Part shown: piece after piece, positions 1 through 64,000 of the stretch
Numbering within the stretch: the first letter of the stretch is position 1
Layout: each line of letters starts with the position of its first letter
Assembly (NCBI RefSeq): GCF_007828955.1
Contig: NZ_VIVR01000001.1
Coordinates: 1,364,001 to 1,428,000, forward strand
From: Kitasatospora atroaurantiaca
GTDB taxonomy: Bacteria; Actinomycetota; Actinomycetes; Streptomycetales; Streptomycetaceae
Reading direction: 5' to 3'
DNA length: 64,000 bases
Position numbers and translations under genes: made by a program
Notes under the pieces: model-generated
What the model was told of the DNA's origin: nothing
What the model saw: the letters and a program-made list of their open reading frames with translations, nothing else
Database searches by the model: none

Positions 1-600
1 GTGGTCGCCGTCGGCAACCCGCTGGGGCTGGCCGGCACCGTCACCGCGGGCGTCGTCAGCGCCCTCGGCCGTTCCCTCCCGGCGAGGGCCGGCACCGCCG
101 TGCGGGTGATCGACGACGTGATCCAGACCGACGCGGCACTGAACCCCGGCAACTCCGGCGGGGCGCTCGCCACCGCCGCCGGCGAGGTGGTCGGCATCAC
201 CACGGCGGTGGCCGGGAACGGGGTCGGCCTGGCCATCCCGATCAATGCCACCAGCCGTCAGATCATCGCCACCCTGCTGTCCGACGGGCGCATCCGCCGC
301 GCCTACCTCGGCCTGGCCGGCGTGCCCACCACGCTGCCGCCCGCCGTCCGCGAACGCACCGGCCAGGGCACCGGCCTGCGCATCGTCGAGATCGTCCCCG
401 CCGGCCCTGCCGACCGGGCCGGCCTGCGCCCCGGCGACCTGCTGCTCACCGCCGCCGGCGAGCCGATGACCAGCGCCCAGGCGCTGCAACGGCTGATGCT
501 GGCGGACGCGATCGGGCGACCGCTCGCGCTGACCGCGCTGCGCGCCGAGGCGCTGGTCGACCTCATCGCCACACCCGCGGAGCTGCACGCGGACGACTGA
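1..600 (+). CDS. HtrA/DegP-type serine protease with PDZ domain (3' part only)
   Basis: The gene enters the window from upstream; the GTG at base 1 need not be a start. The visible 199 residues hold the end of a trypsin-like S1C protease domain, with the catalytic serine in a GNSGG motif (Ser52 of the fragment), followed by a PDZ domain from about residue 95 to 190 with [18 protein letters not shown], the usual ligand-groove region. Family members are envelope or secreted proteases that degrade or process misfolded proteins. His and Asp of the triad and any signal or membrane anchor lie outside the window, so location cannot be read. No downstream partner shares its operon obviously; the next gene starts 95 bp later. 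Confidence 0.9.
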
Positions 601-694
601 GCCGTGTTCGTCCACCGATCCCGCGGCACCGTTGCGTACCGTCGGAGCAGTGACCAACGCAACCCAGCAGGTGTGACACAGAGATCGGGCTTCC

Positions 695-2245
695 GTGGAA
701 CGCAAGTGGTGGACCCTGATCGCCGTCTCGGTGGCGACCTTCATGCTTCTGCTCGACATCACGGTCGTCAACGTGGCGCTGCCGTCGATCCGCAAGGATC
801 TCAACGCCAGCTTCACCGACCTTCAGTGGGTGTTCGACGCCTACACGCTGACGCTCGCCGCGCTGGTGCTGACGGCCGGCTCGCTCGCCGACCGGCTGGG
901 ACGCCGTCGGACCTTCGCCGCCGGTCTGGCGATCTTCTCCCTCGCGTCACTGCTCTGCGCGGTGGCGCCGAACCCGACCTTCCTCAATCTGGCGCGCGCC
1001 GTCCAGGGCGTGGGCGGCGCGGTGATGTTCGCGGTGTCGCTGGCCCTGGTCGCTCAGGAGTTCGCGGCCGGGCGCGAGCGTGGCATGGCGATGGGCATGT
1101 ACGGCGCGACGATCGGGGTCGCCGTGGCGGTCGGCCCGCTCATCGGCGGAGCGCTCACCGACTCGCTGGGCTGGGAGTCGATCTTCTATCTCAACGTGCC
1201 GATCGGCGCGGCCGCGATGGTCGTCACCTACCTGAAGCTGCGCGAGAGCCGCGACCCGAACGCGACCCACGTCGACTGGGCCGGCGTCGCGACGTTCAGC
1301 ATCTCGCTCTTCCTGCTGGTGCTGGCGCTGGTCCGGGGCAACGCGGAGGGCTGGGGCAGCGCCCTGATCGTGTCGTTGTTCGTCGGCTCCGCGGTCCTGA
1401 TGGTCGCGTTCATCGTGGTCGAGCAGGTCGTCTCCGAGCCGATGCTTCCCCTGGGACTGTTCAGGCGGCGCGCGTTCACCGGCGTCCAGCTCGCCGCTTT
1501 CGCGGTCTCGAGCTCGCTCTTCGCGCTGTTCCTCTATCTGACGCTGTACCTGCAGAACTACCTCGGTCTCTCCCCCTTCCAGGCCGGCGTGCGCTACCTG
1601 CCGATCACCGTGCTCAGCTTCGTCGTGGCGCCGATCGCCGGCGTGCTCCTGTCGCGGGTGCAGGCGCGGGTGATGCTCAGCATCGGCCTCGCGGCGATCG
1701 GTCTCGGGCTGCTCCTCATGAGTGGCATCGAGGCGAGCTCCGACTGGACGACCCTGCTCGGTGGATTCCTGATCGCGGGCGCGGGGGTCGGGCTGATCAA
1801 CCCGGTGATCGCGGACGTGGCCGTGAGCGTGGTGCCCAAGGAGAACAGCGGCATGGCGGCCGGCATCAACGACACCTTCCGGCAGGTCGGCATCGCCGTG
1901 GGCATCGCCGTCTGGGGGGCGATCCTCATCGGCAGCGGCACCGACAAGATCCGCGAGCTGACGGCCGGGACTCCGTCCGCGACCGGCTCGCACCCGCGCG
2001 AGCTCGCCGAGGCCGCCTCGTCGGGCAACCTGGGGCAGGTGCTCGCCACGGTCGCCCCGCAGTCCCGGCAGGCGGTCTCGGACGCGGCCCGCGAGGGGTT
2101 CCTCTCGGGCCTCAACACGGTGCTGATGCTCGGCGCCCTGCTCAGTTTCGCCGGCGCGGCCCTGGCCCTGTGGCTGGTCCGGGAGCACGAGATCGAGCGC
2201 GAGGCGGTGGAGCCGGAGCCGGAGCCCGCGCCGAGGGCGTCCTGA
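695..2245 (+). CDS. MFS drug exporter, DHA2 (EmrB/QacA) family
   Basis: A 516-residue integral membrane protein with about 14 hydrophobic segments, the size and layout of proton-coupled DHA2 multidrug exporters. The N-terminal segment starts right after a short cytoplasmic lead and carries LLLDITVVNVALP, the conserved TM1 motif of this family; GSLADRLGRRR near residue 70 is motif A between TM2 and TM3. The C-terminus is an acidic proline-rich tail. The start is a GTG with only a weak purine-rich upstream stretch, so a few residues of uncertainty remain. No regulator gene adjoins it, so the substrate cannot be inferred from context. It runs towards the convergent glycosyltransferase gene, with the two stops 20 bp apart. 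Confidence 0.9.
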   Translation: MERKWWTLIAVSVATFMLLLDITVVNVALPSIRKDLNASFTDLQWVFDAYTLTLAALVLTAGSLADRLGRRRTFAAGLAIFSLASLLCAVAPNPTFLNLARAVQGVGGAVMFAVSLALVAQEFAAGRERGMAMGMYGATIGVAVAVGPLIGGALTDSLGWESIFYLNVPIGAAAMVVTYLKLRESRDPNATHVDWAGVATFSISLFLLVLALVRGNAEGWGSALIVSLFVGSAVLMVAFIVVEQVVSEPMLPLGLFRRRAFTGVQLAAFAVSSSLFALFLYLTLYLQNYLGLSPFQAGVRYLPITVLSFVVAPIAGVLLSRVQARVMLSIGLAAIGLGLLLMSGIEASSDWTTLLGGFLIAGAGVGLINPVIADVAVSVVPKENSGMAAGINDTFRQVGIAVGIAVWGAILIGSGTDKIRELTAGTPSATGSHPRELAEAASSGNLGQVLATVAPQSRQAVSDAAREGFLSGLNTVLMLGALLSFAGAALALWLVREHEIEREAVEPEPEPAPRAS

Positions 2246-2264
2246 CCTGACGTGTCGTCAGTCG

Positions 2265-3455
2265 TCAGGCCGCCCGTACTTCGGGGCCCGCGGTCTCCTC
2301 GGCACGCCGACGGCGCGCCAGAGCGTCCACGACGTTCGCCGCCTGCTGGTGCTCGGGCAGTTCCGGCAGGTGCACCCGGCCCCGGGCGGCCTGCTGCTCC
2401 AGTGCCTCCGCGAGCGTGGCCGGGGTCCGGGGCCACGGGGCGAGCCCGGAGCGGGCCAGGGTGGCCGCGTTCGCCCGCCCGTGCCCGGACAGCACCTCGT
2501 AGCTCACCGCCGGCAGCCCCGCGACCAGCGCCTCGGTGAGGGACAGCCCGCCGGCGTTGTGCACGAGCACGTCGGCGGCGGCCATCAGCGCCGGCACGTC
2601 GTCACGCCAGCCCAGGGCCACGACTCCGGGCAGCCGCGCGATCCGCCGCCGCAGGCGCTCGTTCCGCCCGCAGAGCACGACGGGTACGGTGCCGTCCACC
2701 GCCCGCAGCGCACGGACACCGGCCATCACATCGCCGAGCCCCATCGAACCCGTCACCAGCAGGGCCATCCGGCGCCCCGGCGGCACACCGAGGCCCGTAC
2801 GCAGCGCCTGCCGCCTCGCCGTGTCGACCGGCTCCGCGAAGGCGGCGGGCGCCAACGGGCCGGCCGCGGTCATCGGCACCCCGTAGCGTTCGGTGCCCTC
2901 TGCGGCGGTGGCCTGGGTGACGGTCAGGTGCACGTCGACGCCGGGGTGCACCCAGAGCCGGTGCGGCGCCGGGTCGGTGAGGTAGCAGACCGCGGGGGCG
3001 GTGAGGACACCGTCCTGCTTCAGCATGCCCAGGCTCTGGGCGGCGAAGGGAAAGGTGGTCACCACGACGTCGTAGTCCTGGCCGACCCACTCCGCCAGCT
3101 CCCGGCAGGCCAGTCGGCACAGGCGCATGGTGAGCGAGCGCACCACCGAGTCGCGCTCCTCGCTGCGGAACAACCAGTCGAACACGCCCGGGGCGCGGCC
3201 CGCGCTGAAGGCGTACCCGTCCCGAAGCAGGCGCTGGTAGCGACGCGGCAGAGCGTCCAGATAGTCGCGGTAGGTGGCTTCCAGGCCACGTGCCTCCAGC
3301 CGCCGTACCAGCTCGGAGGCGGCGCCGTTGTGGCCGGCGCCGACACTGCCCGTGATCACGAGCGCGCGCAGCGGCCGGGTCGGCGCAGCGGGGTGCGATC
3401 GCGCTGCACCGACGCGTGGGAGGGAGTCCGGGGAGACATGGTCGAGAACGTTCAT
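2265..3455 (-). CDS. MGDG-synthase-like glycosyltransferase (GT28 family)
   Basis: A 396-residue protein. The N-terminal half has the MGDG-synthase signature GSVGAGHNGAASELVRRLE near residue 40 (compare GHxxAA in UgtP/MGDG synthases); the C-terminal half is a glycosyltransferase-28 fold with a donor-binding stretch HNAGGLSLTEALVAGLP near residue 310. Families of this type transfer a sugar from a UDP donor to a membrane lipid acceptor at the inner face of the membrane. I chose the ATG at 3455 because translation further upstream gives basic low-complexity sequence without domain similarity, although the frame stays open to 3713. The gene is divergent from the SpoIIE phosphatase gene and stands alone. 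Acceptor and product are unknown. Confidence 0.82.
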   Translation of the reverse strand: MNVLDHVSPDSLPRVGAARSHPAAPTRPLRALVITGSVGAGHNGAASELVRRLEARGLEATYRDYLDALPRRYQRLLRDGYAFSAGRAPGVFDWLFRSEERDSVVRSLTMRLCRLACRELAEWVGQDYDVVVTTFPFAAQSLGMLKQDGVLTAPAVCYLTDPAPHRLWVHPGVDVHLTVTQATAAEGTERYGVPMTAAGPLAPAAFAEPVDTARRQALRTGLGVPPGRRMALLVTGSMGLGDVMAGVRALRAVDGTVPVVLCGRNERLRRRIARLPGVVALGWRDDVPALMAAADVLVHNAGGLSLTEALVAGLPAVSYEVLSGHGRANAATLARSGLAPWPRTPATLAEALEQQAARGRVHLPELPEHQQAANVVDALARRRRAEETAGPEVRAA

Positions 3456-3739
3456 CTGTCGTCCGCTCGACGAGGCGCGCCTGACCGTCGCATCGCCGAC
3501 GGCACCGGCCGCTGATGGAGGATGGGAGAACCTGGCGGCCCTGATGCCCGAACGGTAGGAGGCCCGGGCGATGGCCCGCCCCTCTCTCGCGTGAGCATCA
3601 ACCGGCGGCTGGGTGAACATCCCCTCCGCGCGGCGCCCGACGGGGCGGAACCGGCGCGCGGAATCCGAGTGGAAACACCTCGGCCGACGGTCGTGGCGCC
3701 TGCGGTGCGGCACGACCGGTCGGGGTGTAGAGAGTAGGA

Positions 3740-4879
3740 GTGGCGCTCAGGCGGCGTTTGGCAGACATCCACCGGTCGTGGCGGCCCGGACGCGCGATGG
3801 TGGCGCTGCCGCTCGGCCTGATCGTCGCGATCACCGTGATCGACCTGCTGGCGCCGCCGCAGATCCATCTGGGCCCGCTGCTCGTGGTGGCGCCCGCGAT
3901 CACCGCCTCCTTCGCCGGGGCCCGGCTCACGGCACTGGTCGGCCTGCTCTCGGTGGCGGCCCTGACGGTGATCGGTGCCCTGCGCCACGGGCTCACCAAC
4001 TCCAACCACGAGGCGCAGATCGCCGCCCTGGTCGTGGTCTCCACGCTCGTGGTGCTCTTCTGCGCCGTCCGGGACAGGCATGCGCAGGAGCTGCTCCAGG
4101 TCCGCTCGGTGTCGGAGGCTGCGCAGCGCGTACTGCTGAGACCGCTGCCTGAGCGCATCGGCGCCCTGCAGGTCGCCTCGGTCTATCTGGCCGCCGAGGA
4201 CGAGGCCCAGATCGGCGGCGACCTCTACGCGGCCGCCCGGACCGCCACCGGCACCCGGCTGATCGTCGGTGACGTCCGGGGCAAGGGCCTGACCTCGCTC
4301 GGCGACGCCGCCCTGCTGCTGGGGGCCTTCCGCGCGGCCGCCCACCTGCAGGCCTCGCTGCCCGAGCTCACCGCCTATCTGGACGGCAGCGTCAGCTGGG
4401 ACTTCGCCGGACTGACCAACGGGGAGGCCGCCACGGAGTCGTTCATCACCGCGGTGATCCTGGACATCCCGGACACCGGCCTCAAGGCGCAGGTGGTCAA
4501 CTGCGGACACCCGCCGCCGCTGCTGCTGCGCGACGGCCAGGTCACCGCCATGGACGCCCTGCGGCCGGCGCCGCCGCTCGGCCTGGGCGCGCTGGTGACG
4601 CCGGACTACCACGTCGACGTGTTCGCCTTCGAGCCGGGAGACCGGCTGCTGATCTACACCGACGGCGTCATCGAGGCCCGTAACGCCGCGCGGGAGTTCT
4701 ATCCGCTCACCGAGCGGATCACCGCCTGGGCCGACCAGCGCCCCGCCGGGCTGCTGCAGCACCTGCAACGCGACCTGCTCGCCCATGCGGGCGGCCGGCT
4801 GGGCGACGACGCCGCCATCGTCGCCGTGGAGATCGTTTCAGAGGGTCAGGAAAGGAGGAGGGATTGGCTCGGCACCTGA
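3740..4879 (+). CDS. Membrane-anchored SpoIIE-type PP2C phosphatase
   Basis: A 379-residue protein with three to four hydrophobic segments between residues 18 and 110, then a SpoIIE/PPM phosphatase domain to the end. Metal-site motifs are visible: IGGDLYAA near 158, GDVRGKG near 178 and [10 protein letters not shown] near the C-terminus. Enzymes of this type dephosphorylate serine or threonine, typically on anti-anti-sigma factors in partner-switching cascades that are abundant in streptomycetes; the membrane part may act as input domain. The start is GTG, and AGGAG lies directly against it, with GAGAG a little further up as the more plausible ribosome site. Its 3' end overlaps the next gene by 16 bp, so the two are likely co-translated. 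No kinase or anti-sigma partner is adjacent. Confidence 0.85.
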
Positions 4880-6591
4880 TCACCAGCGCCCTCCCGTACA
4901 TCAACGGGATCAAGCACCTGGGCAACATGGTCGGCTCGATGCTCCCGGCGGACGTCTACGCCCGCTACCTGCGCGGGCGCGGCCACGAGGTCCTGTACAT
5001 CTGCGCCACGGACGAGCACGGCACCCCGGCGGAGCTCGCCGCCCAGGAGGCCGGTCAGCCGGTCGCCGACTTCTGCGCCGACGCCCACCGCCGGCAGAGG
5101 GCCGTGTACGAGGGCTTCGAGCTGTCCTTCGACCACTTCGGCCGCAGCAGCTCCGCGCAGAACCGCGAGATCACCCAGGACATCGCCCGCGCGCTGCACG
5201 CGCACGGCTTCATCGAGGAACGGACGGTACGCCAGGTCTACTCGCCCGCCGACGGGCGTTTCCTCCCCGACCGCTACATCATCGGGACCTGCCCGCACTG
5301 CGGCTACGACCAGGCCCGCGGCGACCAGTGCGAGAACTGCACCCGGGTCCTCGACCCCACCGACCTGATCGACGCCCGCTCGGCGATCAGCGGCAGCTCG
5401 GACCTGGAGGTCCGCGACACCGAGCACCTGTTCCTGCTGCAGTCCAGGCTGACCCCCGAGGTCGAGGAGTGGCTCGACGCCACCGCCGGCCAGTGGCCCG
5501 TCCTCGCCTCCTCGATCGCCCGCAAGTGGCTCGCCGAAGGCCTGCGCGACCGCTCGATCACCCGCGACCTGGACTGGGGTGTGCCCGTCCCGGCGGACGT
5601 GTGGCCGAAGCTGGCCGCCGAGGGCAAGGTCTTCTACGTCTGGTTCGACGCCCCGATCGAGTACATCGGCGCGACGAAGGAGTGGGCGGACGCCGCGGCG
5701 GCGGGCGACGTGCGTGACTGGAGGTCCTGGTGGTACCAGGCCGAGGACGTCCGCTACACGCAGTTCATGGCGAAGGACAACGTCCCGTTCCACACCGTGA
5801 TGTTCCCGGCGACGATCATCGGTTCCCGGCAGCCCTGGAAGAAGGTCGACCACGTCAAGGCCTTCAACTGGCTGACGTACTACGGCGGGAAGTTCTCCAC
5901 CAGCCGGCGCCGGGGCATCTTCACCGACGCCGCGCTCGAACTGCTGCCCGCCGACTACTGGCGCTACTTCCTGATCGCGAACGCCCCGGAGTCCGACGAC
6001 TCCAGCTTCACCTGGGAGCTCTTCGCCTCGGTCGTCAACAAGGACCTCGCCGACACCCTCGGCAACTTCGTCAACCGGGTGCTGTCCTTCAGCCGCAGAC
6101 GCTTCGGCGAACAGGTCCCCGCCGGCCGCCCGGCGGGCGCGGCCGAGGCACGGCTGGGCGAGCAGATCGCCGAGCTCCTCGCCGAGTACGAGAGTCACCT
6201 GGACGCCCTCAGCTTCCGCAAGGCCGCGCAGAGCCTGCGCGCGCTGTGGAGCGCCGGCAACTCCTATCTGGACGCCAAGGCCCCCTGGACGGAGGTCAGG
6301 ACCGACCCCGAGGGAGCAGCCCGCACGCTGCGCACCGCGATGAACCTCATCCACCTCTACTCGGTCGTCTCCGAGCCCTTCATCCCGGCCGGCAGCCGGG
6401 CCATGCGAGACGTCTTCGCGCCGGGCGGCAGGACGGGGACCTGGGTCGACGCCGAGCAGGCGCGGGCCCTGGACTTCGTGCCCGCCGGGACCGGCTTCAC
6501 CGTGCCGCCGGTGCTCTTCGCCAAGATCGGCGACGAGGAGGTGCAGCTCTGGAGCCGGCGGTTCGGGTCCGTCGGGCAGCCCTCCGCCTGA
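4864..6591 (+). CDS. metG: Methionyl-tRNA synthetase, zinc-knuckle (type 1) form
   Basis: A 575-residue class I synthetase that charges tRNA-Met with methionine in the cytoplasm. The HIGH-type signature is read as KHLGN at residues 17-21, the zinc knuckle as Cys143, Cys146, Cys156 and Cys159, and the KMSKS-type loop as KFSTSRR from residue 343. The anticodon-binding helical domain follows; there is no C-terminal tRNA-binding (EMAPII-like) domain. The start is TTG, supported by AAAGGAGGAG immediately upstream, and lies inside the end of the phosphatase gene, so translation is probably coupled. KFSTS plus the long knuckle resembles proteobacterial and eukaryotic enzymes more than the PIYYVN-type enzyme I expect as the housekeeping copy in streptomycetes. 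That suggests this is a second, acquired or inhibitor-tolerant synthetase (inference). Confidence 0.93.
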
Positions 6592-6769
6592 TCCGACCGA
6601 CCCGCCGATCGAGTTCCAGGTGTCCGCCCCGGCCACGCCGTCCCCGCTTCGTCCGGCCGGCTCAGAGACCGTCCTGCGCGTCGTCCCGCCCGCGGCGCGG
6701 AACGCGCGTACGGTCCCAGGTGTCCACCGGACGCCGGACGCCGGGTGGGACTCCGGCCCGGCACGTGCC

Positions 6770-6775
6770 TAGGAT
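6770..6775 (+). promoter_or_regulatory. Candidate -10 box (TAGGAT) before the DUF6296-like gene
   Basis: TAGGAT matches the common streptomycete -10 hexamer and lies about 30 bp ahead of the start codon at 6806. No convincing -35 is visible at the right distance. A good ribosome site (GAGGAGG) follows at 6791-6797. Confidence 0.4.
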
Positions 6776-6805
6776 GGGTCGGGGGATCGGTGAGGAGGCT
6801 GCTCA

Positions 6806-7042
6806 ATGACCCGAGGGCGGCGCTACGCGCTGACATTTCCCGGCTCTCCCGGTGCGCACGCACCGCAGGACGTGGTGGTCGTGGAGGCCACCGGAGCCAG
6901 CGGTCCGGGCGGTCACCCTGTGTATGCGGACGCCTCCGGCATCGTGGTCGCCGAGATCAGCGACCTCGGCGAGGTCCGGATGCTGGCCAGCGGCGGGCAC
7001 CAGTCACCCCAGACACCGGTCCACGCCGAGCCGCTGCCCTGA
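6806..7042 (+). CDS. Small DUF6296-like protein
   Basis: A 78-residue soluble protein without signal peptide or membrane segment. Its sequence (RYALTFPGSPG near the start, GPGGHPVYADASGIVVAEI in the middle) fits what I recall of DUF6296, a small family seen almost only in Kitasatospora and Streptomyces and often present in many copies; its function is not known. The ATG start has GAGGAGG nine bases upstream. It stands alone, convergent with the dehydrogenase gene whose stop is 12 bp away. Family assignment rests on recognition only. Confidence 0.72.
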   Translation: MTRGRRYALTFPGSPGAHAPQDVVVVEATGASGPGGHPVYADASGIVVAEISDLGEVRMLASGGHQSPQTPVHAEPLP

Positions 7043-7054
7043 ACCGCCGCACTG

Positions 7055-8140
7055 TCACAGCAGCACCACCGAGCGGAGTACGTCGCCGTGCTGCATGCGC
7101 GCGAACGCCTCCTCCACACCGTCCAGCCGGATGGTCTCGCTGACGAACGCCCCGAGGTCGAGACGGCCCTGCAGGTAGAGGTCGATCAGCATCGGGAAGT
7201 CCCGTGAGGGCAGGCAGTCCCCGTACCAGGAGGACTTGAGGGCGCCGCCGCGGCCGAAGACGTCGAGCAGCGGGATCTCCAGCGTCATCTCCGGCGTGGG
7301 CACCCCGACCAGCACCACCGTCCCCGCCAGGTCGCGGGCGTAGAAGGCCTGCCGGTACGTCTCCGGCCGCCCCACCGCCTCGATCACCACGTCGGCGCCG
7401 TGGCCGCCGGTGAGTTCGCGGATCGCCTCGACCGGGTCGGTGGTACGGGAGTTGACGGTGTGGGTGGCGCCCAGACGGCGGGCGGTGTCGAGTTTGCGGT
7501 CGTCGATGTCCACCGCGATGATCCGGGCCGCACCCGCCAGCCGCGAGCCCGTCACCGCCGCCCCGCCGACCCCGCCGCAGCCGATCACCGCGACCGAGTC
7601 ACCCCTGCCGACCCCGCCGGTGTTCATCGCCGCGCCCAGCCCGGCCATCACCCCGCAACCCAGCAGCCCGGCGACCTCCGGCGCGGCCGCCGGGTCGACC
7701 TTGGTGCACTGCCCCGCCGCGACCAGGGTCTTCTCCGCGAACGCGCCGATGCCCAGCGCCGGGGACAGCTCGGTGCCGTCGAGCAGGGTCATCCGCTGCT
7801 TCGCGTTGTGGGTGTCGAAGCAGTACTGCGGCCGGCCGCGCCGACAGGCCCGGCACTGCCCGCACACCGCACGCCAGTTGAGAATGACGAAATCCCCCGG
7901 CGCGATCTCGGTGACCCCGGCGCCGACGGTCTCGACGATCCCGGCCGCCTCGTGGCCGAGCAGGAACGGGAACTCGTCGTTGATACCGCCCTCGCGGTAG
8001 TGCAGGTCGGTGTGGCACACCCCGCAGGCCTGTACGCGGACCACCGCCTCGCCCGGGCCCGGGTCCGGCACGACGATCGTCGTGAGCTCCACGGGTGCGC
8101 CCTTGGCGGCCGCCACGACTGCCCTGACCTGCTGCGACAT
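7055..8140 (-). CDS. S-(hydroxymethyl)mycothiol dehydrogenase
   Basis: A 361-residue zinc-dependent medium-chain dehydrogenase. Visible features are the catalytic-zinc motif CGVCHTD near residue 40, GHEAAGIVE near 64, the structural-zinc cysteine cluster [15 protein letters not shown], and the NAD-binding [10 protein letters not shown] near residue 190. Length and sequence fit the mycothiol-dependent formaldehyde dehydrogenase of actinomycetes, which oxidises the formaldehyde-mycothiol adduct to S-formylmycothiol with NAD+. An MBL-fold partner hydrolase is common next to this gene in other actinomycetes but is absent here. The ATG at 8140 is preceded by a purine-rich GAGAGGAT. The gene is transcribed alone or from the 110-bp gap behind the HPP remnant. 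Confidence 0.87.
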
Positions 8141-8250
8141 GGGAAGGATCCTCTCGTCGGGCCGGCCGTCGGGCCGGCATGTGCACCCGGCCGGGGAACA
8201 CACCGGTCCCACTCGGTCTACCACACGGGATGCGGCCGCGGCAGGAGTCT

Positions 8251-8568
8251 TCAGCGACCGGGCGGGGCGGGCAGCGGCCGCCAGAGGGGGTACGGGATCC
8301 CGGCCAGCCGGTTGACCAGCAGGCCCTGGACGACCAGCAGGACGACGGCGAGCATGATGACCGCCAGCTGGCCCGGTGTGCGGAGCAGTCCCATCGCGAC
8401 GATGAGCGTCGTCGCCCCCGCGGGCGGGTGGGCGACACCGAGCAGCGGCATGAGTCCGCAGGTCAGTCCGAGGGCGATCGCGGCCGCGGCGAGCCTGGAC
8501 CAGGTGATGTCGGTGAGGTCGGGCGGGGTGTCGCTCAGTCCCGCCCGGCGGCGAGCGAGGAACAGCAG
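8251..8568 (-). pseudogene. HPP-family membrane protein, truncated remnant
   Basis: The frame immediately after the ptsI stop reads through a hydrophobic helix and then the HPP signature [12 protein letters not shown], followed by a last helix [17 protein letters not shown] and a short tail ending at TGA. This is the C-terminal half of an HPP-family integral membrane protein (family linked to nitrite transport in plastids and cyanobacteria). The N-terminal half with the first helices and the HPP loop region is missing: upstream sequence is the intact end of ptsI, and the first in-frame ATG is at 8451, in the middle of the domain. I read it as a deletion remnant; a 66-residue peptide from the internal ATG cannot be excluded. 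Confidence 0.6.
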
Positions 8569-10221
8569 TCATCCGATGCGGCGGAGCACCGCCGACCGCG
8601 CGGTGGCGGCGTCCGGCGCTGCGAGGGCGAGCCCGGCCAGCTCGATGCAGTCCTGGAGGGTGTGGGCGGCGAGCGCTGCCCGGAGCTCGGCGAGACAGGA
8701 CGGCGCGGCGGACAGACTGGTCACGCCCAGCCCGACCAGGACCAGCGCCAGGGCCGGGTCCGAGGCAGCCTCGCCGCAGACGCCGACCGGCCTGCCCCGT
8801 TCGGCGGCCGCACCGGCGGTGGCGGCGACCAGGTCGAGCAGGGCGGGCTGCCAGGGGTCCAGCAGCTCGGCGAGGGAGCCGAGGGTGCGGTCGGCGGCGA
8901 AGGCGTACTGCGCCAGGTCGTTGGTGCCGATGCTGAGGAAGTCGCAGACCTCCGCCAGCCGCCCGGCCCGCAGCGCGGCCGCCGGAACCTCCACCATGGC
9001 GCCGGCCACCGGCAGCCCGTGCGCCCGGACCCGGGCGGCGAACTCGGCGGCCTCGCGTGGTACGGACACCATCGGCGCCATCACCCAGACCTCCGCCCCG
9101 CTGCCCTGCGCGGCGGCGGCGACGGCGGCCAGCTGGGTCTCCAGCAGCTGCGGATCGCGGGCCGAGGTGCGCAGGCCTCGTATGCCGAGGGCCGGGTTCT
9201 CCTCGTCCGGTGCGCTCGCGAAGGGCAGCGGCTTGTCGGCGCCGGCGTCCAGGGTGCGGACCACCACCCGGCGGCCGGTGAAGGCCTCGAAGACCTGCCG
9301 GTAGGCGGCGGTCTGCTCCTCGCGGCCGGGGGCCTGGGCGCGGTCGAGGTAGAGGAACTCCGTCCGGAAGAGTCCGACGCCCTCGGCGTCGGCCGCCGCC
9401 GCGCCGGCCAGTTCGTGCGACGCGCCGAGGTTGACCAGCAGCGCGACGGGGTGGCCGTCCGCCGTGCGGCCGGGGCCGTGGACGTTGTCGGCCCGTTCCC
9501 GGCGGTGCTGTTCGCGCGTGGCCGCCCGCCGGACGGCCTGCGGGGTCGGCCCGGCCTCGACGAGGCCGTCGGCGCCGTGCACGAGCACCTCCTGGCCGTC
9601 CGCCAGGCTGCCGGCCTCCGCGCAGCCGACGACGGCGGGCAGGCCGAGCGCCTTGGCCAGGATCGCGGTGTGGCTGGTCGGCCCGCCGCGCGCGGTGACC
9701 AGGGCGAGGACGCGCGCCGGGTCGAGCAGCGCGGTGTCGGCCGGGGCGAGATCCTCGGCGACCAGGACGTACGGGTGGCCCGGGTCCGGCAGTCCCGGTG
9801 TCGGCAGGCCGAGCAGCCGGGCGACCGAGCGGTTGCGCAGGTCGTCCAGGTCGGTGACGCGCTCGGCGAAGAAGCCGCCTGCCGCCTGCAGGTCGGCCCG
9901 GAACCGCGCGTAGGCGGCGGACAGCGCGTGGGCGCCGTCCGTGCCCTGCTCGACGAGCTCGACGGCCCGGTCGGCCAGCACGGGGTCTGCCGCCATCAGC
10001 GCCTGGGCCGCCAGCACCTCGGCGGCGACCCCGGTGGCCCGGGCGGCCCGCTGCGCCAGCTCGGCGGCGACGTCGGTCACGGCCCGGCGGACGGCCGCCG
10101 CCTCCGCTGCCGGGTCGGCCACGATGCGGGGTGCGGGCAGGGCCGGCGCGGCGGCCATCCGCGCCACCGGGCCGGCCGCGCTGCCGAGGCCGACCCCGAT
10201 GCCGGTGAGCAGCCGCGTCAT
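8569..10221 (-). CDS. ptsI: PTS enzyme I (phosphoenolpyruvate-protein phosphotransferase)
   Basis: A 550-residue cytoplasmic enzyme that takes phosphate from phosphoenolpyruvate and passes it to HPr. The phosphorylated histidine is His184 in [12 protein letters not shown]. The C-terminal barrel has the PEP-binding motifs [29 protein letters not shown] and [10 protein letters not shown] with the catalytic cysteine. Length matches the family. The ATG overlaps the ptsH stop by four bases (ATGA), so the two are translationally coupled. Placement beside the fructose genes under a shared operator region suggests fructose induction of the general PTS proteins. Confidence 0.95.
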
Positions 10222-10490
10222 GCGCGCGCGTCCAGGTCGCTGCCGAGGAGCGCGGCGAGCTCCTCCAGGACGCCCTGCGCCTGGTCTCCCTCGGCGGCGA
10301 GCTCCAGGGTGTCGCCGTGGCCCGCGCCGAGCGCCAGGACGGAGAGCAGGCTGCGGGCGTCCACCGGGTGCTGCCCCGGCTTGGCCAGGGTGACCTTGAC
10401 CGGCTGGCGGGCGGCGGCCTGGACGAAGAGCGACGCCGGACGGGCATGGAGACCGCTCTGCGAGCCGATGGTGACCAGGAGCTGGGGCAT
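10218..10490 (-). CDS. ptsH: HPr phosphocarrier protein
   Basis: A 90-residue HPr that shuttles phosphate from enzyme I to the sugar-specific IIA domain of FruA. The active-site histidine is His15 in SGLHARPAS; the region around residue 46 reads [13 protein letters not shown], the position of the regulatory serine in Gram-positive HPr. Start chosen at ATG 10490, which follows GAAGGAACCGTC; the frame is open further upstream but that part is unrelated sequence. First gene of the ptsHI operon, divergent from fruR. Confidence 0.94.
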
Positions 10491-10575
10491 GACGGTTCCT
10501 TCGGGTGGATCGGGTGGGGAAGCCCGGACCTGTGGCTCGGGGGCAGGGGCACAGGTCCGGGCGGTATGTGGTTTC

Positions 10576-10616
10576 ACGCCCGTTAGCGGCGCGTTTCGAT
10601 TGGTTCTACGCCCGTT
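10576..10616. promoter_or_regulatory. Candidate FruR operator: two direct repeats
   Basis: ACGCCCGTT occurs at 10576-10584 and again at 10608-10616, 32 bp apart (about three helical turns). On the minus strand the extended copies read AACGGGCGTGAAAC and AACGGGCGTAGAAC (12 of 14 identical). The second copy lies between the -35 and -10 of the ptsHI promoter and the first just beyond its start point, a good arrangement for repression. A weaker related copy, AACCAGGCGTAAAC, is at 10716-10729 in the fruR leader. DeoR-type regulators often bind such repeats; assignment to FruR is inference. Confidence 0.55.
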
Positions 10617-10632
10617 CAAGCGCAGGTGTCAA
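10603..10632 (-). promoter_or_regulatory. Promoter of ptsHI
   Basis: On the minus strand TTGACA (10632-10627) is followed after 18 bp by TAGAAC (10608-10603), a good housekeeping-type promoter. It leaves a leader of roughly 105 bases before the ptsH start and contains one copy of the proposed operator in its spacer. Confidence 0.62.
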
Positions 10633-10679
10633 CAGATTCGGGCAATCGTCTCAATCTGAAACCGGACATCCGGACGTGT

Positions 10680-10707
10680 TTGCTTTTCGATCCCGCTGTC
10701 GTATGGT
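10680..10707 (+). promoter_or_regulatory. Candidate promoter of fruR-fruK-fruA
   Basis: TTGCTT at 10680-10685 is followed after 16 bp by TATGGT at 10702-10707. The spacing and distance to the fruR start (about 47 bp) are suitable; a weak operator-like copy follows at 10716-10729. Confidence 0.45.
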
Positions 10708-10754
10708 CTGGCCTTAACCAGGCGTAAACAGACATGAAACGGATCTGATCCCAC

Positions 10755-11516
10755 ATGTACGCTCCCGAGCGCCAGCAGCAGATCCTGCTCCTCGCCCAGG
10801 AAAACGGGCGGGTCGACGTGCCCTCGCTCGCCGAGGACTTCGGCGTCACGCAGGAGACCATCCGCCGCGACCTCAGCGCGCTGGACCGGGCCGGGCTGCT
10901 GCGCCGCGTCCACGGCGGCGCCCTCCCGGCGGGCGGACTGCACCTGGAGCCGGGGCTGGCCGAACGGGACAGTACCGCCGCCGCCGAGAAGGAGCGGATC
11001 GCCCGGGCCGCCCTGCCGCTGCTGCCCACCGAGGGCAACCTGCTGCTGGACGCCGGCACCACGGTCTCCCGGCTCGCCGCGCTGCTCCCCCTCGACAGCC
11101 GCCTGACCGTGGTGACCAACGCCCTCCCCGTGGCCGCCCGCCTCGCCGACCACCCGGACCTCACCCTGTACCTGGTCGGCGGCCGGCTGCGCCACCGCAC
11201 CCAGGCCGCCGTGGACGCCTGGGCGCTGCGCGACCTGGCGGACGTCCACGCCGACGTCGCCGTGATCGCCACCAACGGCTTCTCCCCCGAGGGCGGGCTC
11301 AGCACTCCGGACCTCGCCGAGGCGGCGGTGAAGCGGGCCATGGTGGCCGGGGCCCGCCGGGTGCTGCTGCTCGCCGACTCGGCCAAGTACGGCGCCCGGC
11401 ACTTCGCCCGCTTCGGGTCGCTCGAGCAGGTCGACATCCTCGTCACCGACACCGGGCTGACCGACCAGCAGGCCGCAGAGATCGCGAACCTCGGACCGGA
11501 AGTGATCCGCGCATGA
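10755..11516 (+). CDS. fruR: DeoR/GlpR-family repressor of the fructose operon
   Basis: A 253-residue regulator with the classic DeoR N-terminus: RQQQILLLAQENGRVDV, a helix-turn-helix around residues 22-42 with VTQETIRRDL, then RRVHGGA. The C-terminal part is the DeoRC sugar-phosphate sensor domain (LLLDAGTT near residue 96, NGFSPEGGL near 175). Family members are released from DNA by phosphorylated sugars, here most likely fructose 1-phosphate. Its stop overlaps the fruK start (ATGA), and it is divergent from ptsHI, so it probably controls both transcripts. No strong ribosome site precedes the ATG. Confidence 0.9.
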   Translation: MYAPERQQQILLLAQENGRVDVPSLAEDFGVTQETIRRDLSALDRAGLLRRVHGGALPAGGLHLEPGLAERDSTAAAEKERIARAALPLLPTEGNLLLDAGTTVSRLAALLPLDSRLTVVTNALPVAARLADHPDLTLYLVGGRLRHRTQAAVDAWALRDLADVHADVAVIATNGFSPEGGLSTPDLAEAAVKRAMVAGARRVLLLADSAKYGARHFARFGSLEQVDILVTDTGLTDQQAAEIANLGPEVIRA

Positions 11517-12457
11517 TCGTCACCATCACCCCCAACCCCAGCCTGGACCGCACCTACGAGCTGCCGGCACTGTCCCGGGGCGAGGTCAACCGCGCCGCCA
11601 CCGACCGCGTCGACCCCGGCGGCAAGGGCGTCAACGTCGCCCGGGCGCTCACCGCCGCCGGGCACCGGACCACCGCCGTCCTGCCGCTCGGCGGGTTCTC
11701 CGGGCTGCTCCTCTCCGACCTGCTGCTCCGCCAGGGCATCGCCGTGGCCACCGTCCCGGTGCGCGGTGAGACCCGGATCAACGTCAGCATCGTCGAGTCC
11801 GACCACGGCCTCACCAAGATCAACGCACCCGGCCCCGAGCTCAGCGAGCATGAGTCGGCCGCTCTACTGGCCGCCGTACGGAGGGACTTCACCGGCCCCG
11901 AGGTGGACTGGCTGGCCTGCTGCGGCAGCCTGCCGCGCGGGCTGGCTCCCGACTGGTACGCCGAGCTGGTCGGCCAGGTGCACTCGGGCGGGGCCCGGAT
12001 CGCCCTGGACACCTCGGGGCCCGCCCTGCTCGCGGCGCTGAAGGCGCGGCCGGACGTGGTCAAGCCCAACCGGGAGGAACTGGCCGAGGCCGTCGGCCGC
12101 CCGCTGGCCACCGTCGGCGACGTCGTCGAGGCGGCGGGCGAGCTGCGGGAGCGCGGGGCGCAGCAGGTACTCGCGAGCCTCGGCGCCGACGGCATGCTGC
12201 TGGTCGCCGAGGAGGGCAGTTGGTTCGGCACCGCGGCGGTGGCCGAGGTGCGCAGCGATGTGGGAGCGGGCGATGCGTCGCTGGCGGGCTTCCTGGGCGC
12301 GGGCGGCTCGGGGCTGAAGGCGCTGGCGGCCGCGCTAGCGCACGGTGCGGCGGCCGTCCGGCTGCCGGGGAGCATGATGCCGACCCCCGCCGATCTCGAT
12401 CATGCGGCGGTCAGGGTGACCGCCGAGATCCCGGCGGAGCGCGTGCTGCGCGACTGA
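11513..12457 (+). CDS. fruK: 1-phosphofructokinase
   Basis: A 314-residue PfkB-family kinase that phosphorylates fructose 1-phosphate, the product of FruA transport, to fructose 1,6-bisphosphate. The N-terminal motif GGKGVNVARAL (near residue 37) binds the sugar, and the C-terminal GAGDASLAGF places the catalytic base at Asp254. Four-base overlap with fruR and a 90-bp gap to fruA make one operon. The reading frame ends inside the first copy of a 15-bp tandem repeat. Confidence 0.93.
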   Translation: MIVTITPNPSLDRTYELPALSRGEVNRAATDRVDPGGKGVNVARALTAAGHRTTAVLPLGGFSGLLLSDLLLRQGIAVATVPVRGETRINVSIVESDHGLTKINAPGPELSEHESAALLAAVRRDFTGPEVDWLACCGSLPRGLAPDWYAELVGQVHSGGARIALDTSGPALLAALKARPDVVKPNREELAEAVGRPLATVGDVVEAAGELRERGAQQVLASLGADGMLLVAEEGSWFGTAAVAEVRSDVGAGDASLAGFLGAGGSGLKALAAALAHGAAAVRLPGSMMPTPADLDHAAVRVTAEIPAERVLRD

Positions 12458-12494
12458 ACCACCCGCGACTGAACCACCCGCGACCGAACAACCA
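12450..12494 (+). repeat. Three tandem 15-bp units across the fruK stop codon
   Basis: GCGACTGAACCACCC occurs at 12450-12464 and exactly again at 12465-12479, with a degenerate third copy (GCGACCGAACAACCA) at 12480-12494. Each exact unit contains the same CGACTGA, so the end of fruK, including its stop, has been duplicated into the spacer before fruA. Confidence 0.85.
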
Positions 12495-12547
12495 AGGACC
12501 CGGGGGCACGGGAACCAACAGGCACGACTGCAGAAGGACTGAAGACC

Positions 12548-14521
12548 ATGAGTGACTCCGGCAGACTGATCACCCCAGCGCTCGTCGATCTCTATCTGGC
12601 CCCCGACGACAAGTCCGAGGCGCTGCGCGCCCTGGCCCAGCGGCTGGTGGCCGAGGGCCGGGTCACCGACCTCGACGGCTTCCTCGCCGACATCGCCGCC
12701 CGCGAGGCGCAGGCCCCCACCGGGCTCGGCGACGGCATCGGCATCCCGCACTGCCGGTCCGCCCACGTCACCCGGCCGAGCCTGGCCTTCGGGCGCAGCT
12801 CGCGCGGCCTGGACTTCGACGCGCCGGACGGGCTCCCCGCCGACCTGGTCTTCATGATCGCGGCGCCGGACGGTGCGGACGACGCCCATCTGCAGATCCT
12901 GGCCTCGCTGGCCCGGCGGCTGATGGACCCGGAGTTCACCGGCGCGCTGCGGGCGGCGACCGACCCGGGCGCGGTCGCCGCGCTGGTCAACGGCGAGCCG
13001 ACGGCCGAGCCGGCCGCCGAGCCGCCCGTTCGGGCGGCGGACACGGCCCTTCGGCTGGTCGCCGTCACCTCCTGCCCCACCGGTATCGCCCACACCTACA
13101 TGGCCGCCCAGGCCCTGGAGCAGGCGGCCGCCCGCGCGGGCGCGCAGATCCACGTCGAGACCCAGGGCTCGGCCGGCTCCACGCCGCTCGACCCGGCCGT
13201 GATCGCGGCCGCCGACGCGGTGATCTTCGCCCACGACGTCGAGGTCAGGGACAAGGCCAGGTTCGCCGGGAAGCCGACCGTCGACGTGGGCGTCAAGGCC
13301 GGGGTCAACCGGGCCGACGACCTCGTCGCGCAGGCCGCCGAGCTGGCCAAGGCGGCCGGCCCGACCCGCACCGCGCCCGTCACCACCGCATCCGTCCGCA
13401 AGGACGAGCACTGGGGCAACCGCCTGCGCCAGTACCTGATGACCGGCGTCAGCTACATGATCCCGTTCGTCGCGGCCGGCGGTCTGCTGATCGCCCTCGG
13501 CTTCGCGATCGGCGGGTACGAGATCGCCTCCGCCCCGTCCGTGGTCGGCCACTTCGACTGGGCCTCGCAGCACAGTTGGGCCGCGATGCTGTTCCAGGCG
13601 GGCAAGGCGGCCTTCGGCTTCCTGGTGCCGATCCTGTCCGGCTACATCGCGTACGCCATCGCGGACCGCGCCGCACTCGCCGCGGGCGTGGTCGGCGGCG
13701 CGATCTCCCTCACCGTCGGGGCGGGCTTCCTGGGCGGCATAGCCTCGGGTCTGATCGCGGGCTTCCTGGTGCGCTGGATGGTGCGCTGGCGGGTGCCGAG
13801 GTCGATCGCCGGGATCATGCCGGTGGTCGTCATCCCGCTGCTCTCGGTGGCGGTGGTCGGGTTCCTGATGTTCGTGGTCATCGGCTCGCCGATCGCCTCG
13901 GTGATGAGCGGCCTGACCGACTGGCTGAACAGCCTCTCCGGCACCAACGCGATCCTGCTCGGGGTGCTGCTCGGCGCGATGATGGCCTTCGACATGGGCG
14001 GCCCGCTCAACAAGGTGGCGTACACCTTCGCGGCGGGCGCGCTCACCACGGCCGGCGCCACCCCGGACGCCGGCAGTCTCAAGGTGATGGCCGCCGTGAT
14101 GGCCGCCGGTATGACGCCGCCGCTCGGCCTGGCCCTGGCCACCGTCGTCCGCGGCAGGCTGTTCACCCGCGAGGAGCGGGAGAACGGCAAGGCCGCCTGG
14201 GTGCTCGGCGCCTCCTTCATCACCGAGGGTGCGATCCCGTTCGCGGCCGCCGACCCGCTGCGGGTCATCCCCTCCGCGATCGTGGGCAGCATGACGGCGG
14301 GCGGCCTGTCGATGGCCTTCGGATCCACCCTGCGGGCCCCGCACGGCGGAATCTGGGTGCTGCCGCTGATCGGCAGCCCGGTCCTGTACGTGCTCTCCAT
14401 CGCCGCGGGCACGGTGGTCACGGCGGCCCTGGTGGTCCTGCTCAAGGGCCTGCGCCGGCCGGCCCCCGCCACCGCCGTCCCGGTGGTGGACGAGCGGGTG
14501 GCCGTACCCGCCGGGGTCTGA
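12548..14521 (+). CDS. fruA: Fructose PTS transporter, fused IIA-IIB-IIC
   Basis: A 657-residue membrane permease that imports fructose while phosphorylating it to fructose 1-phosphate. Domain order: IIA (residues about 5-150, phospho-His68 in GIGIPHCRS), a linker rich in Pro/Ala/Glu, IIB (about 165-260, phospho-Cys176 in VTSCPTGIAHTYMA) and IIC (about 290-640) with some eight to ten membrane segments, opening with QYLMTGVSYMIPFVAAGG. This matches the single-chain fructose permease of streptomycetes. The ATG has AGAAGGA upstream. Phosphate arrives through PtsI and PtsH encoded divergently, so the locus is self-sufficient. Confidence 0.95.
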   Translation: MSDSGRLITPALVDLYLAPDDKSEALRALAQRLVAEGRVTDLDGFLADIAAREAQAPTGLGDGIGIPHCRSAHVTRPSLAFGRSSRGLDFDAPDGLPADLVFMIAAPDGADDAHLQILASLARRLMDPEFTGALRAATDPGAVAALVNGEPTAEPAAEPPVRAADTALRLVAVTSCPTGIAHTYMAAQALEQAAARAGAQIHVETQGSAGSTPLDPAVIAAADAVIFAHDVEVRDKARFAGKPTVDVGVKAGVNRADDLVAQAAELAKAAGPTRTAPVTTASVRKDEHWGNRLRQYLMTGVSYMIPFVAAGGLLIALGFAIGGYEIASAPSVVGHFDWASQHSWAAMLFQAGKAAFGFLVPILSGYIAYAIADRAALAAGVVGGAISLTVGAGFLGGIASGLIAGFLVRWMVRWRVPRSIAGIMPVVVIPLLSVAVVGFLMFVVIGSPIASVMSGLTDWLNSLSGTNAILLGVLLGAMMAFDMGGPLNKVAYTFAAGALTTAGATPDAGSLKVMAAVMAAGMTPPLGLALATVVRGRLFTREERENGKAAWVLGASFITEGAIPFAAADPLRVIPSAIVGSMTAGGLSMAFGSTLRAPHGGIWVLPLIGSPVLYVLSIAAGTVVTAALVVLLKGLRRPAPATAVPVVDERVAVPAGV

Positions 14522-14530
14522 CGGACGCAG

Positions 14531-14567
14531 GCTGACGCACCGCCGGGATGCCCGGCGGTGCGTCAGC
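14531..14567. terminator. Bidirectional terminator between fruA and add
   Basis: A perfect 17-bp inverted repeat (GCTGACGCACCGCCGGG and its complement) with a three-base loop at 14548-14550 lies between the two convergent stops. There is no T-run, as is usual for GC-rich actinomycete terminators. Confidence 0.85.
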
Positions 14568-14596
14568 CGCGTGCGGCGGCTCACCCCCCGCGCCGG

Positions 14597-15580
14597 TCAG
14601 AACCGGTAGGCCTCGACCTCGGCCAGGTAGCGCGCCCGGGTCGGCTCGTCGAGGAAGGAGGCCTCGAAGGAGTTGCGGGCCAGGGTGCGTACCTGGTCCT
14701 CGGTCAGCCCGAGCGCGGCGGTGGTGTCGACGAGGTTCTGGCCGACGTACCCGCCGAAGTACGCCGGGTCGTCCGAGTTGACCGTCGCGACCAGACCGGC
14801 GTCGAGCATCCGCCGGAGCGGGTGGTCGGCCAGCGTGTCCACGCAGCGCAGCCGGACGTTGGAGAACGGGCACACCGTCAGCGGGACGCGCTCCCGGACG
14901 AGGCGCTCGACCAGCTCCGGGTCCTCCAGCGAGCGGATGCCGTGGTCGATCCGCTCCACCCGCAGCAGGTCGAGCGCCTCCCACACGTACGAGGCGGGGC
15001 CCTCCTCCCCGGCGTGGGCGACGGCCCGCAGGCCCAGCTCACGGGCGCGCTCGTACACGGCGGTGAACTTGGACGGCGGGTTGCCGACCTCGGCGGAGTC
15101 CAGGCCGACGGCGATGATCTTGTCCAGGTACGGCTTCGCGGCCTCCAGCGTCGCGAGCGCGGCCTCGGCCGGCTCGTCGCGGAGGAAACAGAGGATCAGG
15201 CCGGTGGTGATGCCGAACCGCTCCTGGCTGCGGTCGAGCGAGGCGCTCAGCCCGCCGATCACCGTCTCGATCGGGACCTTGCGGGCGAGGTGCGCCTGCG
15301 GGTCGAAGAAGATCTCGGCATGCCGGACGCCCTGCGCCCGGGCCCTGGCCAGATAGGCGTCGGCCAGATCGGTGAAGTCCTGCTCGGTGCCGAGCACCTC
15401 CGTCAACCGGTAGTACAGGTCGAGGAAGGACTGCAGATCATCGAAGCGGTACGCCGCGCGCAGCTCGTCCACGCTCGCGAAGGGCAGCGTGACGCCGTTG
15501 CGCTCGGCCAGCCGGAAGGCCAGCTCGGGCTCCAGGGTGCCTTCGATGTGCAGGTGCAGCTCGGCTTTGGGTATGGACAT
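14597..15580 (-). CDS. add: Adenosine deaminase
   Basis: A 327-residue metal-dependent deaminase that converts adenosine or deoxyadenosine to the inosine forms in purine salvage. The metal motif HLHIEG stands near the N-terminus; HAGEEGPASYVWEAL near residue 195 and the C-terminal TVNSDDPAYF supply the remaining zinc ligand region and catalytic Asp pair. Length fits the adenosine rather than AMP deaminases. A GTG directly before the ATG (15583) is an equally possible start; TAGGA lies upstream of both. Single gene, convergent with fruA. Confidence 0.92.
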   Translation of the reverse strand: MSIPKAELHLHIEGTLEPELAFRLAERNGVTLPFASVDELRAAYRFDDLQSFLDLYYRLTEVLGTEQDFTDLADAYLARARAQGVRHAEIFFDPQAHLARKVPIETVIGGLSASLDRSQERFGITTGLILCFLRDEPAEAALATLEAAKPYLDKIIAVGLDSAEVGNPPSKFTAVYERARELGLRAVAHAGEEGPASYVWEALDLLRVERIDHGIRSLEDPELVERLVRERVPLTVCPFSNVRLRCVDTLADHPLRRMLDAGLVATVNSDDPAYFGGYVGQNLVDTTAALGLTEDQVRTLARNSFEASFLDEPTRARYLAEVEAYRF

Positions 15581-15636
15581 CACGCAATCCTACGGAGTGC
15601 GCCACCGTGCCCCGGACCCGATCCTGAGGAGTTTCG

Positions 15637-16443
15637 TTGAGCACCCTCGACTTCAAGGTCATCGACCTGGACTTCCCGGTCGGCAGCAGGAACAAGACCG
15701 CGACCCTGATCACCGGCGAGCGGCAGGCCCTCCTGATCGACGCCGGGTTCACCCGGGCCGACGGCCACCGCCTGGTCGCCGGGATCCTCGACTCCGGCAA
15801 GGAACTGACCAAGGTCTTCATCAGCCACGCCGACCCCGACTACTACTGGGGTGCGGAGGTCGTCGCCGACGCCTTCCCGCGGGCGGAGCTTGTCGCCACG
15901 CCGCCCGTCATCGCGCACATCCGGGCCGCGCACGAGGGCAAGCTCAAGGCCTGGGAGGCGGTGGGTGCCAACCGTCCGACCCGCCTGGTCGAGCTGCAGC
16001 CGCTGACCGACGACCTCCTCTTCGAGGGCCACCGCTTCGAGCTGACGGGCGGCCACCCCCTCCTGCCGGACCGCCACTACCTGTGGCAGGCCCGGCACCG
16101 GGCGATCGTCGGGGGCGTGCTGCTGTTCCAGAACCAGCACGTGTGGACGGCCGACACCCCCCGGCCCGAGCAGCGCGCCGCCTGGATCGAGCTGCTGAAC
16201 GACATGGAGCTGCTGGATCCGGTGCTGGTCGTCCCCGGCCACCGGCTTCCCGGCTCCGCCACCGACGCAAGCGCGATCCGCTACACCCGCGACTACCTGC
16301 TCGCCTTCGAGACCATCCTCCCGGCCGCCTCCGACGGCGCCGAGGCCACGGCGGAGCTGGTCGAGCGCTACCCCGACGCGGGCATGCTGATCGCGGCCCA
16401 GATCGGGCCGAAGGTCGCCAAGGGCGAGATGGCCTGGGGCTGA
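15637..16443 (+). CDS. MBL-fold hydrolase-like protein with altered metal motif
   Basis: A 268-residue protein of the metallo-beta-lactamase fold: LLIDAGFTRADG at the usual position before the metal motif, and VVPGH near residue 205. The zinc motif that normally reads HxHxDH is SHADPDYYWG here, so two of the expected ligands are Asp and Tyr, and metal binding may be altered. Such proteins are often annotated as Vmh-type MBL hydrolases; substrate unknown. The start is TTG with GAGGA eight bases upstream. It faces the LigD-polymerase gene across a shared terminator. Confidence 0.75.
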   Translation: MSTLDFKVIDLDFPVGSRNKTATLITGERQALLIDAGFTRADGHRLVAGILDSGKELTKVFISHADPDYYWGAEVVADAFPRAELVATPPVIAHIRAAHEGKLKAWEAVGANRPTRLVELQPLTDDLLFEGHRFELTGGHPLLPDRHYLWQARHRAIVGGVLLFQNQHVWTADTPRPEQRAAWIELLNDMELLDPVLVVPGHRLPGSATDASAIRYTRDYLLAFETILPAASDGAEATAELVERYPDAGMLIAAQIGPKVAKGEMAWG

Positions 16444-16469
16444 CCACCGCCTCGTCCGCCGGGCCGGGA

Positions 16470-16494
16470 GCCCTGCCGCTCAGTGCGGCAGGGC
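16470..16494. terminator. Hairpin terminator overlapping the LigD-polymerase stop
   Basis: GCCCTGCCGC / GCGGCAGGGC form a perfect 10-bp stem with a TCAGT loop. The stop codon of the minus-strand gene (16480-16482) lies in the loop, so the hairpin probably serves both convergent genes. Confidence 0.65.
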
Positions 16495-17376
16495 ACCGTG
16501 CTTCCTCGGGTCGGTCAGGTCCGCCATCGGGTCCCGGGTACGGGCGGCCACCTGCTCGGGCGTCAGGACCAGCTCCTCCGGCCGGCGGCAGGACCGTACG
16601 GCGGTCCAGGTGACCGGCGCGGACACCGTGGGGCGGGGCCCGGCCCGCAGCGAGTAGGGGGCGACGGTGGTCTTGGCGCTGTTGTTCTGCGACCAGTCGA
16701 CGAAGACCCGGCCGGCCCGCAGCGACTTGTCCATCCGGTCGACGATCAGGGCCGGGTTCGCGGCGCGCAGCCGGCCGGCGAGGCGGCGGGCGTAGGCGGT
16801 GGCCTCGTGCTCGGGGGCGGGCCGGATCGGCACCAGCAGATGGAGGCCCTTGACGCCGGAGGTCTTGGGCCAGGCCGTCAGACCGTCCGCCTGCAGCTCC
16901 TTGCGGGCCAGCAGGGCGACGGCGCAGCAGTCCACGACGGTGGCGCCGGGCCCGGGGTCGAGGTCGATGATCAGCCGGTCGTGCTCGGCCGGGTCGTGCT
17001 GCCACTGCGGCACATGGAGTTCGAGGGCGCCGAGGTTGGCCGCCCACAGCAGGGTGGGCAGGTCGGCGACCACGACATGCCGGATGGTCTCCTCCTTGTG
17101 GGTGACATCGAGGGCGGTCACCCAGTCCGGCGCGCCCGGCGGGACGCGCTTGGCCCAGAACCGCTCGCCCTCCACGCCCTCGGGAAAGCGCAGGAAGGAG
17201 GCCGGGCGGCCGGCCAGGTGGGGCAGCAGGAGGGGTGCGACCTGGGCGTAGTAGTGCACTGCGGCGGCCTTGGGCCAGCCGGTCTCCGGGTAGAGGACCT
17301 TGTCGAGGTGGGTGAGCTTCAGCCGGCGGCCCTCGATCTCGGTGACGGTCTCCGTGGGGTCGGACAGGGAGGGCAC
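16480..17376 (-). CDS. Stand-alone LigD-type polymerase/primase domain
   Basis: A 298-residue archaeo-eukaryotic primase-like polymerase of non-homologous end joining. Catalytic metal residues are seen in IIDLDPGPG (near residue 137); SGVKGLHLLVPI (near 170) matches the family's SGxKGxH motif, and VFVDWSQN (near 224) supplies the third acid. It fills gaps, preferring ribonucleotides, at broken DNA ends held by Ku. Unlike mycobacterial LigD there is no ligase or nuclease domain attached; a separate ligase and Ku are encoded 4 to 6 kb away. The start is GTG, 4 bp after the stop of the PHP gene, so the two are one operon. Confidence 0.9.
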   Translation of the reverse strand: MPSLSDPTETVTEIEGRRLKLTHLDKVLYPETGWPKAAAVHYYAQVAPLLLPHLAGRPASFLRFPEGVEGERFWAKRVPPGAPDWVTALDVTHKEETIRHVVVADLPTLLWAANLGALELHVPQWQHDPAEHDRLIIDLDPGPGATVVDCCAVALLARKELQADGLTAWPKTSGVKGLHLLVPIRPAPEHEATAYARRLAGRLRAANPALIVDRMDKSLRAGRVFVDWSQNNSAKTTVAPYSLRAGPRPTVSAPVTWTAVRSCRRPEELVLTPEQVAARTRDPMADLTDPRKHGALPH

Positions 17377-17380
17377 GGCG

Positions 17381-18430
17381 TCACCGCCGGGTGCGCGAGG
17401 GGCGCGGGGTACGCGGCGTACGCCGGCTCGCGGTCCAGGTCAGGAGCTGACGGGCCGTCCAGGTGGTGACGATCCGTTCGGGGCCGATGCCGGCCCGGGC
17501 CGCGCGGGCGCAGCCGTACGGCTGCCAGCTGAGCTGGCCGGGTGCGTGGGCGTCGGTGTCGATGGCGAACAGACAGCCGGCCTCGACGGCCCGTTCGATC
17601 AGGCGGCCGGGCGGATCGCGGCGCTCGGGGCGGCAGTTGATCTCGACGGCGGTGCCGGAGTCCGCGCAGGCGGCGAAGACCTTGTCCGCGTCGAACTGCG
17701 ACTCGGGGCGGGGCTTCTCGCCGATGAGGCGGCCGGTGCAGTGGCCCAGGATGTCCACCCGCGGGTTGCGGACGGCGGCGAGCAGCCGACGGGTCATCAG
17801 CATCGGTTCCATCCGGAGCTTGGAGTGGACGGAGGCGACGACCACGTCCAGCCGGTCGAGCAGTTCGTCCTCCTGGTCGAGGCCTCCGTCGTCCAGGATG
17901 TCGCACTCGATGCCGGTGAGCAGCCTGAAGGGGGCGAGCCGGGTGTTGAGCTCGGCGACGACGTCGAGCTGCGCGCGCAGCCGGTCGGCGCTCAGGCCCT
18001 TGGCGACGGTCAGCCGGGGCGAGTGGTCGGTGAGCACGGTCCACTCGTGGCCGAGCTGCTGCGCGGTGCGGGCCATGGTCTCGATCGGGCTGCCGCCGTC
18101 GGACCAGTCGGAGTGCGTGTGGCAGTCGCCGCGTAAGGCCGCGTGCAGCTCCTCACCGCCGGTGGCCAGCGGTTCGCGGGCGCGTTCCTCCAGGTCGGCG
18201 AGGTACGCCGGGGTACCGCCGGCCAGGGCCTCGGCGATCACCTGCGCGGTGACCGGCCCGACGCCCGCGAGCCGGGTCGCGTGGGTCGCGAGAGCCGAGG
18301 GGTCGGGGTGCTCGGCGAGCCGAACGCGGACGGCGTCGGCGGCGTGCCGGAAGGCCTGCACCCGGTAGGTCGAGGCCTGCTCGCGCTCCAGCAGGAAGGC
18401 GATCCGCTCGAGCGCCTGAACGGGGTCCAT
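17381..18430 (-). CDS. PHP-domain phosphoesterase with PolX-like HhH N-terminus
   Basis: A 349-residue protein. Residues about 1-95 resemble the helix-hairpin-helix region of family X polymerases (LAGVGPVTAQVIAEAL); from about 105 the PHP domain shows all metal motifs: DCHTHSDWSDGG, LTDHS, GIECDI, VASVHS, ILGHCTGR, EINCRP and IDTDAHA. The polymerase palm and fingers are absent, so this is the nuclease/phosphatase end of a PolX without the polymerase. It sits directly upstream of, and in operon with, the LigD polymerase, which supports a role in trimming ends during double-strand break repair (inference). A basic Thr/Arg-rich tail ends the protein. ATG start; ribosome site not obvious. Confidence 0.85.
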   Translation of the reverse strand: MDPVQALERIAFLLEREQASTYRVQAFRHAADAVRVRLAEHPDPSALATHATRLAGVGPVTAQVIAEALAGGTPAYLADLEERAREPLATGGEELHAALRGDCHTHSDWSDGGSPIETMARTAQQLGHEWTVLTDHSPRLTVAKGLSADRLRAQLDVVAELNTRLAPFRLLTGIECDILDDGGLDQEDELLDRLDVVVASVHSKLRMEPMLMTRRLLAAVRNPRVDILGHCTGRLIGEKPRPESQFDADKVFAACADSGTAVEINCRPERRDPPGRLIERAVEAGCLFAIDTDAHAPGQLSWQPYGCARAARAGIGPERIVTTWTARQLLTWTASRRTPRTPRPSRTRR

Positions 18431-18532
18431 GTGGCAGCACGTGCCCGGTGTGACGGAAGGGGAAACGCGGTTACCGACGCCCTGACCGGGGCACCCGTAC
18501 AAGGGGGGCCGACATCTCCGAGGAGGACGGCC

Positions 18533-18814
18533 ATGCCACACCCCGACACCCTGCAGGACAGGTCTGCGGGCGTCCCGCCGCCCGCCCTCGACACGGATGT
18601 GCTGGTGCGGGAGCTGGAGCAGCTGCACCGCACGCGGCACGAGACCTTCCTCTGGGGTTCCGACGACGCCTTGCAACGGCACACCCTGCGGATGGGGCAG
18701 TTGGAGGCCGAGTACCTGCGGCGCTACCCGTACCGCCAGGTGTCGGCCGGGCGGACCAGGGCGGGCGCCCGGGCCCGGGACGCCGCCGCACGAGCGGAGT
18801 CCAAACCCGAGTGA
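18533..18814 (+). CDS. Small DUF6158-like protein
   Basis: A 93-residue soluble protein rich in Arg and Leu. The stretch LVRELEQLHRTRHETFLWGS followed by LEAEYLRRYP fits my recollection of DUF6158, a short actinobacterial family of unknown function. Predicted mostly helical. The ATG has a strong AGGAGG at 18521-18526. It is divergent from the PHP gene and followed by a dehydrogenase gene after 69 bp, with no sign of functional linkage. Confidence 0.72.
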   Translation: MPHPDTLQDRSAGVPPPALDTDVLVRELEQLHRTRHETFLWGSDDALQRHTLRMGQLEAEYLRRYPYRQVSAGRTRAGARARDAAARAESKPE

Positions 18815-18883
18815 GCGCCGGTCGCGCCGACCGCGCCCGGTAGCCCCTGGTAACCCCGGATCCCGGTAACCCTGGAGCTCAGC

Positions 18884-20293
18884 ATGCCCATCGCAACCGT
18901 CAACCCCGCGACCGGCGAGACCCTGGAGACCTTCCAACCGCTGGACCGCGACGCCTTGGAGGTGCGCCTGGCCCGTGCGGAGGCCGCGTTCCGCGACTAC
19001 CGGACCACCGGCTTCGAGCACCGGGCCGAGCTGCTGCGGCGCGCCGCCGACGTCATGGACGCCTACCAGGACCAGCTGGCCCGCACGGTGACCACCGAGA
19101 TGGGCAAGCCGCTCGCGCAAGCCAAGGCCGAGACGGCCAAGTGCGCCAAGGCCCTGCGCTGGTACGCCGACCACGGTGCCGCCCTGATCGCCGACGAGCT
19201 CCCGGGCGAGGGCGACGTCGCGGACTCCGGCGCGACGGCCGCGTACGTCCGCTACCGCCCGCTCGGGCCGGTGCTGGCCGTGATGCCGTGGAACTTCCCG
19301 CTCTGGCAGGTGATCCGCTTCGCCGCGCCCGCGCTGATGGCGGGCAACGTCGGCCTGCTCAAGCACGCCTCCAACGTGCCCCGGACGGCGCTGGCGCTGG
19401 AGGAGCTGTTCCACCGCGCCGGGGCACCCGAGGGCGTCTTCCAGACGCTGCTGATCGGCACCGACGCGGTCGGGGACGTGATCCGCGACGACCGGGTCGT
19501 CGCGGTGACCCTGACCGGCAGCGAGGGGGCCGGGCGGGCGGTCGCGGCGGCGGCCGGGGACGCACTGAAGAAGACCGTGATGGAGCTGGGCGGCAGCGAC
19601 CCCTTCGTCGTCCTGCCCAGCGCCGACCTGACGGCCGCCGTCCGGACGGCGGTGCGGGCGCGGACCCAGAACAACGGCCAGTCCTGCATCGCGGCCAAGC
19701 GCTTCATCGTGCACTCGGACGTCTACCCCCGGTTCGCCGTCGAGTTCGCCGACGCCATGAGCGCCCTGCGGGTCGGGGACCCGATGGACGCGGAGACCGA
19801 GATCGGCCCGCTGGCGACCCGGCAGGGCCGGGACGACCTGGCGGCGCTGGTCGCGGACGCGCTGGCCCACGGCGCCACCGCCGAGGCCGGCGGCCTGCAC
19901 TCCGGCGGACCCGAGCTCTCGGACGTGTCGGGCGGCTGGTACTACCCGCCGACCGTCCTCACCAACATCACCCCGGAGATGCGGATCCACCACGAGGAGG
20001 CCTTCGGCCCGGTCGCCACCCTGTACCGGGTGAACAGCCTGGACGAGGCGATCGCCCTCGCCAACGACTCGCCGTACGGGCTGAGCTCCAACGTCTGGAC
20101 CACGGAGCCGGCCGAGCAGGAGCGCTGCGTGCGGGACATCGAGGCGGGCGGGGTGTTCTTCAACGGCATGACGGCCTCGCACCCCGCGCTGCCGTTCGGC
20201 GGCGTCAAGCGGTCCGGGTACGGGCGGGAGCTGAACGCGCACGGGATCCGCGAGTTCTGCAACGTCACCACCGTCTGGCTCGGGCATATTTGA
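18884..20293 (+). CDS. NAD(P)+-dependent succinate-semialdehyde dehydrogenase family enzyme
   Basis: A 469-residue aldehyde dehydrogenase. The catalytic cysteine is Cys268 in NNGQSCIAAKR and the general base Glu234 in VMELGGSDPF; PWNFPLWQ (near residue 132) is the coenzyme-site motif. The sequence fits the group acting on succinic semialdehyde, i.e. the last step of the GABA shunt, but other aldehydes are possible. No transaminase or GABA permease is adjacent. A start codon for the following GNAT gene directly abuts the stop. Confidence 0.87.
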   Translation: MPIATVNPATGETLETFQPLDRDALEVRLARAEAAFRDYRTTGFEHRAELLRRAADVMDAYQDQLARTVTTEMGKPLAQAKAETAKCAKALRWYADHGAALIADELPGEGDVADSGATAAYVRYRPLGPVLAVMPWNFPLWQVIRFAAPALMAGNVGLLKHASNVPRTALALEELFHRAGAPEGVFQTLLIGTDAVGDVIRDDRVVAVTLTGSEGAGRAVAAAAGDALKKTVMELGGSDPFVVLPSADLTAAVRTAVRARTQNNGQSCIAAKRFIVHSDVYPRFAVEFADAMSALRVGDPMDAETEIGPLATRQGRDDLAALVADALAHGATAEAGGLHSGGPELSDVSGGWYYPPTVLTNITPEMRIHHEEAFGPVATLYRVNSLDEAIALANDSPYGLSSNVWTTEPAEQERCVRDIEAGGVFFNGMTASHPALPFGGVKRSGYGRELNAHGIREFCNVTTVWLGHI

Positions 20294-20329
20294 GTGGCCG
20301 CCGCCCGCCCCACCGGGGACACTGGCCCG

Positions 20330-20836
20330 ATGCGCATCCGAGCAGTCGCCGTTGAGGAGCTTCCCCTCCTCCAGGACATCGAGCGGGCCGCCGGGGAGTG
20401 CTTCCGCGGCATCGGCATGCCGGAGATCGCCGATGACGATCCCTTCCCGCTCGAGGAACTCGCCCGCTACCAGCGGGCCGGGCTGGCCTGGGTGGCGGCC
20501 GACGGAGCCGACCGTCCGGTGGCGTACCTCCTCGCCGATCCCGTCGACGGCAACCTCCACGTCGAGCAGGTCTCGGTCCACCCGGACAGCGCCCGCCGCC
20601 GGGTGGGCAGCTCGCTGCTGGACCACCTCGCAGCCCGGGCCGCGGCCGACGGGACACCTGCGCTCACCCTGACCACGTTCGCCCACGTGCCGTGGAACGC
20701 CCCCTACTACGCTCGCTTCGGCTTCCAGCAGCTGGACGAGAGCGTTCTCACCCCCGGCCTCCGGGAGATCCGGCGGCGCGAGGCCGCCCACGGCCTGGAC
20801 CGCTGGCCGCGGGTCTGCATGCGGCGTGCCCTGTAG
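20330..20836 (+). CDS. GNAT-family N-acetyltransferase
   Basis: A 168-residue acetyltransferase with the GNAT core: VEQVSVHPDSARRRVGSSLL is motif A, the acetyl-CoA pyrophosphate loop, and NAPYYARFGF is the C-terminal motif B. Acceptor unknown. The ATG at 20330 is preceded by GGGGA; a GTG at 20294, directly after the dehydrogenase stop, would add 12 residues and is a real alternative. Probably co-transcribed with the dehydrogenase. Confidence 0.82.
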   Translation: MRIRAVAVEELPLLQDIERAAGECFRGIGMPEIADDDPFPLEELARYQRAGLAWVAADGADRPVAYLLADPVDGNLHVEQVSVHPDSARRRVGSSLLDHLAARAAADGTPALTLTTFAHVPWNAPYYARFGFQQLDESVLTPGLREIRRREAAHGLDRWPRVCMRRAL

Positions 20837-20852
20837 GCGAGGCAGCAGGGGT

Positions 20853-20943
20853 AACCACAGGGGCGCGGGGAACTGCGCGAGACCGGAAGGCAACGACCTG
20901 TGCCCTCCCGTTTCGCGCAGTTCCCCGCGCCCTGGGATACCCG
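20853..20943. repeat. Palindromic intergenic repeat, copy 1 (convergent gene end)
   Basis: A long imperfect palindrome: GGGGCGCGGGGAACTGCGCGA on one side and its complement (TCGCGCAGTTCCCCGCGCCC, slightly altered) on the other, about 25 bases apart, flanked by AACCACA and GGGATAC. A second copy is at 25005-25113 with the same flanks. This type of repeat is common between genes in Streptomyces. Here it separates the convergent GNAT and ku genes, so a strong hairpin terminator is likely. Confidence 0.85.
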
Positions 20944-20981
20944 ATCGCGGAGCCGCCGGGCAGGCAGCAACGGTAGGCCGG

Positions 20982-22037
20982 TCAGGACACCGCGTGCAGG
21001 CGCCGACCGGGCCTGGCGGCAGCCTCCAGCGCCTGCTGCAGCTCGTCGCGGGTCATCGTCGACCGGCCCTGGATGCCCTGCTCGGTGGCGAGGCGGTACA
21101 GATCGGCCTTGCTGAGCTTCGACAGGTCGGGCTGTTCCTCCTTCGCCCGCTTCGCCGTCGTGCCGCCCTTCGCCGAGGACGTGCCGGCGGCCTTCGCCTT
21201 GGCCTTGCGGGCGGGCCGTTCCGCCTTCTCACCGTCGCCCGCCTCGGCCTGCTCCCGCCCGCCGGCCTGGCTGAGGCTGCGCTGCAGCACGTCCATCAGG
21301 TCGACGACGTTGGTCGACTCGGGCGCCGGCTCCGCGGTCACGGTCTCCTTGCCGGAAAGCTTGGCCTCGACGAGCTCGCGGACCTGTTCGCCGAAGGTGT
21401 CGTGATACTCCTCGGGGTCCCAGTCGATGCTGAGCGCCTCGATCAGCTGCCGGGCGGCCGCCAGCTCCTTCTCGCGAGGCTCGGCCTGCTCGGGGAGGTT
21501 GTCGACCTCGCGGCGCGGGTCACGGACCTCCTCGGCGTAGTGCATGGTCTGCAGCACCAGCAGGTCCTCCTCGGCCCTGACCCCCGCGAGGTACTGCTTG
21601 CCGCGCATCGAGAAGGTCGCCAGCCCGGCCCGGCCGGTCTCGGCCAGCGCCCGGTGCAGCAGCGCGTACACATGGGCGTACTCCTTGCCCCGCGGGCCCA
21701 GGTAGTACGTCTTGTCGAAGAAGATCGGGTCCACCTGCTCCAGCTCGACGAAGCCGCGGATCTCGATCGTGTGGGAGCGGCCGGGCGAGAGGTCCTCCAG
21801 CTCCGACGGCTCGAACACCACGTACTCACCCTCGGCGATCTCGTAGCCCTTCACGATGTCGCCGTACGCGACCTCCTTGCCGGTGCGCTCGTTCACCCGC
21901 AGGTTGCGCACCCGGTCGGAGGTGCCGCGCTCCAGCTGCCGGAAGTGCGGGGAGTGGTCCTCGGTGGCCGAGTAGAGCCCCACCGGGACGGTGACCAGCC
22001 CGAAGCTCAGCGTGCCGGTCCAGATCGGCCTGGCCAT
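20982..22037 (-). CDS. ku: Ku protein of bacterial non-homologous end joining
   Basis: A 351-residue Ku homologue that binds DNA ends as a homodimer and recruits the ligase and polymerase. The N-terminus (WTGTLSFGLVTVPVGLY) opens the beta-barrel core, which runs to about residue 255. A Lys/Ala/Glu-rich linker follows, then a short helical module (LSKADLYRLATEQGI) like SAP/HeH DNA-binding motifs, as in other extended actinomycete Ku proteins. Divergent from the ligase gene, 119 bp apart, consistent with joint control. Confidence 0.94.
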   Translation of the reverse strand: MARPIWTGTLSFGLVTVPVGLYSATEDHSPHFRQLERGTSDRVRNLRVNERTGKEVAYGDIVKGYEIAEGEYVVFEPSELEDLSPGRSHTIEIRGFVELEQVDPIFFDKTYYLGPRGKEYAHVYALLHRALAETGRAGLATFSMRGKQYLAGVRAEEDLLVLQTMHYAEEVRDPRREVDNLPEQAEPREKELAAARQLIEALSIDWDPEEYHDTFGEQVRELVEAKLSGKETVTAEPAPESTNVVDLMDVLQRSLSQAGGREQAEAGDGEKAERPARKAKAKAAGTSSAKGGTTAKRAKEEQPDLSKLSKADLYRLATEQGIQGRSTMTRDELQQALEAAARPGRRLHAVS

Positions 22038-22156
22038 GGTCGGCCTCCTCGGTGTGCGTCGTGTTCACCGTCATGGTGCTCTCCCCCGCCGCCTCCGGCC
22101 AGCCGTCGGCGCTGGTCGGGGGCACCCTGGAGAGACAGGCAACGGAGGGCAGCAGA

Positions 22157-23134
22157 GTGACCGTCTCAGCAAGCCAGGCAGCCGGGCCCGTGCCGCTCCC
22201 GGGAGCGCTCAGCCCGATGCTCGCCACGCCGAGCCGGCGCCGGGAGTTCGACAGCGGCTGGATCCTGGAGCGCAAGCTGGACGGCGTCCGCGCGCTCGCG
22301 TACCGCGACGGCGACCAGGTCCGGCTGGTCTCCCGCAACGGCAAGTCGATCGAGGCCGGGTACCCGGAGCTGGTCGAGGCCCTCGCCGCGCAGCCCGTGC
22401 AGCGCTTCGTGGTGGACGGCGAGATCGTCGCCCTGGACAACCACGGCGTGACCAGCTTCGAGCTCCTGCAGCGCCGGATGCAGCTCCGTGACGCCGCCAG
22501 GGCGAGGGCGACCGGCGTCACGGTCACGTACTACCTCTTCGACCTGCTCCATCTGGAGGGGTACGACACCACCCGACTGCCGCTGCGCTCGCGCAAGCAG
22601 CTGCTGCGGCGTGCGATCCGCTTCGGCGGGCCGCTGCGCTACACCCTCCACCGGAACGCCGACGGCGAGGCGCCGCTGGCCGACGCCTGTGCGCGCGGCT
22701 GGGAGGGCCTGATCGCCAAGCGGGCCGAAGGGCCGTACGTGCAGCGGCGCTCGCCCGACTGGCTCAAGCTCAAATGCTCGGCCGCGCAGGAGCTGGTGAT
22801 CGGCGGCTTCACCGAGCCGGCCGGCAGCCGGGTGGGCTTCGGCGCCCTGCTGCTGGGCTACTTCGAGGACGGCCGCCTGCGGTACGCGGGCAAGGTCGGC
22901 ACCGGATTCGACGCCGCCACCCTGCACCGGCTCCGGGCCGCCATGGACGGCCTCGCCCGGTCCGACTCGCCGTTCGCCGACCCGGTACCGGAGCGGGACG
23001 CCCACTGGGTCGAGCCACGCCTGGTCGCCCAGGTCGCCTTCACCGACTGGACCAGGGACGGCCGCCTGCGGCATCCGCGCTTCCTCGCCCTCCGCGAGGA
23101 CAAGGACGCCCATGACGTGGTGCGGGAGCAGTGA
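22157..23134 (+). CDS. ATP-dependent DNA ligase (NHEJ type)
   Basis: A 325-residue ligase that seals DNA ends. The AMP-accepting lysine is Lys40 in ERKLDG; further nucleotidyltransferase motifs are VDGEIVAL (III), EGLIAKR (IV) and WLKLKC (V), followed by an OB-fold domain to the end. This is the minimal ligase module of LigD without polymerase or nuclease parts. GTG 22157 was chosen because GGAGG stands eight bases upstream; an in-frame ATG at 22052 would leave only 14 bp to the ku start and adds unrelated residues. Confidence 0.9.
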   Translation: MTVSASQAAGPVPLPGALSPMLATPSRRREFDSGWILERKLDGVRALAYRDGDQVRLVSRNGKSIEAGYPELVEALAAQPVQRFVVDGEIVALDNHGVTSFELLQRRMQLRDAARARATGVTVTYYLFDLLHLEGYDTTRLPLRSRKQLLRRAIRFGGPLRYTLHRNADGEAPLADACARGWEGLIAKRAEGPYVQRRSPDWLKLKCSAAQELVIGGFTEPAGSRVGFGALLLGYFEDGRLRYAGKVGTGFDAATLHRLRAAMDGLARSDSPFADPVPERDAHWVEPRLVAQVAFTDWTRDGRLRHPRFLALREDKDAHDVVREQ

Positions 23135-23137
23135 CCC

Positions 23138-23350
23138 GTGCACCACGACGACGCGGCGCCCCCACCCGACCGGACCACCTACCTGGTGACGTACACGCCG
23201 GCCGGCTCGCCCGGCACCCGCGAGGCCGAGGTCACCGTCGTGCCCGGCTACTCCCAGGAGAGCGACATCCCGCGCCTGCTCGCCGCCCGGCTCACCGGCG
23301 ACCCGGACGACGCGGTCCGCATCACCATCCGCTCCCTCCGACCGCTCTGA
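23138..23350 (+). CDS. Small hypothetical protein downstream of the ligase
   Basis: A 70-residue soluble acidic protein, starting with GTG three bases after the ligase stop, so probably in the same transcript. No family recognised. Predicted mixed beta/alpha: TTYLVTYTPAGSPGTREAEV reads as two strands, and the C-terminus RITIRSLRPL as a third. The close spacing is the main support for it being a real gene. Confidence 0.55.
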   Translation: MHHDDAAPPPDRTTYLVTYTPAGSPGTREAEVTVVPGYSQESDIPRLLAARLTGDPDDAVRITIRSLRPL

Positions 23351-23384
23351 GCGCGGGTGGATTTCACACGACCAGGAGGACGTC

Positions 23385-23942
23385 ATGGACGATCCGCAGC
23401 CGCCGCACTGCCCGCACTGCGGGCACGGGGACTGGCAGACGGTCCTCGGCCAGGACTTCGTCCAACTGGCCGCCCGTAGACGGCGGCAGGGGCTGGGCCT
23501 GGTGATGGCCTGCTGCCTGGCGCTGATCCCCTGGATCGTCTACCTCGCCACCACGCTGCCGGTGCACTACGAGTCACGGCAGTGGCGGCTCGCCTGGGTC
23601 GGCTTCGACATCGCGCTCCTGCTCGCGCTCGCGGCGACCGGCTGGTCGGGCTGGCAGCGCAGGCAGTTGGTCGTCCCGTGCGCCCTCGTCGCCTCCGTCC
23701 TCCTGCTCTGCGACGCGTGGTTCGACGTCATGCTGGCCTGGGGAACCGACGACCTGTGGCTGAGCCTCGCCTCCGCGCTGCTGGTCGAACTCCCGTTGGC
23801 CGGGCTGCTGTTGAACCGGGTCCGGCTGATCCTCAAGCTCACGCTGAAGGTCTACTGGTACCGCGCCGGGATCCCCGGCGACCCGCCGCCCCTCCACCGG
23901 GCCACACTCTTCGCCGACCCGCGCCGCGATCCGCCGGGCTGA
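23385..23942 (+). CDS. Four-helix membrane protein with N-terminal zinc ribbon
   Basis: A 185-residue protein not assigned to a known family. Residues 9-14 read CPHCGH, half of a zinc ribbon; the second Cys pair of a classical ribbon is not evident. Four hydrophobic stretches follow (about residues 39-58, 69-87, 94-115 and 120-145), then a basic amphipathic segment and a Pro-rich tail. The ATG has AGGAGGACGTC upstream. Its stop overlaps the first readable codon of the AraC/DJ-1 remnant, which suggests that its own 3' end abuts a deletion point. Confidence 0.6.
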   Translation: MDDPQPPHCPHCGHGDWQTVLGQDFVQLAARRRRQGLGLVMACCLALIPWIVYLATTLPVHYESRQWRLAWVGFDIALLLALAATGWSGWQRRQLVVPCALVASVLLLCDAWFDVMLAWGTDDLWLSLASALLVELPLAGLLLNRVRLILKLTLKVYWYRAGIPGDPPPLHRATLFADPRRDPPG

Positions 23943-24340
23943 CCTTCGCGCGCGCCTTCGCCGCCGAGGTCGGCGTGACGCCGGGTCGATATGTCGATGG
24001 CATCAGGCTGGAGACAGCCCGCCGCCTGCTCGAGGACAAGGGACGCCAGGCGGCCTCGCACTGGCTGACCCTCGACCAGTTGCCCGGCCTCGGTGCGGCC
24101 CCGAGCCCGGACCGGGTGGTGTTCGACGGCAAGTACGCGACCGCCGCCGGAGTTTCGTCCGGTATCGATCTCGCGCTGCACCTGGCCGGCCGGATCGCCG
24201 GGGACCGCGTCGCCCAGGCCATCCAGCTGGGCACCGAGTACGACCCCCAACCCCCGTACTCCGCAGGCTCCCCGGCCACCGCTCCGGCCGAGGTGGTCGC
24301 CGCACTGCGGGCCGACAAGGCCCGCATCATGGGAGCCTGA
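23939..24340 (+). pseudogene. Fused remnant of an AraC-type regulator and a DJ-1/PfpI protein
   Basis: The frame has no own start. Its first 33 codons (LTFARAFAAEVGVTPGRY ... LETARRLLED) are a fragment of the AraC helix-turn-helix domain; from KGRQAASHWLTLDQLPG on it is the C-terminal half of a DJ-1/PfpI glutamine-amidotransferase-like protein (VVFDGKYATAAGVSSGIDLAL, VAQAIQLGTEYDPQPPY), ending at TGA. In GlxA-type regulators the order is the reverse, so this looks like a deletion that joined two neighbouring genes in frame. The catalytic cysteine region of DJ-1 is missing. Probably non-functional. Confidence 0.65.
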
Positions 24341-24362
24341 GCCGGGGTCGACACACCGTCAG

Positions 24363-24421
24363 TTGTTCAAAGTAGAACCATCATGTACGGTCAAGCCAGA
24401 CCGATGGTTCGAATTTGAACC
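24363..24421 (+). promoter_or_regulatory. doxX promoter with two MarR-type operator sites
   Basis: TTGTTC (24363-24368), a 17-bp spacer and TACGGT (24386-24391) form the promoter. Operator 1, GTTCAAAGTAGAAC (24365-24378), covers the -35; operator 2, GGTTCGAATTTGAACC (24406-24421), covers the start region. The same promoter spacing and paired sites precede the dioxygenase gene at 59596 beside a MarR gene, so that MarR protein is the likely regulator. Confidence 0.7.
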
Positions 24422-24451
24422 ACAGTGCCCGAGACGGGAGAGAGCCCCTTC

Positions 24452-24997
24452 ATGTCGACCCTCACCGCCCCGCAGAACGCCTCCGCAGACAGCCGACGAC
24501 CGAGCGCCTCCCCCCACGGATACGACGCCGGACTCCTGCTGCTGCGCCTTGTGCTCGGCCTCACCATGGCGGCGCACGGCACACAGAAGCTCTTCGGCTG
24601 GTTCGGCGGCTTCGGCCTCGACGCGACCGGCCGGTTCTTCACCGCCAGCGGCTACCCGTCGGGCCGCACCATGGCCGCCGTGGCCGGGCTCACCGAGACC
24701 TTCGGCGGGCTGGGCGTGGCCGTCGGCCTGCTGACACCGCTGGCCGGTGCGGCCCTGGTCGGCACGATGCTCAACGCCCTCGCCGTCACCTGGGGCGGCG
24801 GCTTCTTCGCGCCGAAGGGCTCGGAGTACGAGTGGCTGCTCACCGCAGCGGCGGCGGCAGTCGCACTGACCGGCCCGGGCCGATACGCCGTGGACCACTT
24901 CGTCCCGGTCCTGCGCTCGCACCGGCTGGCCCGCGGCGTGGCCGCCCTGGGGCTCGGCGTGATCCTGGCCGGCGTGGTGCTGCTGCTCCGCAACTAG
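24452..24997 (+). CDS. DoxX-family membrane protein
   Basis: A 181-residue integral membrane protein with four helices; GLLLLRLVLGLTMAAHGTQK near residue 25 is the typical DoxX opening and LFGWFGGFGLDATGRFF follows in the first loop. DoxX proteins include CatD of B. subtilis, part of a catechol/quinone defence pair with a ring-cleaving dioxygenase, and quinone-linked oxidoreductase components. Start set at ATG 24452 with GGGAGAGA upstream rather than the earlier GTG at 24425. Single gene; its operator pair links it to the MarR/dioxygenase pair at 59-60 kb. Confidence 0.85.
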   Translation: MSTLTAPQNASADSRRPSASPHGYDAGLLLLRLVLGLTMAAHGTQKLFGWFGGFGLDATGRFFTASGYPSGRTMAAVAGLTETFGGLGVAVGLLTPLAGAALVGTMLNALAVTWGGGFFAPKGSEYEWLLTAAAAAVALTGPGRYAVDHFVPVLRSHRLARGVAALGLGVILAGVVLLLRN

Positions 24998-25004
24998 ACG
25001 GGGC

Positions 25005-25113
25005 AACCACAGGGGCGCGGGGCCCTGCTTGATGAACTGCGTGCGCGAGATCGGAAGGCGACGACCTGTGCCCTTCCGGTTTCGCGAAGTTCCCCGCGCC
25101 CCTGGGATACCCC
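25005..25113. repeat. Palindromic intergenic repeat, copy 2 (convergent gene end)
   Basis: Same element as at 20853-20943: identical AACCACAGGGGCGCGGGG left end and CCCCGCGCCC...GGGATAC right end, and a shared GGAAGGC-ACGACCTGTGCCC centre. It differs by about 12 inserted bases (CCCTGCTTGATG) in the left arm and a changed base in the right arm. It lies between the convergent doxX and amidohydrolase genes. Confidence 0.85.
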
Positions 25114-25120
25114 GAAGCCG

Positions 25121-26755
25121 CTAGGCCGAGTGCACCAACTCCCCGCCCACGTACGTCTGCAGGACCCGCGCCTCGGCGATCTCCTCCGGCGGTCCGTCGA
25201 AGACGTCCCGGTCGAGCACCACCAGGTCGGCCAGGTTGCCGGCCCGCAGACTGCCCGCATCGTCCAGCCCGTTGACGTGGGCCGAGCCTGCCGTGTAGGC
25301 CGCGAGAGCCGTGCCGAGATCCAGCCGCTGCTCCGGCAGGAAGACCCTGCCACCGGTGGCGCCGGGCTCCGTGCGGTTGACGGCGACATGGATCCCGGCG
25401 ATCGGGTCCGGGCTGCTGACCGGCCAGTCGCTGCCGGCGGCCAGCGTGGCCCCGGCGCGCAGCAGATCGCCGAACGGGTACTGCCAGGCGGCGCGTTCGG
25501 GCCCGAGGAAGGGGATCGTCAGCTCGTCCATCTGCGGCTCGTGGGCGGCCCAGAGCGGCTGGATGTTGGCGATCGCGCCGAGCCCGGCGAAGCGCGGCAG
25601 GTCACTCGGGTGGACGACCTGCAGGTGGGCGAGATGGTGCCGGGTGCCGCGTCGGCCGTTGGCGGTCCGGGCGGCCTCGACGGCGTCCAGCGCCTCCCGT
25701 ACGGCACGGTCGCCCAGGGCGTGGAAGTGCACCTGGAAGTCCAGCGCGTCCAGCTCGGTGACGTACGAGCGCAGCGCCTCCGGGTCGACGAAGCTCAGCC
25801 CGCTGTTGGCCGTGGCGCAGCCGCAGCCGTCCAGGTAGGGGCTGGTCATCGCGGCGGTGAAGTTCTCGGTGATGCCGTCCTGCATGATCTTCACCGAGCT
25901 CGCCCGGAACCTGCCGTGCCTCAACTCGGCCCGGCGCTCCACCAGTTCGGGGATCTGCTCGGCGCCCCTGGCGCGGTCCCACCAGAGCGCTCCGGTGACC
26001 CTGGCCGTCAGGGTGCCGGCGCGGGCGGCGGACAGGTAGGCGTCCGAGGGGTCGGGCTGGCCGTTGAAGACGCCGAGCAGGGCGTCCTGCCAGCCCGTGA
26101 TGCCGAGGGAGTGCAGCAGCCGCTGCGCTCGCAGCAGCCCGTTCAGGCGGTCGGCGGCGGTGCTCGGCGGCACCAGACGGGCGACCAGGCCGGTGGCTCC
26201 CTCCTGGAGGGCGCCGCTCGGGGTGCCGTCCGGCTCGCGCTCGATCCGGCCGTCCGCGGGGTCGGGGGTGTCCCTGCTGAGCCCGGCCAGTTCCAGGGCA
26301 CGGGTGTTGGCCCAGGCGCCGTGGTGGTCGCGGTTGAGCAGGTACACCGGACGGTCGGCGACCACGCTGTCGAGCAACTGCCGGGTGGGGAGCCCGCCCT
26401 GGAAGCTCTCCAGCGACCAGCCGCTCCCGGTGATCCAGGGACGTTCCGGGTGGGCGTCGGCGTACTCGCGGATGCGCCGCAGGTACTCGTCCGTCCCGGT
26501 GGTGCCGGTGAGGTCGCACTCGCTGAGTTCGGAGCCGCCGTACACGGCGTGGATGTGGGCGTCCTGGAAGCCGGGGATCAGCAACCTGCCGCGCAGGTCG
26601 ACGACTTCGGTCTTCGGTCCGATCAACTCCCGGACCTCGTCGTGGCCGACGGCGGTGATCCGTTCGCCCGTGACGGCGAGGCTGCTCGCCCGCGTGCGTG
26701 CCGAGTCGGCCGTGAGGACGGGGCCGCCGGTGAAGACCAGATCGGCGTGGGTCAT
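25121..26755 (-). CDS. YtcJ-like amidohydrolase
   Basis: A 544-residue member of the metal-dependent amidohydrolase superfamily, of the group containing YtcJ and N-substituted formamide deformylase. Metal and catalytic motifs: GFQDAHIH near residue 66, a carboxylated-lysine candidate in SVKIMQDG near 285, HFHALGDRAV near 345, HLAHLQ near 373, and the late Asp in AGSDWPVSSPDP near 443. No signal peptide. It follows the APC permease gene by 28 bp on the same strand, so permease and hydrolase probably import and cleave the same amide- or amine-containing compound; the divergent TetR gene is the likely controller. Stop codon is TAG. Confidence 0.85.
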   Translation of the reverse strand: MTHADLVFTGGPVLTADSARTRASSLAVTGERITAVGHDEVRELIGPKTEVVDLRGRLLIPGFQDAHIHAVYGGSELSECDLTGTTGTDEYLRRIREYADAHPERPWITGSGWSLESFQGGLPTRQLLDSVVADRPVYLLNRDHHGAWANTRALELAGLSRDTPDPADGRIEREPDGTPSGALQEGATGLVARLVPPSTAADRLNGLLRAQRLLHSLGITGWQDALLGVFNGQPDPSDAYLSAARAGTLTARVTGALWWDRARGAEQIPELVERRAELRHGRFRASSVKIMQDGITENFTAAMTSPYLDGCGCATANSGLSFVDPEALRSYVTELDALDFQVHFHALGDRAVREALDAVEAARTANGRRGTRHHLAHLQVVHPSDLPRFAGLGAIANIQPLWAAHEPQMDELTIPFLGPERAAWQYPFGDLLRAGATLAAGSDWPVSSPDPIAGIHVAVNRTEPGATGGRVFLPEQRLDLGTALAAYTAGSAHVNGLDDAGSLRAGNLADLVVLDRDVFDGPPEEIAEARVLQTYVGGELVHSA

Positions 26756-26783
26756 GAGTGGTGCTCCATGAGGGTGGGTGTGG

Positions 26784-28355
26784 TCATGCGGACGTGATCA
26801 GCGTGACGGCCTCGGCGTCGGTGCCGCGGCCGGTGAGGAAGTAGGGCGACTTACGTCCCCAACGGGCCCAGGCGCCGGCCAGCAGGCCGGACCCGATCAT
26901 CAGGACCGGGCAGAGGAGCTGGAACCAGCCGTTGTCGGCCCGGAGTTCGAAGTGGTCGGTGGAGTCGTAGAAGGTCCAGGCGAGGTAACCGCCGAGCGCG
27001 AGCAGGGCGATCGCGCTGAGCACCGGGCCGACCACCGCACGCAGGGCCTCCAGCGGCGCCGTCCGCAGCAGGTGGCGGAAGCGGACGGCGGAGGCGATGG
27101 CCGTCAGTGCGTAGTAGAGGGCGACGACGATGCCGATCGCGTTGACGGCCGCCGAGATCAGGTCGGTGACCGTCGGGATGACCAGCGAGAGTACGGCGAT
27201 GGCGGAGGAGATGACGGAGATGAGCACCGTCCCGGCGACCGGGGTCGCGTGCCGCGGGTGGATGCGGGTCCAGATCCGTCCGAGGGTGCCGTCACGGCCC
27301 ATCGCGTAGGTGCCGCGCGCGGTCGGGATGACGGCGGCCTGCAGGGACGCCACGGCGGAGAAGGTCAGCGCGATCAACGGCAGTGCGGCCAGCGGCTGGT
27401 GGGCCAGCTTCTCGCCGAAGTAGGTCAGGCCGTGGGCGCCGTTGCCGGCCAACTCGTCCAGCGGGAGGACACGTTGGAAGGCGGTGGTGGCGAGCAGGAA
27501 GATCCCCAGCATGACCGTCAGTGCGATCAGACCGCCGCGCGAGGCGTCGCGCGGGTCGCGGACCTCCTCGCCGACGCTGAAGACCGCCTCGAAGCCCCAG
27601 TAGCAGAAGACCGCGAGCACCATCCCCTGGGCGAGTGCGGTGAGCGACGGTATCGCGAAGGGGTTGTACCACTCCAGGGAGAACGGCTGGGTGCCGGCGA
27701 ACAGGCCGTAGCCGCAGAACCCGAGCAGGACGAGGTACTCGAAGACCAGCAGGTACCGCTGCAGACCGGCCGCGAGCTCCAGTCCGCGGACGGCGACCAG
27801 GGTGGCCGCGGCGAGCACCACCAGGCCGATCAGGGTGGTCTGCAGGGTGGAGTCCGGGTCGAGCGCGAGACCGGCCAGGCTGTGCAGGCCTGCCTGCCCG
27901 GCGAGTTGGAGGATCGCGGAGCCGGTCACCGCGGTGGTGTACGCCATGAAGACGACGGTGCCGACGATGTTGACCCAGCCGGTGAGGAAGCCCAGCCAGG
28001 GGTTGAGCGTACGGCCGACCCAGGTGTAGCTGTTGCCGGCATTGGGTTCGACGCGGTTGAGCCGCCCGTACCCGCCGGCGATGCCGAGCACCGGCAGGAA
28101 GGCCAGCAGCATGATGGCCGGCAGGTGCAGGCCGACGATGCCCGCGATCAGGCCGAGCCCGATGCCGATGCTGGAGGTCGCGGCCGTACTGGAGGCGGCG
28201 ATCACCACGCCGTCCACGATGCCGATCGACTTCCGCATCGTCACGGGCGTGGAGCCGCCGTGCCGCCCCGAGGATCTCGTCCCGTCCTTCGCCACTGCTG
28301 TCAACGGACCACCGCCTTGACCGAGGGGCCTGTCGCGGCCCCGGTGGCTGGCCAT
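26784..28355 (-). CDS. APC-superfamily amino-acid permease
   Basis: A 523-residue transporter with about 12 to 14 membrane helices. MRKSIGIVDGVVIAASST opens helix 1 with the substrate-site region of APC proteins, and FEAVFSVGEEVRDPRDASR in the middle is the conserved helix 6/loop segment. Substrate unknown. The ATG at 28355 has a GGAG five bases upstream and gives a 40-residue polar N-terminus; a start at the internal ATG before RKSIGIV is possible. First gene of an operon with the amidohydrolase, divergent from TetR. Confidence 0.82.
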   Translation of the reverse strand: MASHRGRDRPLGQGGGPLTAVAKDGTRSSGRHGGSTPVTMRKSIGIVDGVVIAASSTAATSSIGIGLGLIAGIVGLHLPAIMLLAFLPVLGIAGGYGRLNRVEPNAGNSYTWVGRTLNPWLGFLTGWVNIVGTVVFMAYTTAVTGSAILQLAGQAGLHSLAGLALDPDSTLQTTLIGLVVLAAATLVAVRGLELAAGLQRYLLVFEYLVLLGFCGYGLFAGTQPFSLEWYNPFAIPSLTALAQGMVLAVFCYWGFEAVFSVGEEVRDPRDASRGGLIALTVMLGIFLLATTAFQRVLPLDELAGNGAHGLTYFGEKLAHQPLAALPLIALTFSAVASLQAAVIPTARGTYAMGRDGTLGRIWTRIHPRHATPVAGTVLISVISSAIAVLSLVIPTVTDLISAAVNAIGIVVALYYALTAIASAVRFRHLLRTAPLEALRAVVGPVLSAIALLALGGYLAWTFYDSTDHFELRADNGWFQLLCPVLMIGSGLLAGAWARWGRKSPYFLTGRGTDAEAVTLITSA

Positions 28356-28377
28356 GAAACTCCGACCCTCTTCACAC

Positions 28378-28392
28378 GTCAATGCCGTTGAC
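28378..28392. promoter_or_regulatory. Candidate operator between permease and TetR genes
   Basis: GTCAATGCCGTTGAC is a perfect inverted repeat (GTCAA/TTGAC, five-base centre) in the 76-bp divergent gap, centred about 30 bp from the permease start and 47 bp from the tetR start. Position and symmetry fit a TetR operator; no second copy was found nearby to confirm it. Confidence 0.45.
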
Positions 28393-28431
28393 ATAAGGTG
28401 CGGGACCACGGAGCGAGGCGAGGAGCCGGAC

Positions 28432-29169
28432 ATGACCGACCGAGTGGTTCCGGAGCCGGAGCGGCGTCGCAGGCGGCCGACCAAGCAGGGCACCGTGCTG
28501 TCGGAGCAGGTCATCGTGGAGACGGCGCTGCGGCTGCTGGGCCGGCACGGCGCCGAGGCCCTCACGGTCCGGCGCCTGGGTGCGGCGCTCGGGGCCGACC
28601 CCAGCGCGCTCTACCGGTACTTCCACAGCACCGACGACCTGCTGCTGGCCATCACGGACGAGCTCATCGCGCAGGCCCAGCACGGCTGGCGGGCCACCGG
28701 CGACTGGCAGGCCGACCTGCGCGACATCGGCCTGCGGATCCACGCCGCCTACCAGGCACACCCCCAGGCGGCCCTGCTCGCGGCGTACCGGACCACCGGT
28801 CGGAGCAACGAGACCCGGGCGGTCGAAACGATCCTCGGCCTGCTGCGCGGGGCGGGCTTCCCGGACGGCGAGGCGGTGCGGTTCTACCACGCGTTCGTGG
28901 ACCAGGCGCTCAGCTTCGCCGCCCTCGACGCGGCGGTCGCCGCACTGCCCGCCCCGGCCAGGGCGGCCGATCTGAGCGTCTGGCAGGCCCGGTACGCCCA
29001 GCTCCCGGCGAGCACCCACCCCAACATCGCCGCCACCGCGCACCTGCTGATCGGCGACATGAGGCTCAGCGGCTACCCGCTCGCCCTGGACCTGCTGCTC
29101 TCGGCCGTCGCCGCCCGGCTGCCCCGCAGCGCGAGCGCACAGGTGGGGCCTGAGCGCTCCAAGGAGTGA
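28432..29169 (+). CDS. TetR-family regulator with TetR-class C-terminal domain
   Basis: A 245-residue repressor. After a basic lead (RRRRRPTKQG) the DNA-binding domain has helix-turn-helix TVRRLGAALGADPSALYRYF around residues 48-67. The C-terminal domain is of the large TetR_C_1 type seen in drug-responsive regulators. Start set at ATG 28432, which has AGGAG seven bases upstream. Divergent from the permease-amidohydrolase operon, which it probably represses. Confidence 0.85.
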   Translation: MTDRVVPEPERRRRRPTKQGTVLSEQVIVETALRLLGRHGAEALTVRRLGAALGADPSALYRYFHSTDDLLLAITDELIAQAQHGWRATGDWQADLRDIGLRIHAAYQAHPQAALLAAYRTTGRSNETRAVETILGLLRGAGFPDGEAVRFYHAFVDQALSFAALDAAVAALPAPARAADLSVWQARYAQLPASTHPNIAATAHLLIGDMRLSGYPLALDLLLSAVAARLPRSASAQVGPERSKE

Positions 29170-29179
29170 CACTGAAGGC

Positions 29180-29425
29180 ATGGACGAGTCACGCCGCACG
29201 CCGGACGGGGACATCTTCACCCCGCCCGTCGTCGTGCGCCCGCCCACCCGTGGGGCGCGGCCGTACCGCCGGGTCGAGATCTACGGCCGGCTGGTCGGCA
29301 AGGCGTACACCGCAGAGGATGTCGCGGAATTCATCCGGCGCGCCGGGGTCGACGACCCCGACCTGGATGATCCGGATCTGGTCGGCTGGCGGGGCGGCGA
29401 CGCCACCGTCTGGACGGCCGAGTAG
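29180..29425 (+). CDS. Hypothetical acidic protein
   Basis: An 81-residue soluble protein, unrecognised. It has PYRRVEIYGRLVGKAYTAED in the middle, then a helix DVAEFIRRAG and a very acidic segment with repeated DDPDL pairs, ending GWRGGDATVWTAE. It starts 10 bp after the tetR stop, with AAGGAGTGACACTGAAGGC upstream, so it may be co-expressed. The residue pattern suggests a small alpha/beta domain; no function can be given. Confidence 0.6.
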   Translation: MDESRRTPDGDIFTPPVVVRPPTRGARPYRRVEIYGRLVGKAYTAEDVAEFIRRAGVDDPDLDDPDLVGWRGGDATVWTAE

Positions 29426-29571
29426 GCGGCGGCCTCACGCGGCCGGGCTGAGGACCATCCGGGCCAACCGCTTCCCTCCAACCGCCGACATGGCGGCCTC
29501 CGGAGTGGACGCGCGGCCGGGACCGGGCGGTAGTGGAGGGAGTCGATCCGCCCCTCCGTCAGGAGTCCCGC

Positions 29572-30135
29572 ATGAGAGCCCTCCGCCCGGCAACCACTTC
29601 ACTGGCCGCCGTCGCCCTGCTGGTCGCCGCGTCCGCCGGCTGCTCGAGCAGCAAGAGTTCCAGCAGCAGTACCAGCTCGCCCACCACCTCCGCGCCGACG
29701 TCCGCGTACGCTTCCGCCTCGCCGTCCGCGAGCGCCAGTCCGTCGGCCTCCGCCTCCGGATCGGCCGCCGCCGGTACGACCGTGGCCGTGGCCACCGCGG
29801 GCAAGCTCGGGCCGATCCTGGTCGACTCCAAGGGCCGGACGCTCTACCTCTTCCAGGCCGACACCTCGACGACCTCGACCTGCAACGACGCGTGTGCAGC
29901 CGCCTGGCCGCCGCTGACCACGACCGGCGCCCCGGTCGCCGGAACCGGAGCCGACGCCGGCCTGCTGGGCACCACCAAGCGCGCCGACGGCAGCACCGAG
30001 GTGGTCTACAAGGGCCACCCGCTGTACTACTACGTGGGCGACGCCAAGCCCGGCGACACCAACGGCCAGGAGCTCAACCAGTTCGGCGCCGAGTGGTACG
30101 TCCTGAATGCCGCCGGCGACAAGGTCGAGGGCTGA
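29572..30135 (+). CDS. Secreted lipoprotein with COG4315 (Lipoprotein_15) repeats
   Basis: A 187-residue exported protein. A short signal peptide ends in the lipobox ASAGC with Cys24 as lipid anchor, followed by a Ser/Thr/Ala/Pro-rich linker to about residue 68. Two repeats of the COG4315 type follow: GRTLYLFQADTSTTSTCNDA with a WPPL end, and GHPLYYYVGDAKPGDTNGQ. Cys residues in CNDAC may form a disulphide. The family is extracytoplasmic and of unknown role, sometimes tied to redox chemistry. ATG start with AGGAG. It is followed after 22 bp by a DUF6529-like membrane protein, and a paralogue lies at 49004-49594. Confidence 0.87.
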   Translation: MRALRPATTSLAAVALLVAASAGCSSSKSSSSSTSSPTTSAPTSAYASASPSASASPSASASGSAAAGTTVAVATAGKLGPILVDSKGRTLYLFQADTSTTSTCNDACAAAWPPLTTTGAPVAGTGADAGLLGTTKRADGSTEVVYKGHPLYYYVGDAKPGDTNGQELNQFGAEWYVLNAAGDKVEG

Positions 30136-30157
30136 GCGGGCCGGGGAGGAAGACGCC

Positions 30158-30730
30158 GTGCACCGCATCGATGTACCGGCGGGGCGGCGTCGCCGCGCCG
30201 CCCTCGGCGCACTGTGGGTCCTGCTGCCGCCGGCCATCACGCTGGCCCTCTACTGGTACGGCCGCGCCCACACCCCCGACTATGCGCGCGGGCTCTTCGG
30301 GCAGTACGGCAAGGACGCACAGCGCCTCAAGGCCCAGCTGGGCACCGCCCTGCTGGGCCTGGCCCTGATCCAGCTGCTGCTCGCCCTCTGGATGTACGGC
30401 CGGCTGCCCGCCACCGGCCCCGCCCCCCGTCCGGTGCGGACCACCCACCGGATCGGCGGGCTGGTCACCTTCCTGGTCTCGCTCCCGATCGCCCAGCACT
30501 GCATCACCGCGTACGGGGTGCAGCTGACCGACACCCGGGTCGCCCTGCACTCGGTCACCGGCTGCTTCCTGTACGGGGCCTTCGCCGCCAAGGTGATCGT
30601 GGTACGCCACCGCCGGCTGCCCGGCTGGGCGCTGCCGGTCGCGGGCGGCGTCCTGGTCTGTGCGATCGCGCTGCTGTGGTACACCGCCGCGCTCTGGTTC
30701 CTGAACGGCTATCAGGCGCCCGGACTGTGA
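30158..30730 (+). CDS. DUF6529-like membrane protein
   Basis: A 190-residue protein with four hydrophobic helices (about residues 14-33, 60-82, 100-120 and 160-183). Histidines inside or near helices (TTHRIGG, IAQHCIT, ALHSVTG) are placed as in small b-type cytochromes, so haem binding is conceivable (inference). I match it to DUF6529 from memory. The start is GTG with GGGGAGGA upstream. It forms a two-gene unit with the preceding lipoprotein; pairing of an exported COG4315 lipoprotein with a possible membrane cytochrome suggests an electron-transfer role. Confidence 0.68.
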   Translation: MHRIDVPAGRRRRAALGALWVLLPPAITLALYWYGRAHTPDYARGLFGQYGKDAQRLKAQLGTALLGLALIQLLLALWMYGRLPATGPAPRPVRTTHRIGGLVTFLVSLPIAQHCITAYGVQLTDTRVALHSVTGCFLYGAFAAKVIVVRHRRLPGWALPVAGGVLVCAIALLWYTAALWFLNGYQAPGL

Positions 30731-31037
30731 TCCTGCACCACATCAACCATCGACAGAATCCTGTATATCTATTCACTTCCAACCCGCAAGTAACCCCCGA
30801 GACGCTCGGAATTGGCCACATCACTATGCGCGCGACGGCGAACCGATCCCCATTCCGGGAAAGCTCAACAAATCCTCAAATGCCCTCTGACCTGCACCGA
30901 TGACACCTGTGCGGCTGAGGTGAAAATGACCTCGTGAATGTAACTATTCGGCTTCGGTGACTGTTGCGCAGCACCGACGTCCGCCTAGCCTTGGGCAACT
31001 CTCAACACCCCTGCCACCCCACGAGGTTTTCTCCCCC
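30731..31037. other. AT-richer gene-free stretch upstream of the APC permease
   Basis: About 307 bp without a coding frame. It is markedly less GC-rich than its surroundings (for example CTGTATATCTATTCACTTCC near 30760). A short hairpin CCGAG-ACG-CTCGG lies at 30798-30810. A promoter candidate is at 30964-30991. No recognised riboswitch or operator was found. Confidence 0.5.
30964..30991 (+). promoter_or_regulatory. Candidate promoter of the APC permease
   Basis: TTGCGC at 30964-30969 followed after 16 bp by TAGCCT at 30986-30991. Leader of about 40 bases to the start codon at 31038. Confidence 0.4.
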
Positions 31038-32693
31038 ATGGCATCTGTTGACCAGCTCACCCCCACCGTCGCCCCACCGACCGGATCACCGACCCGCCGC
31101 AGCCTGCGGCGCGAGGTCGGGCTCATCGGTCTCCTCTGGGCCTCCGTCGGCTCGATCATCGGCTCCGGCTGGCTCTACGGGGCCAAGAACGCCGTGATGG
31201 TCGCCGGCCCGGCGGCCCTCATCTCCTGGGGCATCGGCGCGGTCGCCATCGTGCTCCTGGCGTTCGTCCACGCCGAGCTGGGCGGGCTGTTCCCGGTCGC
31301 AGGCGGTACCGCGCGCTACCCGCACTACGCCTTCGGCGGCCTGGCGGGCATGTCCTTCGGCTGGTTCTCCTGGCTGCAGGCCGCGACGGTGGCACCGATC
31401 GAGGTCGAGGCCATGATCGGCTACGCCGGTCACTGGGAGTTCGCGAAGAGCTTCCTCAACGACAACGGCACCCTCACCACCAGCGGCTTCATCGTCGCGG
31501 TGATCCTCATGGGCGTCTTCGTGGCGGTCAACTTCCTCGGTGTCCGCGTGCTGTCCCACACCAACAGCGCTGCCACCTGGCTGAAGATCTTCGTCCCGCT
31601 GCTCACCATCTTCGTGCTCGCCGTGACCAACTTCCACGGCGGCAACTTCACCTCGCACGGCTTCGCGCCGTTCGGCACCAAGGGCGTGCTCGCCGCGATC
31701 AGCACCAGCGGCATCATCTTCGCCCTGCTCGGCTTCGAGCAGGCCATCCAGCTCGCGGGCGAGAGCAAGAACCCCAAGCGCGACATCCCCCGCGCCGTGC
31801 TCGGCTCGGTGACCATCGGCACCCTGATCTACGTCCTGCTGCAGGTCGTCTTCATCGCCGCCCTTCCGGCGGCCTCCTTCGCCGGCGGCTGGGACAAGCT
31901 GGACTTCCCCGGCATCGAGGGCCCGTTCGCCGGTCTCGCCACCCTGGTCGGCCTCGGCTGGCTGGCGTGGGTGCTGTACTTCGACGCCATCGTCTCCCCC
32001 GGCGGCACCGGCCTGATCTACACCACCTCCACCTCCCGCATCTCGTACGGCCTCAGCAAGAACGGCTACGCGCCGCAGGCCTTCGAGAAGGTCGACGGGC
32101 GCGGCGTGCCGTGGTTCGGTCTCACCATCTCGTTCATCACCGGCGTGATCTGCTTCCTCCCCTTCCCGAGCTGGCAGGAACTGGTCGGCTTCATCACCTC
32201 GGCCAGCGTGCTGATGTACGCGGGCGCCCCGCTGGCCTTCGGTGCGCTGCGCCGCCGGCTGCCGGACCGTGAGCGCTCCTACCGCCTGCCGTTCGGCGCG
32301 GTCATCGCCCCGCTGTCCTTCGTGGTCGCGAGCCTGATCATCTACTGGACCGGCTGGCACACCCTGGCCAAGCTCGGCTTCGCCATCCTGATCGGTTACG
32401 CGCTGCTCGGCGGCTACGCCGCGTACGCGATCCGCAAGGGCCTGCCGAACGCCCCGCAGCTGAACTGGAAGGCCGCGCAGTGGCTGCCGGCCTACCTGCT
32501 CGGCCTGGGCGTGATCTCCTGGCAGGGCGGCTTCGGCGACGGCAACGGCAACCTGCCGATGTGGTGGGACATGGCGGTCGTGGCCGTCTTCGCCGTGGCG
32601 ATCTACTACTGGGCGATCCGCGTCGCCCTGCCCGCCGAGGCGATCGAGCGCAACATCGAGGACGTCGAGGTGGTCGACGAGGGCGGCCACTGA
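31038..32693 (+). CDS. APC-family amino-acid permease
   Basis: A 551-residue transporter with 12 to 14 helices. RREVGLIGLLWASVGSIIGS opens helix 1 with the APC substrate motif; FEQAIQLAGESKNPKRDIPR is the helix 6 region. The sequence resembles the aspartate:proton symporter group (YveA-like) but substrate cannot be fixed. The ATG 31038 has GAGG upstream; an earlier frame extension to 30957 lacks support. It stands alone between a promoter region and a strong terminator. Confidence 0.87.
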   Translation: MASVDQLTPTVAPPTGSPTRRSLRREVGLIGLLWASVGSIIGSGWLYGAKNAVMVAGPAALISWGIGAVAIVLLAFVHAELGGLFPVAGGTARYPHYAFGGLAGMSFGWFSWLQAATVAPIEVEAMIGYAGHWEFAKSFLNDNGTLTTSGFIVAVILMGVFVAVNFLGVRVLSHTNSAATWLKIFVPLLTIFVLAVTNFHGGNFTSHGFAPFGTKGVLAAISTSGIIFALLGFEQAIQLAGESKNPKRDIPRAVLGSVTIGTLIYVLLQVVFIAALPAASFAGGWDKLDFPGIEGPFAGLATLVGLGWLAWVLYFDAIVSPGGTGLIYTTSTSRISYGLSKNGYAPQAFEKVDGRGVPWFGLTISFITGVICFLPFPSWQELVGFITSASVLMYAGAPLAFGALRRRLPDRERSYRLPFGAVIAPLSFVVASLIIYWTGWHTLAKLGFAILIGYALLGGYAAYAIRKGLPNAPQLNWKAAQWLPAYLLGLGVISWQGGFGDGNGNLPMWWDMAVVAVFAVAIYYWAIRVALPAEAIERNIEDVEVVDEGGH

Positions 32694-32711
32694 CCCCTCA
32701 CGCACCTCGTC

Positions 32712-32744
32712 AGGAGCCCGGCCGGTCCCACCGGCCGGGCTCCT
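32712..32744 (+). terminator. Terminator of the APC permease gene
   Basis: A perfect 15-bp stem, AGGAGCCCGGCCGGT paired with its complement across a CCC loop at 32727-32729, begins 18 bp after the stop codon. Confidence 0.85.
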
Positions 32745-32857
32745 GCGGTTGTGGGACGGGGCCGCTGGTGCGCAAGTGGAAGCAGGAGGTCAACGGCACG
32801 TGCCCCTGCGGGGATGCCTCCGTCCACCGGCGGAGCCTGTGAGGTGTCCCCGGAGCG

Positions 32858-32900
32858 TTGACAGGCGGACCGGTCACGGAGATGCTAAGCAAGCGCTTAG
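32858..32900 (+). promoter_or_regulatory. Promoter and TetR operator of the acyl-CoA dehydrogenase operon
   Basis: TTGACA (32858-32863), 17-bp spacer, GATGCT (32881-32886). The near-palindrome CTAAGCAAGCGCTTAG at 32885-32900 overlaps the -10. The same 16 bp, within 22 identical bases and on a promoter with the same spacing, recur in the opposite orientation at 40985-41030 beside a TetR gene. Confidence 0.78.
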
Positions 32901-32928
32901 TCACCTACCCTGACCTCCCGAGGACGCC

Positions 32929-33957
32929 ATGAGCGATGAGTACCCCGACCCGCCCGGCCTCGATCTCGCGCGGGTGCGCGAGCACCTCGATGCCGAGCTG
33001 CCCGGAATCGTGCGCGGCCCGCTGCGTGCCCGCCTGTTCGAGGGCGGCAGGTCCAACCTGACGTACCTGCTGGAGGACGGCCGCACGAGCTGGGTGCTGC
33101 GCCGACCGCCGCTGGGCCATGTGCTGGCCACCGCGCACGACATGGCCCGCGAGCACCGGGTGATGGCCGCTCTGCAGCCCACCCGGGTACCGGTGCCGAA
33201 GACGCTGCTGCTGGTCGAGGACGCGTCGGTGATCGGCGCGCCGTTCTACCTGATGGAGTACGTGGAGGGCACCCCTCACCGGGACGCCGAGGCGCTCGCC
33301 GCCCTCGGGCCGGACCGGGTGCACGCCCTCGGACTGCACCTGGTGGACACCCTGGTGGACCTGCACGCCGTCGATCCGGACGCCGTCGGCCTCGGGGACT
33401 TCGGCCGCCCGGAAGGCTTCCTTGAGCGTCAACTCCGTCGCTGGGGGCGCCAGCTGGACGCCTCCCGGAGCCGCGAGGTGCCGGGCATCGACGAGCTGCA
33501 CCAGCAGCTGACGGAGAGCCTGCCCGTCTCGCCCACGCCCGCCCTGGTGCACGGGGACTACCGGCTCGACAACGTCCTGGTCGGCCCTGACGACCGCATC
33601 CGGGCCGTGCTCGACTGGGAGATGTCGACGGTCGGCGACCCGCTGACCGACCTCGGGCTGCTGGTGATGTACACCGAGCTGGCCCGCCAGTACGACGGCA
33701 TCCTGCCCGGCGCCGCCCTCGCACCCGGCTTCCCGACCACCGCCGAGATGGTCGGCCGGTACGCGCTGGGCTCCGGGCGGGACGTCTCCGCGCTCGGCTG
33801 GTACGTCGGCTTCGCGTCGTTCAAGCTCGCGGTCGTGCTGGAGGGCATCCACTTCCGCTTCACCCAGGGCGGGACGGTGGGCACGGGCTTCGACCGCGTC
33901 GGCGAACTCGTCCCGCTGTTCGTCCAGTTCGGCCTTACCTCGCTTAAGGAGCGGTGA
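32929..33957 (+). CDS. Aminoglycoside-phosphotransferase-fold kinase of the ACAD10/11 type
   Basis: A 342-residue protein of the APH/choline kinase fold. The catalytic loop is LVHGDYRLDNVLV (near residue 205) and the metal Asp lies in AVLDWEMSTVGDPLTDLG. In animals this domain is fused to acyl-CoA dehydrogenases ACAD10 and ACAD11, where it helps catabolise 4-hydroxy acids by phosphorylating the 4-hydroxyacyl-CoA; bacterial stand-alone versions sit next to dehydrogenase genes, as here. The stop overlaps the following acyl-CoA dehydrogenase by four bases (GTGA). First gene of the operon under the proposed TetR operator. Confidence 0.87.
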   Translation: MSDEYPDPPGLDLARVREHLDAELPGIVRGPLRARLFEGGRSNLTYLLEDGRTSWVLRRPPLGHVLATAHDMAREHRVMAALQPTRVPVPKTLLLVEDASVIGAPFYLMEYVEGTPHRDAEALAALGPDRVHALGLHLVDTLVDLHAVDPDAVGLGDFGRPEGFLERQLRRWGRQLDASRSREVPGIDELHQQLTESLPVSPTPALVHGDYRLDNVLVGPDDRIRAVLDWEMSTVGDPLTDLGLLVMYTELARQYDGILPGAALAPGFPTTAEMVGRYALGSGRDVSALGWYVGFASFKLAVVLEGIHFRFTQGGTVGTGFDRVGELVPLFVQFGLTSLKER

Positions 33958-35183
33958 CCGTGGAGTTCTCGTACGACGAGCGGACCGAGGAGCTGCGCGG
34001 GCAGCTGCTGGCTTTCATGGACGAGCTGGTGTACCCGGCGGAGCCGGTACTGGCCGCCCAACTCGCCGACCCCGCACGTGAACCGTGGTCGATCCCGCCG
34101 GTCGTGGCGGAGCTGCAGGCGGCGGCCCGCGCACGGGGGCTGTGGAACCTCTTCCTGCCGGGTGAGCACGGCGCCGGGCTGACCAACCAGCAGTACGCGC
34201 CGCTGGCCGAGATCACCGGCCGCAGCATCCTGCTGGCACCCGCCGCCCTCAACTGCGCGGCGCCGGACACCGGGAACATGGAGGTGCTCGCCCAGTTCGG
34301 TGACGAGGCCCAGCGCAAGCAGTGGCTGGAGCCGCTGCTCGCGGGCGAGATCCGCTCGGCCTTCGCCATGACCGAGCCCGAGGTGGCCTCCTCCGACGCC
34401 ACCAACATCACCACCCGGATCGCGCGCGACGGGGACGAGTACGTCGTCAACGGCCGCAAGTGGTACATCACCGGGGCGATGAACCCCGAGTGCCGGATCT
34501 TCATCGTGATGGGCAAGACCGACCCGACGGCCGCCACCCACCGGCAGCAGAGCATGATCCTGGTCCCGCGCGACACCCCGGGGGTGACGGTGAAGCGCGG
34601 GATGAAGGTCTTCGGGTACGAGGACGCCGACCACGGCGGGCACGCCGAGATCCTCTTCGAGAACGTCCGCGTCCCGGCCGCCAACCTGATCGGCGAGGAG
34701 GGGTCCGGCTTCGCGATCGCCCAGGCCCGGCTCGGTCCCGGCCGGATCCACCACTGCATGCGGGCGATCGGAATCGCCGAGCGGGCACTGGAGTTGATGT
34801 GCCGCCGGGTCTCCGAGCGGGTCGCCTTCGGCAAGCCGCTGGCCGAGCAGGGCGTGGTCCAGGACTGGATCGCCGAGGCCCGGGTCCGGATCGAACAGGC
34901 CCGGCTGCTGGTGCTCAAGACGGCCTGGCTGATGGACACCGTCGGCAACCGGGGCGCCCACACCGAGATCCAGGCCATCAAGATCGCCGTACCGGCGACG
35001 GTCGAGTGGATCCTCGACAAGGCCGTACAGGCGCACGGCGCCGCCGGGGTCAGCCAGGACACCCCGCTCGCCCAGCTCTGGGCGGGCAACCGCACCCTGC
35101 GCCTGGCCGACGGCCCGGACGAGGTGCACAAGCGCTCGCTGGCCCGCCGTGAGCTCAAGCGCTACCAGCAGAAGGAGGTCTGA
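33954..35183 (+). CDS. Acyl-CoA dehydrogenase (ACAD10/11-like)
   Basis: A 409-residue flavoprotein that removes two hydrogens between C-alpha and C-beta of an acyl-CoA. FAMTEPEVASSDATNI (near residue 132) and GRKWYITGA are FAD-site motifs; the C-terminal ADGPDEVHKRS carries Asp/Glu at the usual catalytic-base region, as in ACAD10/11 proteins. GTG start overlapping the kinase-like gene. The pairing with that kinase supports breakdown of hydroxylated fatty acids. Confidence 0.9.
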   Translation: MTVEFSYDERTEELRGQLLAFMDELVYPAEPVLAAQLADPAREPWSIPPVVAELQAAARARGLWNLFLPGEHGAGLTNQQYAPLAEITGRSILLAPAALNCAAPDTGNMEVLAQFGDEAQRKQWLEPLLAGEIRSAFAMTEPEVASSDATNITTRIARDGDEYVVNGRKWYITGAMNPECRIFIVMGKTDPTAATHRQQSMILVPRDTPGVTVKRGMKVFGYEDADHGGHAEILFENVRVPAANLIGEEGSGFAIAQARLGPGRIHHCMRAIGIAERALELMCRRVSERVAFGKPLAEQGVVQDWIAEARVRIEQARLLVLKTAWLMDTVGNRGAHTEIQAIKIAVPATVEWILDKAVQAHGAAGVSQDTPLAQLWAGNRTLRLADGPDEVHKRSLARRELKRYQQKEV

Positions 35184-35184
35184 G

Positions 35185-36363
35185 ATGTCCGAGATGGACA
35201 TCCGCACGGTCGTACGCGCCTTCCTCGCCGAACACGACCCGGCGACCACCGACCGTCTCGACTTCCTGCGGGCCCGGTTCGACGCCGGCCTCGCCTGGGT
35301 GCACTTCCCGGTGGGCCTCGGCGGATTGGGCGCACCGCGTGCCCTGCAGGCCGAGGTGGACGCCGAGTTGGCGGCCGCCGGCGCCCCCGACAACGACCCT
35401 CGCCGGATCGGCATCGGGCTCGGCATGGCCGCCCCCACCATCCTTCGCTTCGGCACCGAGGAGCAGAAGTCCCGCTTCCTGCGCCCGCTCTGGACGGGCG
35501 AGGAGGTCTGGTGCCAGCTGTTCAGCGAGCCCGGGGCCGGGTCCGACCTGGCGGCGCTGGGCACCCGGGCGGTCCGGGACGGCGACGGCTGGGTCGTGGA
35601 CGGCCAGAAGGTGTGGACCTCCAGCGCCCACACCGCCCGTTGGGCCATCCTGATCGCCCGCACCGACCCGGACGTGCCCAAGCACCGGGGCATCACGTAC
35701 TTCATCTGCGACATGACCGACCCCGGCATCGAGGTCCGGCCGCTGCGGCAGATCACGGGTGAGGCCGAGTTCAACGAGGTCTTCCTGACCGGCGTGCGCA
35801 TCCCCGACGCGCACCGGCTCGGTGCGGTCGGCGAGGGCTGGCAGGTCGCCCAGACCACGCTCAACAACGAGCGCGTCGCGATCGGCGGCCAGGCGATCCC
35901 GCGCGAGGGTGGCATGGTCGGAGTGGTCGCCGACACGTGGCGGCGGCGGCCCGAGCTGCGGACGCACGAGCTCCACCAGCGCCTGCTCAAGGCCTGGTTG
36001 GAGGCCGAGGTGGCCCGGCTCACCGGCGAGCGGCTGCGCCAGCAGCTCACCGTCGGGCAGCCCGGCCCCGAGGGGGCGGCGATGAAGCTCGCCTTCGCCC
36101 GGCTGGCCCAGGAGCTCAGCGGCTTGGAGGTCGAACTGCTCGGCGAGGAGGGCCTGGCGTACGACGACTGGACCATGACCCGTCCCGAGATCGTCGACTT
36201 CAACGGCCGCGAGGCCGGGTACCGGTATCTGCGCGCCAAGGGCAACTCCATCGAGGGCGGCACCTCGGAGATCCTGCGCAACATCATCGCCGAACGCGTG
36301 CTCGGCCTGCCCGCCGAGCCGCGTACCGACAAGGACCTGCCCTGGAAGGAGCTGGCCCGATGA
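35185..36363 (+). CDS. Acyl-CoA dehydrogenase
   Basis: A 392-residue second dehydrogenase of the operon. CQLFSEPGAGSDLAAL (near residue 111) and GQKVWTSSAHTA are the FAD/acyl-site motifs; IEGGTSEILRNIIAERVLGL near the C-terminus resembles the large-substrate FadE group that works as heteromers in actinobacteria. The ATG is one base past the preceding stop, with AAGGAGG upstream. Its stop overlaps the third dehydrogenase (ATGA), suggesting those two form one heteromeric enzyme. Confidence 0.9.
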   Translation: MSEMDIRTVVRAFLAEHDPATTDRLDFLRARFDAGLAWVHFPVGLGGLGAPRALQAEVDAELAAAGAPDNDPRRIGIGLGMAAPTILRFGTEEQKSRFLRPLWTGEEVWCQLFSEPGAGSDLAALGTRAVRDGDGWVVDGQKVWTSSAHTARWAILIARTDPDVPKHRGITYFICDMTDPGIEVRPLRQITGEAEFNEVFLTGVRIPDAHRLGAVGEGWQVAQTTLNNERVAIGGQAIPREGGMVGVVADTWRRRPELRTHELHQRLLKAWLEAEVARLTGERLRQQLTVGQPGPEGAAMKLAFARLAQELSGLEVELLGEEGLAYDDWTMTRPEIVDFNGREAGYRYLRAKGNSIEGGTSEILRNIIAERVLGLPAEPRTDKDLPWKELAR

Positions 36364-37472
36364 GCGATCTTCTCTACTCGGAGATCGAGGAGGAACTCCG
36401 CTCCAGCGTAAGGGACCTGCTCACCGACCACTGCCCGCCGAGCGCCGTCCTGGCCGGCTGCGAGAGCCGCGAGCCGTACGACCTCGCGCTCTGGCGCAGC
36501 CTGGCGGCCGAGCTCGGCGCGGCCGGGCTTCAGGTGCCGGAGGAGTACGGCGGCGCGGGCGCCTCGCTGCGCGAAACCGCGGTGGTGATGGAGGAGTTGG
36601 GGCGCAGCGTAGCGCCGGTGCCGTTCCTCGGGAGCGCCGTGCTGGCCACCACCGCACTGCTGGCCTGCCCGGCCTCCGACCTGCTGCCCGCGCTCGCCGA
36701 GGGGGCACGGACGGCCGTGCTGGCGGTTCCGCTCTCCACGGCGCCCGGTGCGGCGTTCCCCTCCGGCGTCCGGGCCGACGGGAACGGCGCGTTGACCGGG
36801 CGGCTGACCTCGGTCGCCGATGCGCTGACCGCCGACGTGCTGCTGGTGCCGGCGGTGGACGCGGACGGCCCGGGGCTGTACGCGGTGGAGGCGAGCGCGA
36901 CGGGCCTCGGCGTGGTCCGGCGGACCTCGCTGGACCTGACCAGACCGCTCGCCGATGTGACGCTGGAGGGCGTCCCGGCACGGAAGTTGGCGGGGGCCGA
37001 CACCGCCCCGGCCGCGCTGGAGCGGGCCCTGCTGACGGGGGCGGGGCTGCTCGCGTCCGAACAGCTGGGCATCGCCGAGTGGTGTCTGGGCACCACGGTC
37101 GCGTACCTGAAGGAGCGCAAGCAGTTCGGCCGTGCGCTCGGCTCGTTCCAGGCGATCAAGCACCGCCTGGCCGATCTCTGGCTGGAGACGGTGGGGGCCA
37201 GGGCCGCCGCCCGGTACGCCGCCGACGCGCTGGCCGGTGAGAGCCCGGACGCCGCGCTGGCGGTGGCCGTCGCGCAGGCCCACTGCGGCGCGCTGGCCGT
37301 ACGGGCGGCGGAGGAGTGCGTCCAGCTGCACGGCGGCATCGGGATGACCTGGGAGCACCCGGCCCACCTCTACCTCAAGCGCGCCAAGGCCGACCAGATC
37401 GCCCTGGGCACGCCGGGCCACCACCGCAACGCGCTGGCGGGGCTGGTGGATCTGCCGGGACCGGTGGACTGA
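36360..37472 (+). CDS. Acyl-CoA dehydrogenase, degenerate partner type
   Basis: A 370-residue dehydrogenase, shorter than its neighbour and with weak FAD-site motifs: no FxxxEPxxGSD stretch is seen. VPEEYGGAGASL near the N-terminus and LHGGIGMTWEHPAHLYLKRA near the end are clear family signatures. In actinobacterial heteromeric FadE pairs one chain typically binds FAD and the other contributes the missing residues; the four-base overlap with the previous gene fits that arrangement (inference). Last gene of the operon, followed by a terminator hairpin. Confidence 0.85.
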   Translation: MSDLLYSEIEEELRSSVRDLLTDHCPPSAVLAGCESREPYDLALWRSLAAELGAAGLQVPEEYGGAGASLRETAVVMEELGRSVAPVPFLGSAVLATTALLACPASDLLPALAEGARTAVLAVPLSTAPGAAFPSGVRADGNGALTGRLTSVADALTADVLLVPAVDADGPGLYAVEASATGLGVVRRTSLDLTRPLADVTLEGVPARKLAGADTAPAALERALLTGAGLLASEQLGIAEWCLGTTVAYLKERKQFGRALGSFQAIKHRLADLWLETVGARAAARYAADALAGESPDAALAVAVAQAHCGALAVRAAEECVQLHGGIGMTWEHPAHLYLKRAKADQIALGTPGHHRNALAGLVDLPGPVD

Positions 37473-37478
37473 CGCGGC

Positions 37479-37512
37479 GGGGAGGGGGACCCGGCAAGTC
37501 GTCCCCCTCCCC
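37479..37512 (+). terminator. Terminator of the acyl-CoA dehydrogenase operon
   Basis: A perfect 12-bp stem, GGGGAGGGGGAC and GTCCCCCTCCCC, with a 10-base loop, six bases after the stop. Confidence 0.8.
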
Positions 37513-37581
37513 ACGGGCGCGGTCACCGGCTATGCTGCGGGGATTTCTCATGACTGTCGATCAGATCGGTGAGGACACTCC

Positions 37582-38415
37582 GTGGGCATACTGGGCATGT
37601 TTCGCCGCCGCCGAACGTCCGCCCCGGCTACCGCAGTTGCCCCGGTCGACAAGCCCGTGACCGCTACGGCCGCGCCCGCACCCGACCTACCGTCGACGGC
37701 CAAGCCCGCCATCAGTCTGACGAAGCTGCAGGCCGAGGCCCCGGCCCTGGTCTCCCTGTACAAGCAGGCCGCGGTCTCGCTGAGCAAGAGCGGTCTCGAC
37801 GGCCGCCGGGCCGCCGTCTACCTGGTCCTGGACCACTCGGCCTCCATGTCGCGGCTGTACCGGAACGGGGCCGTGCAGCGCCTGGCGGAGCAGTCCCTGG
37901 CCCTGTCGGCGAACCTCGACGACGACGGCACCGTGCCGGTCGTCCTGTTCAACGACCGGTCGTACAGCGCGCAGGACGTCGAGATCTCCGAGCACAGGGG
38001 CGCGGTCGAGCGGGTGCGGAAGGCATGCGGAGCGAAGTTCGGCGGCACGAACTTCGCTCCCGCGATGCGCACGGTGCTGGAGCACTACCAGGCGTGCGGA
38101 GCGACCGATCCGGCCTTCGTGATCTTCCAGACCGACGGCGCAGCCGCCGACCGGCGGAACGTCCGGAAACTGCTGCAGGAGAGCTCGGGGCTGCCGGTCT
38201 TCTGGCAGTTCGTGGGCTTCGGAGAGCCGGACGCCCGGATGTTCTCCTTCCTCCGCACCCTGGACAGCCTGGACGGGCGTACGGTCGGCAACACCGGATT
38301 CTGCGCGACGGGGAAGAATCCCACCGCTCTCTCCGACGCCGACCTGTACGCCCGTCTGCTCAGCAGCTACCCGGCCTGGATCACCGCCGCCCGCGCGGCC
38401 GGGATCATCCGCTGA
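37582..38415 (+). CDS. VWA-domain protein of the TerF type
   Basis: A 277-residue protein with a Pro/Ala-rich N-terminus (residues 1-45) and a von Willebrand A domain from about residue 75. The metal-ion-dependent adhesion site reads VLDHSASM, with FGGTNFAPAM giving the threonine and FQTDG the late Asp. The sequence matches the vWA part of TerF/TerY-like stress proteins, which act in the cytoplasm with TerD-family calcium-binding proteins; none of those is in the window. GTG start with GTGAGGA upstream. It stands alone, with its own leader after the operon terminator. Confidence 0.82.
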   Translation: MGILGMFRRRRTSAPATAVAPVDKPVTATAAPAPDLPSTAKPAISLTKLQAEAPALVSLYKQAAVSLSKSGLDGRRAAVYLVLDHSASMSRLYRNGAVQRLAEQSLALSANLDDDGTVPVVLFNDRSYSAQDVEISEHRGAVERVRKACGAKFGGTNFAPAMRTVLEHYQACGATDPAFVIFQTDGAAADRRNVRKLLQESSGLPVFWQFVGFGEPDARMFSFLRTLDSLDGRTVGNTGFCATGKNPTALSDADLYARLLSSYPAWITAARAAGIIR

Positions 38416-38445
38416 GGGCCGGCCACGCGCTCCTCCACCCTCGGC

Positions 38446-39414
38446 TCAGACCAGGATCGCGATCCGCCCGGTGGACGTGCCGTCGGCGACCCGCTGGACG
38501 CCCTCGGCGGCCCGTTCGAACGGCAGCCGTTCGCTGACCAGTGGCCGGACCACGCCCTTGGCGGCGAGCTCGGTCAGCTCGGCGTGCGCGGCGCGGACGG
38601 CCTGCGGGTCATGGGTGTTGTAGAGGCCCCAGTGCAGGCCCAGGATCGAGTAGTTCTTCACCAGGGCGTGGTTGAGCCCGGGCGAGGGGATGCCGCCACT
38701 GGCGAAGCCGACCACCAGGATCCGGCCCTCGAAGGCGATGCACTTGGTGGAGCCGGTGTACGCGTCGCCGCCCACCGGGTCGAAGACCACGTCCGCGCCA
38801 CGCCCGCCGGTGGCCTCCTTGACCACCGCGACGAAGTCCTCGGTCCGTCGGTCGATCACCAGGTCGGCACCCAACTCGCGGGCTGCGGCCACCTTTTCGG
38901 CTCCGCCCACGACGCCGATCACGGTCGCGCCAGCCGCCTTGCCGAGCTGGACGGCCGCACTGCCGACACCGCCCGCCGCCGCGTGCACCAGCAGGGTCTC
39001 GCCCGCGCGCAGCCCGGCCCTGCGGTGCAGGCCGAACCAGGCGGTCTGGTACCCGATGTGGAGGGCCGCCGCTTCGGCGTCGTCCAGCGCGGCGGGCGCC
39101 GGGAAAGCGCCGCCGGCGTCCATCAGCGCGTACTCGGCGAAGGCCCCGGCGGGCAGCAGCGGGGTGCCGATCACCCGCTCCCCGGCCCGTTCACCCGTCA
39201 CCACCTCGCCGCACAGCTCCACGCCGGGCGTGAAGGGCAGCGGGGGCCGCACCTGGTAGTGGCCCCGGCACATCAGCGCGTCGGGGAAGTTGACCGCCGC
39301 CGCGCGCACCTTGACCAGCAACTGCCCTGCGGCGGGCTCGGGTTGCGGCACGTCCTGCTGGAGCCGCATCACCTCGCCCGGTTCGCCGAGCGCGCCGACC
39401 TGCCATGCCTTCAT
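38446..39414 (-). CDS. NADPH:quinone oxidoreductase-like MDR enzyme
   Basis: A 322-residue zinc-free medium-chain reductase. AAVNFPDALMCRGHYQ near residue 40 lacks the zinc cysteines, and HAAAGGVGSAAVQLGKAAGA near 140 is the nucleotide-binding loop. Enzymes of this group reduce quinones, enones or enoyl-CoA analogues. ATG start with AAGGGG upstream, 5 bp after the stop of the SDR gene. Third gene of the TetR-controlled SDR operon, so a role in the same acyl or terpenoid catabolism is likely. Confidence 0.87.
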   Translation of the reverse strand: MKAWQVGALGEPGEVMRLQQDVPQPEPAAGQLLVKVRAAAVNFPDALMCRGHYQVRPPLPFTPGVELCGEVVTGERAGERVIGTPLLPAGAFAEYALMDAGGAFPAPAALDDAEAAALHIGYQTAWFGLHRRAGLRAGETLLVHAAAGGVGSAAVQLGKAAGATVIGVVGGAEKVAAARELGADLVIDRRTEDFVAVVKEATGGRGADVVFDPVGGDAYTGSTKCIAFEGRILVVGFASGGIPSPGLNHALVKNYSILGLHWGLYNTHDPQAVRAAHAELTELAAKGVVRPLVSERLPFERAAEGVQRVADGTSTGRIAILV

Positions 39415-39419
39415 CCCGC

Positions 39420-40196
39420 TCACCCCTTCTCGATGGCCTGCTGCAGCCGGTTCATGCCGTCGAGCCAACGGTCGGGCGAGGTGGCCCGGTTGGCGTAGTA
39501 CTCGGCCACCTCGGCGTGCGGCAGGATCAGGAACTCCTCCTCCTCGATGCCCCGCAGCACCGCCTGGGCCACCTCGGCCGGCTCCAGCGCGGTGGCGGCC
39601 ATCAGGACCCGTCCGGCGTGGCCCGCGTCCTCGAGCATCTTGGTCCGTACGCCCTGCGGGCAGAGCGCGTGCACGCGCAGGCCGCGGTGGCGGTAGGTGG
39701 CGGCGAGCCACTCCGCGAAGGCGTAGGCACCGTGCTTGGTGACCGAGTACGGCGCCGAGCCGAGCATGGTCAGCAGCCCGGCGGCGGAGACGGTGGCCAC
39801 GAAGCGGCCCTCGCCGCGCTCCAGCCACTCGGGGAGCAGCTGTTCGGCGGCGCGGACGTGGGACATCACGTTGACGTCCCAGGCCGTGGCCCAGGCCTGC
39901 GGCCCGGCGTCGGCGCCACCGGCGGTGCCCACACCGGCGTTGGCACAGTAGATGTCGATGGCGCCGAGGGCCTTGCGGGCCGCGGCGATCAGCTCGGCGA
40001 CACCCTCCGCACCGGCTGCGTCGCCGGGCGCGGCCGTGCCGCCGATCCGGTCCGCGACCTGCTGGGCGGCAGTGGCGTCGAGGTCGTTCACGACCACCCG
40101 GGCGCCCTCGGCCGCGAAGGCCTCGGCCAGGGCGGCGCCGATGCCGTGGCCGGCGCCGGTGACCACCACGCCGAGCCCGTCGAAGCGTCCGGTCAC
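39420..40196 (-). CDS. Short-chain dehydrogenase/reductase
   Basis: A 258-residue SDR: VVTGAGHGIGAALA is the cofactor motif, NAGVG the central motif and YSVTKHG the catalytic Tyr/Lys pair. GTG start overlapping the preceding SDR stop (GTGA), so translation is coupled. The cofactor pocket has an acidic residue (NDLDA), favouring NAD(H). Likely oxidises a hydroxyacyl or alcohol intermediate. Confidence 0.9.
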   Translation of the reverse strand: MTGRFDGLGVVVTGAGHGIGAALAEAFAAEGARVVVNDLDATAAQQVADRIGGTAAPGDAAGAEGVAELIAAARKALGAIDIYCANAGVGTAGGADAGPQAWATAWDVNVMSHVRAAEQLLPEWLERGEGRFVATVSAAGLLTMLGSAPYSVTKHGAYAFAEWLAATYRHRGLRVHALCPQGVRTKMLEDAGHAGRVLMAATALEPAEVAQAVLRGIEEEEFLILPHAEVAEYYANRATSPDRWLDGMNRLQQAIEKG

Positions 40197-40948
40197 AGCC
40201 CACCGCCCAGGGTCACGCCACCGTCGACCACCAGGGTCTGACCGGTGATCCACCCGGCGTCCTCGGAGAGCAGGAAGGCGACGGCGCCCGCGATGTCCTC
40301 GGGCAGGCCGAGCCGGCCCAGCGGGTACGCGCGGATGACCTTCTCCTCGCGGCCCTCGTACAGGGCCTCGGCGAACTTCGTCTTGACGACGGCCGGTGCG
40401 ACGGCGTTCACCCGGATGTCCGGGCCGAGGTCCGCGGCCAGCTCCATGGTCAGCCGTATCAGGGCCGCCTTGCTGACCCCGTACATGCCGATGCCGCTGG
40501 AGGCCCGGATACCGGCGATGGAGGCGACGTTGACCACCGAGCCGCCGTGCTCGCCCATCCAGGCGGCGTGGGCGCGGCGCGTCCAGGCCAGCGGGGCGAG
40601 CACGTTGACCGCCAGGATCTTCGCGGCCGCCTCCGGACTCGTCTCCAGGACCGGCCCGTAGACCGGGTTGATGCCGGTGTTGTTGACCAGGTGGTCGAGC
40701 CGGCCGAAGGCCTCCAGGGTCCTGGCGACGGCCTCCTCCTGGTGCGCGTCGTCGTCGGACTTGCCCGCGACGGCGATCGCGTGGTCCGGGCCGCCGAGCT
40801 CGCGTACCGCCTCGGCGAGCGGTTCGGGGCTACGGGCCGTGATGCAGACCTTGGCGCCGCGCTCGACGAGCTCGCGCGCGATGCCGAGGCCGATGCCACG
40901 GCTGGCTCCGGTGACCAGGGCCACCCGGCCCTTGAACGAAGGGGTCAT
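40193..40948 (-). CDS. Short-chain dehydrogenase/reductase (FabG-like)
   Basis: A 251-residue SDR: VTGASRGIGLGIA is the cofactor motif, NNTGIN the central motif, and YGVSKAAL the catalytic pair. FITARSP after the second strand, with Arg, suggests NADP(H). First gene of the operon, starting at ATG 40948 after GAGAGGATT; the leader is short because the promoter with the TetR operator lies at 41002-41030. Confidence 0.9.
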   Translation of the reverse strand: MTPSFKGRVALVTGASRGIGLGIARELVERGAKVCITARSPEPLAEAVRELGGPDHAIAVAGKSDDDAHQEEAVARTLEAFGRLDHLVNNTGINPVYGPVLETSPEAAAKILAVNVLAPLAWTRRAHAAWMGEHGGSVVNVASIAGIRASSGIGMYGVSKAALIRLTMELAADLGPDIRVNAVAPAVVKTKFAEALYEGREEKVIRAYPLGRLGLPEDIAGAVAFLLSEDAGWITGQTLVVDGGVTLGGGL

Positions 40949-40984
40949 CGCCAATCCTCTCGAGCCTCTCAATGAACTTCGCAC

Positions 40985-41030
40985 TGACTAAGCGCTTGCT
41001 TAGCATGTTGGCGACGGGCGACACTGTCAA
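40985..41030 (-). promoter_or_regulatory. Promoter and TetR operator of the SDR operon / tetR
   Basis: Minus strand: TTGACA (41030-41025), 17-bp spacer, CATGCT (41007-41002). The palindrome CTAAGCGCTTGCTTAG at 40988-41003 overlaps the -10; 22 bases around it (40985-41006) are identical to the reverse of the site at 32882-32903. The divergent tetR gene starts 94 bp away, so autoregulation is likely. Confidence 0.78.
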
Positions 41031-41096
41031 CCATCCGGGACCTCCGGACCACCCGCCCGGCGGACCCGGCCACGGCCATCTGCGAGGATTTACGAC

Positions 41097-41720
41097 ATGA
41101 CCGACCAAGCAACCGCCGATCTCTGGCCCGGCGAGCGCACCGGAGAGCGCCCCGAGGCCGCCCGGCGGCTGCTGCTCGCGGCCGTGGACTCCTTCGCCCG
41201 GCGCGGCTACCACGCCACGACCACCCGGGACATCGCCACCGCCGCGGGCATGAGCCCGGCCGCGCTCTACATCCACTACCCGTCCAAGGCCGCGCTGCTC
41301 TCCGAGATCAGCCGCACCGGCCACCAGGCCACCCTGAACCTGGTCGAGCACGCCGCCCGGTCCGACAGCGACCCCGTCGCGCAGATGCGCCTCCTGGTCG
41401 AGGACTTCACCGCCTGGCACGCCCGGGGCCACACCGTCGGCCGGATCGTCAACCACGAGCTGCACGCCCTCCCCGACGAGGACTTCGAGGTCGTGGCCGA
41501 GCTCCGCCGCCGGATCGAGGAGACCGTCAAGGCGGTCATCGACACCGGCGTCGCCTCGGGAGCCTTCGACGTCCCGGACGTCCGCACCGCCGCCCGCGCC
41601 GTCACCTCCCTCGGCATCGACGTCTCCCGCTGGTACACCGACCGCAGCAGCGAGACCCCGGAGGAGCTCGGCCGCCGCTACGGCATCCTCGTCCTTCGCA
41701 TGCTGGGCGCCACGGGCTGA
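41097..41720 (+). CDS. TetR-family regulator of acyl-CoA catabolism
   Basis: A 207-residue repressor. The helix-turn-helix is TRDIATAAGMSPAALYIHYP around residues 44-63; the C-terminal domain is of the TetR_C fatty-acid/KstR2-like size. Divergent from the SDR operon and separated from the acyl-CoA dehydrogenase operon by the TerF-type gene; both operons carry the same 16-bp palindrome, so this protein most likely represses both and is released by an acyl-CoA (inference). ATG start; ribosome site GCGAGGA. Confidence 0.88.
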   Translation: MTDQATADLWPGERTGERPEAARRLLLAAVDSFARRGYHATTTRDIATAAGMSPAALYIHYPSKAALLSEISRTGHQATLNLVEHAARSDSDPVAQMRLLVEDFTAWHARGHTVGRIVNHELHALPDEDFEVVAELRRRIEETVKAVIDTGVASGAFDVPDVRTAARAVTSLGIDVSRWYTDRSSETPEELGRRYGILVLRMLGATG

Positions 41721-41829
41721 CCCACCGGACTCGGCCGGCCCGTACCCCGGGTCGGCGTGGCACCCCTCCTCCGGGCCAGGGCACGCGGACCGACAAGTCG
41801 TCAGTCATCACTTCCCCGACACCAGGGCA

Positions 41830-41848
41830 TTAGGTTAGGCTCACCTAA
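41830..41848 (+). promoter_or_regulatory. Iron box (DmdR/DtxR-type operator)
   Basis: TTAGGTTAGGCTCACCTAA matches the streptomycete iron box in all 19 positions as I know it. It lies 17 bp ahead of the DUF2470 gene, so that gene should be repressed by iron-loaded DmdR1. Confidence 0.9.
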
Positions 41849-41865
41849 CTAACCCAGGAGGATGG

Positions 41866-42687
41866 ATGCCCGACGCCGACAGCCAGCCCACCGGCACTGC
41901 CACCCGGCCCACCGCAGCGGGTGGCAGGCCTGCGCCCACCTCGGCCGAACGGGCCCGTACGCTGCTGGAGTTCGCCTCCTCGGTGGTGCTCGACGTGCCC
42001 GGGATCGACCTGGTCAACCGGCCGGGCATTCCGCCACTGGTCCGCTGCGCGGTGCTGCCCGACCGGGCGCTCGCCGTGCTGGTCGAGACCTCCTCGCCGC
42101 TGTACCGGATCGCCTCGGTCGCCCGAACGGCGGAGCTCGTCGCGGAGCTGGAGGCGGTGGACGTGGCCCCGGTCGCCCTGCCGCACCGGATCCGCGGCCG
42201 GGCCACCGCTCACGGACGCCTCAGCGCGCTGCCGAATGCCGGGCCGGAGGTGCTGGACGGGCTCTTCCCGCGACGTCCGGCCACCGGACAGGCGCTGCTC
42301 CGCTTCGCCCTCGACCACCTGGCCGTGGAGGACCTCTGGGGCGCCGAGTGCTGCGTCGACCTCGCCGCCTTCACGGCAGCCGTTCCGGACCCGATCGCCG
42401 CCGACGAGGCCGCGATGCTCCAGCACCTCGCCGCCGCCCACCCTGAACAGCTCCGGCTGCTGGGTGCCCAGGCACTCGAACACCCGTCAGGCCTGCGGGG
42501 CCGGCAGCACCCCACCGACCACCCCGTCGACGTCCGCCCGGTCGCCCTGGACCGTTTCGGACTGCGCGTCAGGCTGACCAGCGGCGCCCGGATGCTCGAT
42601 GCCCGCTTCGAGTTCCACCGGCCGGTCACCGGACCCGAGCAGCTTCCGGACGCGATGCACCGCCTCTTCGCACAGGTCCGCCATTGA
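41866..42687 (+). CDS. Iron-regulated DUF2470-domain protein
   Basis: A 273-residue cytoplasmic protein. The C-terminal part (from about residue 175, ADEAAMLQHLAAAHPEQLRLL) fits DUF2470, the domain that ends HugZ-type haem-utilisation proteins; the N-terminal part resembles the split-barrel half of those proteins only loosely. ATG start with AGGAGG at 41855-41860. The perfect iron box directly upstream indicates expression under iron starvation, fitting a role in haem or siderophore-iron handling, which the sequence itself does not prove. Stands alone, convergent with a VOC protein gene. Confidence 0.75.
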   Translation: MPDADSQPTGTATRPTAAGGRPAPTSAERARTLLEFASSVVLDVPGIDLVNRPGIPPLVRCAVLPDRALAVLVETSSPLYRIASVARTAELVAELEAVDVAPVALPHRIRGRATAHGRLSALPNAGPEVLDGLFPRRPATGQALLRFALDHLAVEDLWGAECCVDLAAFTAAVPDPIAADEAAMLQHLAAAHPEQLRLLGAQALEHPSGLRGRQHPTDHPVDVRPVALDRFGLRVRLTSGARMLDARFEFHRPVTGPEQLPDAMHRLFAQVRH

Positions 42688-42699
42688 GCTGACCCGCAC

Positions 42700-43470
42700 T
42701 CACTCCTTCAGGCTGATCACCGAGAACAGCCCGCCCTCGGCGTCCCTCAGCCTGGCCACCCGCCCGTACGGCGTGTCCGAGGGGGCGTCCATCTCCGCGC
42801 CGCCGAGCACGACCGCACGCTCGACCGCCGCGTCCGTGTCGGCGACCGAGAAGAACACCTCCCAGTGCGGGGCGACGTCGGCGGCCGTACGCAGCGCCGC
42901 CACGCTCCGGCCGTCGGCCCGCAGCACCACGCGTTCGTGCTCCCAGCGGACCTCGAAGCGCCTCGGGTCACGGTCGTCCCAGACGAACACCTCGCCGTAG
43001 AAGAGCGCCATCGCGAACGGATCGGCCGTGCGCAGCTCGATCCAGACCGGGGCCCCGGGCGAGGACACCCAGGTGGAACAACCCAGGTCGCCCTCCCAGA
43101 TGCCGAAGGCCGCGCCCCCCAGGTCCGCGGCGAGCGCGATCCTCCCGGCGTCGAAGTTGAGCGGGCCGACGGCCAGGGTGCCGCCGCGTTCGCGGACCCG
43201 GTCCGCGGCCTCGTCGGCGCTCTCGATCCCGAAGTACGTCGTCCAGGCGACCGGCGGCTGCCAGTCCCCCGCCACCACGCCGATCCCGGCAACCTCCACA
43301 CCGTCGACCACCGCGCGCACGTACGGGCCCCAGCGGTCCGGCCCTTCCTCGAAGGTCCAGCCGAGCAGCGGGCCGTAGAAGGACTGCGCCACCTCGAGAT
43401 CCCGGGCCATCAGGCTGACCCAGCACGGCGCGGCCGGCACACAGCGCACGCTGATGGTCTGCTCGCTCAT
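42700..43470 (-). CDS. Two-domain VOC (glyoxalase/dioxygenase fold) protein
   Basis: A 256-residue protein made of two vicinal-oxygen-chelate modules: the first opens APCWVSLMARDLEVAQSFYG (near residue 14), the second WIELRTADPFAMALFYGEVF (near 142). Single-copy modules bind a metal with His/Glu ligands, which are only partly conserved here. Members of this group have been linked to hydroxylase or antibiotic-binding functions; none can be assigned. ATG start with AAGGAGC upstream. Divergent from the ferredoxin-reductase gene. Confidence 0.85.
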   Translation of the reverse strand: MSEQTISVRCVPAAPCWVSLMARDLEVAQSFYGPLLGWTFEEGPDRWGPYVRAVVDGVEVAGIGVVAGDWQPPVAWTTYFGIESADEAADRVRERGGTLAVGPLNFDAGRIALAADLGGAAFGIWEGDLGCSTWVSSPGAPVWIELRTADPFAMALFYGEVFVWDDRDPRRFEVRWEHERVVLRADGRSVAALRTAADVAPHWEVFFSVADTDAAVERAVVLGGAEMDAPSDTPYGRVARLRDAEGGLFSVISLKE

Positions 43471-43591
43471 CGGAGCTGCTCCTTCCGGTCCTGGCTCTCC
43501 TCAGCCTAGGTGCAGCATCACGCCATGGCACGGTCCGCCTCGCGACACGGCGCCGCACAGGGTGAGATGAGGCCGAGGAGAGGAGCTGGCA

Positions 43592-44803
43592 ATGGACACC
43601 GCGCACGTGATCGTGGGTGCGAGCCTGGCCGGGGCCAAGGCGGCCGAGGCCCTGCGTGAGGAGGGCTACGACGGGCCGATCATCATGATCGGCCAGGAGC
43701 GGGAGCGGCCCTACGAGCGGCCGCCGCTCTCCAAGGGCTACCTGATGGGGAAGACCGCCCGGGAGAAGATCTACGTCCATCCGGCCCAGTGGTACCGCGA
43801 GCACGACGTCGACCTGATGCTCGGTACGACGGCCACCGCGATCGACCCCGCCGCGCACACCGTGACGCTCGCCGACGGCAGCCGGCTCGGCTACGCCAAG
43901 CTGCTGCTGGCCACCGGCTCCGCCCCGCGCCGGCTGCCGGTACCCGGCGCCGACCGCGAGAACGTGCTGTACCTGCGGACCGTCGAGGACAGCGAGCGGA
44001 TCAGGGCCGCCTTCCGGCCCGGTGCCCGGATCGTGGTCATCGGGGCGGGCTGGATCGGACTGGAGACCGCAGCGGCCGCCCGGACCGCCGGCGCCCAGGT
44101 GACCGTGCTCGAGATGGCGGAACTGCCCCTGCTGCGCGTACTCGGCCCGGAGGCCGCCAAGGTCTTCGCCGACCTGCACCGCGCGCACGGCGTCGAGATG
44201 CGCTTCGGCATCCAGGTCGCCTGGCTGACCGAGAGCGGCGTCCGGCTGGGTGACGGGAGCCTGGTCGAGGCGGACACGGTGATCGTGGGCATCGGGATCA
44301 CGCCCAACACCGCCCTTGCCGCAGCCGCCGGCCTGGAGATCGACAACGGGGTCCGTACCGACGAGCACCTGCGGACCTCGCACCCCGACGTCTTCGCCGC
44401 GGGCGACGTCGCCAACGCCTTCCACCCCCTGCTCGGCAAGCCGATCCGGGTCGAGCACTGGGCCAACGCCCTGCACCAGCCGAGGACGGCGGCGCGGTCG
44501 ATGCTCGGTCAGGAGGCCGTCCACGACCGGGTGCCGTACTTCTTCACCGACCAGTACGACCTCGGGATGGAGTACACCGGGTACGTCGAGCCCGACGGCT
44601 ACGACGAGGTGGTCTTCCGGGGCGATGTCGCCGCTCGTGCGTTCATCGCGTTCTGGCTCGCGGACGGCCGGGTGCTGGCCGGGATGAACGTCAACGTCTG
44701 GGACGTGACCGATCCGATCCGCGAACTGGTCCGCTCCGGGCGCCCGGTGGACAAGGCCGCGCTCTCGGACCCGGAGGTGCCGCTGGACGGCCTGGCGAGT
44801 TGA
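43592..44803 (+). CDS. Ferredoxin/rubredoxin reductase-type FAD oxidoreductase
   Basis: A 403-residue flavoprotein. IVGASLAGAKAAEAL at residue 7 binds FAD, VVIGAGWIGLETAA near 148 binds NAD(P)H, and SHPDVFAAGDVA near 266 is the late FAD motif; a Reductase_C-type domain follows. Enzymes of this group pass electrons from NAD(P)H to a ferredoxin serving a P450 or Rieske oxygenase. No ferredoxin or oxygenase gene is adjacent. ATG start with GAGGAGAGGAG upstream. Confidence 0.92.
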   Translation: MDTAHVIVGASLAGAKAAEALREEGYDGPIIMIGQERERPYERPPLSKGYLMGKTAREKIYVHPAQWYREHDVDLMLGTTATAIDPAAHTVTLADGSRLGYAKLLLATGSAPRRLPVPGADRENVLYLRTVEDSERIRAAFRPGARIVVIGAGWIGLETAAAARTAGAQVTVLEMAELPLLRVLGPEAAKVFADLHRAHGVEMRFGIQVAWLTESGVRLGDGSLVEADTVIVGIGITPNTALAAAAGLEIDNGVRTDEHLRTSHPDVFAAGDVANAFHPLLGKPIRVEHWANALHQPRTAARSMLGQEAVHDRVPYFFTDQYDLGMEYTGYVEPDGYDEVVFRGDVAARAFIAFWLADGRVLAGMNVNVWDVTDPIRELVRSGRPVDKAALSDPEVPLDGLAS

Positions 44804-44902
44804 CCCGGTGTCAGCGGGACCTTCCGGCTGTCAGTGACGTGCTCTAGGGTGCTCGGCACGGTACCGCGCGGGCGGTACTCCGAGGTCGAGGGAGGGGCCG
44901 TG

Positions 44903-46174
44903 ATGAGAGCCGACCGCCTGATACCACCGGCAGGACCGGCCCGGGTGCTGGCCGCCGCGCAGCTCACCAACTCCCTCGGCGACGGCGCGTACTACGTGTG
45001 CTCGGCGCTGTACTTCACCCGCATCGTCGGGCTGTCACCGACGCAGATCGGCTTCGGTCTGACGCTCGGCTGGGCCGTCGGCGCCGTGGCGGGCGTGCCG
45101 CTCGGCCACCTCGCCGACCGGCGCGGGCCCCGCGCCGTCGCGATACTGCTCGCGGTGGCCACGGCGGCGGCGGTCGGCTCGTTCCTGGTCGTGCGCTCCT
45201 TCCCCGCCTTCGTCGTCGCGGCGCTCTGCTACGCCTGCGCCCAGTGCGGATTGTCGGCGGCGCGCCAGGCGCTGCTGGCCGGGCTGGTCCCGCCGGAGCG
45301 GCGCACGGAGACGAGGGCCTACCTGCAGTCGACCGTCAACGCCGGGCTGGCGGTGGGTGCGGCGGTGGGCGGCGTGGCACTCCAGTACGACAGCCGGGCG
45401 GGCTACCTCGCGGTCTTCGCGATGGACGCGCTGAGCTTCCTCGCCTCCGCCCTGGTCCTGCGACGGCTGCCCGCCGTCGAGCCCGTGGCCGCGGTGGCCG
45501 GCGAGCCGCGGCTGGCGGTGCTGCGGGACCGGCCGTACGCCCTGGTCGCGCTGCTCAACACCGTGATGCTGCTCTACATGCCGCTGCTCTCGCTCGTCAT
45601 CCCGCTCTGGATCGTCGAGCGGACGGCGGCGCCCGGCTGGCTGACGGCGGCTCTGCTGGTCCTCAACACGGTGAGCGTGGTGCTGCTGCAGGTCCGGGTG
45701 GCGCAGCGGGTCGACGGACTGGCGACCGCCGCCCGGTTCGTCCGGTACGCGGGAGTGCTGCTGCTGGTCTCCTGCGCGGGCTTCGCGCTGTCCGCCACCG
45801 GGGCGTCGGCCTGGTCGGCCGCGGGAGTGCTGCTGCTCGCGGCCGGGCTCCAGGTGGCGGGCGAGATGCTGCTCGCCTCCGGCGCCTGGGAGATCGGCTT
45901 CGGGCTGGCCCCCGCCGACAAGCAGGGGCAGTACCAGGGCTTCTTCGGGACCGGTGTGGCCGTCGCGCGTATGCTCGGCCCGCTGCTGCTGACCTCCCTG
46001 ATCATCGCTTGGGGTACGCCGGGCTGGCTGGTGCTGGGAGCCCTCTTCGCCCTGGCAGGGGGCGCGATGACGCCTGCCGTACGGTGGGCCGAGCGGTCCC
46101 GGGCAGCCCGTGCGAGCGCGGCGACCGAGCCCGGGGCGAGCGCCAGGGAGGCCGACGAGGTCCGCACGCCGTAA
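44903..46174 (+). CDS. MFS transporter (12-helix exporter)
   Basis: A 423-residue permease with 12 predicted helices; GHLADRRGPRAVA (near residue 70) is the TM2-TM3 motif A. It resembles MFS efflux proteins of drugs or siderophores. A GTG at 44900 directly before the ATG is an alternative start; GGGAGGGG is upstream of both. An Ala/Glu-rich tail ends the protein. A short inverted repeat (CCGGCC-GCTG-GGCCGG, 46183-46198) follows the stop and may be a weak terminator. Confidence 0.87.
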   Translation: MRADRLIPPAGPARVLAAAQLTNSLGDGAYYVCSALYFTRIVGLSPTQIGFGLTLGWAVGAVAGVPLGHLADRRGPRAVAILLAVATAAAVGSFLVVRSFPAFVVAALCYACAQCGLSAARQALLAGLVPPERRTETRAYLQSTVNAGLAVGAAVGGVALQYDSRAGYLAVFAMDALSFLASALVLRRLPAVEPVAAVAGEPRLAVLRDRPYALVALLNTVMLLYMPLLSLVIPLWIVERTAAPGWLTAALLVLNTVSVVLLQVRVAQRVDGLATAARFVRYAGVLLLVSCAGFALSATGASAWSAAGVLLLAAGLQVAGEMLLASGAWEIGFGLAPADKQGQYQGFFGTGVAVARMLGPLLLTSLIIAWGTPGWLVLGALFALAGGAMTPAVRWAERSRAARASAATEPGASAREADEVRTP

Positions 46175-46223
46175 CGGCTGGACCGGCCGCTGGGCCGGCC
46201 GCCGGACGTAACCGCGCTGCGCC

Positions 46224-46478
46224 CTACGCGGGCGGGGCCTGCTTGAGCTCGTCGTGCGCCTTGGTCAGCAACTGCATGGCGAGGTCGTTGAGCGCACGCG
46301 CACCGGCGACCTCCTCGCCGACCCGCGCCTGCGGTGCATCGGCGTGGTGCCTGGTGCTGTAGCCGTGGGCCCTGACCTCTGTCCCGTCCGCAAGCCGGAC
46401 CAGGGCCGCCGCCTTGGTGCGGTCGCCCTCCTCCTGGAACTCCAGCTCGATGTGCCATCCGACAACGGTCTGCATCAT
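46224..46478 (-). CDS. DUF1876 (dsRBD-like) protein
   Basis: An 84-residue protein with the DUF1876 pattern: WHIELEFQEEGDRTKAAALV, then a strand with GHG-like GYSTRHH, and a C-terminal helix ALNDLAMQLLTKAHDEL. Solved members have a double-stranded-RNA-binding-like fold; function unknown. Start at ATG 46478 because AGGAGG lies eight bases upstream; the earlier GTG overlaps that site. Confidence 0.82.
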   Translation of the reverse strand: MMQTVVGWHIELEFQEEGDRTKAAALVRLADGTEVRAHGYSTRHHADAPQARVGEEVAGARALNDLAMQLLTKAHDELKQAPPA

Positions 46479-46566
46479 GGCCGCCACCTCCTGAGGTTTC
46501 TCCTCCAGACTGCGCCGCGCGCGACGCGTTTTCCACCGCCGGGCCGCGGGGCCGGGCCGGGTCAGG

Positions 46567-46737
46567 TCAGGTGCCCCGGCTGTCCGGGGTCGGGAGGGAT
46601 TCCGGGCGGGTGTCGGCGGGCTCGCACTCTTCGCGGCCGGTCTCGGCGTGCACCACGCGGACCGGGTGCTCGGGGCCGCCCGGGATGACGCGCTGGGGGT
46701 GACCGCAGCGCGGGCAGATCAACGGGATTCGGGACAT
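46567..46737 (-). CDS. Small zinc-ribbon-like protein
   Basis: A 56-residue ORF reading MSRIPLICPRCGHPQ, then a stretch with His and a single Cys (GREEC), and an acidic Pro-rich tail. CPRCG is half of a zinc knuckle; a second Cys pair is absent, so metal binding is doubtful. No clear ribosome site. Included because such short CPxCG proteins are frequent in streptomycetes. Confidence 0.4.
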   Translation of the reverse strand: MSRIPLICPRCGHPQRVIPGGPEHPVRVVHAETGREECEPADTRPESLPTPDSRGT

Positions 46738-46862
46738 GACGGCCGTCCACGCCACCGCCTCGGCGGGCACGCGCAGTGAGCGTGGCCTCCTCCGTTCCAG
46801 TGTGCGCCTCGGTGTGCGCCCAGGGGTGTGCCTCGGGTTCCGAGGGACCCCCAGGGCCGGCG

Positions 46863-46921
46863 TTGAACGCGTTCGGATCTGGCGTAGAGTCTGCGACTGG
46901 CAGGATTTTGAACACGTTCAA
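46863..46921 (+). promoter_or_regulatory. DUF1990 promoter with two palindromic operator candidates
   Basis: TTGAACGCGTTCGG (46863-46876) and TTGAACACGTTCAA (46908-46921) share the core GAAC-N2-GTTC and are 45 bp apart. TTGAAC at 46863 with TAGAGT at 46885-46890 (16-bp spacer) forms a promoter, so site 1 covers the -35 and site 2 lies just past the start point. No matching regulator is adjacent. Confidence 0.5.
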
Positions 46922-46938
46922 GCATCTGGAGCGCCGCC

Positions 46939-47453
46939 GTGATGACCACCCTCAACTACCCCGAGATCGGCTCCACCGGCAGGCTCGGCCAACCGCTCCC
47001 CGCGGGCTACAACCACCTCCACCACCGGGTCCTCCTCGGCCACGGACGGGATGTCCTCGCCACCGCAGGCACCGCCGTCACCACCTGGCGGATGCACCGC
47101 GCCGCCGGAGTCCAGGTACGGGCGGACGCCGACCGGGCCGCGCCTGGCGTCGCCGTCGAGTGCGCCATCGGAGTCGGCCCACTGCGCGTCACCGGCCCGT
47201 GCGAGGTGGTCTGGAGCGCGTACGAGCGCGACCGGATCGGCTTCGCGTACGGGACCCGCACCGGGCACCCCGAGTGCGGTGAGGAGTCCTTCGTGGTCGA
47301 GATGGGCCCCGACAAAGCCGTGTGGTTCACCGTCACCGCCTTCAGCCGACCCAACCGCTGGTACACCCGGCTGGCCGGCCCACTCGTCCCGCTGTTCCAG
47401 CACCTGTACGCCCGCCACTGTGGGCGCACCCTGCGCGGCTGGCGGCGGGCTGA
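46939..47453 (+). CDS. DUF1990 family protein, frameshifted at its 3' end
   Basis: Residues from the GTG at 46939 (ATG at 46942 is also possible; GGAG upstream) give a full DUF1990 domain: YPEIGSTG, LPAGYNHLHHR, GHGRDVL and an SFVVEM core to FQHLYARHCGRTLR. The frame has no stop at the expected place and stays open to 48234, straight through the antisense of the anti-sigma gene. In the neighbouring frame ...RLAAG followed by TGA occurs at 47451-47453. One extra C near 47436 would restore a normal ending (RTLRRLAAG). I therefore read a one-base deletion or sequencing error. Function of DUF1990 is unknown. Confidence 0.7.
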
Positions 47454-47529
47454 GGTGCACAGGCTGTTGGGGCGGCAGGGCCAGGCGTACGGAGGCCGGC
47501 CGTACCCCCGGCCACGTCCGGGTCAGGTG

Positions 47530-48258
47530 TCAGGACGCGGCGGGTGCGCCCGGGACGGAGACGAGGAGGCGGCTGGAGCTGTCCAGGGTGCGGACCTCGA
47601 AGTGGTCGATGTCGGTCGGGGACAGGCCCGAGCCGCCGGTGGTCCGGAGGGCGGCATAGCCGTTCTGGGGGACGGACCAGGTGGTGACGGTCTGGCGTTC
47701 GCCGTGGCGGGAGACCGCGACCAGGTCACAGCTGACGGGGCCCTGAAGGTCGGGGACGGAGAGGGAGAGGCTGATCTGGCTGCCCCACGTCTTCGGTTCG
47801 ACGCCGACCGTGGCCGAGGTGCCGCTCAGCGGGTCGGTGGCGCTGAACTGCTGGGCCGCCACGGCCTGCGGTGCCGCGGCGTCGATGGTCAGCGCGGCGG
47901 TCACGGCCGGGCCTCCGACGATCAGCACGGCGGCTGCCGCCACCAGCACCAGCCGCCTGGTACGGCTGCGCCGCCGGGCCGCCGACACCTCCCCGACCAG
48001 CCGGCCGAGCAGTTCCTCGCTCGGCTTGGGCACCGGGTCGGCCTCGGCCGCCGGCATGCCGGACACGGCCAGTTCGGCCAGCAGGGGCTCCAGACTGCCG
48101 AGTTCCTCGACCTCGGCCGCGCACCTGGCGCAACCGTCCAGGTGCTCCTGGAATTTCAGCCGGTCGGCGGGGTCGAGGACACCGAGGACGTACGCACCGA
48201 CGTCGACGTGCTGGACCCGCGACGGCTCGGGTGACCGGGGTGACTGGGGCGTCGTCAC
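47530..48258 (-). CDS. Anti-sigma factor with zinc-finger (ZAS) N-terminus
   Basis: A 242-residue single-pass membrane protein. The N-terminal HLDGCARC (H-x3-C-x2-C) is the zinc anti-sigma motif that holds the sigma factor; a helix at about residues 104-124 crosses the membrane; the C-terminal domain is outside the cytoplasm and resembles the RskA sensor. GTG start overlapping the sigma stop by four bases (GTGA) indicates tight stoichiometry. The extracytoplasmic signal is unknown. Confidence 0.88.
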   Translation of the reverse strand: MTTPQSPRSPEPSRVQHVDVGAYVLGVLDPADRLKFQEHLDGCARCAAEVEELGSLEPLLAELAVSGMPAAEADPVPKPSEELLGRLVGEVSAARRRSRTRRLVLVAAAAVLIVGGPAVTAALTIDAAAPQAVAAQQFSATDPLSGTSATVGVEPKTWGSQISLSLSVPDLQGPVSCDLVAVSRHGERQTVTTWSVPQNGYAALRTTGGSGLSPTDIDHFEVRTLDSSSRLLVSVPGAPAAS

Positions 48259-48836
48259 GATGTCACTCCTCGTTCCTCGAGCGCGAGCTTCAGAGCACGC
48301 AGCGCATAGAAGATCCGTGACCTGACGGTACCTGCGGGGATGCCGAGCTCGGCGGCCGCTTCGTTGACCGTACGGCCTTTCAGGTAGGTCTCGACGATCA
48401 CTTCGCGGTGGGCCACGGTCAGATCGTCGAGCGCGTCGGAGATGGTCATCAGTCTCAGCGCCTTGTCGAGTTCGTCCTCGGCGGGCAGCAGTTCGAGCGG
48501 CGAGGCGTCCACCTCGCGCGGCCGGGCGAGGCTGCTGCGATGGCTGTCGATCACGATCCGCCGGGCGACGGTCACCAGCCAGGGACGCAACGAGCCTGTC
48601 GAGGCGTCCAGTTGGTGGATGTTGCGCCAGGCCCGTACGAGCGTCTCCTGAACCACGTCCTCCGCCCGCTGCCGGTCGCCGGCCACCAGCCGGAGTACGA
48701 AGCCGAAGAGCGGCCCCGCATGGTCGCGGTAGAGGGTGCGCATCAGCTCCTCGTCCGGCGCCAGGCCGGACGAGGATCCGCCGCCGGACCTCCGGCGGGC
48801 GAAGGGATGCTCGGTCACGGCGCCATCCTTGCGCAC
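48255..48836 (-). CDS. ECF sigma factor (SigK-like)
   Basis: A 193-residue sigma factor. Region 2 covers about residues 36-100 (GFVLRLVAGDRQRAEDVVQE, LRPWLVTVARRIVID) and region 4 about 130-185 (LDDLTVAHREVIVETYLKG, AELGIPAGTVRSRIFYALRA). It directs RNA polymerase to its own promoters when the overlapping-gene anti-sigma factor releases it. GTG start at 48836 with GGAGG upstream; GTG 48818 is an alternative. The adjoining lipoprotein gene upstream on the same strand is a plausible target or sensor. Confidence 0.9.
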   Translation of the reverse strand: MRKDGAVTEHPFARRRSGGGSSSGLAPDEELMRTLYRDHAGPLFGFVLRLVAGDRQRAEDVVQETLVRAWRNIHQLDASTGSLRPWLVTVARRIVIDSHRSSLARPREVDASPLELLPAEDELDKALRLMTISDALDDLTVAHREVIVETYLKGRTVNEAAAELGIPAGTVRSRIFYALRALKLALEERGVTS

Positions 48837-49003
48837 CCGTACCTCCAGGTCGAGACGGACAGCACGTCACCCGACGCCTTCTGTCACCCGCTGCTACCGA
48901 CGGCCTCCACCGGCCGCACTCGTGCTCCTGCTCGCGCTCCCGCCGCTGAGTACGCGGGGTTCGGTGCGCACGTCCGACGTACGCACCCGCACACCCGAGT
49001 GGC

Positions 49004-49594
49004 TCAGTAGCCGTAGCCTCCGCCGCCGGTGCTGGGGCTGGTGGCCGGGGCCGGAGCGCCGGCCTTCTTGCCGTCGGGGGTGCTGGCGAACCAGGTTCCG
49101 CCGACTCCCTGTCCCTTGGTGTCACCGGCCTTGGTGTCGGGCGCGTACCGGTACAGCGGCCAGCCGTTGAGCGTGAGCTGCTTGCTGCCGTCGGCCCGGG
49201 TCACGGTGCCGACGAGAGCCGGGTCGACGCCCTTGACCTGGCCCTTGTCCACGGGCGCGACGGGCGGCCAGAGACTGGCGCAGTTGCCGTTGCAGTTCGA
49301 CATGGACGGCTTGGCGGTGTCCTTGTCGAAGCGGTAGAGGGTGAAGCCGTTACCATCGGTGACGACCGTCCCGAGGCTCCCCGCGGTGGCCGTCTGGAGC
49401 GCGGCCTTCTCCGCCGGTGAGGCCGGGGCCGAAGGGGACGCCGGAGACGTCGGGGAGGCCGGCGCGGAGGGCGAGGCCGGGGTGGTGGCGGAGCCGGGGC
49501 TGTACGAGGAGCCGCTGGAGCCGCAGCCCGTCACGAGAGCGGCGACGGCGGTTCCGGCTGCGGCCAGGACTGCGGCGCGACGGAGAGTAGGCAT
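49004..49594 (-). CDS. Secreted lipoprotein with COG4315 (Lipoprotein_15) repeats
   Basis: A 196-residue exported lipoprotein: lipobox LVTGC with Cys24, a long Ser/Pro/Ala linker (residues 30-68), then two COG4315 repeats (GFTLYRFDKD with SNCNGNC, and GWPLYRYAPDTKAGDTKGQ) and a Gly-rich tail. A paralogue is at 29572-30135. It lies directly upstream of, and in line with, the sigma/anti-sigma pair; together they look like a surface-sensing module (inference). ATG start with GGGGGA upstream. Confidence 0.87.
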   Translation of the reverse strand: MPTLRRAAVLAAAGTAVAALVTGCGSSGSSYSPGSATTPASPSAPASPTSPASPSAPASPAEKAALQTATAGSLGTVVTDGNGFTLYRFDKDTAKPSMSNCNGNCASLWPPVAPVDKGQVKGVDPALVGTVTRADGSKQLTLNGWPLYRYAPDTKAGDTKGQGVGGTWFASTPDGKKAGAPAPATSPSTGGGGYGY

Positions 49595-49817
49595 GACTGT
49601 TCCCCCAAATGGCATGGTCGGCTTGAGTGATGGGCGTCTTCCCCGCGCCCTCTCCCATCAGTACGCACCGCGCGGGATGAGTGTTCAAAGCCCGCCGAAA
49701 AAATTTCGGAGAGGCCCGGCGCGGGCCTCTCGACCCCGGTGGAATAGCCCGGCCGGCCCGCTGGTTGACGCCGGAGCGCGTGGGCGCGAACAGCACCCGA
49801 AGGGCAGGTAGGGCGAC

Positions 49818-50204
49818 ATGAGCACCGTCGAGCTGACCACGGAGAACTTCGACGAAGTGGTCCAGGGGCCGGATGGCAAGAACTTCGTCTTCATCGACTT
49901 CTGGGCGGGCTGGTGCGGGCCGTGCCTGCGCTTCGCACCGGTGTACGAGAAGGCCTCCGAGCGGCACCCTGACCTGATCTTCGCCAAGGTCGACACCGAG
50001 GCGCAGCAGGAGCTGTCGGAGGCGTTCGAGATCCGGTCGATCCCGACGCTGGCGATCATCCGCGAGGGTGTCCTGGTCTTCGCCCAGCCCGGGGCGCTGC
50101 CGGAGCAGGTCCTGGAGGACCTGATCGCCAAGGCTCGGGCGCTGGACATGGACGAGGTGCGCGCCAAGGCGAAGGCCGACGCCGGGGCAGAGCCCCAGGC
50201 GTAG
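49818..50204 (+). CDS. Thioredoxin
   Basis: A 128-residue thioredoxin fold protein; the redox-active pair is Cys33/Cys36 in WCGPC, and the cis-proline lies in SIPTLA. It reduces protein disulphides in the cytoplasm using thioredoxin reductase. The C-terminal extension of about 20 residues rich in Lys/Ala is unusual. ATG start with AGGGCAGGTAGGG upstream. Single gene ending in a terminator. Confidence 0.92.
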   Translation: MSTVELTTENFDEVVQGPDGKNFVFIDFWAGWCGPCLRFAPVYEKASERHPDLIFAKVDTEAQQELSEAFEIRSIPTLAIIREGVLVFAQPGALPEQVLEDLIAKARALDMDEVRAKAKADAGAEPQA

Positions 50205-50211
50205 CCGTACG

Positions 50212-50254
50212 GCGGGGGTGGGCCTGGACGGTAGTCACCCGGACCCGCCCCCGC
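50212..50254. terminator. Terminator between thioredoxin and tetR genes
   Basis: GCGGGGGTGGG pairs with CCCGCCCCCGC (one G.U) across a 21-base loop, between convergent genes. Confidence 0.6.
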
Positions 50255-50262
50255 TCGTCGTC

Positions 50263-50946
50263 CTAGAGGCGCGCCGCGAGCCCGTCCAGCAGGAGCCGCA
50301 GCGCCAGCTCGAAGCCGCGTTCGTCGAGCCCGCCGGGCCCGCCGCCGCGCTCCGCCGAGGCCTCGAGCGCGCCCGCCAGGGCGGGGTAGCCGGGGCGGTA
50401 CTCGGGGACGGGCCGGGTGAAACCGGCGGTGAAGGTCTCCAGCGCGGAGCCGAGCACCAGGTAGTCCAGCGCAGCCGCCGCCTCCGCCGCGTCGGCCGGG
50501 GCGAGCCCGGCCCGGCCCAGGGCGGCGAGCAGCGCGTCGTACCCGAGCAGCTGCCGTTCGGCCTCGACCCGGCGGCGGGCCAGCAGGGCGATGGTGTTGG
50601 GGTGCCGTATGAAGGCGGCGCGGTAGCCCCGCGCGTACTCGGCCAGGCGCTCACGCCAGTCCCGGCCCTCCTCCCCGCCGTCGTCCGGGGCCAGCGGGGA
50701 GAGGTCGATCTCGGCGTTGACCAGCTCGGCGAGGGCGTCGAGCAGCTCGTCCTTGCCGGTCACGTGGTTGTACAGCGAGGCGGCCTTGACCCCCAGGCGG
50801 TCGGCCAGCGCGCGCATGGTGAGACCGTCGGCCCCGCTCTCGTCGACCACCTCCAGGGCCGCCCTGGCGATGATCTCCCTGCTCAGCAGTGCCCTGCTCG
50901 GACGCCCCACTGGCCCCACCCTTCGCCCGTTCATCGACGCGGCCAC
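50263..50946 (-). CDS. TetR-family regulator
   Basis: A 227-residue repressor with helix-turn-helix TMRALADRLGVKAASLYNHV around residues 43-62 and a TetR_C_1-like ligand domain. The frame starts MAASMNGRR; the internal ATG five codons later is also possible. It is divergent from the permease at 51046, whose leader carries a perfect ACTAAC-AAA-GTTAGT palindrome. Stop codon TAG. Confidence 0.85.
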   Translation of the reverse strand: MAASMNGRRVGPVGRPSRALLSREIIARAALEVVDESGADGLTMRALADRLGVKAASLYNHVTGKDELLDALAELVNAEIDLSPLAPDDGGEEGRDWRERLAEYARGYRAAFIRHPNTIALLARRRVEAERQLLGYDALLAALGRAGLAPADAAEAAAALDYLVLGSALETFTAGFTRPVPEYRPGYPALAGALEASAERGGGPGGLDERGFELALRLLLDGLAARL

Positions 50947-51003
50947 GTTACAGCCTGGTGTCGGCCTCTTCCGTTACCCCCTGATCACCGGCTACCGTCC
51001 CGG

Positions 51004-51018
51004 ACTAACAAAGTTAGT
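51004..51018. promoter_or_regulatory. Candidate TetR operator before the APC permease
   Basis: ACTAACAAAGTTAGT, a perfect inverted repeat with a three-base centre, 28 bp ahead of the permease start and 58 bp from tetR. Its AT content stands out in the region. Confidence 0.6.
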
Positions 51019-51045
51019 TTTCGCCGACGGCAAGGTGGACCCGAC

Positions 51046-52557
51046 ATGAACGACAACCCGCCAAGAACTGCGGATCCCGCCGACAGCGAGCGGCTGGAGG
51101 CACTCGGGTACCGGCAGGAGCTGCGCCGCAGCCTCGGGGTTCTCGGCAACATCTCGATGGGCTTCGCCGTCGTCTCCCCCGTGGTCGGGCTGTACGCCGT
51201 CGCCCAGGTCGGGATGAGCATCGACGGTGGCGCCTGGGTCTGGGCCCTCCCGCTCTGTCTGCTCGGACAGCTGCTGGTGGTCTGCGTGTACTCCGAGCTC
51301 GCCTCCCAGTGGCCGCTGGCCGGCGGCGCCTACCAGTGGGCCCGCCGCCTGGCCGGCCCGACCTTTGCCTGGCTGACCGGCTGGGTGTGGCAGTTCGCCG
51401 TGATGTTCGCCAACACCACGGTCGCCTACCTGGCCTCCCCATGGGTCTTCGCACTCTTCGGCGCCACCCCGACACCGGCCCAGCTGGTCCTGGTCTCGGT
51501 CGGGTTCATGGTCTTCTGCACCCTGGTCAACGCCTACGGCATCAACCTGCTGCGCTGGTTCGTCTCGCTCGGCATCGCCGCCGAGGCCGTCGCCTCCGTG
51601 CTGGTCGGCCTGGCGCTGCTGCTCTTCTTCCGCCGGCACGGTTTCGGGCTGCTCACCGACACCCTGAACGCCCCCGCCACCACCGGTACCGGCGGCGTGA
51701 TGTCCTTCCTCGCCGTGATCGCCGTCGGCGGCTGGGCCTTCATCGGCTTCGACGCCTGTGTCTCCACCGCCGAGGAGACCAAGGACGCCGCCCGCCAGGT
51801 GCCACGCGCGATGCGCTGGGCCCTGCTGAGCGTCGGCGCCGTGGTCATGCTGAACGCCGTCTCCGTCGTCCTGGCGCACCCGGACCCGGCCGCCGTGGTG
51901 GCCGGCCAGGACCTCGACCCGGTCACCACCGCCGTCACCGCCGGCTTCGGCGACTGGTCCGCCAAGCCCTTCGTGATCGTCGTCCTGGTCAGCTTCACCG
52001 CCTGCCTGATGGCCTCCCAGGGCGGCGCCGCCCGCGGCCTCTACTCCCTCGCCCGCGACGGCGTCTTCCCGTTCTCCCGGCAGGTCCGCAAGGTCAACAG
52101 GCACAAGGCCCCGATCGGCGGCCTGGTCGCCGCGACCCTGGTCAGCTGCGCCGCCCTGCCGCTCGGCCTGGAGAGCACCGCCATCGGCAGCCTGATCACC
52201 TTCGGCACCGCGGCCACCTTCCTGCCGTTCTTCCTGCTCACCCTGACCGCCCTGATCGCCCGCCTGCGCGGCACCTGGCAGCCCGCGGGCCAGGTCTCGT
52301 ACGGCCGCTGGGGCACCCTGCTCAACCTCCTCGCCGTCCTCTGGACGGGTCTCGAGGTCATCAACATCTGCTGGCCGCGCACCATCCTCGCCCCGCCCGG
52401 CGCCCCCTGGTACCAGGTCTGGGCCGCGCTGCTCGGCGTCGGCCTGGTCACCCTGGTCGGGGCCGGCTACCTGCTGGTCCGCCGCCCGCAGCGGCTGATG
52501 CAGGGCGTGGGCGCCGAGCGACCGGACACCGACGAGCTCGCGCCGGCGGTCATCTGA
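51046..52557 (+). CDS. APC-superfamily amino-acid/amine permease
   Basis: A 503-residue transporter with 12 helices. YSELASQWPLAGGAYQWARR (near residue 83) is the signature region of the amino-acid/choline/GABA group, and FDACVSTAEETKDAARQVPR is the helix 6 loop. Likely takes up an amino acid, choline or polyamine; no catabolic enzyme adjoins. ATG start; GGTGGACC upstream. Controlled presumably by the divergent TetR. Confidence 0.87.
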   Translation: MNDNPPRTADPADSERLEALGYRQELRRSLGVLGNISMGFAVVSPVVGLYAVAQVGMSIDGGAWVWALPLCLLGQLLVVCVYSELASQWPLAGGAYQWARRLAGPTFAWLTGWVWQFAVMFANTTVAYLASPWVFALFGATPTPAQLVLVSVGFMVFCTLVNAYGINLLRWFVSLGIAAEAVASVLVGLALLLFFRRHGFGLLTDTLNAPATTGTGGVMSFLAVIAVGGWAFIGFDACVSTAEETKDAARQVPRAMRWALLSVGAVVMLNAVSVVLAHPDPAAVVAGQDLDPVTTAVTAGFGDWSAKPFVIVVLVSFTACLMASQGGAARGLYSLARDGVFPFSRQVRKVNRHKAPIGGLVAATLVSCAALPLGLESTAIGSLITFGTAATFLPFFLLTLTALIARLRGTWQPAGQVSYGRWGTLLNLLAVLWTGLEVINICWPRTILAPPGAPWYQVWAALLGVGLVTLVGAGYLLVRRPQRLMQGVGAERPDTDELAPAVI

Positions 52558-52711
52558 CCGACCGTCCTCGCTCGCCGCGAGTCGCCGTCGGCTGCACGTC
52601 GGGGAGTTCGCGACACGGCGGCTCGCGACACGCCGACCGCGCACCCGCCGGGCGGCACCGGATCATCGCAGGATGGTGCCGGTACCGCCCGGTCGAGTGA
52701 GAGCGAGAGTC

Positions 52712-54169
52712 ATGAGCCCCCAGCCCGAGCAGTACGACGTGGTGGTCCTCGGCGCGGGCTCGACCGGCGAGAACCTCGCCGACCGGGCCAGGGCCGCCGG
52801 CCTGAGCACGGTCGTCGTGGAGAGCCAGCTGGCCGGCGGCGAGTGCTCGTACTGGGCCTGTATGCCCAGCAAGGCGCTGCTGCGCCCGCCCTCCGCCCTC
52901 GCGCACGCCCACGCGCTCGCCGGCGCCAAGCAGGCGGTGAGCGGCAGCCTCGACGTGGCCGCGGTGCTGGCCCGGCGGGACGAGTTCACCTCGCACTGGC
53001 ACGACGACAGCCAGGTCGACTGGCTGCGCGACTCCGGCATCGACCTGGTCCGGGGCCATGGGCGCCTCGCCGGGGAGCGCGCCGTGCTGGTCGACGGCGA
53101 ACGGCTGCTGACGGCCCGGCACGCCGTCGCGGTCTGCACGGGCAGCCGGCCCCACCTGCCCGACGTGCCGGGCCTGGCCGAGGCCCACCCCTGGACCAGC
53201 CGCGACGCGACCAGCTCCGCCCGGGTCCCGTCCCGGTTCGCCGTGGTCGGCGGCGGCGTGGTGGCCGTCGAGATGGCGACGGCCTGGCGCTCCCTCGGCT
53301 CCGAGGTCACCCTGCTGGTACGGGGACCGGGCCTGCTCCCCCGGATGGAACCGTTCGCCGGGGAGCTGGTCGCCGAGGCGCTGACCGAGGCCGGGGTGGA
53401 CATCCGCTTCGACACCGAGGTCACCGAACTCCATCGCAGCGGCCCGATCGTCGAACTCCACCGCAGCGGTCCGGTCACCCTGGCCCTCGGTGGCGGCGAC
53501 CGGCTGGAGGCGGACGAGGTCCTCTACGCGACGGGCCGCGCACCGCGCACCGACGACATCGGGCTCGAGAGCGTCGGTCTCTCCCCCGGCTCCTGGCTGG
53601 AGGTCGACGACAGCTGCACCGTACGTGGCGTGGCGGGCGGCTGGCTGTACGCGGCCGGGGACGTCAACCACCGCGCGCTGATGACCCACCAGGGCAAGTA
53701 CCAGGCCCGGATCGCGGGCGCGGCCATCGGCGCCCGGGCCCGGGGCGAGCAGCTGGACACCCAGCGGTGGGGAGCGCACAGCGCCTCTGCGGACACCGCC
53801 GGGCCGCCGCAGGTGGTGTTCACCGAACCGGAGGCGGCGTCCGTCGGCATGACGCTCCGTCAGGCCGAACGGGCGGGCCTGCGCGTCCGGGCGGTGGACC
53901 ACGATCTCGGCAAGGTGGCCGGGGCGTCCCTGTACGCCGACGGCTACCGGGGGCAGGCCAGGGTCCTGGTGGACCTGGACCGCGGGCTCCTGGTCGGCGC
54001 GACCTTCGTCGGGCCGTCGGTCGCGGAGCTGCTGCACTCCGCGACCGTCGCGGTGGTCGGCGAGGTGCCGGTCGACCGGCTCTGGCACGCGGTGCCCTCG
54101 TACCCGACGATCAGCGAGGTGTGGCTGCGCCTGCTGGAGGGCTGCCGCGACGCCACCGCGGCCCGGTGA
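52712..54169 (+). CDS. FAD-dependent pyridine-nucleotide disulphide oxidoreductase
   Basis: A 485-residue flavoprotein of the mercuric reductase/dihydrolipoamide dehydrogenase type. FAD motif VVVLGAGSTGENLADRA at residue 10; redox-active pair in GGECSYWACMPSK; NAD(P)H motif FAVVGGGVVAVEMA near 181; C-terminal dimer motif HAVPSYPTISE with the catalytic His/Glu. Substrate unknown (not the merA N-terminal domain type). A 27-bp tandem duplication (53426-53479) produces two adjacent ELHRSGP copies in a loop. ATG start with GAGAGCGAGAG upstream. Confidence 0.9.
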   Translation: MSPQPEQYDVVVLGAGSTGENLADRARAAGLSTVVVESQLAGGECSYWACMPSKALLRPPSALAHAHALAGAKQAVSGSLDVAAVLARRDEFTSHWHDDSQVDWLRDSGIDLVRGHGRLAGERAVLVDGERLLTARHAVAVCTGSRPHLPDVPGLAEAHPWTSRDATSSARVPSRFAVVGGGVVAVEMATAWRSLGSEVTLLVRGPGLLPRMEPFAGELVAEALTEAGVDIRFDTEVTELHRSGPIVELHRSGPVTLALGGGDRLEADEVLYATGRAPRTDDIGLESVGLSPGSWLEVDDSCTVRGVAGGWLYAAGDVNHRALMTHQGKYQARIAGAAIGARARGEQLDTQRWGAHSASADTAGPPQVVFTEPEAASVGMTLRQAERAGLRVRAVDHDLGKVAGASLYADGYRGQARVLVDLDRGLLVGATFVGPSVAELLHSATVAVVGEVPVDRLWHAVPSYPTISEVWLRLLEGCRDATAAR

Positions 54170-54217
54170 CCGGCCTCGGGACGCCTCAGGACGCCGCCGG
54201 GGCACCCTCAGGAGACC

Positions 54218-54979
54218 TCAGGAGACGGTGATCGCGGCGTTCATCTCCCACATCAGGACCTCGGCACCCTCGGGACCGCCGATGACCCGCTGACCCTCGG
54301 CGCCGGTGATCCGGGCGGCGTCGCCCTCGCCCAGCAGGCCGGCACCCTCCAGCGTCAACTCGCCACGGGCGACGAAGAGATGGGTGAACGGCGCGGTGGC
54401 GATCTCCAGCGTCTCGGCGGGGCGCAGGCGCGCCACGTGCAGGGCGGCGTGCTGCTGCCGGATCCCGATCGCCCGCTGGTTGGCGTGCTTGGGCATGCCG
54501 GAGGCCAGCGTGGTCCAGCCACCCTGGGAGAGCTGGTCGTTGATGTCCAGCTGCTCGTAGCCCGGGGCGATGCCCGCGGCGTCCGGGACGGTCCACATCT
54601 GCACCAGCCGTACCGGGTTGCCGTGCTCGGGCTCGCCGGTGAGCGTCCAGGAGTCGTTCTTCTCGCTGTGCAGGATGCCGGTGCCGGCGCTCATCCGCTG
54701 GGCCAGGCCCGGGTAGATGATGCCGTTGTGCCCCTCGGAGTCCTGGTGCACCAGCGCCCCGTCGAGGACCCAGGTGATGATCTCCATGTCCCGGTGCGGG
54801 TGGGTCTCGAAACCGGTGCCGGGCGCGATGATGTCGTCGTTCGAGACGAGCAGCAGGCCGAAGTGGGTGTTCTTCGGGTCCCAGTGCCGGGAGAACGAGA
54901 AGGAGTGCCAGGAGTCGAGCCAGCCCGCCTGGGTGTGGAAGCGCTCGCCCGCGCGGCGGACGTCGATCGTGTGGACCAT
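54218..54979 (-). CDS. Pirin-family protein
   Basis: A 253-residue cupin-fold protein. Metal ligands are in THPHRDMEII near residue 62 and HSEKN near 108. Bacterial pirins bind Fe and can act as quercetin dioxygenases or regulate metabolic enzymes. ATG 54979 with GAAGGAG upstream; translation further up gives non-pirin sequence. A 10-bp tandem repeat (CTCAGGAGAC, twice) crosses its stop codon. Confidence 0.9.
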   Translation of the reverse strand: MVHTIDVRRAGERFHTQAGWLDSWHSFSFSRHWDPKNTHFGLLLVSNDDIIAPGTGFETHPHRDMEIITWVLDGALVHQDSEGHNGIIYPGLAQRMSAGTGILHSEKNDSWTLTGEPEHGNPVRLVQMWTVPDAAGIAPGYEQLDINDQLSQGGWTTLASGMPKHANQRAIGIRQQHAALHVARLRPAETLEIATAPFTHLFVARGELTLEGAGLLGEGDAARITGAEGQRVIGGPEGAEVLMWEMNAAITVS

Positions 54980-55121
54980 CGGAAACACTCCTTCGGGTGG
55001 GACTTGTTGAATCCTAAACCACGTGGGAGTCCCCGCCATTCCCGGCGCGGTGACGTGCGACGCCCGCCGCCTCGGAGCAGACTGACGGCGGGGGTCGCAC
55101 GTCACTGACCAGGTGGTATCC

Positions 55122-56210
55122 ATGACCGAAGTGCTGCTGGCCGTCGGAACACAGAAGGGCCTCTTCCTGGGGCGCAGCTCCGACCGGGCCACCTGGGAGT
55201 TCACCGGGCCGCACTTCCAGATGAACGCGATCTACTCGGTGGCGATCGACCGGCGCGGCGGCCGGGTCCGGCTGCTTTCCGGTGCCGACAGCAGCCACTG
55301 GGGCCCTTCGGTGTGGTGGTCGGACGACCTCGGCAGCACGTGGAACGAGCCACCGAGGCCCGCGGTCCGGTTCCCCGAGCACACCGGTTCCTCGCTGGAG
55401 CGGGTCTGGCAGCTGCATCCGGCCGGTGACGAGGCCCCGGGCGTCGTGTACGCGGGAACACAGCCGGCCGCACTGTTCCGCTCGACGGACGGCGGCGAGA
55501 GCTTCGCCCTGGACGAGGCCCTCTGGTCGCACCCCCAGCGCGCCGAGTGGGCGGCGGGCTTCGGCGGACAGGGTCTGCACACCGTCATCACCGACCCCCG
55601 GGACGCGTCGACGGTGACGGTCGCCGTCTCCACCGGCGGCGTCTACCGGACGACCGACGGCGGGCAGAACTGGCACCCCGCCAACACCGGCATCCGCGCC
55701 CCCTTCCTGCCGGACGAGTACCCGGAGTTCGGCCAGTGCGTGCACAAGGTCGCGGCGGATCCGGTCGACCACGACCGCTTCTTCCTGCAGAACCACGGCG
55801 GGGTCTACCGCAGCGACGACGGCGGCTCCCGCTGGCAGGACATCGGCGGCGGCCTGCCCGCCACCTTCGGCTTCGGCCTCGCCACGCACCCCCGGCGCAC
55901 CGGCACCGCATACCTCTTCCCACTCGACGCGGACTACGCACGGCTGCCGGTGGACCGCCGCTGCCGGGTCTACCGCACCCAGGACGCGGGTGAGAGCTGG
56001 CAGCCGCTCTCCCGGGGGCTGCCCGAGGAGGACCACTACGGCGTGGTGCTGCGCGATGCCCTCTGCACCGACGACGCGGAGCCGGCCGGGGTGTACTTCG
56101 GCAACCGGAACGGCGAGGTGTACGGCAGCGCGGACGACGGTGACAGCTGGTCGCTGTTGGCTTCCCACCTGCCGGACGTGCTCTGCGTCCGGGCCGCAGC
56201 GCTGTCGTGA
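55122..56210 (+). CDS. BNR/Asp-box beta-propeller protein (sialidase-like fold)
   Basis: A 362-residue protein with at least five Asp-box repeats: STDGGESF, TTDGGQNW, SDDGGSRW, TQDAGESW and SADDGDSW, the pattern of six-bladed sialidase and Ycf48-type propellers. No signal peptide, so cytoplasmic; catalytic Glu/Tyr of true sialidases are not recognisable, and I make no enzyme claim. ATG 55122 has AGGTGG upstream; a GTG nine bases earlier is possible. Divergent from pirin. Confidence 0.82.
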   Translation: MTEVLLAVGTQKGLFLGRSSDRATWEFTGPHFQMNAIYSVAIDRRGGRVRLLSGADSSHWGPSVWWSDDLGSTWNEPPRPAVRFPEHTGSSLERVWQLHPAGDEAPGVVYAGTQPAALFRSTDGGESFALDEALWSHPQRAEWAAGFGGQGLHTVITDPRDASTVTVAVSTGGVYRTTDGGQNWHPANTGIRAPFLPDEYPEFGQCVHKVAADPVDHDRFFLQNHGGVYRSDDGGSRWQDIGGGLPATFGFGLATHPRRTGTAYLFPLDADYARLPVDRRCRVYRTQDAGESWQPLSRGLPEEDHYGVVLRDALCTDDAEPAGVYFGNRNGEVYGSADDGDSWSLLASHLPDVLCVRAAALS

Positions 56211-56273
56211 CGCCGCACGAGCAACCACACCCGGTCCTTCTAGGTTTCCGCACTACCGAATAGGAGCACCCGC

Positions 56274-56693
56274 ATGAGCCTCAGCATCCGCAACCAGCTT
56301 CCCGGCACCGTCACCTCCGTCGCCGAGGGCGAGGTGATGGCCACCGTCAAGGTCCGCCTGGCGGGCGGCCGGGAGCTCACCGCCGCGGTGACCCTGGATG
56401 CCGTCAAGGAGCTCGGCATCGGCGCGGGCAGTGCGGTCCGGGCGCTGGTGAAGTCGACCGAGGTCGCACTCGCCACCGCGCCGGTCGCCGGGCTGAGCAT
56501 CCGTAACCAGATCCCCGGCACGGTCACCGAGGTCGCCACCGGCGGGGCGATGGCCGGGGTCAAGGTCTCCGTGGACGGCGGCGAGCTGACCGCCGCCATC
56601 ACCGCGGACGCCGCCACCGAGCTGGCCCTGGCGGCCGGGTCCCCGGTCGTCGCGCTGATCAAGTCGACCGAGATCTCCCTCGCCACCGCCTGA
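56274..56693 (+). CDS. Di-Mop molybdate-binding protein
   Basis: A 139-residue protein made of two Mop domains, each opening LSIRNQ-PGTVT (residues 3 and 74) and ending KSTE-LATA. Such di-Mops assemble into rings that store molybdate or tungstate. The two halves are about 65 percent identical, so an internal duplication is clear. ATG start with TAGGAG upstream. Tail-to-tail with the molybdopterin oxidoreductase gene, 4 bp apart. Confidence 0.9.
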   Translation: MSLSIRNQLPGTVTSVAEGEVMATVKVRLAGGRELTAAVTLDAVKELGIGAGSAVRALVKSTEVALATAPVAGLSIRNQIPGTVTEVATGGAMAGVKVSVDGGELTAAITADAATELALAAGSPVVALIKSTEISLATA

Positions 56694-56697
56694 GGGC

Positions 56698-57150
56698 CTA
56701 CTCGGGCACCGAGCCCAGCCAGACCGCCGTGATCCCGCTGACGTAGCGCGCCCCGCAGTGGTCGGCGGGGATCACCAGTTGGGGGCCCGTCTCGTCCAGG
56801 GGTGTGCCGTCGATGCTGGTGGCGAGCAGGATCTGCTGCCCGCCGAAGTCCGGGTCGATCTCGGCCCAGGAGAGCACCGCGCAGTGGCCATCGGCCCCGG
56901 TGACGGTCAGCAGGTGGCGCAGGCGCTGCTTACGACCCTTGAAGTCCACCCGGGGCCGGGCGGCGCGGAGCACGTCCCAGAGCTTCGGCCCTTCGAAGCC
57001 GTGGTGCTGCTGCCCGCTGCTCAGGCAGTCGAAGCTGACCCGGACCCGATGGGACGGCAGGGCCCGCAGCTCCTCCACCGTCAGTTCGAGGGGTTCTTCG
57101 AGCCGGCCGTGGAACAGGACGGCGCCCGTGGTGGTGGCAGGTCTACTCAT
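56698..57150 (-). CDS. Small molybdopterin-dependent oxidoreductase (sulfite-oxidase fold)
   Basis: A 150-residue protein with the Oxidored_molyb core: VRVSFDCLSSGQQHHGFEGP (Cys42 as molybdenum ligand candidate) and WAEIDPDFGGQQILLATSID with LVIPADHCGARYVSGI. It is about half the length of YedY-type enzymes and has no signal peptide, so it is likely a cytoplasmic single-domain form. Its neighbour is a molybdate-storing di-Mop protein, which supports the cofactor assignment. ATG start; the ribosome site is within a hairpin (57162-57193). Confidence 0.82.
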   Translation of the reverse strand: MSRPATTTGAVLFHGRLEEPLELTVEELRALPSHRVRVSFDCLSSGQQHHGFEGPKLWDVLRAARPRVDFKGRKQRLRHLLTVTGADGHCAVLSWAEIDPDFGGQQILLATSIDGTPLDETGPQLVIPADHCGARYVSGITAVWLGSVPE

Positions 57151-57505
57151 CGGCGATACCTCTCCCGGGCCGGCGCGGTGTGCGGCCCGGGAGGGGTGGT
57201 ACCCGATGACAGCTCGATCCATTCGCACATTCCAGCCTGAAGGCCGATTTTCAGCGGCGTGCGCGATGGATGGGTGATTACATCCCTTGCAGGTGCTGCC
57301 GAGCTTTCGGTCCGCGACGGACCGGATGTAGCAACGGCACAACTGGGCGGACGACTGGTCCCGACCACCAGGCCGGGCGGTCGCCCCTGGGTGATCGGAC
57401 AAGAGGAGATGGAGCAGTTCGCTCTTGCATTTACGATGCCTGTGCGCACCTTGCCCTTGCTTGAGCGAGAGGCAGGAAAGGCGCTGCACAGCACAGGGAG
57501 CGAAC
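57151..57505. other. Gene-free divergent region, 355 bp
   Basis: Apart from the hairpin next to the oxidoreductase gene, it holds the start regions of both divergent genes. A frame on the plus strand (57259-57450) exists but shows no family features. No clear promoter hexamers. Confidence 0.45.
57162..57193 (-). promoter_or_regulatory. Leader hairpin overlapping a ribosome site
   Basis: CTCCCGGGCCG pairs perfectly with CGGCCCGGGAG (11 bp, 10-base loop) in the transcript leader of the oxidoreductase gene. Its 3' arm runs into GGGAGAGG, the ribosome site of the gene at 57150, so formation would block translation. Confidence 0.5.
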
Positions 57506-59005
57506 GTGATCGTCGGGGATCTGCTGGAGTTGGACGACCTGCACATCGGGCTGGCCTGGGGCACGGCCCCGCTGCTCGGCCGGCAGGTGACCGGAGTGAC
57601 CTCCACGGACCTGCAGGACCCGGCCCGCTATCTGCAGCCCGGCGAGCTGGTGCTGACCGGGCTGGTCTGGTGGCAGCCGGACGAGTCCTCGGCGGCGCTG
57701 CGCTTCGCCACCTCGCTGCGCAGTGCCGGGGTGGCCGCCCTGCTGGCGGGCGAGGGCACCCACGGAGCGGTGCCCGAGAGCCTGGTGGAGGCCTGCCGCA
57801 TGCACGGCATCCCGCTGCTCTCGGTACCGGCGGGCACCAGCTTCCGCGCCGTCACCGACCGGGTCTACCTGCGGCTCTGGGGGGATCTGCAGGCGCGTTC
57901 GGAAGGGGTCGCGGCGATCCCGGACGCGGCACGGCACGAGCTGCTCACGCTGCTGCACACCGGGGCCCCGCTCGGCGAGGTGCTGGCTCTGGCGGTGGCC
58001 CGGCTGGGGGTGCCGGACTGCTCGATGGTCACGGCCGCCGGCCGGGTGCTCGCCTCCTCGGCGCCCGGCCGCACCGGCACCCGCGAGGGGATCGCGGTCG
58101 GACCGCAGGACGGCTCCCCGTTCGACGGCTGGCTGCTCCGGCCGCACACCGAACCGGAGCTCTCCGCCTCCGCCGTGCTGCACGGCCTGGCCGAACTGCT
58201 CGCCCCGCTGGCCACCCGGGCGCGGGCCACCGCCTCCGCCCAGCGCCAGACGGCGGCCCACCTGGTCGAGCTGCTGGCCCAGGACGGCCCCGGTCTCGCG
58301 GACGCCATGGCCGCCTGCGGGCTGCCCTCGGGCCGACCGCTCGTCCCGGTGACCGCACGGATCGACGGCGCCGCGGAGCCGCGCGCGGCGTCCTGGGCCG
58401 CGACCGCGCTGGCGGAGGCACTGCACGGGGTCGGCGCACCCTTCGCGGCGGCCACCGACGGGCACGGGGGCGCCACCGCGCTGGTCGCCGCACCCGCAGC
58501 GGCGGTGACGGCCGGACTGCGGGCGGCCTGGCCGGCGCTGCAGGCCGAGCTGACGGGCCGGCGGCGGCTCCGGGCCGGCGTGGGCCCGTCCACCGCACCG
58601 GCAAGCGGGCCGCTGCGCGGCGCGCTCGTACAGGCCTCGTACACGCTGTCCGCCGCGGCGGACAGCACTGACAGGACGGTCGGCAGCAGTGGCGAGCTCG
58701 GTTCGCTGGCGGCACTGCTACGGGGCATCCCGGCCGAGGTCACCGCGGCCTTCCATGACCGGTTGCTGGCACCGCTGGCGCACCACGACCGCGAGAACGG
58801 CGTCTCGCTGCTCGGCACCCTCGGCACCTTCCTGGACCACGACGGCTCATGGGCGCGTACGGCCGAGGCTCTGCACATCCACGTGAACACCGTCCACTAC
58901 CGGATCCGCAGGATCGAGGAGCTCACCGGGCGCAGCCTCGGCCGCCTGGAGGACCGGCTGGACCTGCGGGCGGCACTGCTCTGCTCACCCGGGCGAGGTG
59001 CCTAG
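57506..59005 (+). CDS. PucR-family transcriptional regulator
   Basis: A 499-residue regulator. Residues about 1-125 are a PucR N-terminal (PurC-like) sensor domain (VGDLLELDDLHIGLAWG); the middle is a GGDEF-like CdaR region, and the C-terminal helix-turn-helix reads WARTAEALHIHVNTVHYRIR near residue 455. Members regulate purine or amino-acid catabolism. GTG 57506 has AGGGAG upstream; the earlier in-frame ATG adds unlike sequence. Target genes are not adjacent. Confidence 0.87.
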   Translation: MIVGDLLELDDLHIGLAWGTAPLLGRQVTGVTSTDLQDPARYLQPGELVLTGLVWWQPDESSAALRFATSLRSAGVAALLAGEGTHGAVPESLVEACRMHGIPLLSVPAGTSFRAVTDRVYLRLWGDLQARSEGVAAIPDAARHELLTLLHTGAPLGEVLALAVARLGVPDCSMVTAAGRVLASSAPGRTGTREGIAVGPQDGSPFDGWLLRPHTEPELSASAVLHGLAELLAPLATRARATASAQRQTAAHLVELLAQDGPGLADAMAACGLPSGRPLVPVTARIDGAAEPRAASWAATALAEALHGVGAPFAAATDGHGGATALVAAPAAAVTAGLRAAWPALQAELTGRRRLRAGVGPSTAPASGPLRGALVQASYTLSAAADSTDRTVGSSGELGSLAALLRGIPAEVTAAFHDRLLAPLAHHDRENGVSLLGTLGTFLDHDGSWARTAEALHIHVNTVHYRIRRIEELTGRSLGRLEDRLDLRAALLCSPGRGA

Positions 59006-59026
59006 GCGGTTCGGGCGTTCCGCGGT

Positions 59027-59491
59027 TCAGCGGTCCGCGGCGCGCAGCCGGCTGCTGACCTCGCCGAGGCTCTCGGCCAGTACGGCCAGCTGCTCGCGGC
59101 TGAGGACGTCGATCAGTACCTCGCGGACGGTGGCCACGTGCCCGGGTGCCGCCTCGCGCAGCACCCGCCAGCCCTCCTCCGTCAGCTCGGCGAACACACC
59201 GCGCACATCGCTGGGACAGGAGCGGCGAAACACCAGCCCGGCCTTCTCCAGCTGGGTGACCTGGTAGGTCAGGCCGCTCTTGGAGGTGACCAGCCGGTCG
59301 GCCAGGTCGGTCATTCGCAGGGAGCCGTCCGAGGCCGCCGAGAGCTGCACCAGGATCTCGTACTGGGTGTGGGAGAGACCGGCGCTCTCCTTGAGCTGCT
59401 GCTCCAGGCGCCGTTCGATCAGATTGCTGGCGGCCACGAAACCCCGCCAAGCGGCCATCTCATGCTCGTCCAGCCAACGGGGTTCATCCAT
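59027..59491 (-). CDS. MarR-family regulator (quinone/catechol-type candidate)
   Basis: A 154-residue winged-helix regulator. Recognition helix SKSGLTYQVTQLEKAGLV near residue 69, wing RSCPSDVRGVFAELTEEG. A single Cys in the wing region is a possible oxidation or adduct sensor. It is divergent from a DODA-type dioxygenase and has two GTTCAAATTTGAAC-like operators in the gap; the same pair occurs before doxX at 24452. Convergent with PucR, 21 bp. Confidence 0.88.
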   Translation of the reverse strand: MDEPRWLDEHEMAAWRGFVAASNLIERRLEQQLKESAGLSHTQYEILVQLSAASDGSLRMTDLADRLVTSKSGLTYQVTQLEKAGLVFRRSCPSDVRGVFAELTEEGWRVLREAAPGHVATVREVLIDVLSREQLAVLAESLGEVSSRLRAADR

Positions 59492-59508
59492 GGGGAAATG
59501 GTACCCGG

Positions 59509-59563
59509 TTGTTCAAATTCGAACCAAGGCGTACCATCGAAGACGTACGGTTCAAATTTGAAC
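59509..59563. promoter_or_regulatory. MarR operator pair and dioxygenase promoter
   Basis: GTTCAAATTCGAAC (59511-59524) and the perfect palindrome GTTCAAATTTGAAC (59550-59563), 39 bp apart. TTGTTC at 59509-59514, 17-bp spacer and TACCAT at 59532-59537 form the dioxygenase promoter, covered by site 1, with site 2 downstream; the marR start is 18 bp to the left. Confidence 0.8.
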
Positions 59564-59595
59564 AACAGATCGCCATTCGAACCGAGGAAGATCCG

Positions 59596-60378
59596 ATGAG
59601 CACCGCCGCCCCCGAGCGCATGCCCGCCCTCTACCTCTCCCACGGGGCCCCGCCGCTGGCCGACGACCCGATCTGGCCCGGCGAGCTGGCCGCCTGGTCC
59701 GCCGACCTGCCCAGGCCCAAGGCGATCCTGATGGTCTCCGCGCACTGGGAGGAGGCGCCGCTCGCCCTGGGCGCCACCACGACGGTGCCACTGGTCTACG
59801 ACTTCTGGGGCTTCCCGGAGCACTACTACCGGGTCCGGTACGCCGCGCCGGGCGCACCCGAGCTCGCCGAGAGCGTGCGCAAGCTGCTGCGCGCTCCCGG
59901 CACCCCGGTGCAGGACATCCCGGACCGGGGCCTGGACCACGGCGCGTACGTGCCGCTGGTCGAGATGTTCCCGGGCGCCGACATCCCGGTGCTGCAGGTG
60001 TCGATGCCCACCCTCGACCCGCAGCGGCTGATGGAGATCGGCCGCAAGCTGGCTCCGCTGCGCGACGAGGGCGTACTGATCGTCGGCAGCGGCTTCTTCA
60101 CCCACAACCTGCGGGCACTCAGTATGGACGGCCGGGTGACCCCCGTGATGGCCGAGTTCGACGACTGGGGCCGCCGCGCGCTGGCCGCCCAGGACCTCGA
60201 CGCGCTGCTCGACTTCGAACGCAAGGCGCCGGCGGGCAGGTTGGCCCACCCGCGGACCGAGCACTTCGCGCCGCTCTTCGTCGCCCTCGGCGCGGGAGAG
60301 GCCGACCTCGCCACCCAGCGCAGCGTGATCGACGGCTTCTGGATGGGCCTCGCCAAGCGCTCGATCCAGCTCGGCTGA
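59596..60378 (+). CDS. DODA-type extradiol ring-cleavage dioxygenase
   Basis: A 260-residue class III (LigB-like) dioxygenase. Metal-site histidines are seen in LSHGAPPLA (near residue 17), VSAHWEEAP (near 48) and RGLDHGAYVPL (near 115); a fourth His lies in EHFAPLF. Such enzymes open catechol rings between or beside hydroxyls. Its operator pair and the divergent MarR make it a probable catechol- or quinone-inducible detoxification enzyme. ATG 59596 with GAGGA upstream. Confidence 0.9.
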   Translation: MSTAAPERMPALYLSHGAPPLADDPIWPGELAAWSADLPRPKAILMVSAHWEEAPLALGATTTVPLVYDFWGFPEHYYRVRYAAPGAPELAESVRKLLRAPGTPVQDIPDRGLDHGAYVPLVEMFPGADIPVLQVSMPTLDPQRLMEIGRKLAPLRDEGVLIVGSGFFTHNLRALSMDGRVTPVMAEFDDWGRRALAAQDLDALLDFERKAPAGRLAHPRTEHFAPLFVALGAGEADLATQRSVIDGFWMGLAKRSIQLG

Positions 60379-60431
60379 CGCTCCTCCCCCGCGACCGCCG
60401 TACCGTCACCGCCGGGCTCCGAGCGTGCCGA

Positions 60432-60460
60432 GGCCGGGCGCCCCGCAGGGGCACCCGGCC
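60432..60460. terminator. Terminator between dioxygenase and repeat-protein genes
   Basis: GGCCGGGCGCCCC and GGGGCACCCGGCC form a 13-bp stem with a single C.A mismatch and a GCA loop, between convergent genes. Confidence 0.75.
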
Positions 60461-60472
60461 GTTGAGCCAGGC

Positions 60473-60787
60473 TCAGCAGTCGTCGTCCTTGTCCTTGTCG
60501 TCGTGGCTGGTGGCGTCGCCGCCGACCGCGAGCGCGGAGCCGCCCCAGGCGGTCGCGTCACCGCCCACGGCGAGCGCGTCGCCGTCCCACGCCGTCGCGT
60601 CACCGCCGACCGCGAGCGCGGAACCGTCGTCGTGGCTCACGGCGTCGCCGCCCACGGCGAGGGCACCCTGCGGGTGGTGCTTCTTGGGACAGTGATGGGC
60701 GTAGGCCGAGGCCGTTCCGCTGCCGGCGAGGAGCGCGAAGGCGGTGAGAGCCGTCGCGGCGGTGATCTTGGCGATGGTGGTGCGCAT
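60473..60787 (-). CDS. Small secreted protein with four ALAVGGDA repeats
   Basis: A 104-residue precursor. A signal peptide (residues 1-28, cleavage after TASA) is followed by a His/Cys/Lys-rich head (AYAHHCPKKHHPQ). Four near-identical 14- to 15-residue repeats follow, each opening ALAVGGDA (residues 42, 57, 71, 85) and alternating SHDD and AWDG/AWGG fillers. The end is Asp-rich (DDKDKDDDC) with a terminal Cys. The two cysteines could pair or anchor the chain. I recognise no family. Regular Gly/Ala/Asp spacing suggests a repeat fold or metal-binding surface peptide (inference). ATG with TGGAGG upstream. Confidence 0.72.
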   Translation of the reverse strand: MRTTIAKITAATALTAFALLAGSGTASAYAHHCPKKHHPQGALAVGGDAVSHDDGSALAVGGDATAWDGDALAVGGDATAWGGSALAVGGDATSHDDKDKDDDC

Positions 60788-60985
60788 CAATCCTCCAGGT
60801 TGGTACGGGACGGATGAATGATCGGCATCGCGCGGCAGGGCTATGACCACTCCCCGGCCTGAATCACCCGCCCGGACCAGGTCTTGTGCCTCGATGGCCC
60901 AGCCCTCGCCGCCGGACGCCGCGGCCCTTCGGGAGGGCATCGCGACCACTGCCGGAAAAAGGCCCCGCGCGCGACCATTCGGGTA

Positions 60986-61005
60986 ACACCCCCGATCGGG
61001 GGTGT
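60986..61005. promoter_or_regulatory. Perfect 20-bp palindrome before the acyl-CoA ligase
   Basis: ACACCCCCGATCGGGGGTGT is fully self-complementary and lies 34 bp ahead of the ligase start. It is probably the operator of that gene, perhaps for the GAF-LuxR regulator encoded just downstream. Confidence 0.6.
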
Positions 61006-61039
61006 CCTGCGGGGTGCGGGGGCGGGCACAGTGGGCGGC

Positions 61040-62572
61040 ATGCAGACTCCACTCACCGTGATGGACTTCCTCGACCGGGCCGAGCTGGTCTACGGCGACC
61101 GGGTCGGACTGGTCGACGAGCCGGTGCAACCGGCCGACTCCTGGGGCGAGGTGACGTACCGTCGGATGGCTCAGCTCGCCCGTGCGCAGGCCGCCGGGCT
61201 GGACCGGCTCGGCGTCGGACCGGGCGAGCGGGTCGCCGTCGTCTCGCACAACTCGGCCCGGCTGATGACCTCGCTGTACGGGGTCAGCGGCCACAGCCGG
61301 GTCCTGGTACCGGTCAACTTCCGCCTGAAGGCCGAGGAAGTGGCGTACATCGTCGAGCAGAGCGGAGCATCCGTGCTGCTGGTCGACCCTGAACTGGACG
61401 AGGCGCTGGCCGGTGTGCCGGTCAAGCACCGCTTCGTGCTCGGCGCCGAGAGCGACGCGCAGCTGTACGACTTCGACCGCGAGCCCGTCCGGCACCGGAT
61501 CTCCGAGTCGGACACCGCGACCATCAACTACACCAGCGGAACCACCGCCCGCCCCAAGGGTGTTCAGCTGACGCACCGCAACATCTGGCTCAACGCCGTG
61601 CTGATGGGCCTGCACTTCGGGGCCGGGGACCGGGACGTGTACCTGCACACGCTGCCGATGTTCCACGCCAACGGCTGGGGCCTGCCCTTCGTGCTGACCG
61701 GGCTCGGCGCGCAGCACGTGGTGCTGCGCAAGGTGGACGGCGCGGAGATCCTCCGCCGGGTCGAGCGGCACGGGGTGACCTTCCTGTGCGGCGCGCCCGC
61801 CGTCGCCACCGCCGTCCTGGACGCCGCCGCCGACTGGGACGGCCCGGTCCCCGGGCGGGACCGGGTGCGGATCATCGTGGCCGGTGCGCCCCCGCCGACC
61901 TCGGTGGTGCAGCGCATCGAGAGCGAGCTGGGCTGGGAGTTCATGCAGATCTACGGCCTGACCGAGACCTCCCCCGTGGTGACGGTCAACCGCGGCCGCG
62001 CCGAGTGGGATGCCCTCCCGCCGGCCGAGCGCGCCGAACGGCTGGTGCAGGCCGGCTCACCGGCGCTCGGCAGCCAGGTGCGGGTGGACGGGCAGGGCGA
62101 GGTCCTGGTCCGCTCCAACACGGTGCTGGAGGGCTACTGGAAGCAGCCGGACGAGACCGCCGCCGCGCTCAAGGGCGGCTGGTTCCACACCGGTGACGGC
62201 GGCACCCTCACCGACGGCTACCTGGCCATCTCCGACCGCAAGAAGGACGTCATCATCACCGGCGGGGAGAACGTCTCCTCGATCGAGGTGGAGGACTGCC
62301 TGTACGGCCACCCGGCCGTCGCCGAGGTCGCGGTGATCGGGGTACCCGACCGCAAGTGGGGCGAGACGGTCAAGGCCCTGGTGGTGCTCAAGGACGGGCA
62401 GAGTGCCGACGAGGCCGCACTGATCGCCCACTGCAAGCAGCGGCTGGCCGGCTACAAGGCGCCCACCTCGGTGGAGTTCCGGGACAGCCTGCCGCGGACC
62501 ACCACCGGCAAGCTGCAGAAGTTCCGGCTGCGGGAGCCCTACTGGGCGGGGCGCGCCCGCGAGGTCAACTGA
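61040..62572 (+). CDS. Fatty-acid/acyl-CoA ligase (AMP-forming)
   Basis: A 510-residue adenylate-forming ligase that activates a carboxylic acid with ATP and CoA. The P-loop-like motif is NYTSGTTARPKGV near residue 160, YGLTETSP near 310 completes the AMP site, and the late lysine is in PRTTTGKLQKFRLR. Chain-length preference cannot be told. ATG 61040 with a weak GTGGGCGG upstream; the open frame further up is unlike the family. The palindrome at 60986 is probably its operator; its 3' end overlaps the convergent luxR-type gene by 8 bp. Confidence 0.9.
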   Translation: MQTPLTVMDFLDRAELVYGDRVGLVDEPVQPADSWGEVTYRRMAQLARAQAAGLDRLGVGPGERVAVVSHNSARLMTSLYGVSGHSRVLVPVNFRLKAEEVAYIVEQSGASVLLVDPELDEALAGVPVKHRFVLGAESDAQLYDFDREPVRHRISESDTATINYTSGTTARPKGVQLTHRNIWLNAVLMGLHFGAGDRDVYLHTLPMFHANGWGLPFVLTGLGAQHVVLRKVDGAEILRRVERHGVTFLCGAPAVATAVLDAAADWDGPVPGRDRVRIIVAGAPPPTSVVQRIESELGWEFMQIYGLTETSPVVTVNRGRAEWDALPPAERAERLVQAGSPALGSQVRVDGQGEVLVRSNTVLEGYWKQPDETAAALKGGWFHTGDGGTLTDGYLAISDRKKDVIITGGENVSSIEVEDCLYGHPAVAEVAVIGVPDRKWGETVKALVVLKDGQSADEAALIAHCKQRLAGYKAPTSVEFRDSLPRTTTGKLQKFRLREPYWAGRAREVN

Positions 62573-63290
62573 TCAGGCCGAACTCGCGTGCGGTGATGGC
62601 GAGTTCGACGCGATTGCGGACGCCGAGCTTGTGCATCGCGCTCTTCAGGTAGCCGGTGACGGTGTTGCAGGTGAGGCCGAGTTGGGCGGCGATCTCCGGG
62701 TTGGTCCGGCCGGCCGCCGCCCAGCGGAGCACCTCGTGCTCCCGGGGCGTCAGCCGTACCCTCACCGGCTTCGGATCCGGCCGCTGCCAGGCGGCGGCCC
62801 CGGCCAGGGCGCGGGTCGCCGTCGCCGCCAGGCGGGCCACCGAGCCGATCCGGGCGTCGCCGAAGGAGACCACCGCGCGCAGCGAGGCGTACACCACGCC
62901 GTGCACGGTGCCCTCGTGGATCAGCGGGACGGTCAGCATCGCGTACAGGTCCTCGGCGCTCACGGCGGCGTCGTAGTGGTGCGAGATCGTCGTCGCCGCA
63001 CGGTAGTCGGGGACCCAGCTGGGGGCTCGCTCGGCGAGTGCGCGGCCGCCGAGTCCGGTGCCGACCGGGACTTCGAGGTCGTGCAGCAGATCGGCGCGGG
63101 TGCCCGCCCAGTGGCGCAGCACCATCCGCCTCGGCCGGTCCGAGCGGTCCGGGACGCCGACCAGGCCGACATCGGCGCCGCAGTCGGCGACCACCCGGCG
63201 CGCAAGGTCTCCCAGCACCGCGGAACGGACCAGTTCGGCGGCGCTCGCGTCGATGTCAGGGGTCGCTTCAGCCCTCGTCATCGGGGTCAC
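62565..63290 (-). CDS. GAF-domain LuxR-type regulator
   Basis: A 241-residue regulator: a GAF-like sensor domain (about residues 20-165) and a C-terminal LuxR helix-turn-helix LTPREHEVLRWAAAGRTNPE with AQLGLTCNTVTGYLKSAMHK. No phosphorylation domain. The GTG at 63290 or the ATG at 63281 could start it. It is tail-to-tail with the acyl-CoA ligase, whose upstream palindrome is a likely binding site. Confidence 0.85.
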   Translation of the reverse strand: MTPMTRAEATPDIDASAAELVRSAVLGDLARRVVADCGADVGLVGVPDRSDRPRRMVLRHWAGTRADLLHDLEVPVGTGLGGRALAERAPSWVPDYRAATTISHHYDAAVSAEDLYAMLTVPLIHEGTVHGVVYASLRAVVSFGDARIGSVARLAATATRALAGAAAWQRPDPKPVRVRLTPREHEVLRWAAAGRTNPEIAAQLGLTCNTVTGYLKSAMHKLGVRNRVELAITAREFGLIS

Positions 63291-63400
63291 CGGGCGATTC
63301 TCACACGGCCCTCCCGTGGAGGGGAGAGCCGCGACACGACCATTCCGGCGGCCCGGCCGGGCCGTTACGCTGCGAACAACTCCGAGGAAGGGGACAACAC

Positions 63401-64000
63401 ATGGCAGGGTTCACCACCGTGCTGGACGACCTTCGGGCCGAGAGCGCCGATCTGGACTCCCTGGTGGCGGGCCTGGACGGCGAAGGCCTCGCCACCCCCA
63501 CCCCGGCCGCCGGGTGGACGATCGCCCACCAACTCTCGCACCTGGCCTGGACGGACCGCTGGTCTCTGCTCGCGGCACGGGAGCCCGGGGAGTTCGCGGC
63601 CGCCGCCCAGCGGGTCTTCGGCGCCGGCGGCGACCCGATCGAGGAGGGTGCGGCGGAGGGCGTCGGCGAGGAACCCGCGGCGCTGCTGGGGCGCTGGCGG
63701 GCAGGGCGGGAGGAGCTGTCGGACGCGCTGGCCGCCGCGGCTGCGGCCGATGCCCGGTTGCCGTGGTTCGGCCCGCCGATGAAGCCCGCGACGATGGCCA
63801 CGGCCCGGCTGATGGAGACCTGGGCGCACGGGCAGGACGTGGCCGACGCGCTGGGCGTCGAGCGGAAGCCCACCGCGCGGCTGCGGCACGTGGCCCATCT
63901 GGGCGTACGGACCATGGGCTTCGCCTTCACCCTGCACGGGCTGCCGGTGCCGGAGCAGCCCGTACGGGTGTCACTGACCGCGCCCTCGGGCGAGCTGTGG
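63401..64000 (+). CDS. TIGR03084-like DinB/MDMPI-fold protein (5' part)
   Basis: The first 200 residues are visible; the gene leaves the window. The fold is of the mycothiol-dependent maleylpyruvate isomerase/DinB type: WTIAHQLSHLAWTD near residue 39 and ETWAHGQDVADALG near 145 give the metal histidines, matching TIGR03084. Function unknown, possibly mycothiol S-transfer. ATG with GAGGAAGGGG upstream. Confidence 0.85.
   Translation, partial: MAGFTTVLDDLRAESADLDSLVAGLDGEGLATPTPAAGWTIAHQLSHLAWTDRWSLLAAREPGEFAAAAQRVFGAGGDPIEEGAAEGVGEEPAALLGRWRAGREELSDALAAAAAADARLPWFGPPMKPATMATARLMETWAHGQDVADALGVERKPTARLRHVAHLGVRTMGFAFTLHGLPVPEQPVRVSLTAPSGELW

Follow-up and report, generated by a model that had tools for sequence, protein, structure and literature searches.

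A genus-restricted family of predicted secreted beta-solenoids in Kitasatospora with a conserved BldM-WhiI-type site upstream: candidate developmental surface proteins

Aerial hyphae and spores of streptomycetes are coated by chaplins, rodlins, and SapB-type peptides. The chaplins (ChpA-H, PF03777) and rodlins (NF041022) are small, Sec-secreted proteins under developmental control, and the protein family described here appears to resemble them in all three respects. However, chaplin and rodlin promoters are reported to be BldN-dependent (PMC4255298), whereas the present family carries a site for the BldM-WhiI heterodimer. Moreover, chaplins contain the amyloid-forming chaplin domain, whereas a beta-solenoid is predicted for the family, which, unlike chaplins and rodlins, appears confined to some Kitasatospora. 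In S. venezuelae, the BldM-WhiI heterodimer drives late sporulation (Group II) genes, and its footprinted site is the 16-bp, non-palindromic TGnnCCGnnCGGGTGA (PMC4125116). The S. venezuelae Group II targets whiE, smeA-sffA, and murA2 have the same 16-bp promoter site as the family (PMC4125116), although the regulation of the family is predicted from sequence and its gene was not found in the searched Streptomycetaceae outside Kitasatospora. Because the BldM-WhiI regulon also includes non-surface genes, such as whiE and smeA-sffA (PMC4125116), the site gives timing rather than function. BldM and WhiI are both widespread in developmentally complex actinomycetes (PMC4255298).

The gene lies in a 64,000-nucleotide stretch of the Kitasatospora atroaurantiaca genome, here called the window; the features of the gene are listed in Table 1. 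Translation of 60473-60787 (-) gives MRTTIAKITAATALTAFALLAGSGTASAYAHHCPKKHHPQGALAVGGDAVSHDDGSALAVGGDATAWDGDALAVGGDATAWGGSALAVGGDATSHDDKDKDDDC* (104 residues), and the predicted cleavage after ASA (residue 28) would release a 76-residue mature chain, in which ALAVGGDA starts at residues 42, 57, 71, and 85. An earlier note on this DNA had described a mature chain of about 76 residues with four such repeats spaced 15, 14, and 14 residues apart, and both the translation and the spacing count reproduced this description. The signal peptide was called by reading the sequence and the family alignment, with no dedicated predictor, and it is on this reading that export via the Sec pathway is predicted. 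In most relatives, the mature N-terminal segment ends in HPHG. The GC contents at the three codon positions of the open reading frame (0.71/0.59/0.92) are as for a gene in this frame and, together with the GGAGG element and the downstream hairpin, would fit a single-gene transcript. Its coding status is also supported by the dN/dS values of 0.05-0.55 obtained in 10 of the 13 compared homologue pairs; the other three pairs gave 0.94, 1.0, and 2.0, which counts against the preferred reading given below. We regard the open reading frame as a confirmed gene.

Table 1. Features of the repeat-protein gene and its immediate surroundings (positions in the window)
Feature	Positions	Strand	Basis
CDS, 104-aa secreted repeat protein (predicted export), including stop codon	60473..60787	-	Translation, homologues, repeat and codon statistics, dN/dS
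Predicted signal peptide, residues 1-28 (MRTTIAK..., hydrophobic core, ASA)	60704..60787	-	Sequence and family alignment; conserved family-wide
His/Cys-rich mature N-terminus YAHHCPKKHHPQG, residues 29-41	60665..60703	-	Alignment and composition table
Four coils of 14/15 residues (residues 42-98), each ALAVGGDAxxxxx, with two short strands predicted in each	60494..60664	-	Model and repeat analysis
Acidic Cys-ended tail DDKDKDDDC, residues 96-104, overlapping the end of coil 4; predicted disordered	60476..60502	-	pLDDT 44 in last block
Ribosome-binding site GGAGG, 4 nt before ATG	60792..60796	-	Sequence
13-bp GC-rich hairpin between convergent genes, probable terminator	60432..60460	-	z -3.9
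TGGTCCGGGCGGGTGA, matching the BldM-WhiI (Group II) consensus TGnnCCGnnCGGGTGA exactly	60864..60879	-	76 nt upstream of ATG, in the gene's orientation
LigB-type dioxygenase gene, convergent	59596-60378	+	
AMP-forming acyl-CoA ligase gene, divergent	61040-62572		

The periodicity of the mature chain is far above chance, the lag-14 self-identity being 27, whereas 20,000 shuffles never gave more than 20, whatever the lag. Across 150 coils taken family-wide, Ala/Ser predominate at positions 4, 6, 11, and 13, position 5 is Leu in 53% and Gly in 23%, position 7 is Val/Ile in 95%, and positions 12 and 14 are variable. The first turn of the coil is Gly8-Gly9-Asp10, position 10 being Asp in 91% of cases, and each half-coil has a length of 7 residues (GGDALAV / GGDAxAx).

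A protein search of 100 genomes gave matches in 28, nearly all in the same genus, and a search with a longer family member gave matches in 30 of 70 Kitasatospora genomes. Among 395 Streptomycetaceae genomes, a profile built from 24 members matched 32, of which 31 were Kitasatospora. Relatives with conserved repeats thus occur in about 31 of 70 Kitasatospora species, with a single copy per genome, and no true members were found in about 325 other Streptomycetaceae genomes, the one match outside the genus (G356, L152) being an artefact (a shadow frame of DNA repeats). When 296 genomes sampled phylum-wide were searched, there were two matches besides the query, both spurious. Other candidates rejected as homologues were the weak in-genus match G054 (L030) and L153-L155 (spurious frames), L113 (a shadow frame of DNA repeats), L112 (a coiled-coil-like repeat protein on reading), and L031 (a peptidase-like ORF). 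Overall, the family seems to be confined to some Kitasatospora, and because approximately 56% of the species of the genus are without the gene, it must be dispensable for sporulation. Signal peptide and repeats are kept in the members, while coil number differs between species (2 to 8), a variation more in keeping with a structural than with a catalytic role. Neither Pfam nor NCBIfam gave a family over its cut-off for the window protein or the relatives tested; matches to PAAR, choice-of-anchor A, pAdhesive_15, BimA, and Ata were all far under the cut-offs, and nothing relevant was found in the literature on Kitasatospora with YadA or on GGDA. The family is without a Pfam or NCBIfam name and was previously unrecognised, and the earlier description of an unrecognised secreted peptide holds.

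The BldM-WhiI site upstream of the gene is a rare sequence. The 7.87-Mb genome contains 14 exact sites, versus 2 for a reversed control pattern, so that about 0.03% of starts would be expected to have an exact site, on the proper strand, within 300 bp. Sites with at most one mismatch number 227 genome-wide, corresponding to about 0.4% per 300-bp promoter, and were present in 1.7% of random 300-bp stretches drawn from the same regions, family promoters included. Among the distinct family members, 17 of 28 have an exact site and 26 of 28 have a site with at most one mismatch, located at 75-112 nt; the sites of L020 and L028 have three mismatches each, L028 retaining the CGGGTGA half alone. On the basis of these promoter sequences, the family gene is likely to be regulated by BldM-WhiI. 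Scanning the promoter region for sigma-70 elements gave no match. In some orthologues, a WhiG-like TcAT-N16-GCCGAT was seen by eye downstream of the BldM site.

The composition of the chain ends would accord with an extracellular metal-binding protein, with Cu, Zn, or Ni bound by the His-rich head (together, in some few proteins, with an Asp/His/Cys tail), the solenoid serving as a spacer, and a role in metal capture or supply during development. In most members, the segment directly following the signal peptide does contain 3-9 His (HTHHHGHHHTHPHG, HAHHHHHQDAHPHG, YAHHCPKKHH), and three have Asp- or His/Asp-rich, Cys-containing C-terminal tails. However, the head contains 0-2 His in L018, L020, L021, L025, L026, L027, L029, L055, and L062, where the repeats are still conserved; genes for metal transport or metal regulators are not among the conserved neighbours; and the conserved promoter element is a developmental one. 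Since a His-rich head is common but not universal (several members have 0-2 His there) and 3 of 28 members have the Asp/Cys tail, metal binding cannot be the core function of the family. We therefore consider a metal-handling role unlikely, although the His-rich head, where present, may bind metal.

The fold was modelled using AlphaFold2 with family alignments that were shallow (13-24 rows), and the models were monomeric. The pLDDT values were 86-94 for the repeats of the window protein and 92-98 for the coils of a longer relative, and each 14-residue coil was modelled with two short alternating strands, one per half-repeat. Judging from these models, the repeats very likely form a beta-solenoid with two strands per coil, in agreement with the short solenoid that had been suggested from the sequence. 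The alternation of residues suggests a narrow solenoid in which Ala fills the core and the two faces differ, one bearing a hydrophobic ladder and the other being variable. A structure search with VIA did not identify a fold relative with confidence (highest Z 6.7 and 4.0), and YadA heads were absent among the matches listed by either VIA or Foldseek.

The repeats may nevertheless be read as being of the YadA-head type (LPBR, PF05658), given that the published motif GxNSVAIGAxSxAx (PMC9543794) has the same 14-residue period, with small residues at positions 4, 6, 11, and 13, hydrophobic residues at positions 5 and 7, and glycine at position 8. When the repeat profile was searched against the PDB, the YadA head 1p9h ranked first (E 0.022), and PF05658 gave scores of 9.8 bits for the window protein and 19.7 bits for the best relative tested (L026), both under the cut-off of 25 bits. 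However, when every sequence was reversed as a control, which keeps period and composition, the reversed alignment matched the BpaC head 7o23 better (E 1.7e-6). The resemblance therefore reflects periodicity and composition, homology is not shown, and YadA-head homology was dropped as a claim of membership. In addition, the conserved glycines are at positions 8-9 and 2, not 8 and 1, the family having a G-G-D turn; the canonical motif has no strict match in the window protein; and Foldseek gave no confident PDB match (best E 0.9 and 0.065). Unlike YadA-like heads, the family has a Gram-positive host and neither a trimeric autotransporter membrane anchor nor a coiled-coil stalk, the window protein ending after the repeats and showing no such domain in Pfam/NCBIfam. 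Altogether, a YadA-head reading of the repeats seems improbable. The grass ice-recrystallisation-inhibition beta-roll (LbR_Ice_bind PF21300, 3ult) also has two short strands per 14-15-residue coil, and matches to it were sub-threshold in relatives (best 17.6 bits versus a cut-off of 30; E 0.084 for 3ult in the PDB), PF21300 not being listed for the window protein; in contrast to this roll, the family lacks the NxVxG motif and the Thr/Ser ice-binding ladder.

A roll of the RTX type, stabilised by Ca2+ bound between coils at the stacked GGD turns, would make use of the Asp ladder that the near-invariant G-G-D turn provides at position 10, and RTX beta-rolls were among the weak structural neighbours. 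However, their structural scores were low (Z 3.1 for the window model and 5.4 for the longer model), and the nonapeptide GGxGxDxUx and the 18-residue coil are absent, the half-coil here being 7 residues, all of which makes a calcium-stabilised roll quite improbable.

Across the relatives, the family gene is found in at least two different neighbourhoods. The first, shared by the window and L066, L074, L080, and L081, comprises genes for a MarR regulator, a LigB-type dioxygenase, and an acyl-CoA ligase. In the second, a SpoIIE/PAS/GAF phosphatase gene adjoins the family gene in 14 regions, often with genes for an aldehyde dehydrogenase, a glutamine-synthetase-like protein, and a short-chain dehydrogenase; in L072 (2723-5821), this neighbour encodes a 1,032-aa SpoIIE/PAS/GAF/HATPase phosphatase, and it occupies the equivalent place in the 13 other regions. 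Although adjacency in the first setting might suggest that the gene is part of an aromatic-catabolism locus, this is extremely improbable, since the gene is convergent with the dioxygenase gene and divergent from the ligase gene, and the 14 other regions have the phosphatase neighbour instead with the same promoter site. The dioxygenase neighbourhood was thus ruled out as a functional clue by the second setting, and the gene is, as the earlier note had it, near the dioxygenase operon but outside it. CGGGTGA, the core of TGnnCCGnnCGGGTGA, is the most conserved block of the aligned upstream regions and is near-invariant in both main settings; because it is conserved although the neighbourhoods differ, the site travels with the gene, and because the site stays while the neighbours change, it is the operator, and not the neighbours, that is informative on function. 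About 38 nt downstream of CGGGTGA, a stretch CCGAT(c/g)AT...CGTCC is also conserved with the same spacing in both settings (window 60781-60880 (-) and orthologues), possibly as a promoter or 5' UTR element.

This genome also encodes the known exoskeleton proteins. It contains eight chaplin matches, genuine chaplins scoring 84-101 bits (PF03777), and an adjacent rodlin-like gene pair lies beside a chaplin cluster (L156:6315-6659 and 6782-7126, near C1 3,221,000). One protein of this pair was tested and matched NF041022 with an E of 3.7e-9 and 36.7 bits versus a cut-off of 75, and Kitasatospora rodlins may accordingly be divergent. The window protein itself showed no match to PF03777 at E up to 10 and none to NF041022. 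Given the presence of chaplin and rodlin-like genes, the family is additional to the known exoskeleton proteins rather than a replacement for them. Two further developmental-type sites were observed in this genome. A two-domain chaplin gene (L157, C1 about 6,527,900) has TCACTCGATCGGGTGA 101 nt upstream, which differs from the BldM Group I palindrome at one position, and a 55-aa secreted ORF (MTTVRKALTARNGLLLAAAVCGLMFGTAGSAAATCSALDVVGGLAPGFGNSCVSR; L158:1471-1638(+), C1 about 1,613,970-1,614,137) has an exact BldM-WhiI site 70 nt upstream; the C-terminus of the latter resembles the end of a chaplin domain, and Pfam gives no match.

Taken as a whole, our preferred reading, to which we give a probability of roughly 0.55, is that of a late-developmental, Kitasatospora-specific, BldM-WhiI-switched, secreted solenoid that assembles at the cell surface, where the fold and secretion are predicted and the regulation, location, and assembly are argued indirectly. 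According to this reading, the BldM-WhiI heterodimer would occupy its site 76 nt upstream of the start and would switch the gene on late in development, in sporulating aerial hyphae. The product would be exported by the Sec pathway with loss of its signal peptide, and its 14-residue repeats would stack up as a short and narrow beta-solenoid whose core is packed with Ala; positions 5 and 7 would form a Leu/Val ladder along one face, and positions 12 and 14 would make up a variable one. Assembly would most likely take place at the aerial hypha or spore surface, alongside chaplins and rodlins, via the hydrophobic ladder and/or the solenoid ends. The window protein is without a membrane or wall anchor, and self-association is plausible. 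The product would then be a developmentally timed extracellular surface protein of aerial hyphae or spores, a biochemical role that we infer. The conserved BldM-WhiI site, which the earlier note does not mention, lends strong though indirect support to the surface peptide proposed there by comparison with other secreted streptomycete proteins, the surface location itself being something that we infer.

A more specific version can be put forward tentatively, in which this genus-specific, non-chaplin, non-rodlin beta-solenoid, switched by BldM-WhiI, polymerises into a fibrous layer on Kitasatospora spores, either end to end, via uncapped coils or Cys-bearing ends, or sideways, via the Leu/Val face, with the properties of the layer tuned by coil number. 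L006, L028, and the window protein each have a Cys near the mature N-terminus and another at or next to the last residue, after the acidic tail. Such paired Cys could allow end-to-end disulfide linkage in these three proteins.

If the preferred reading is true, the family would represent a further kind of developmental surface protein, one that is lineage-restricted, has a different predicted fold, and has its own BldM-WhiI operator, and it would offer a simple system for coil-number variation in beta-solenoids. The conserved site renders the regulation of the family gene directly testable.
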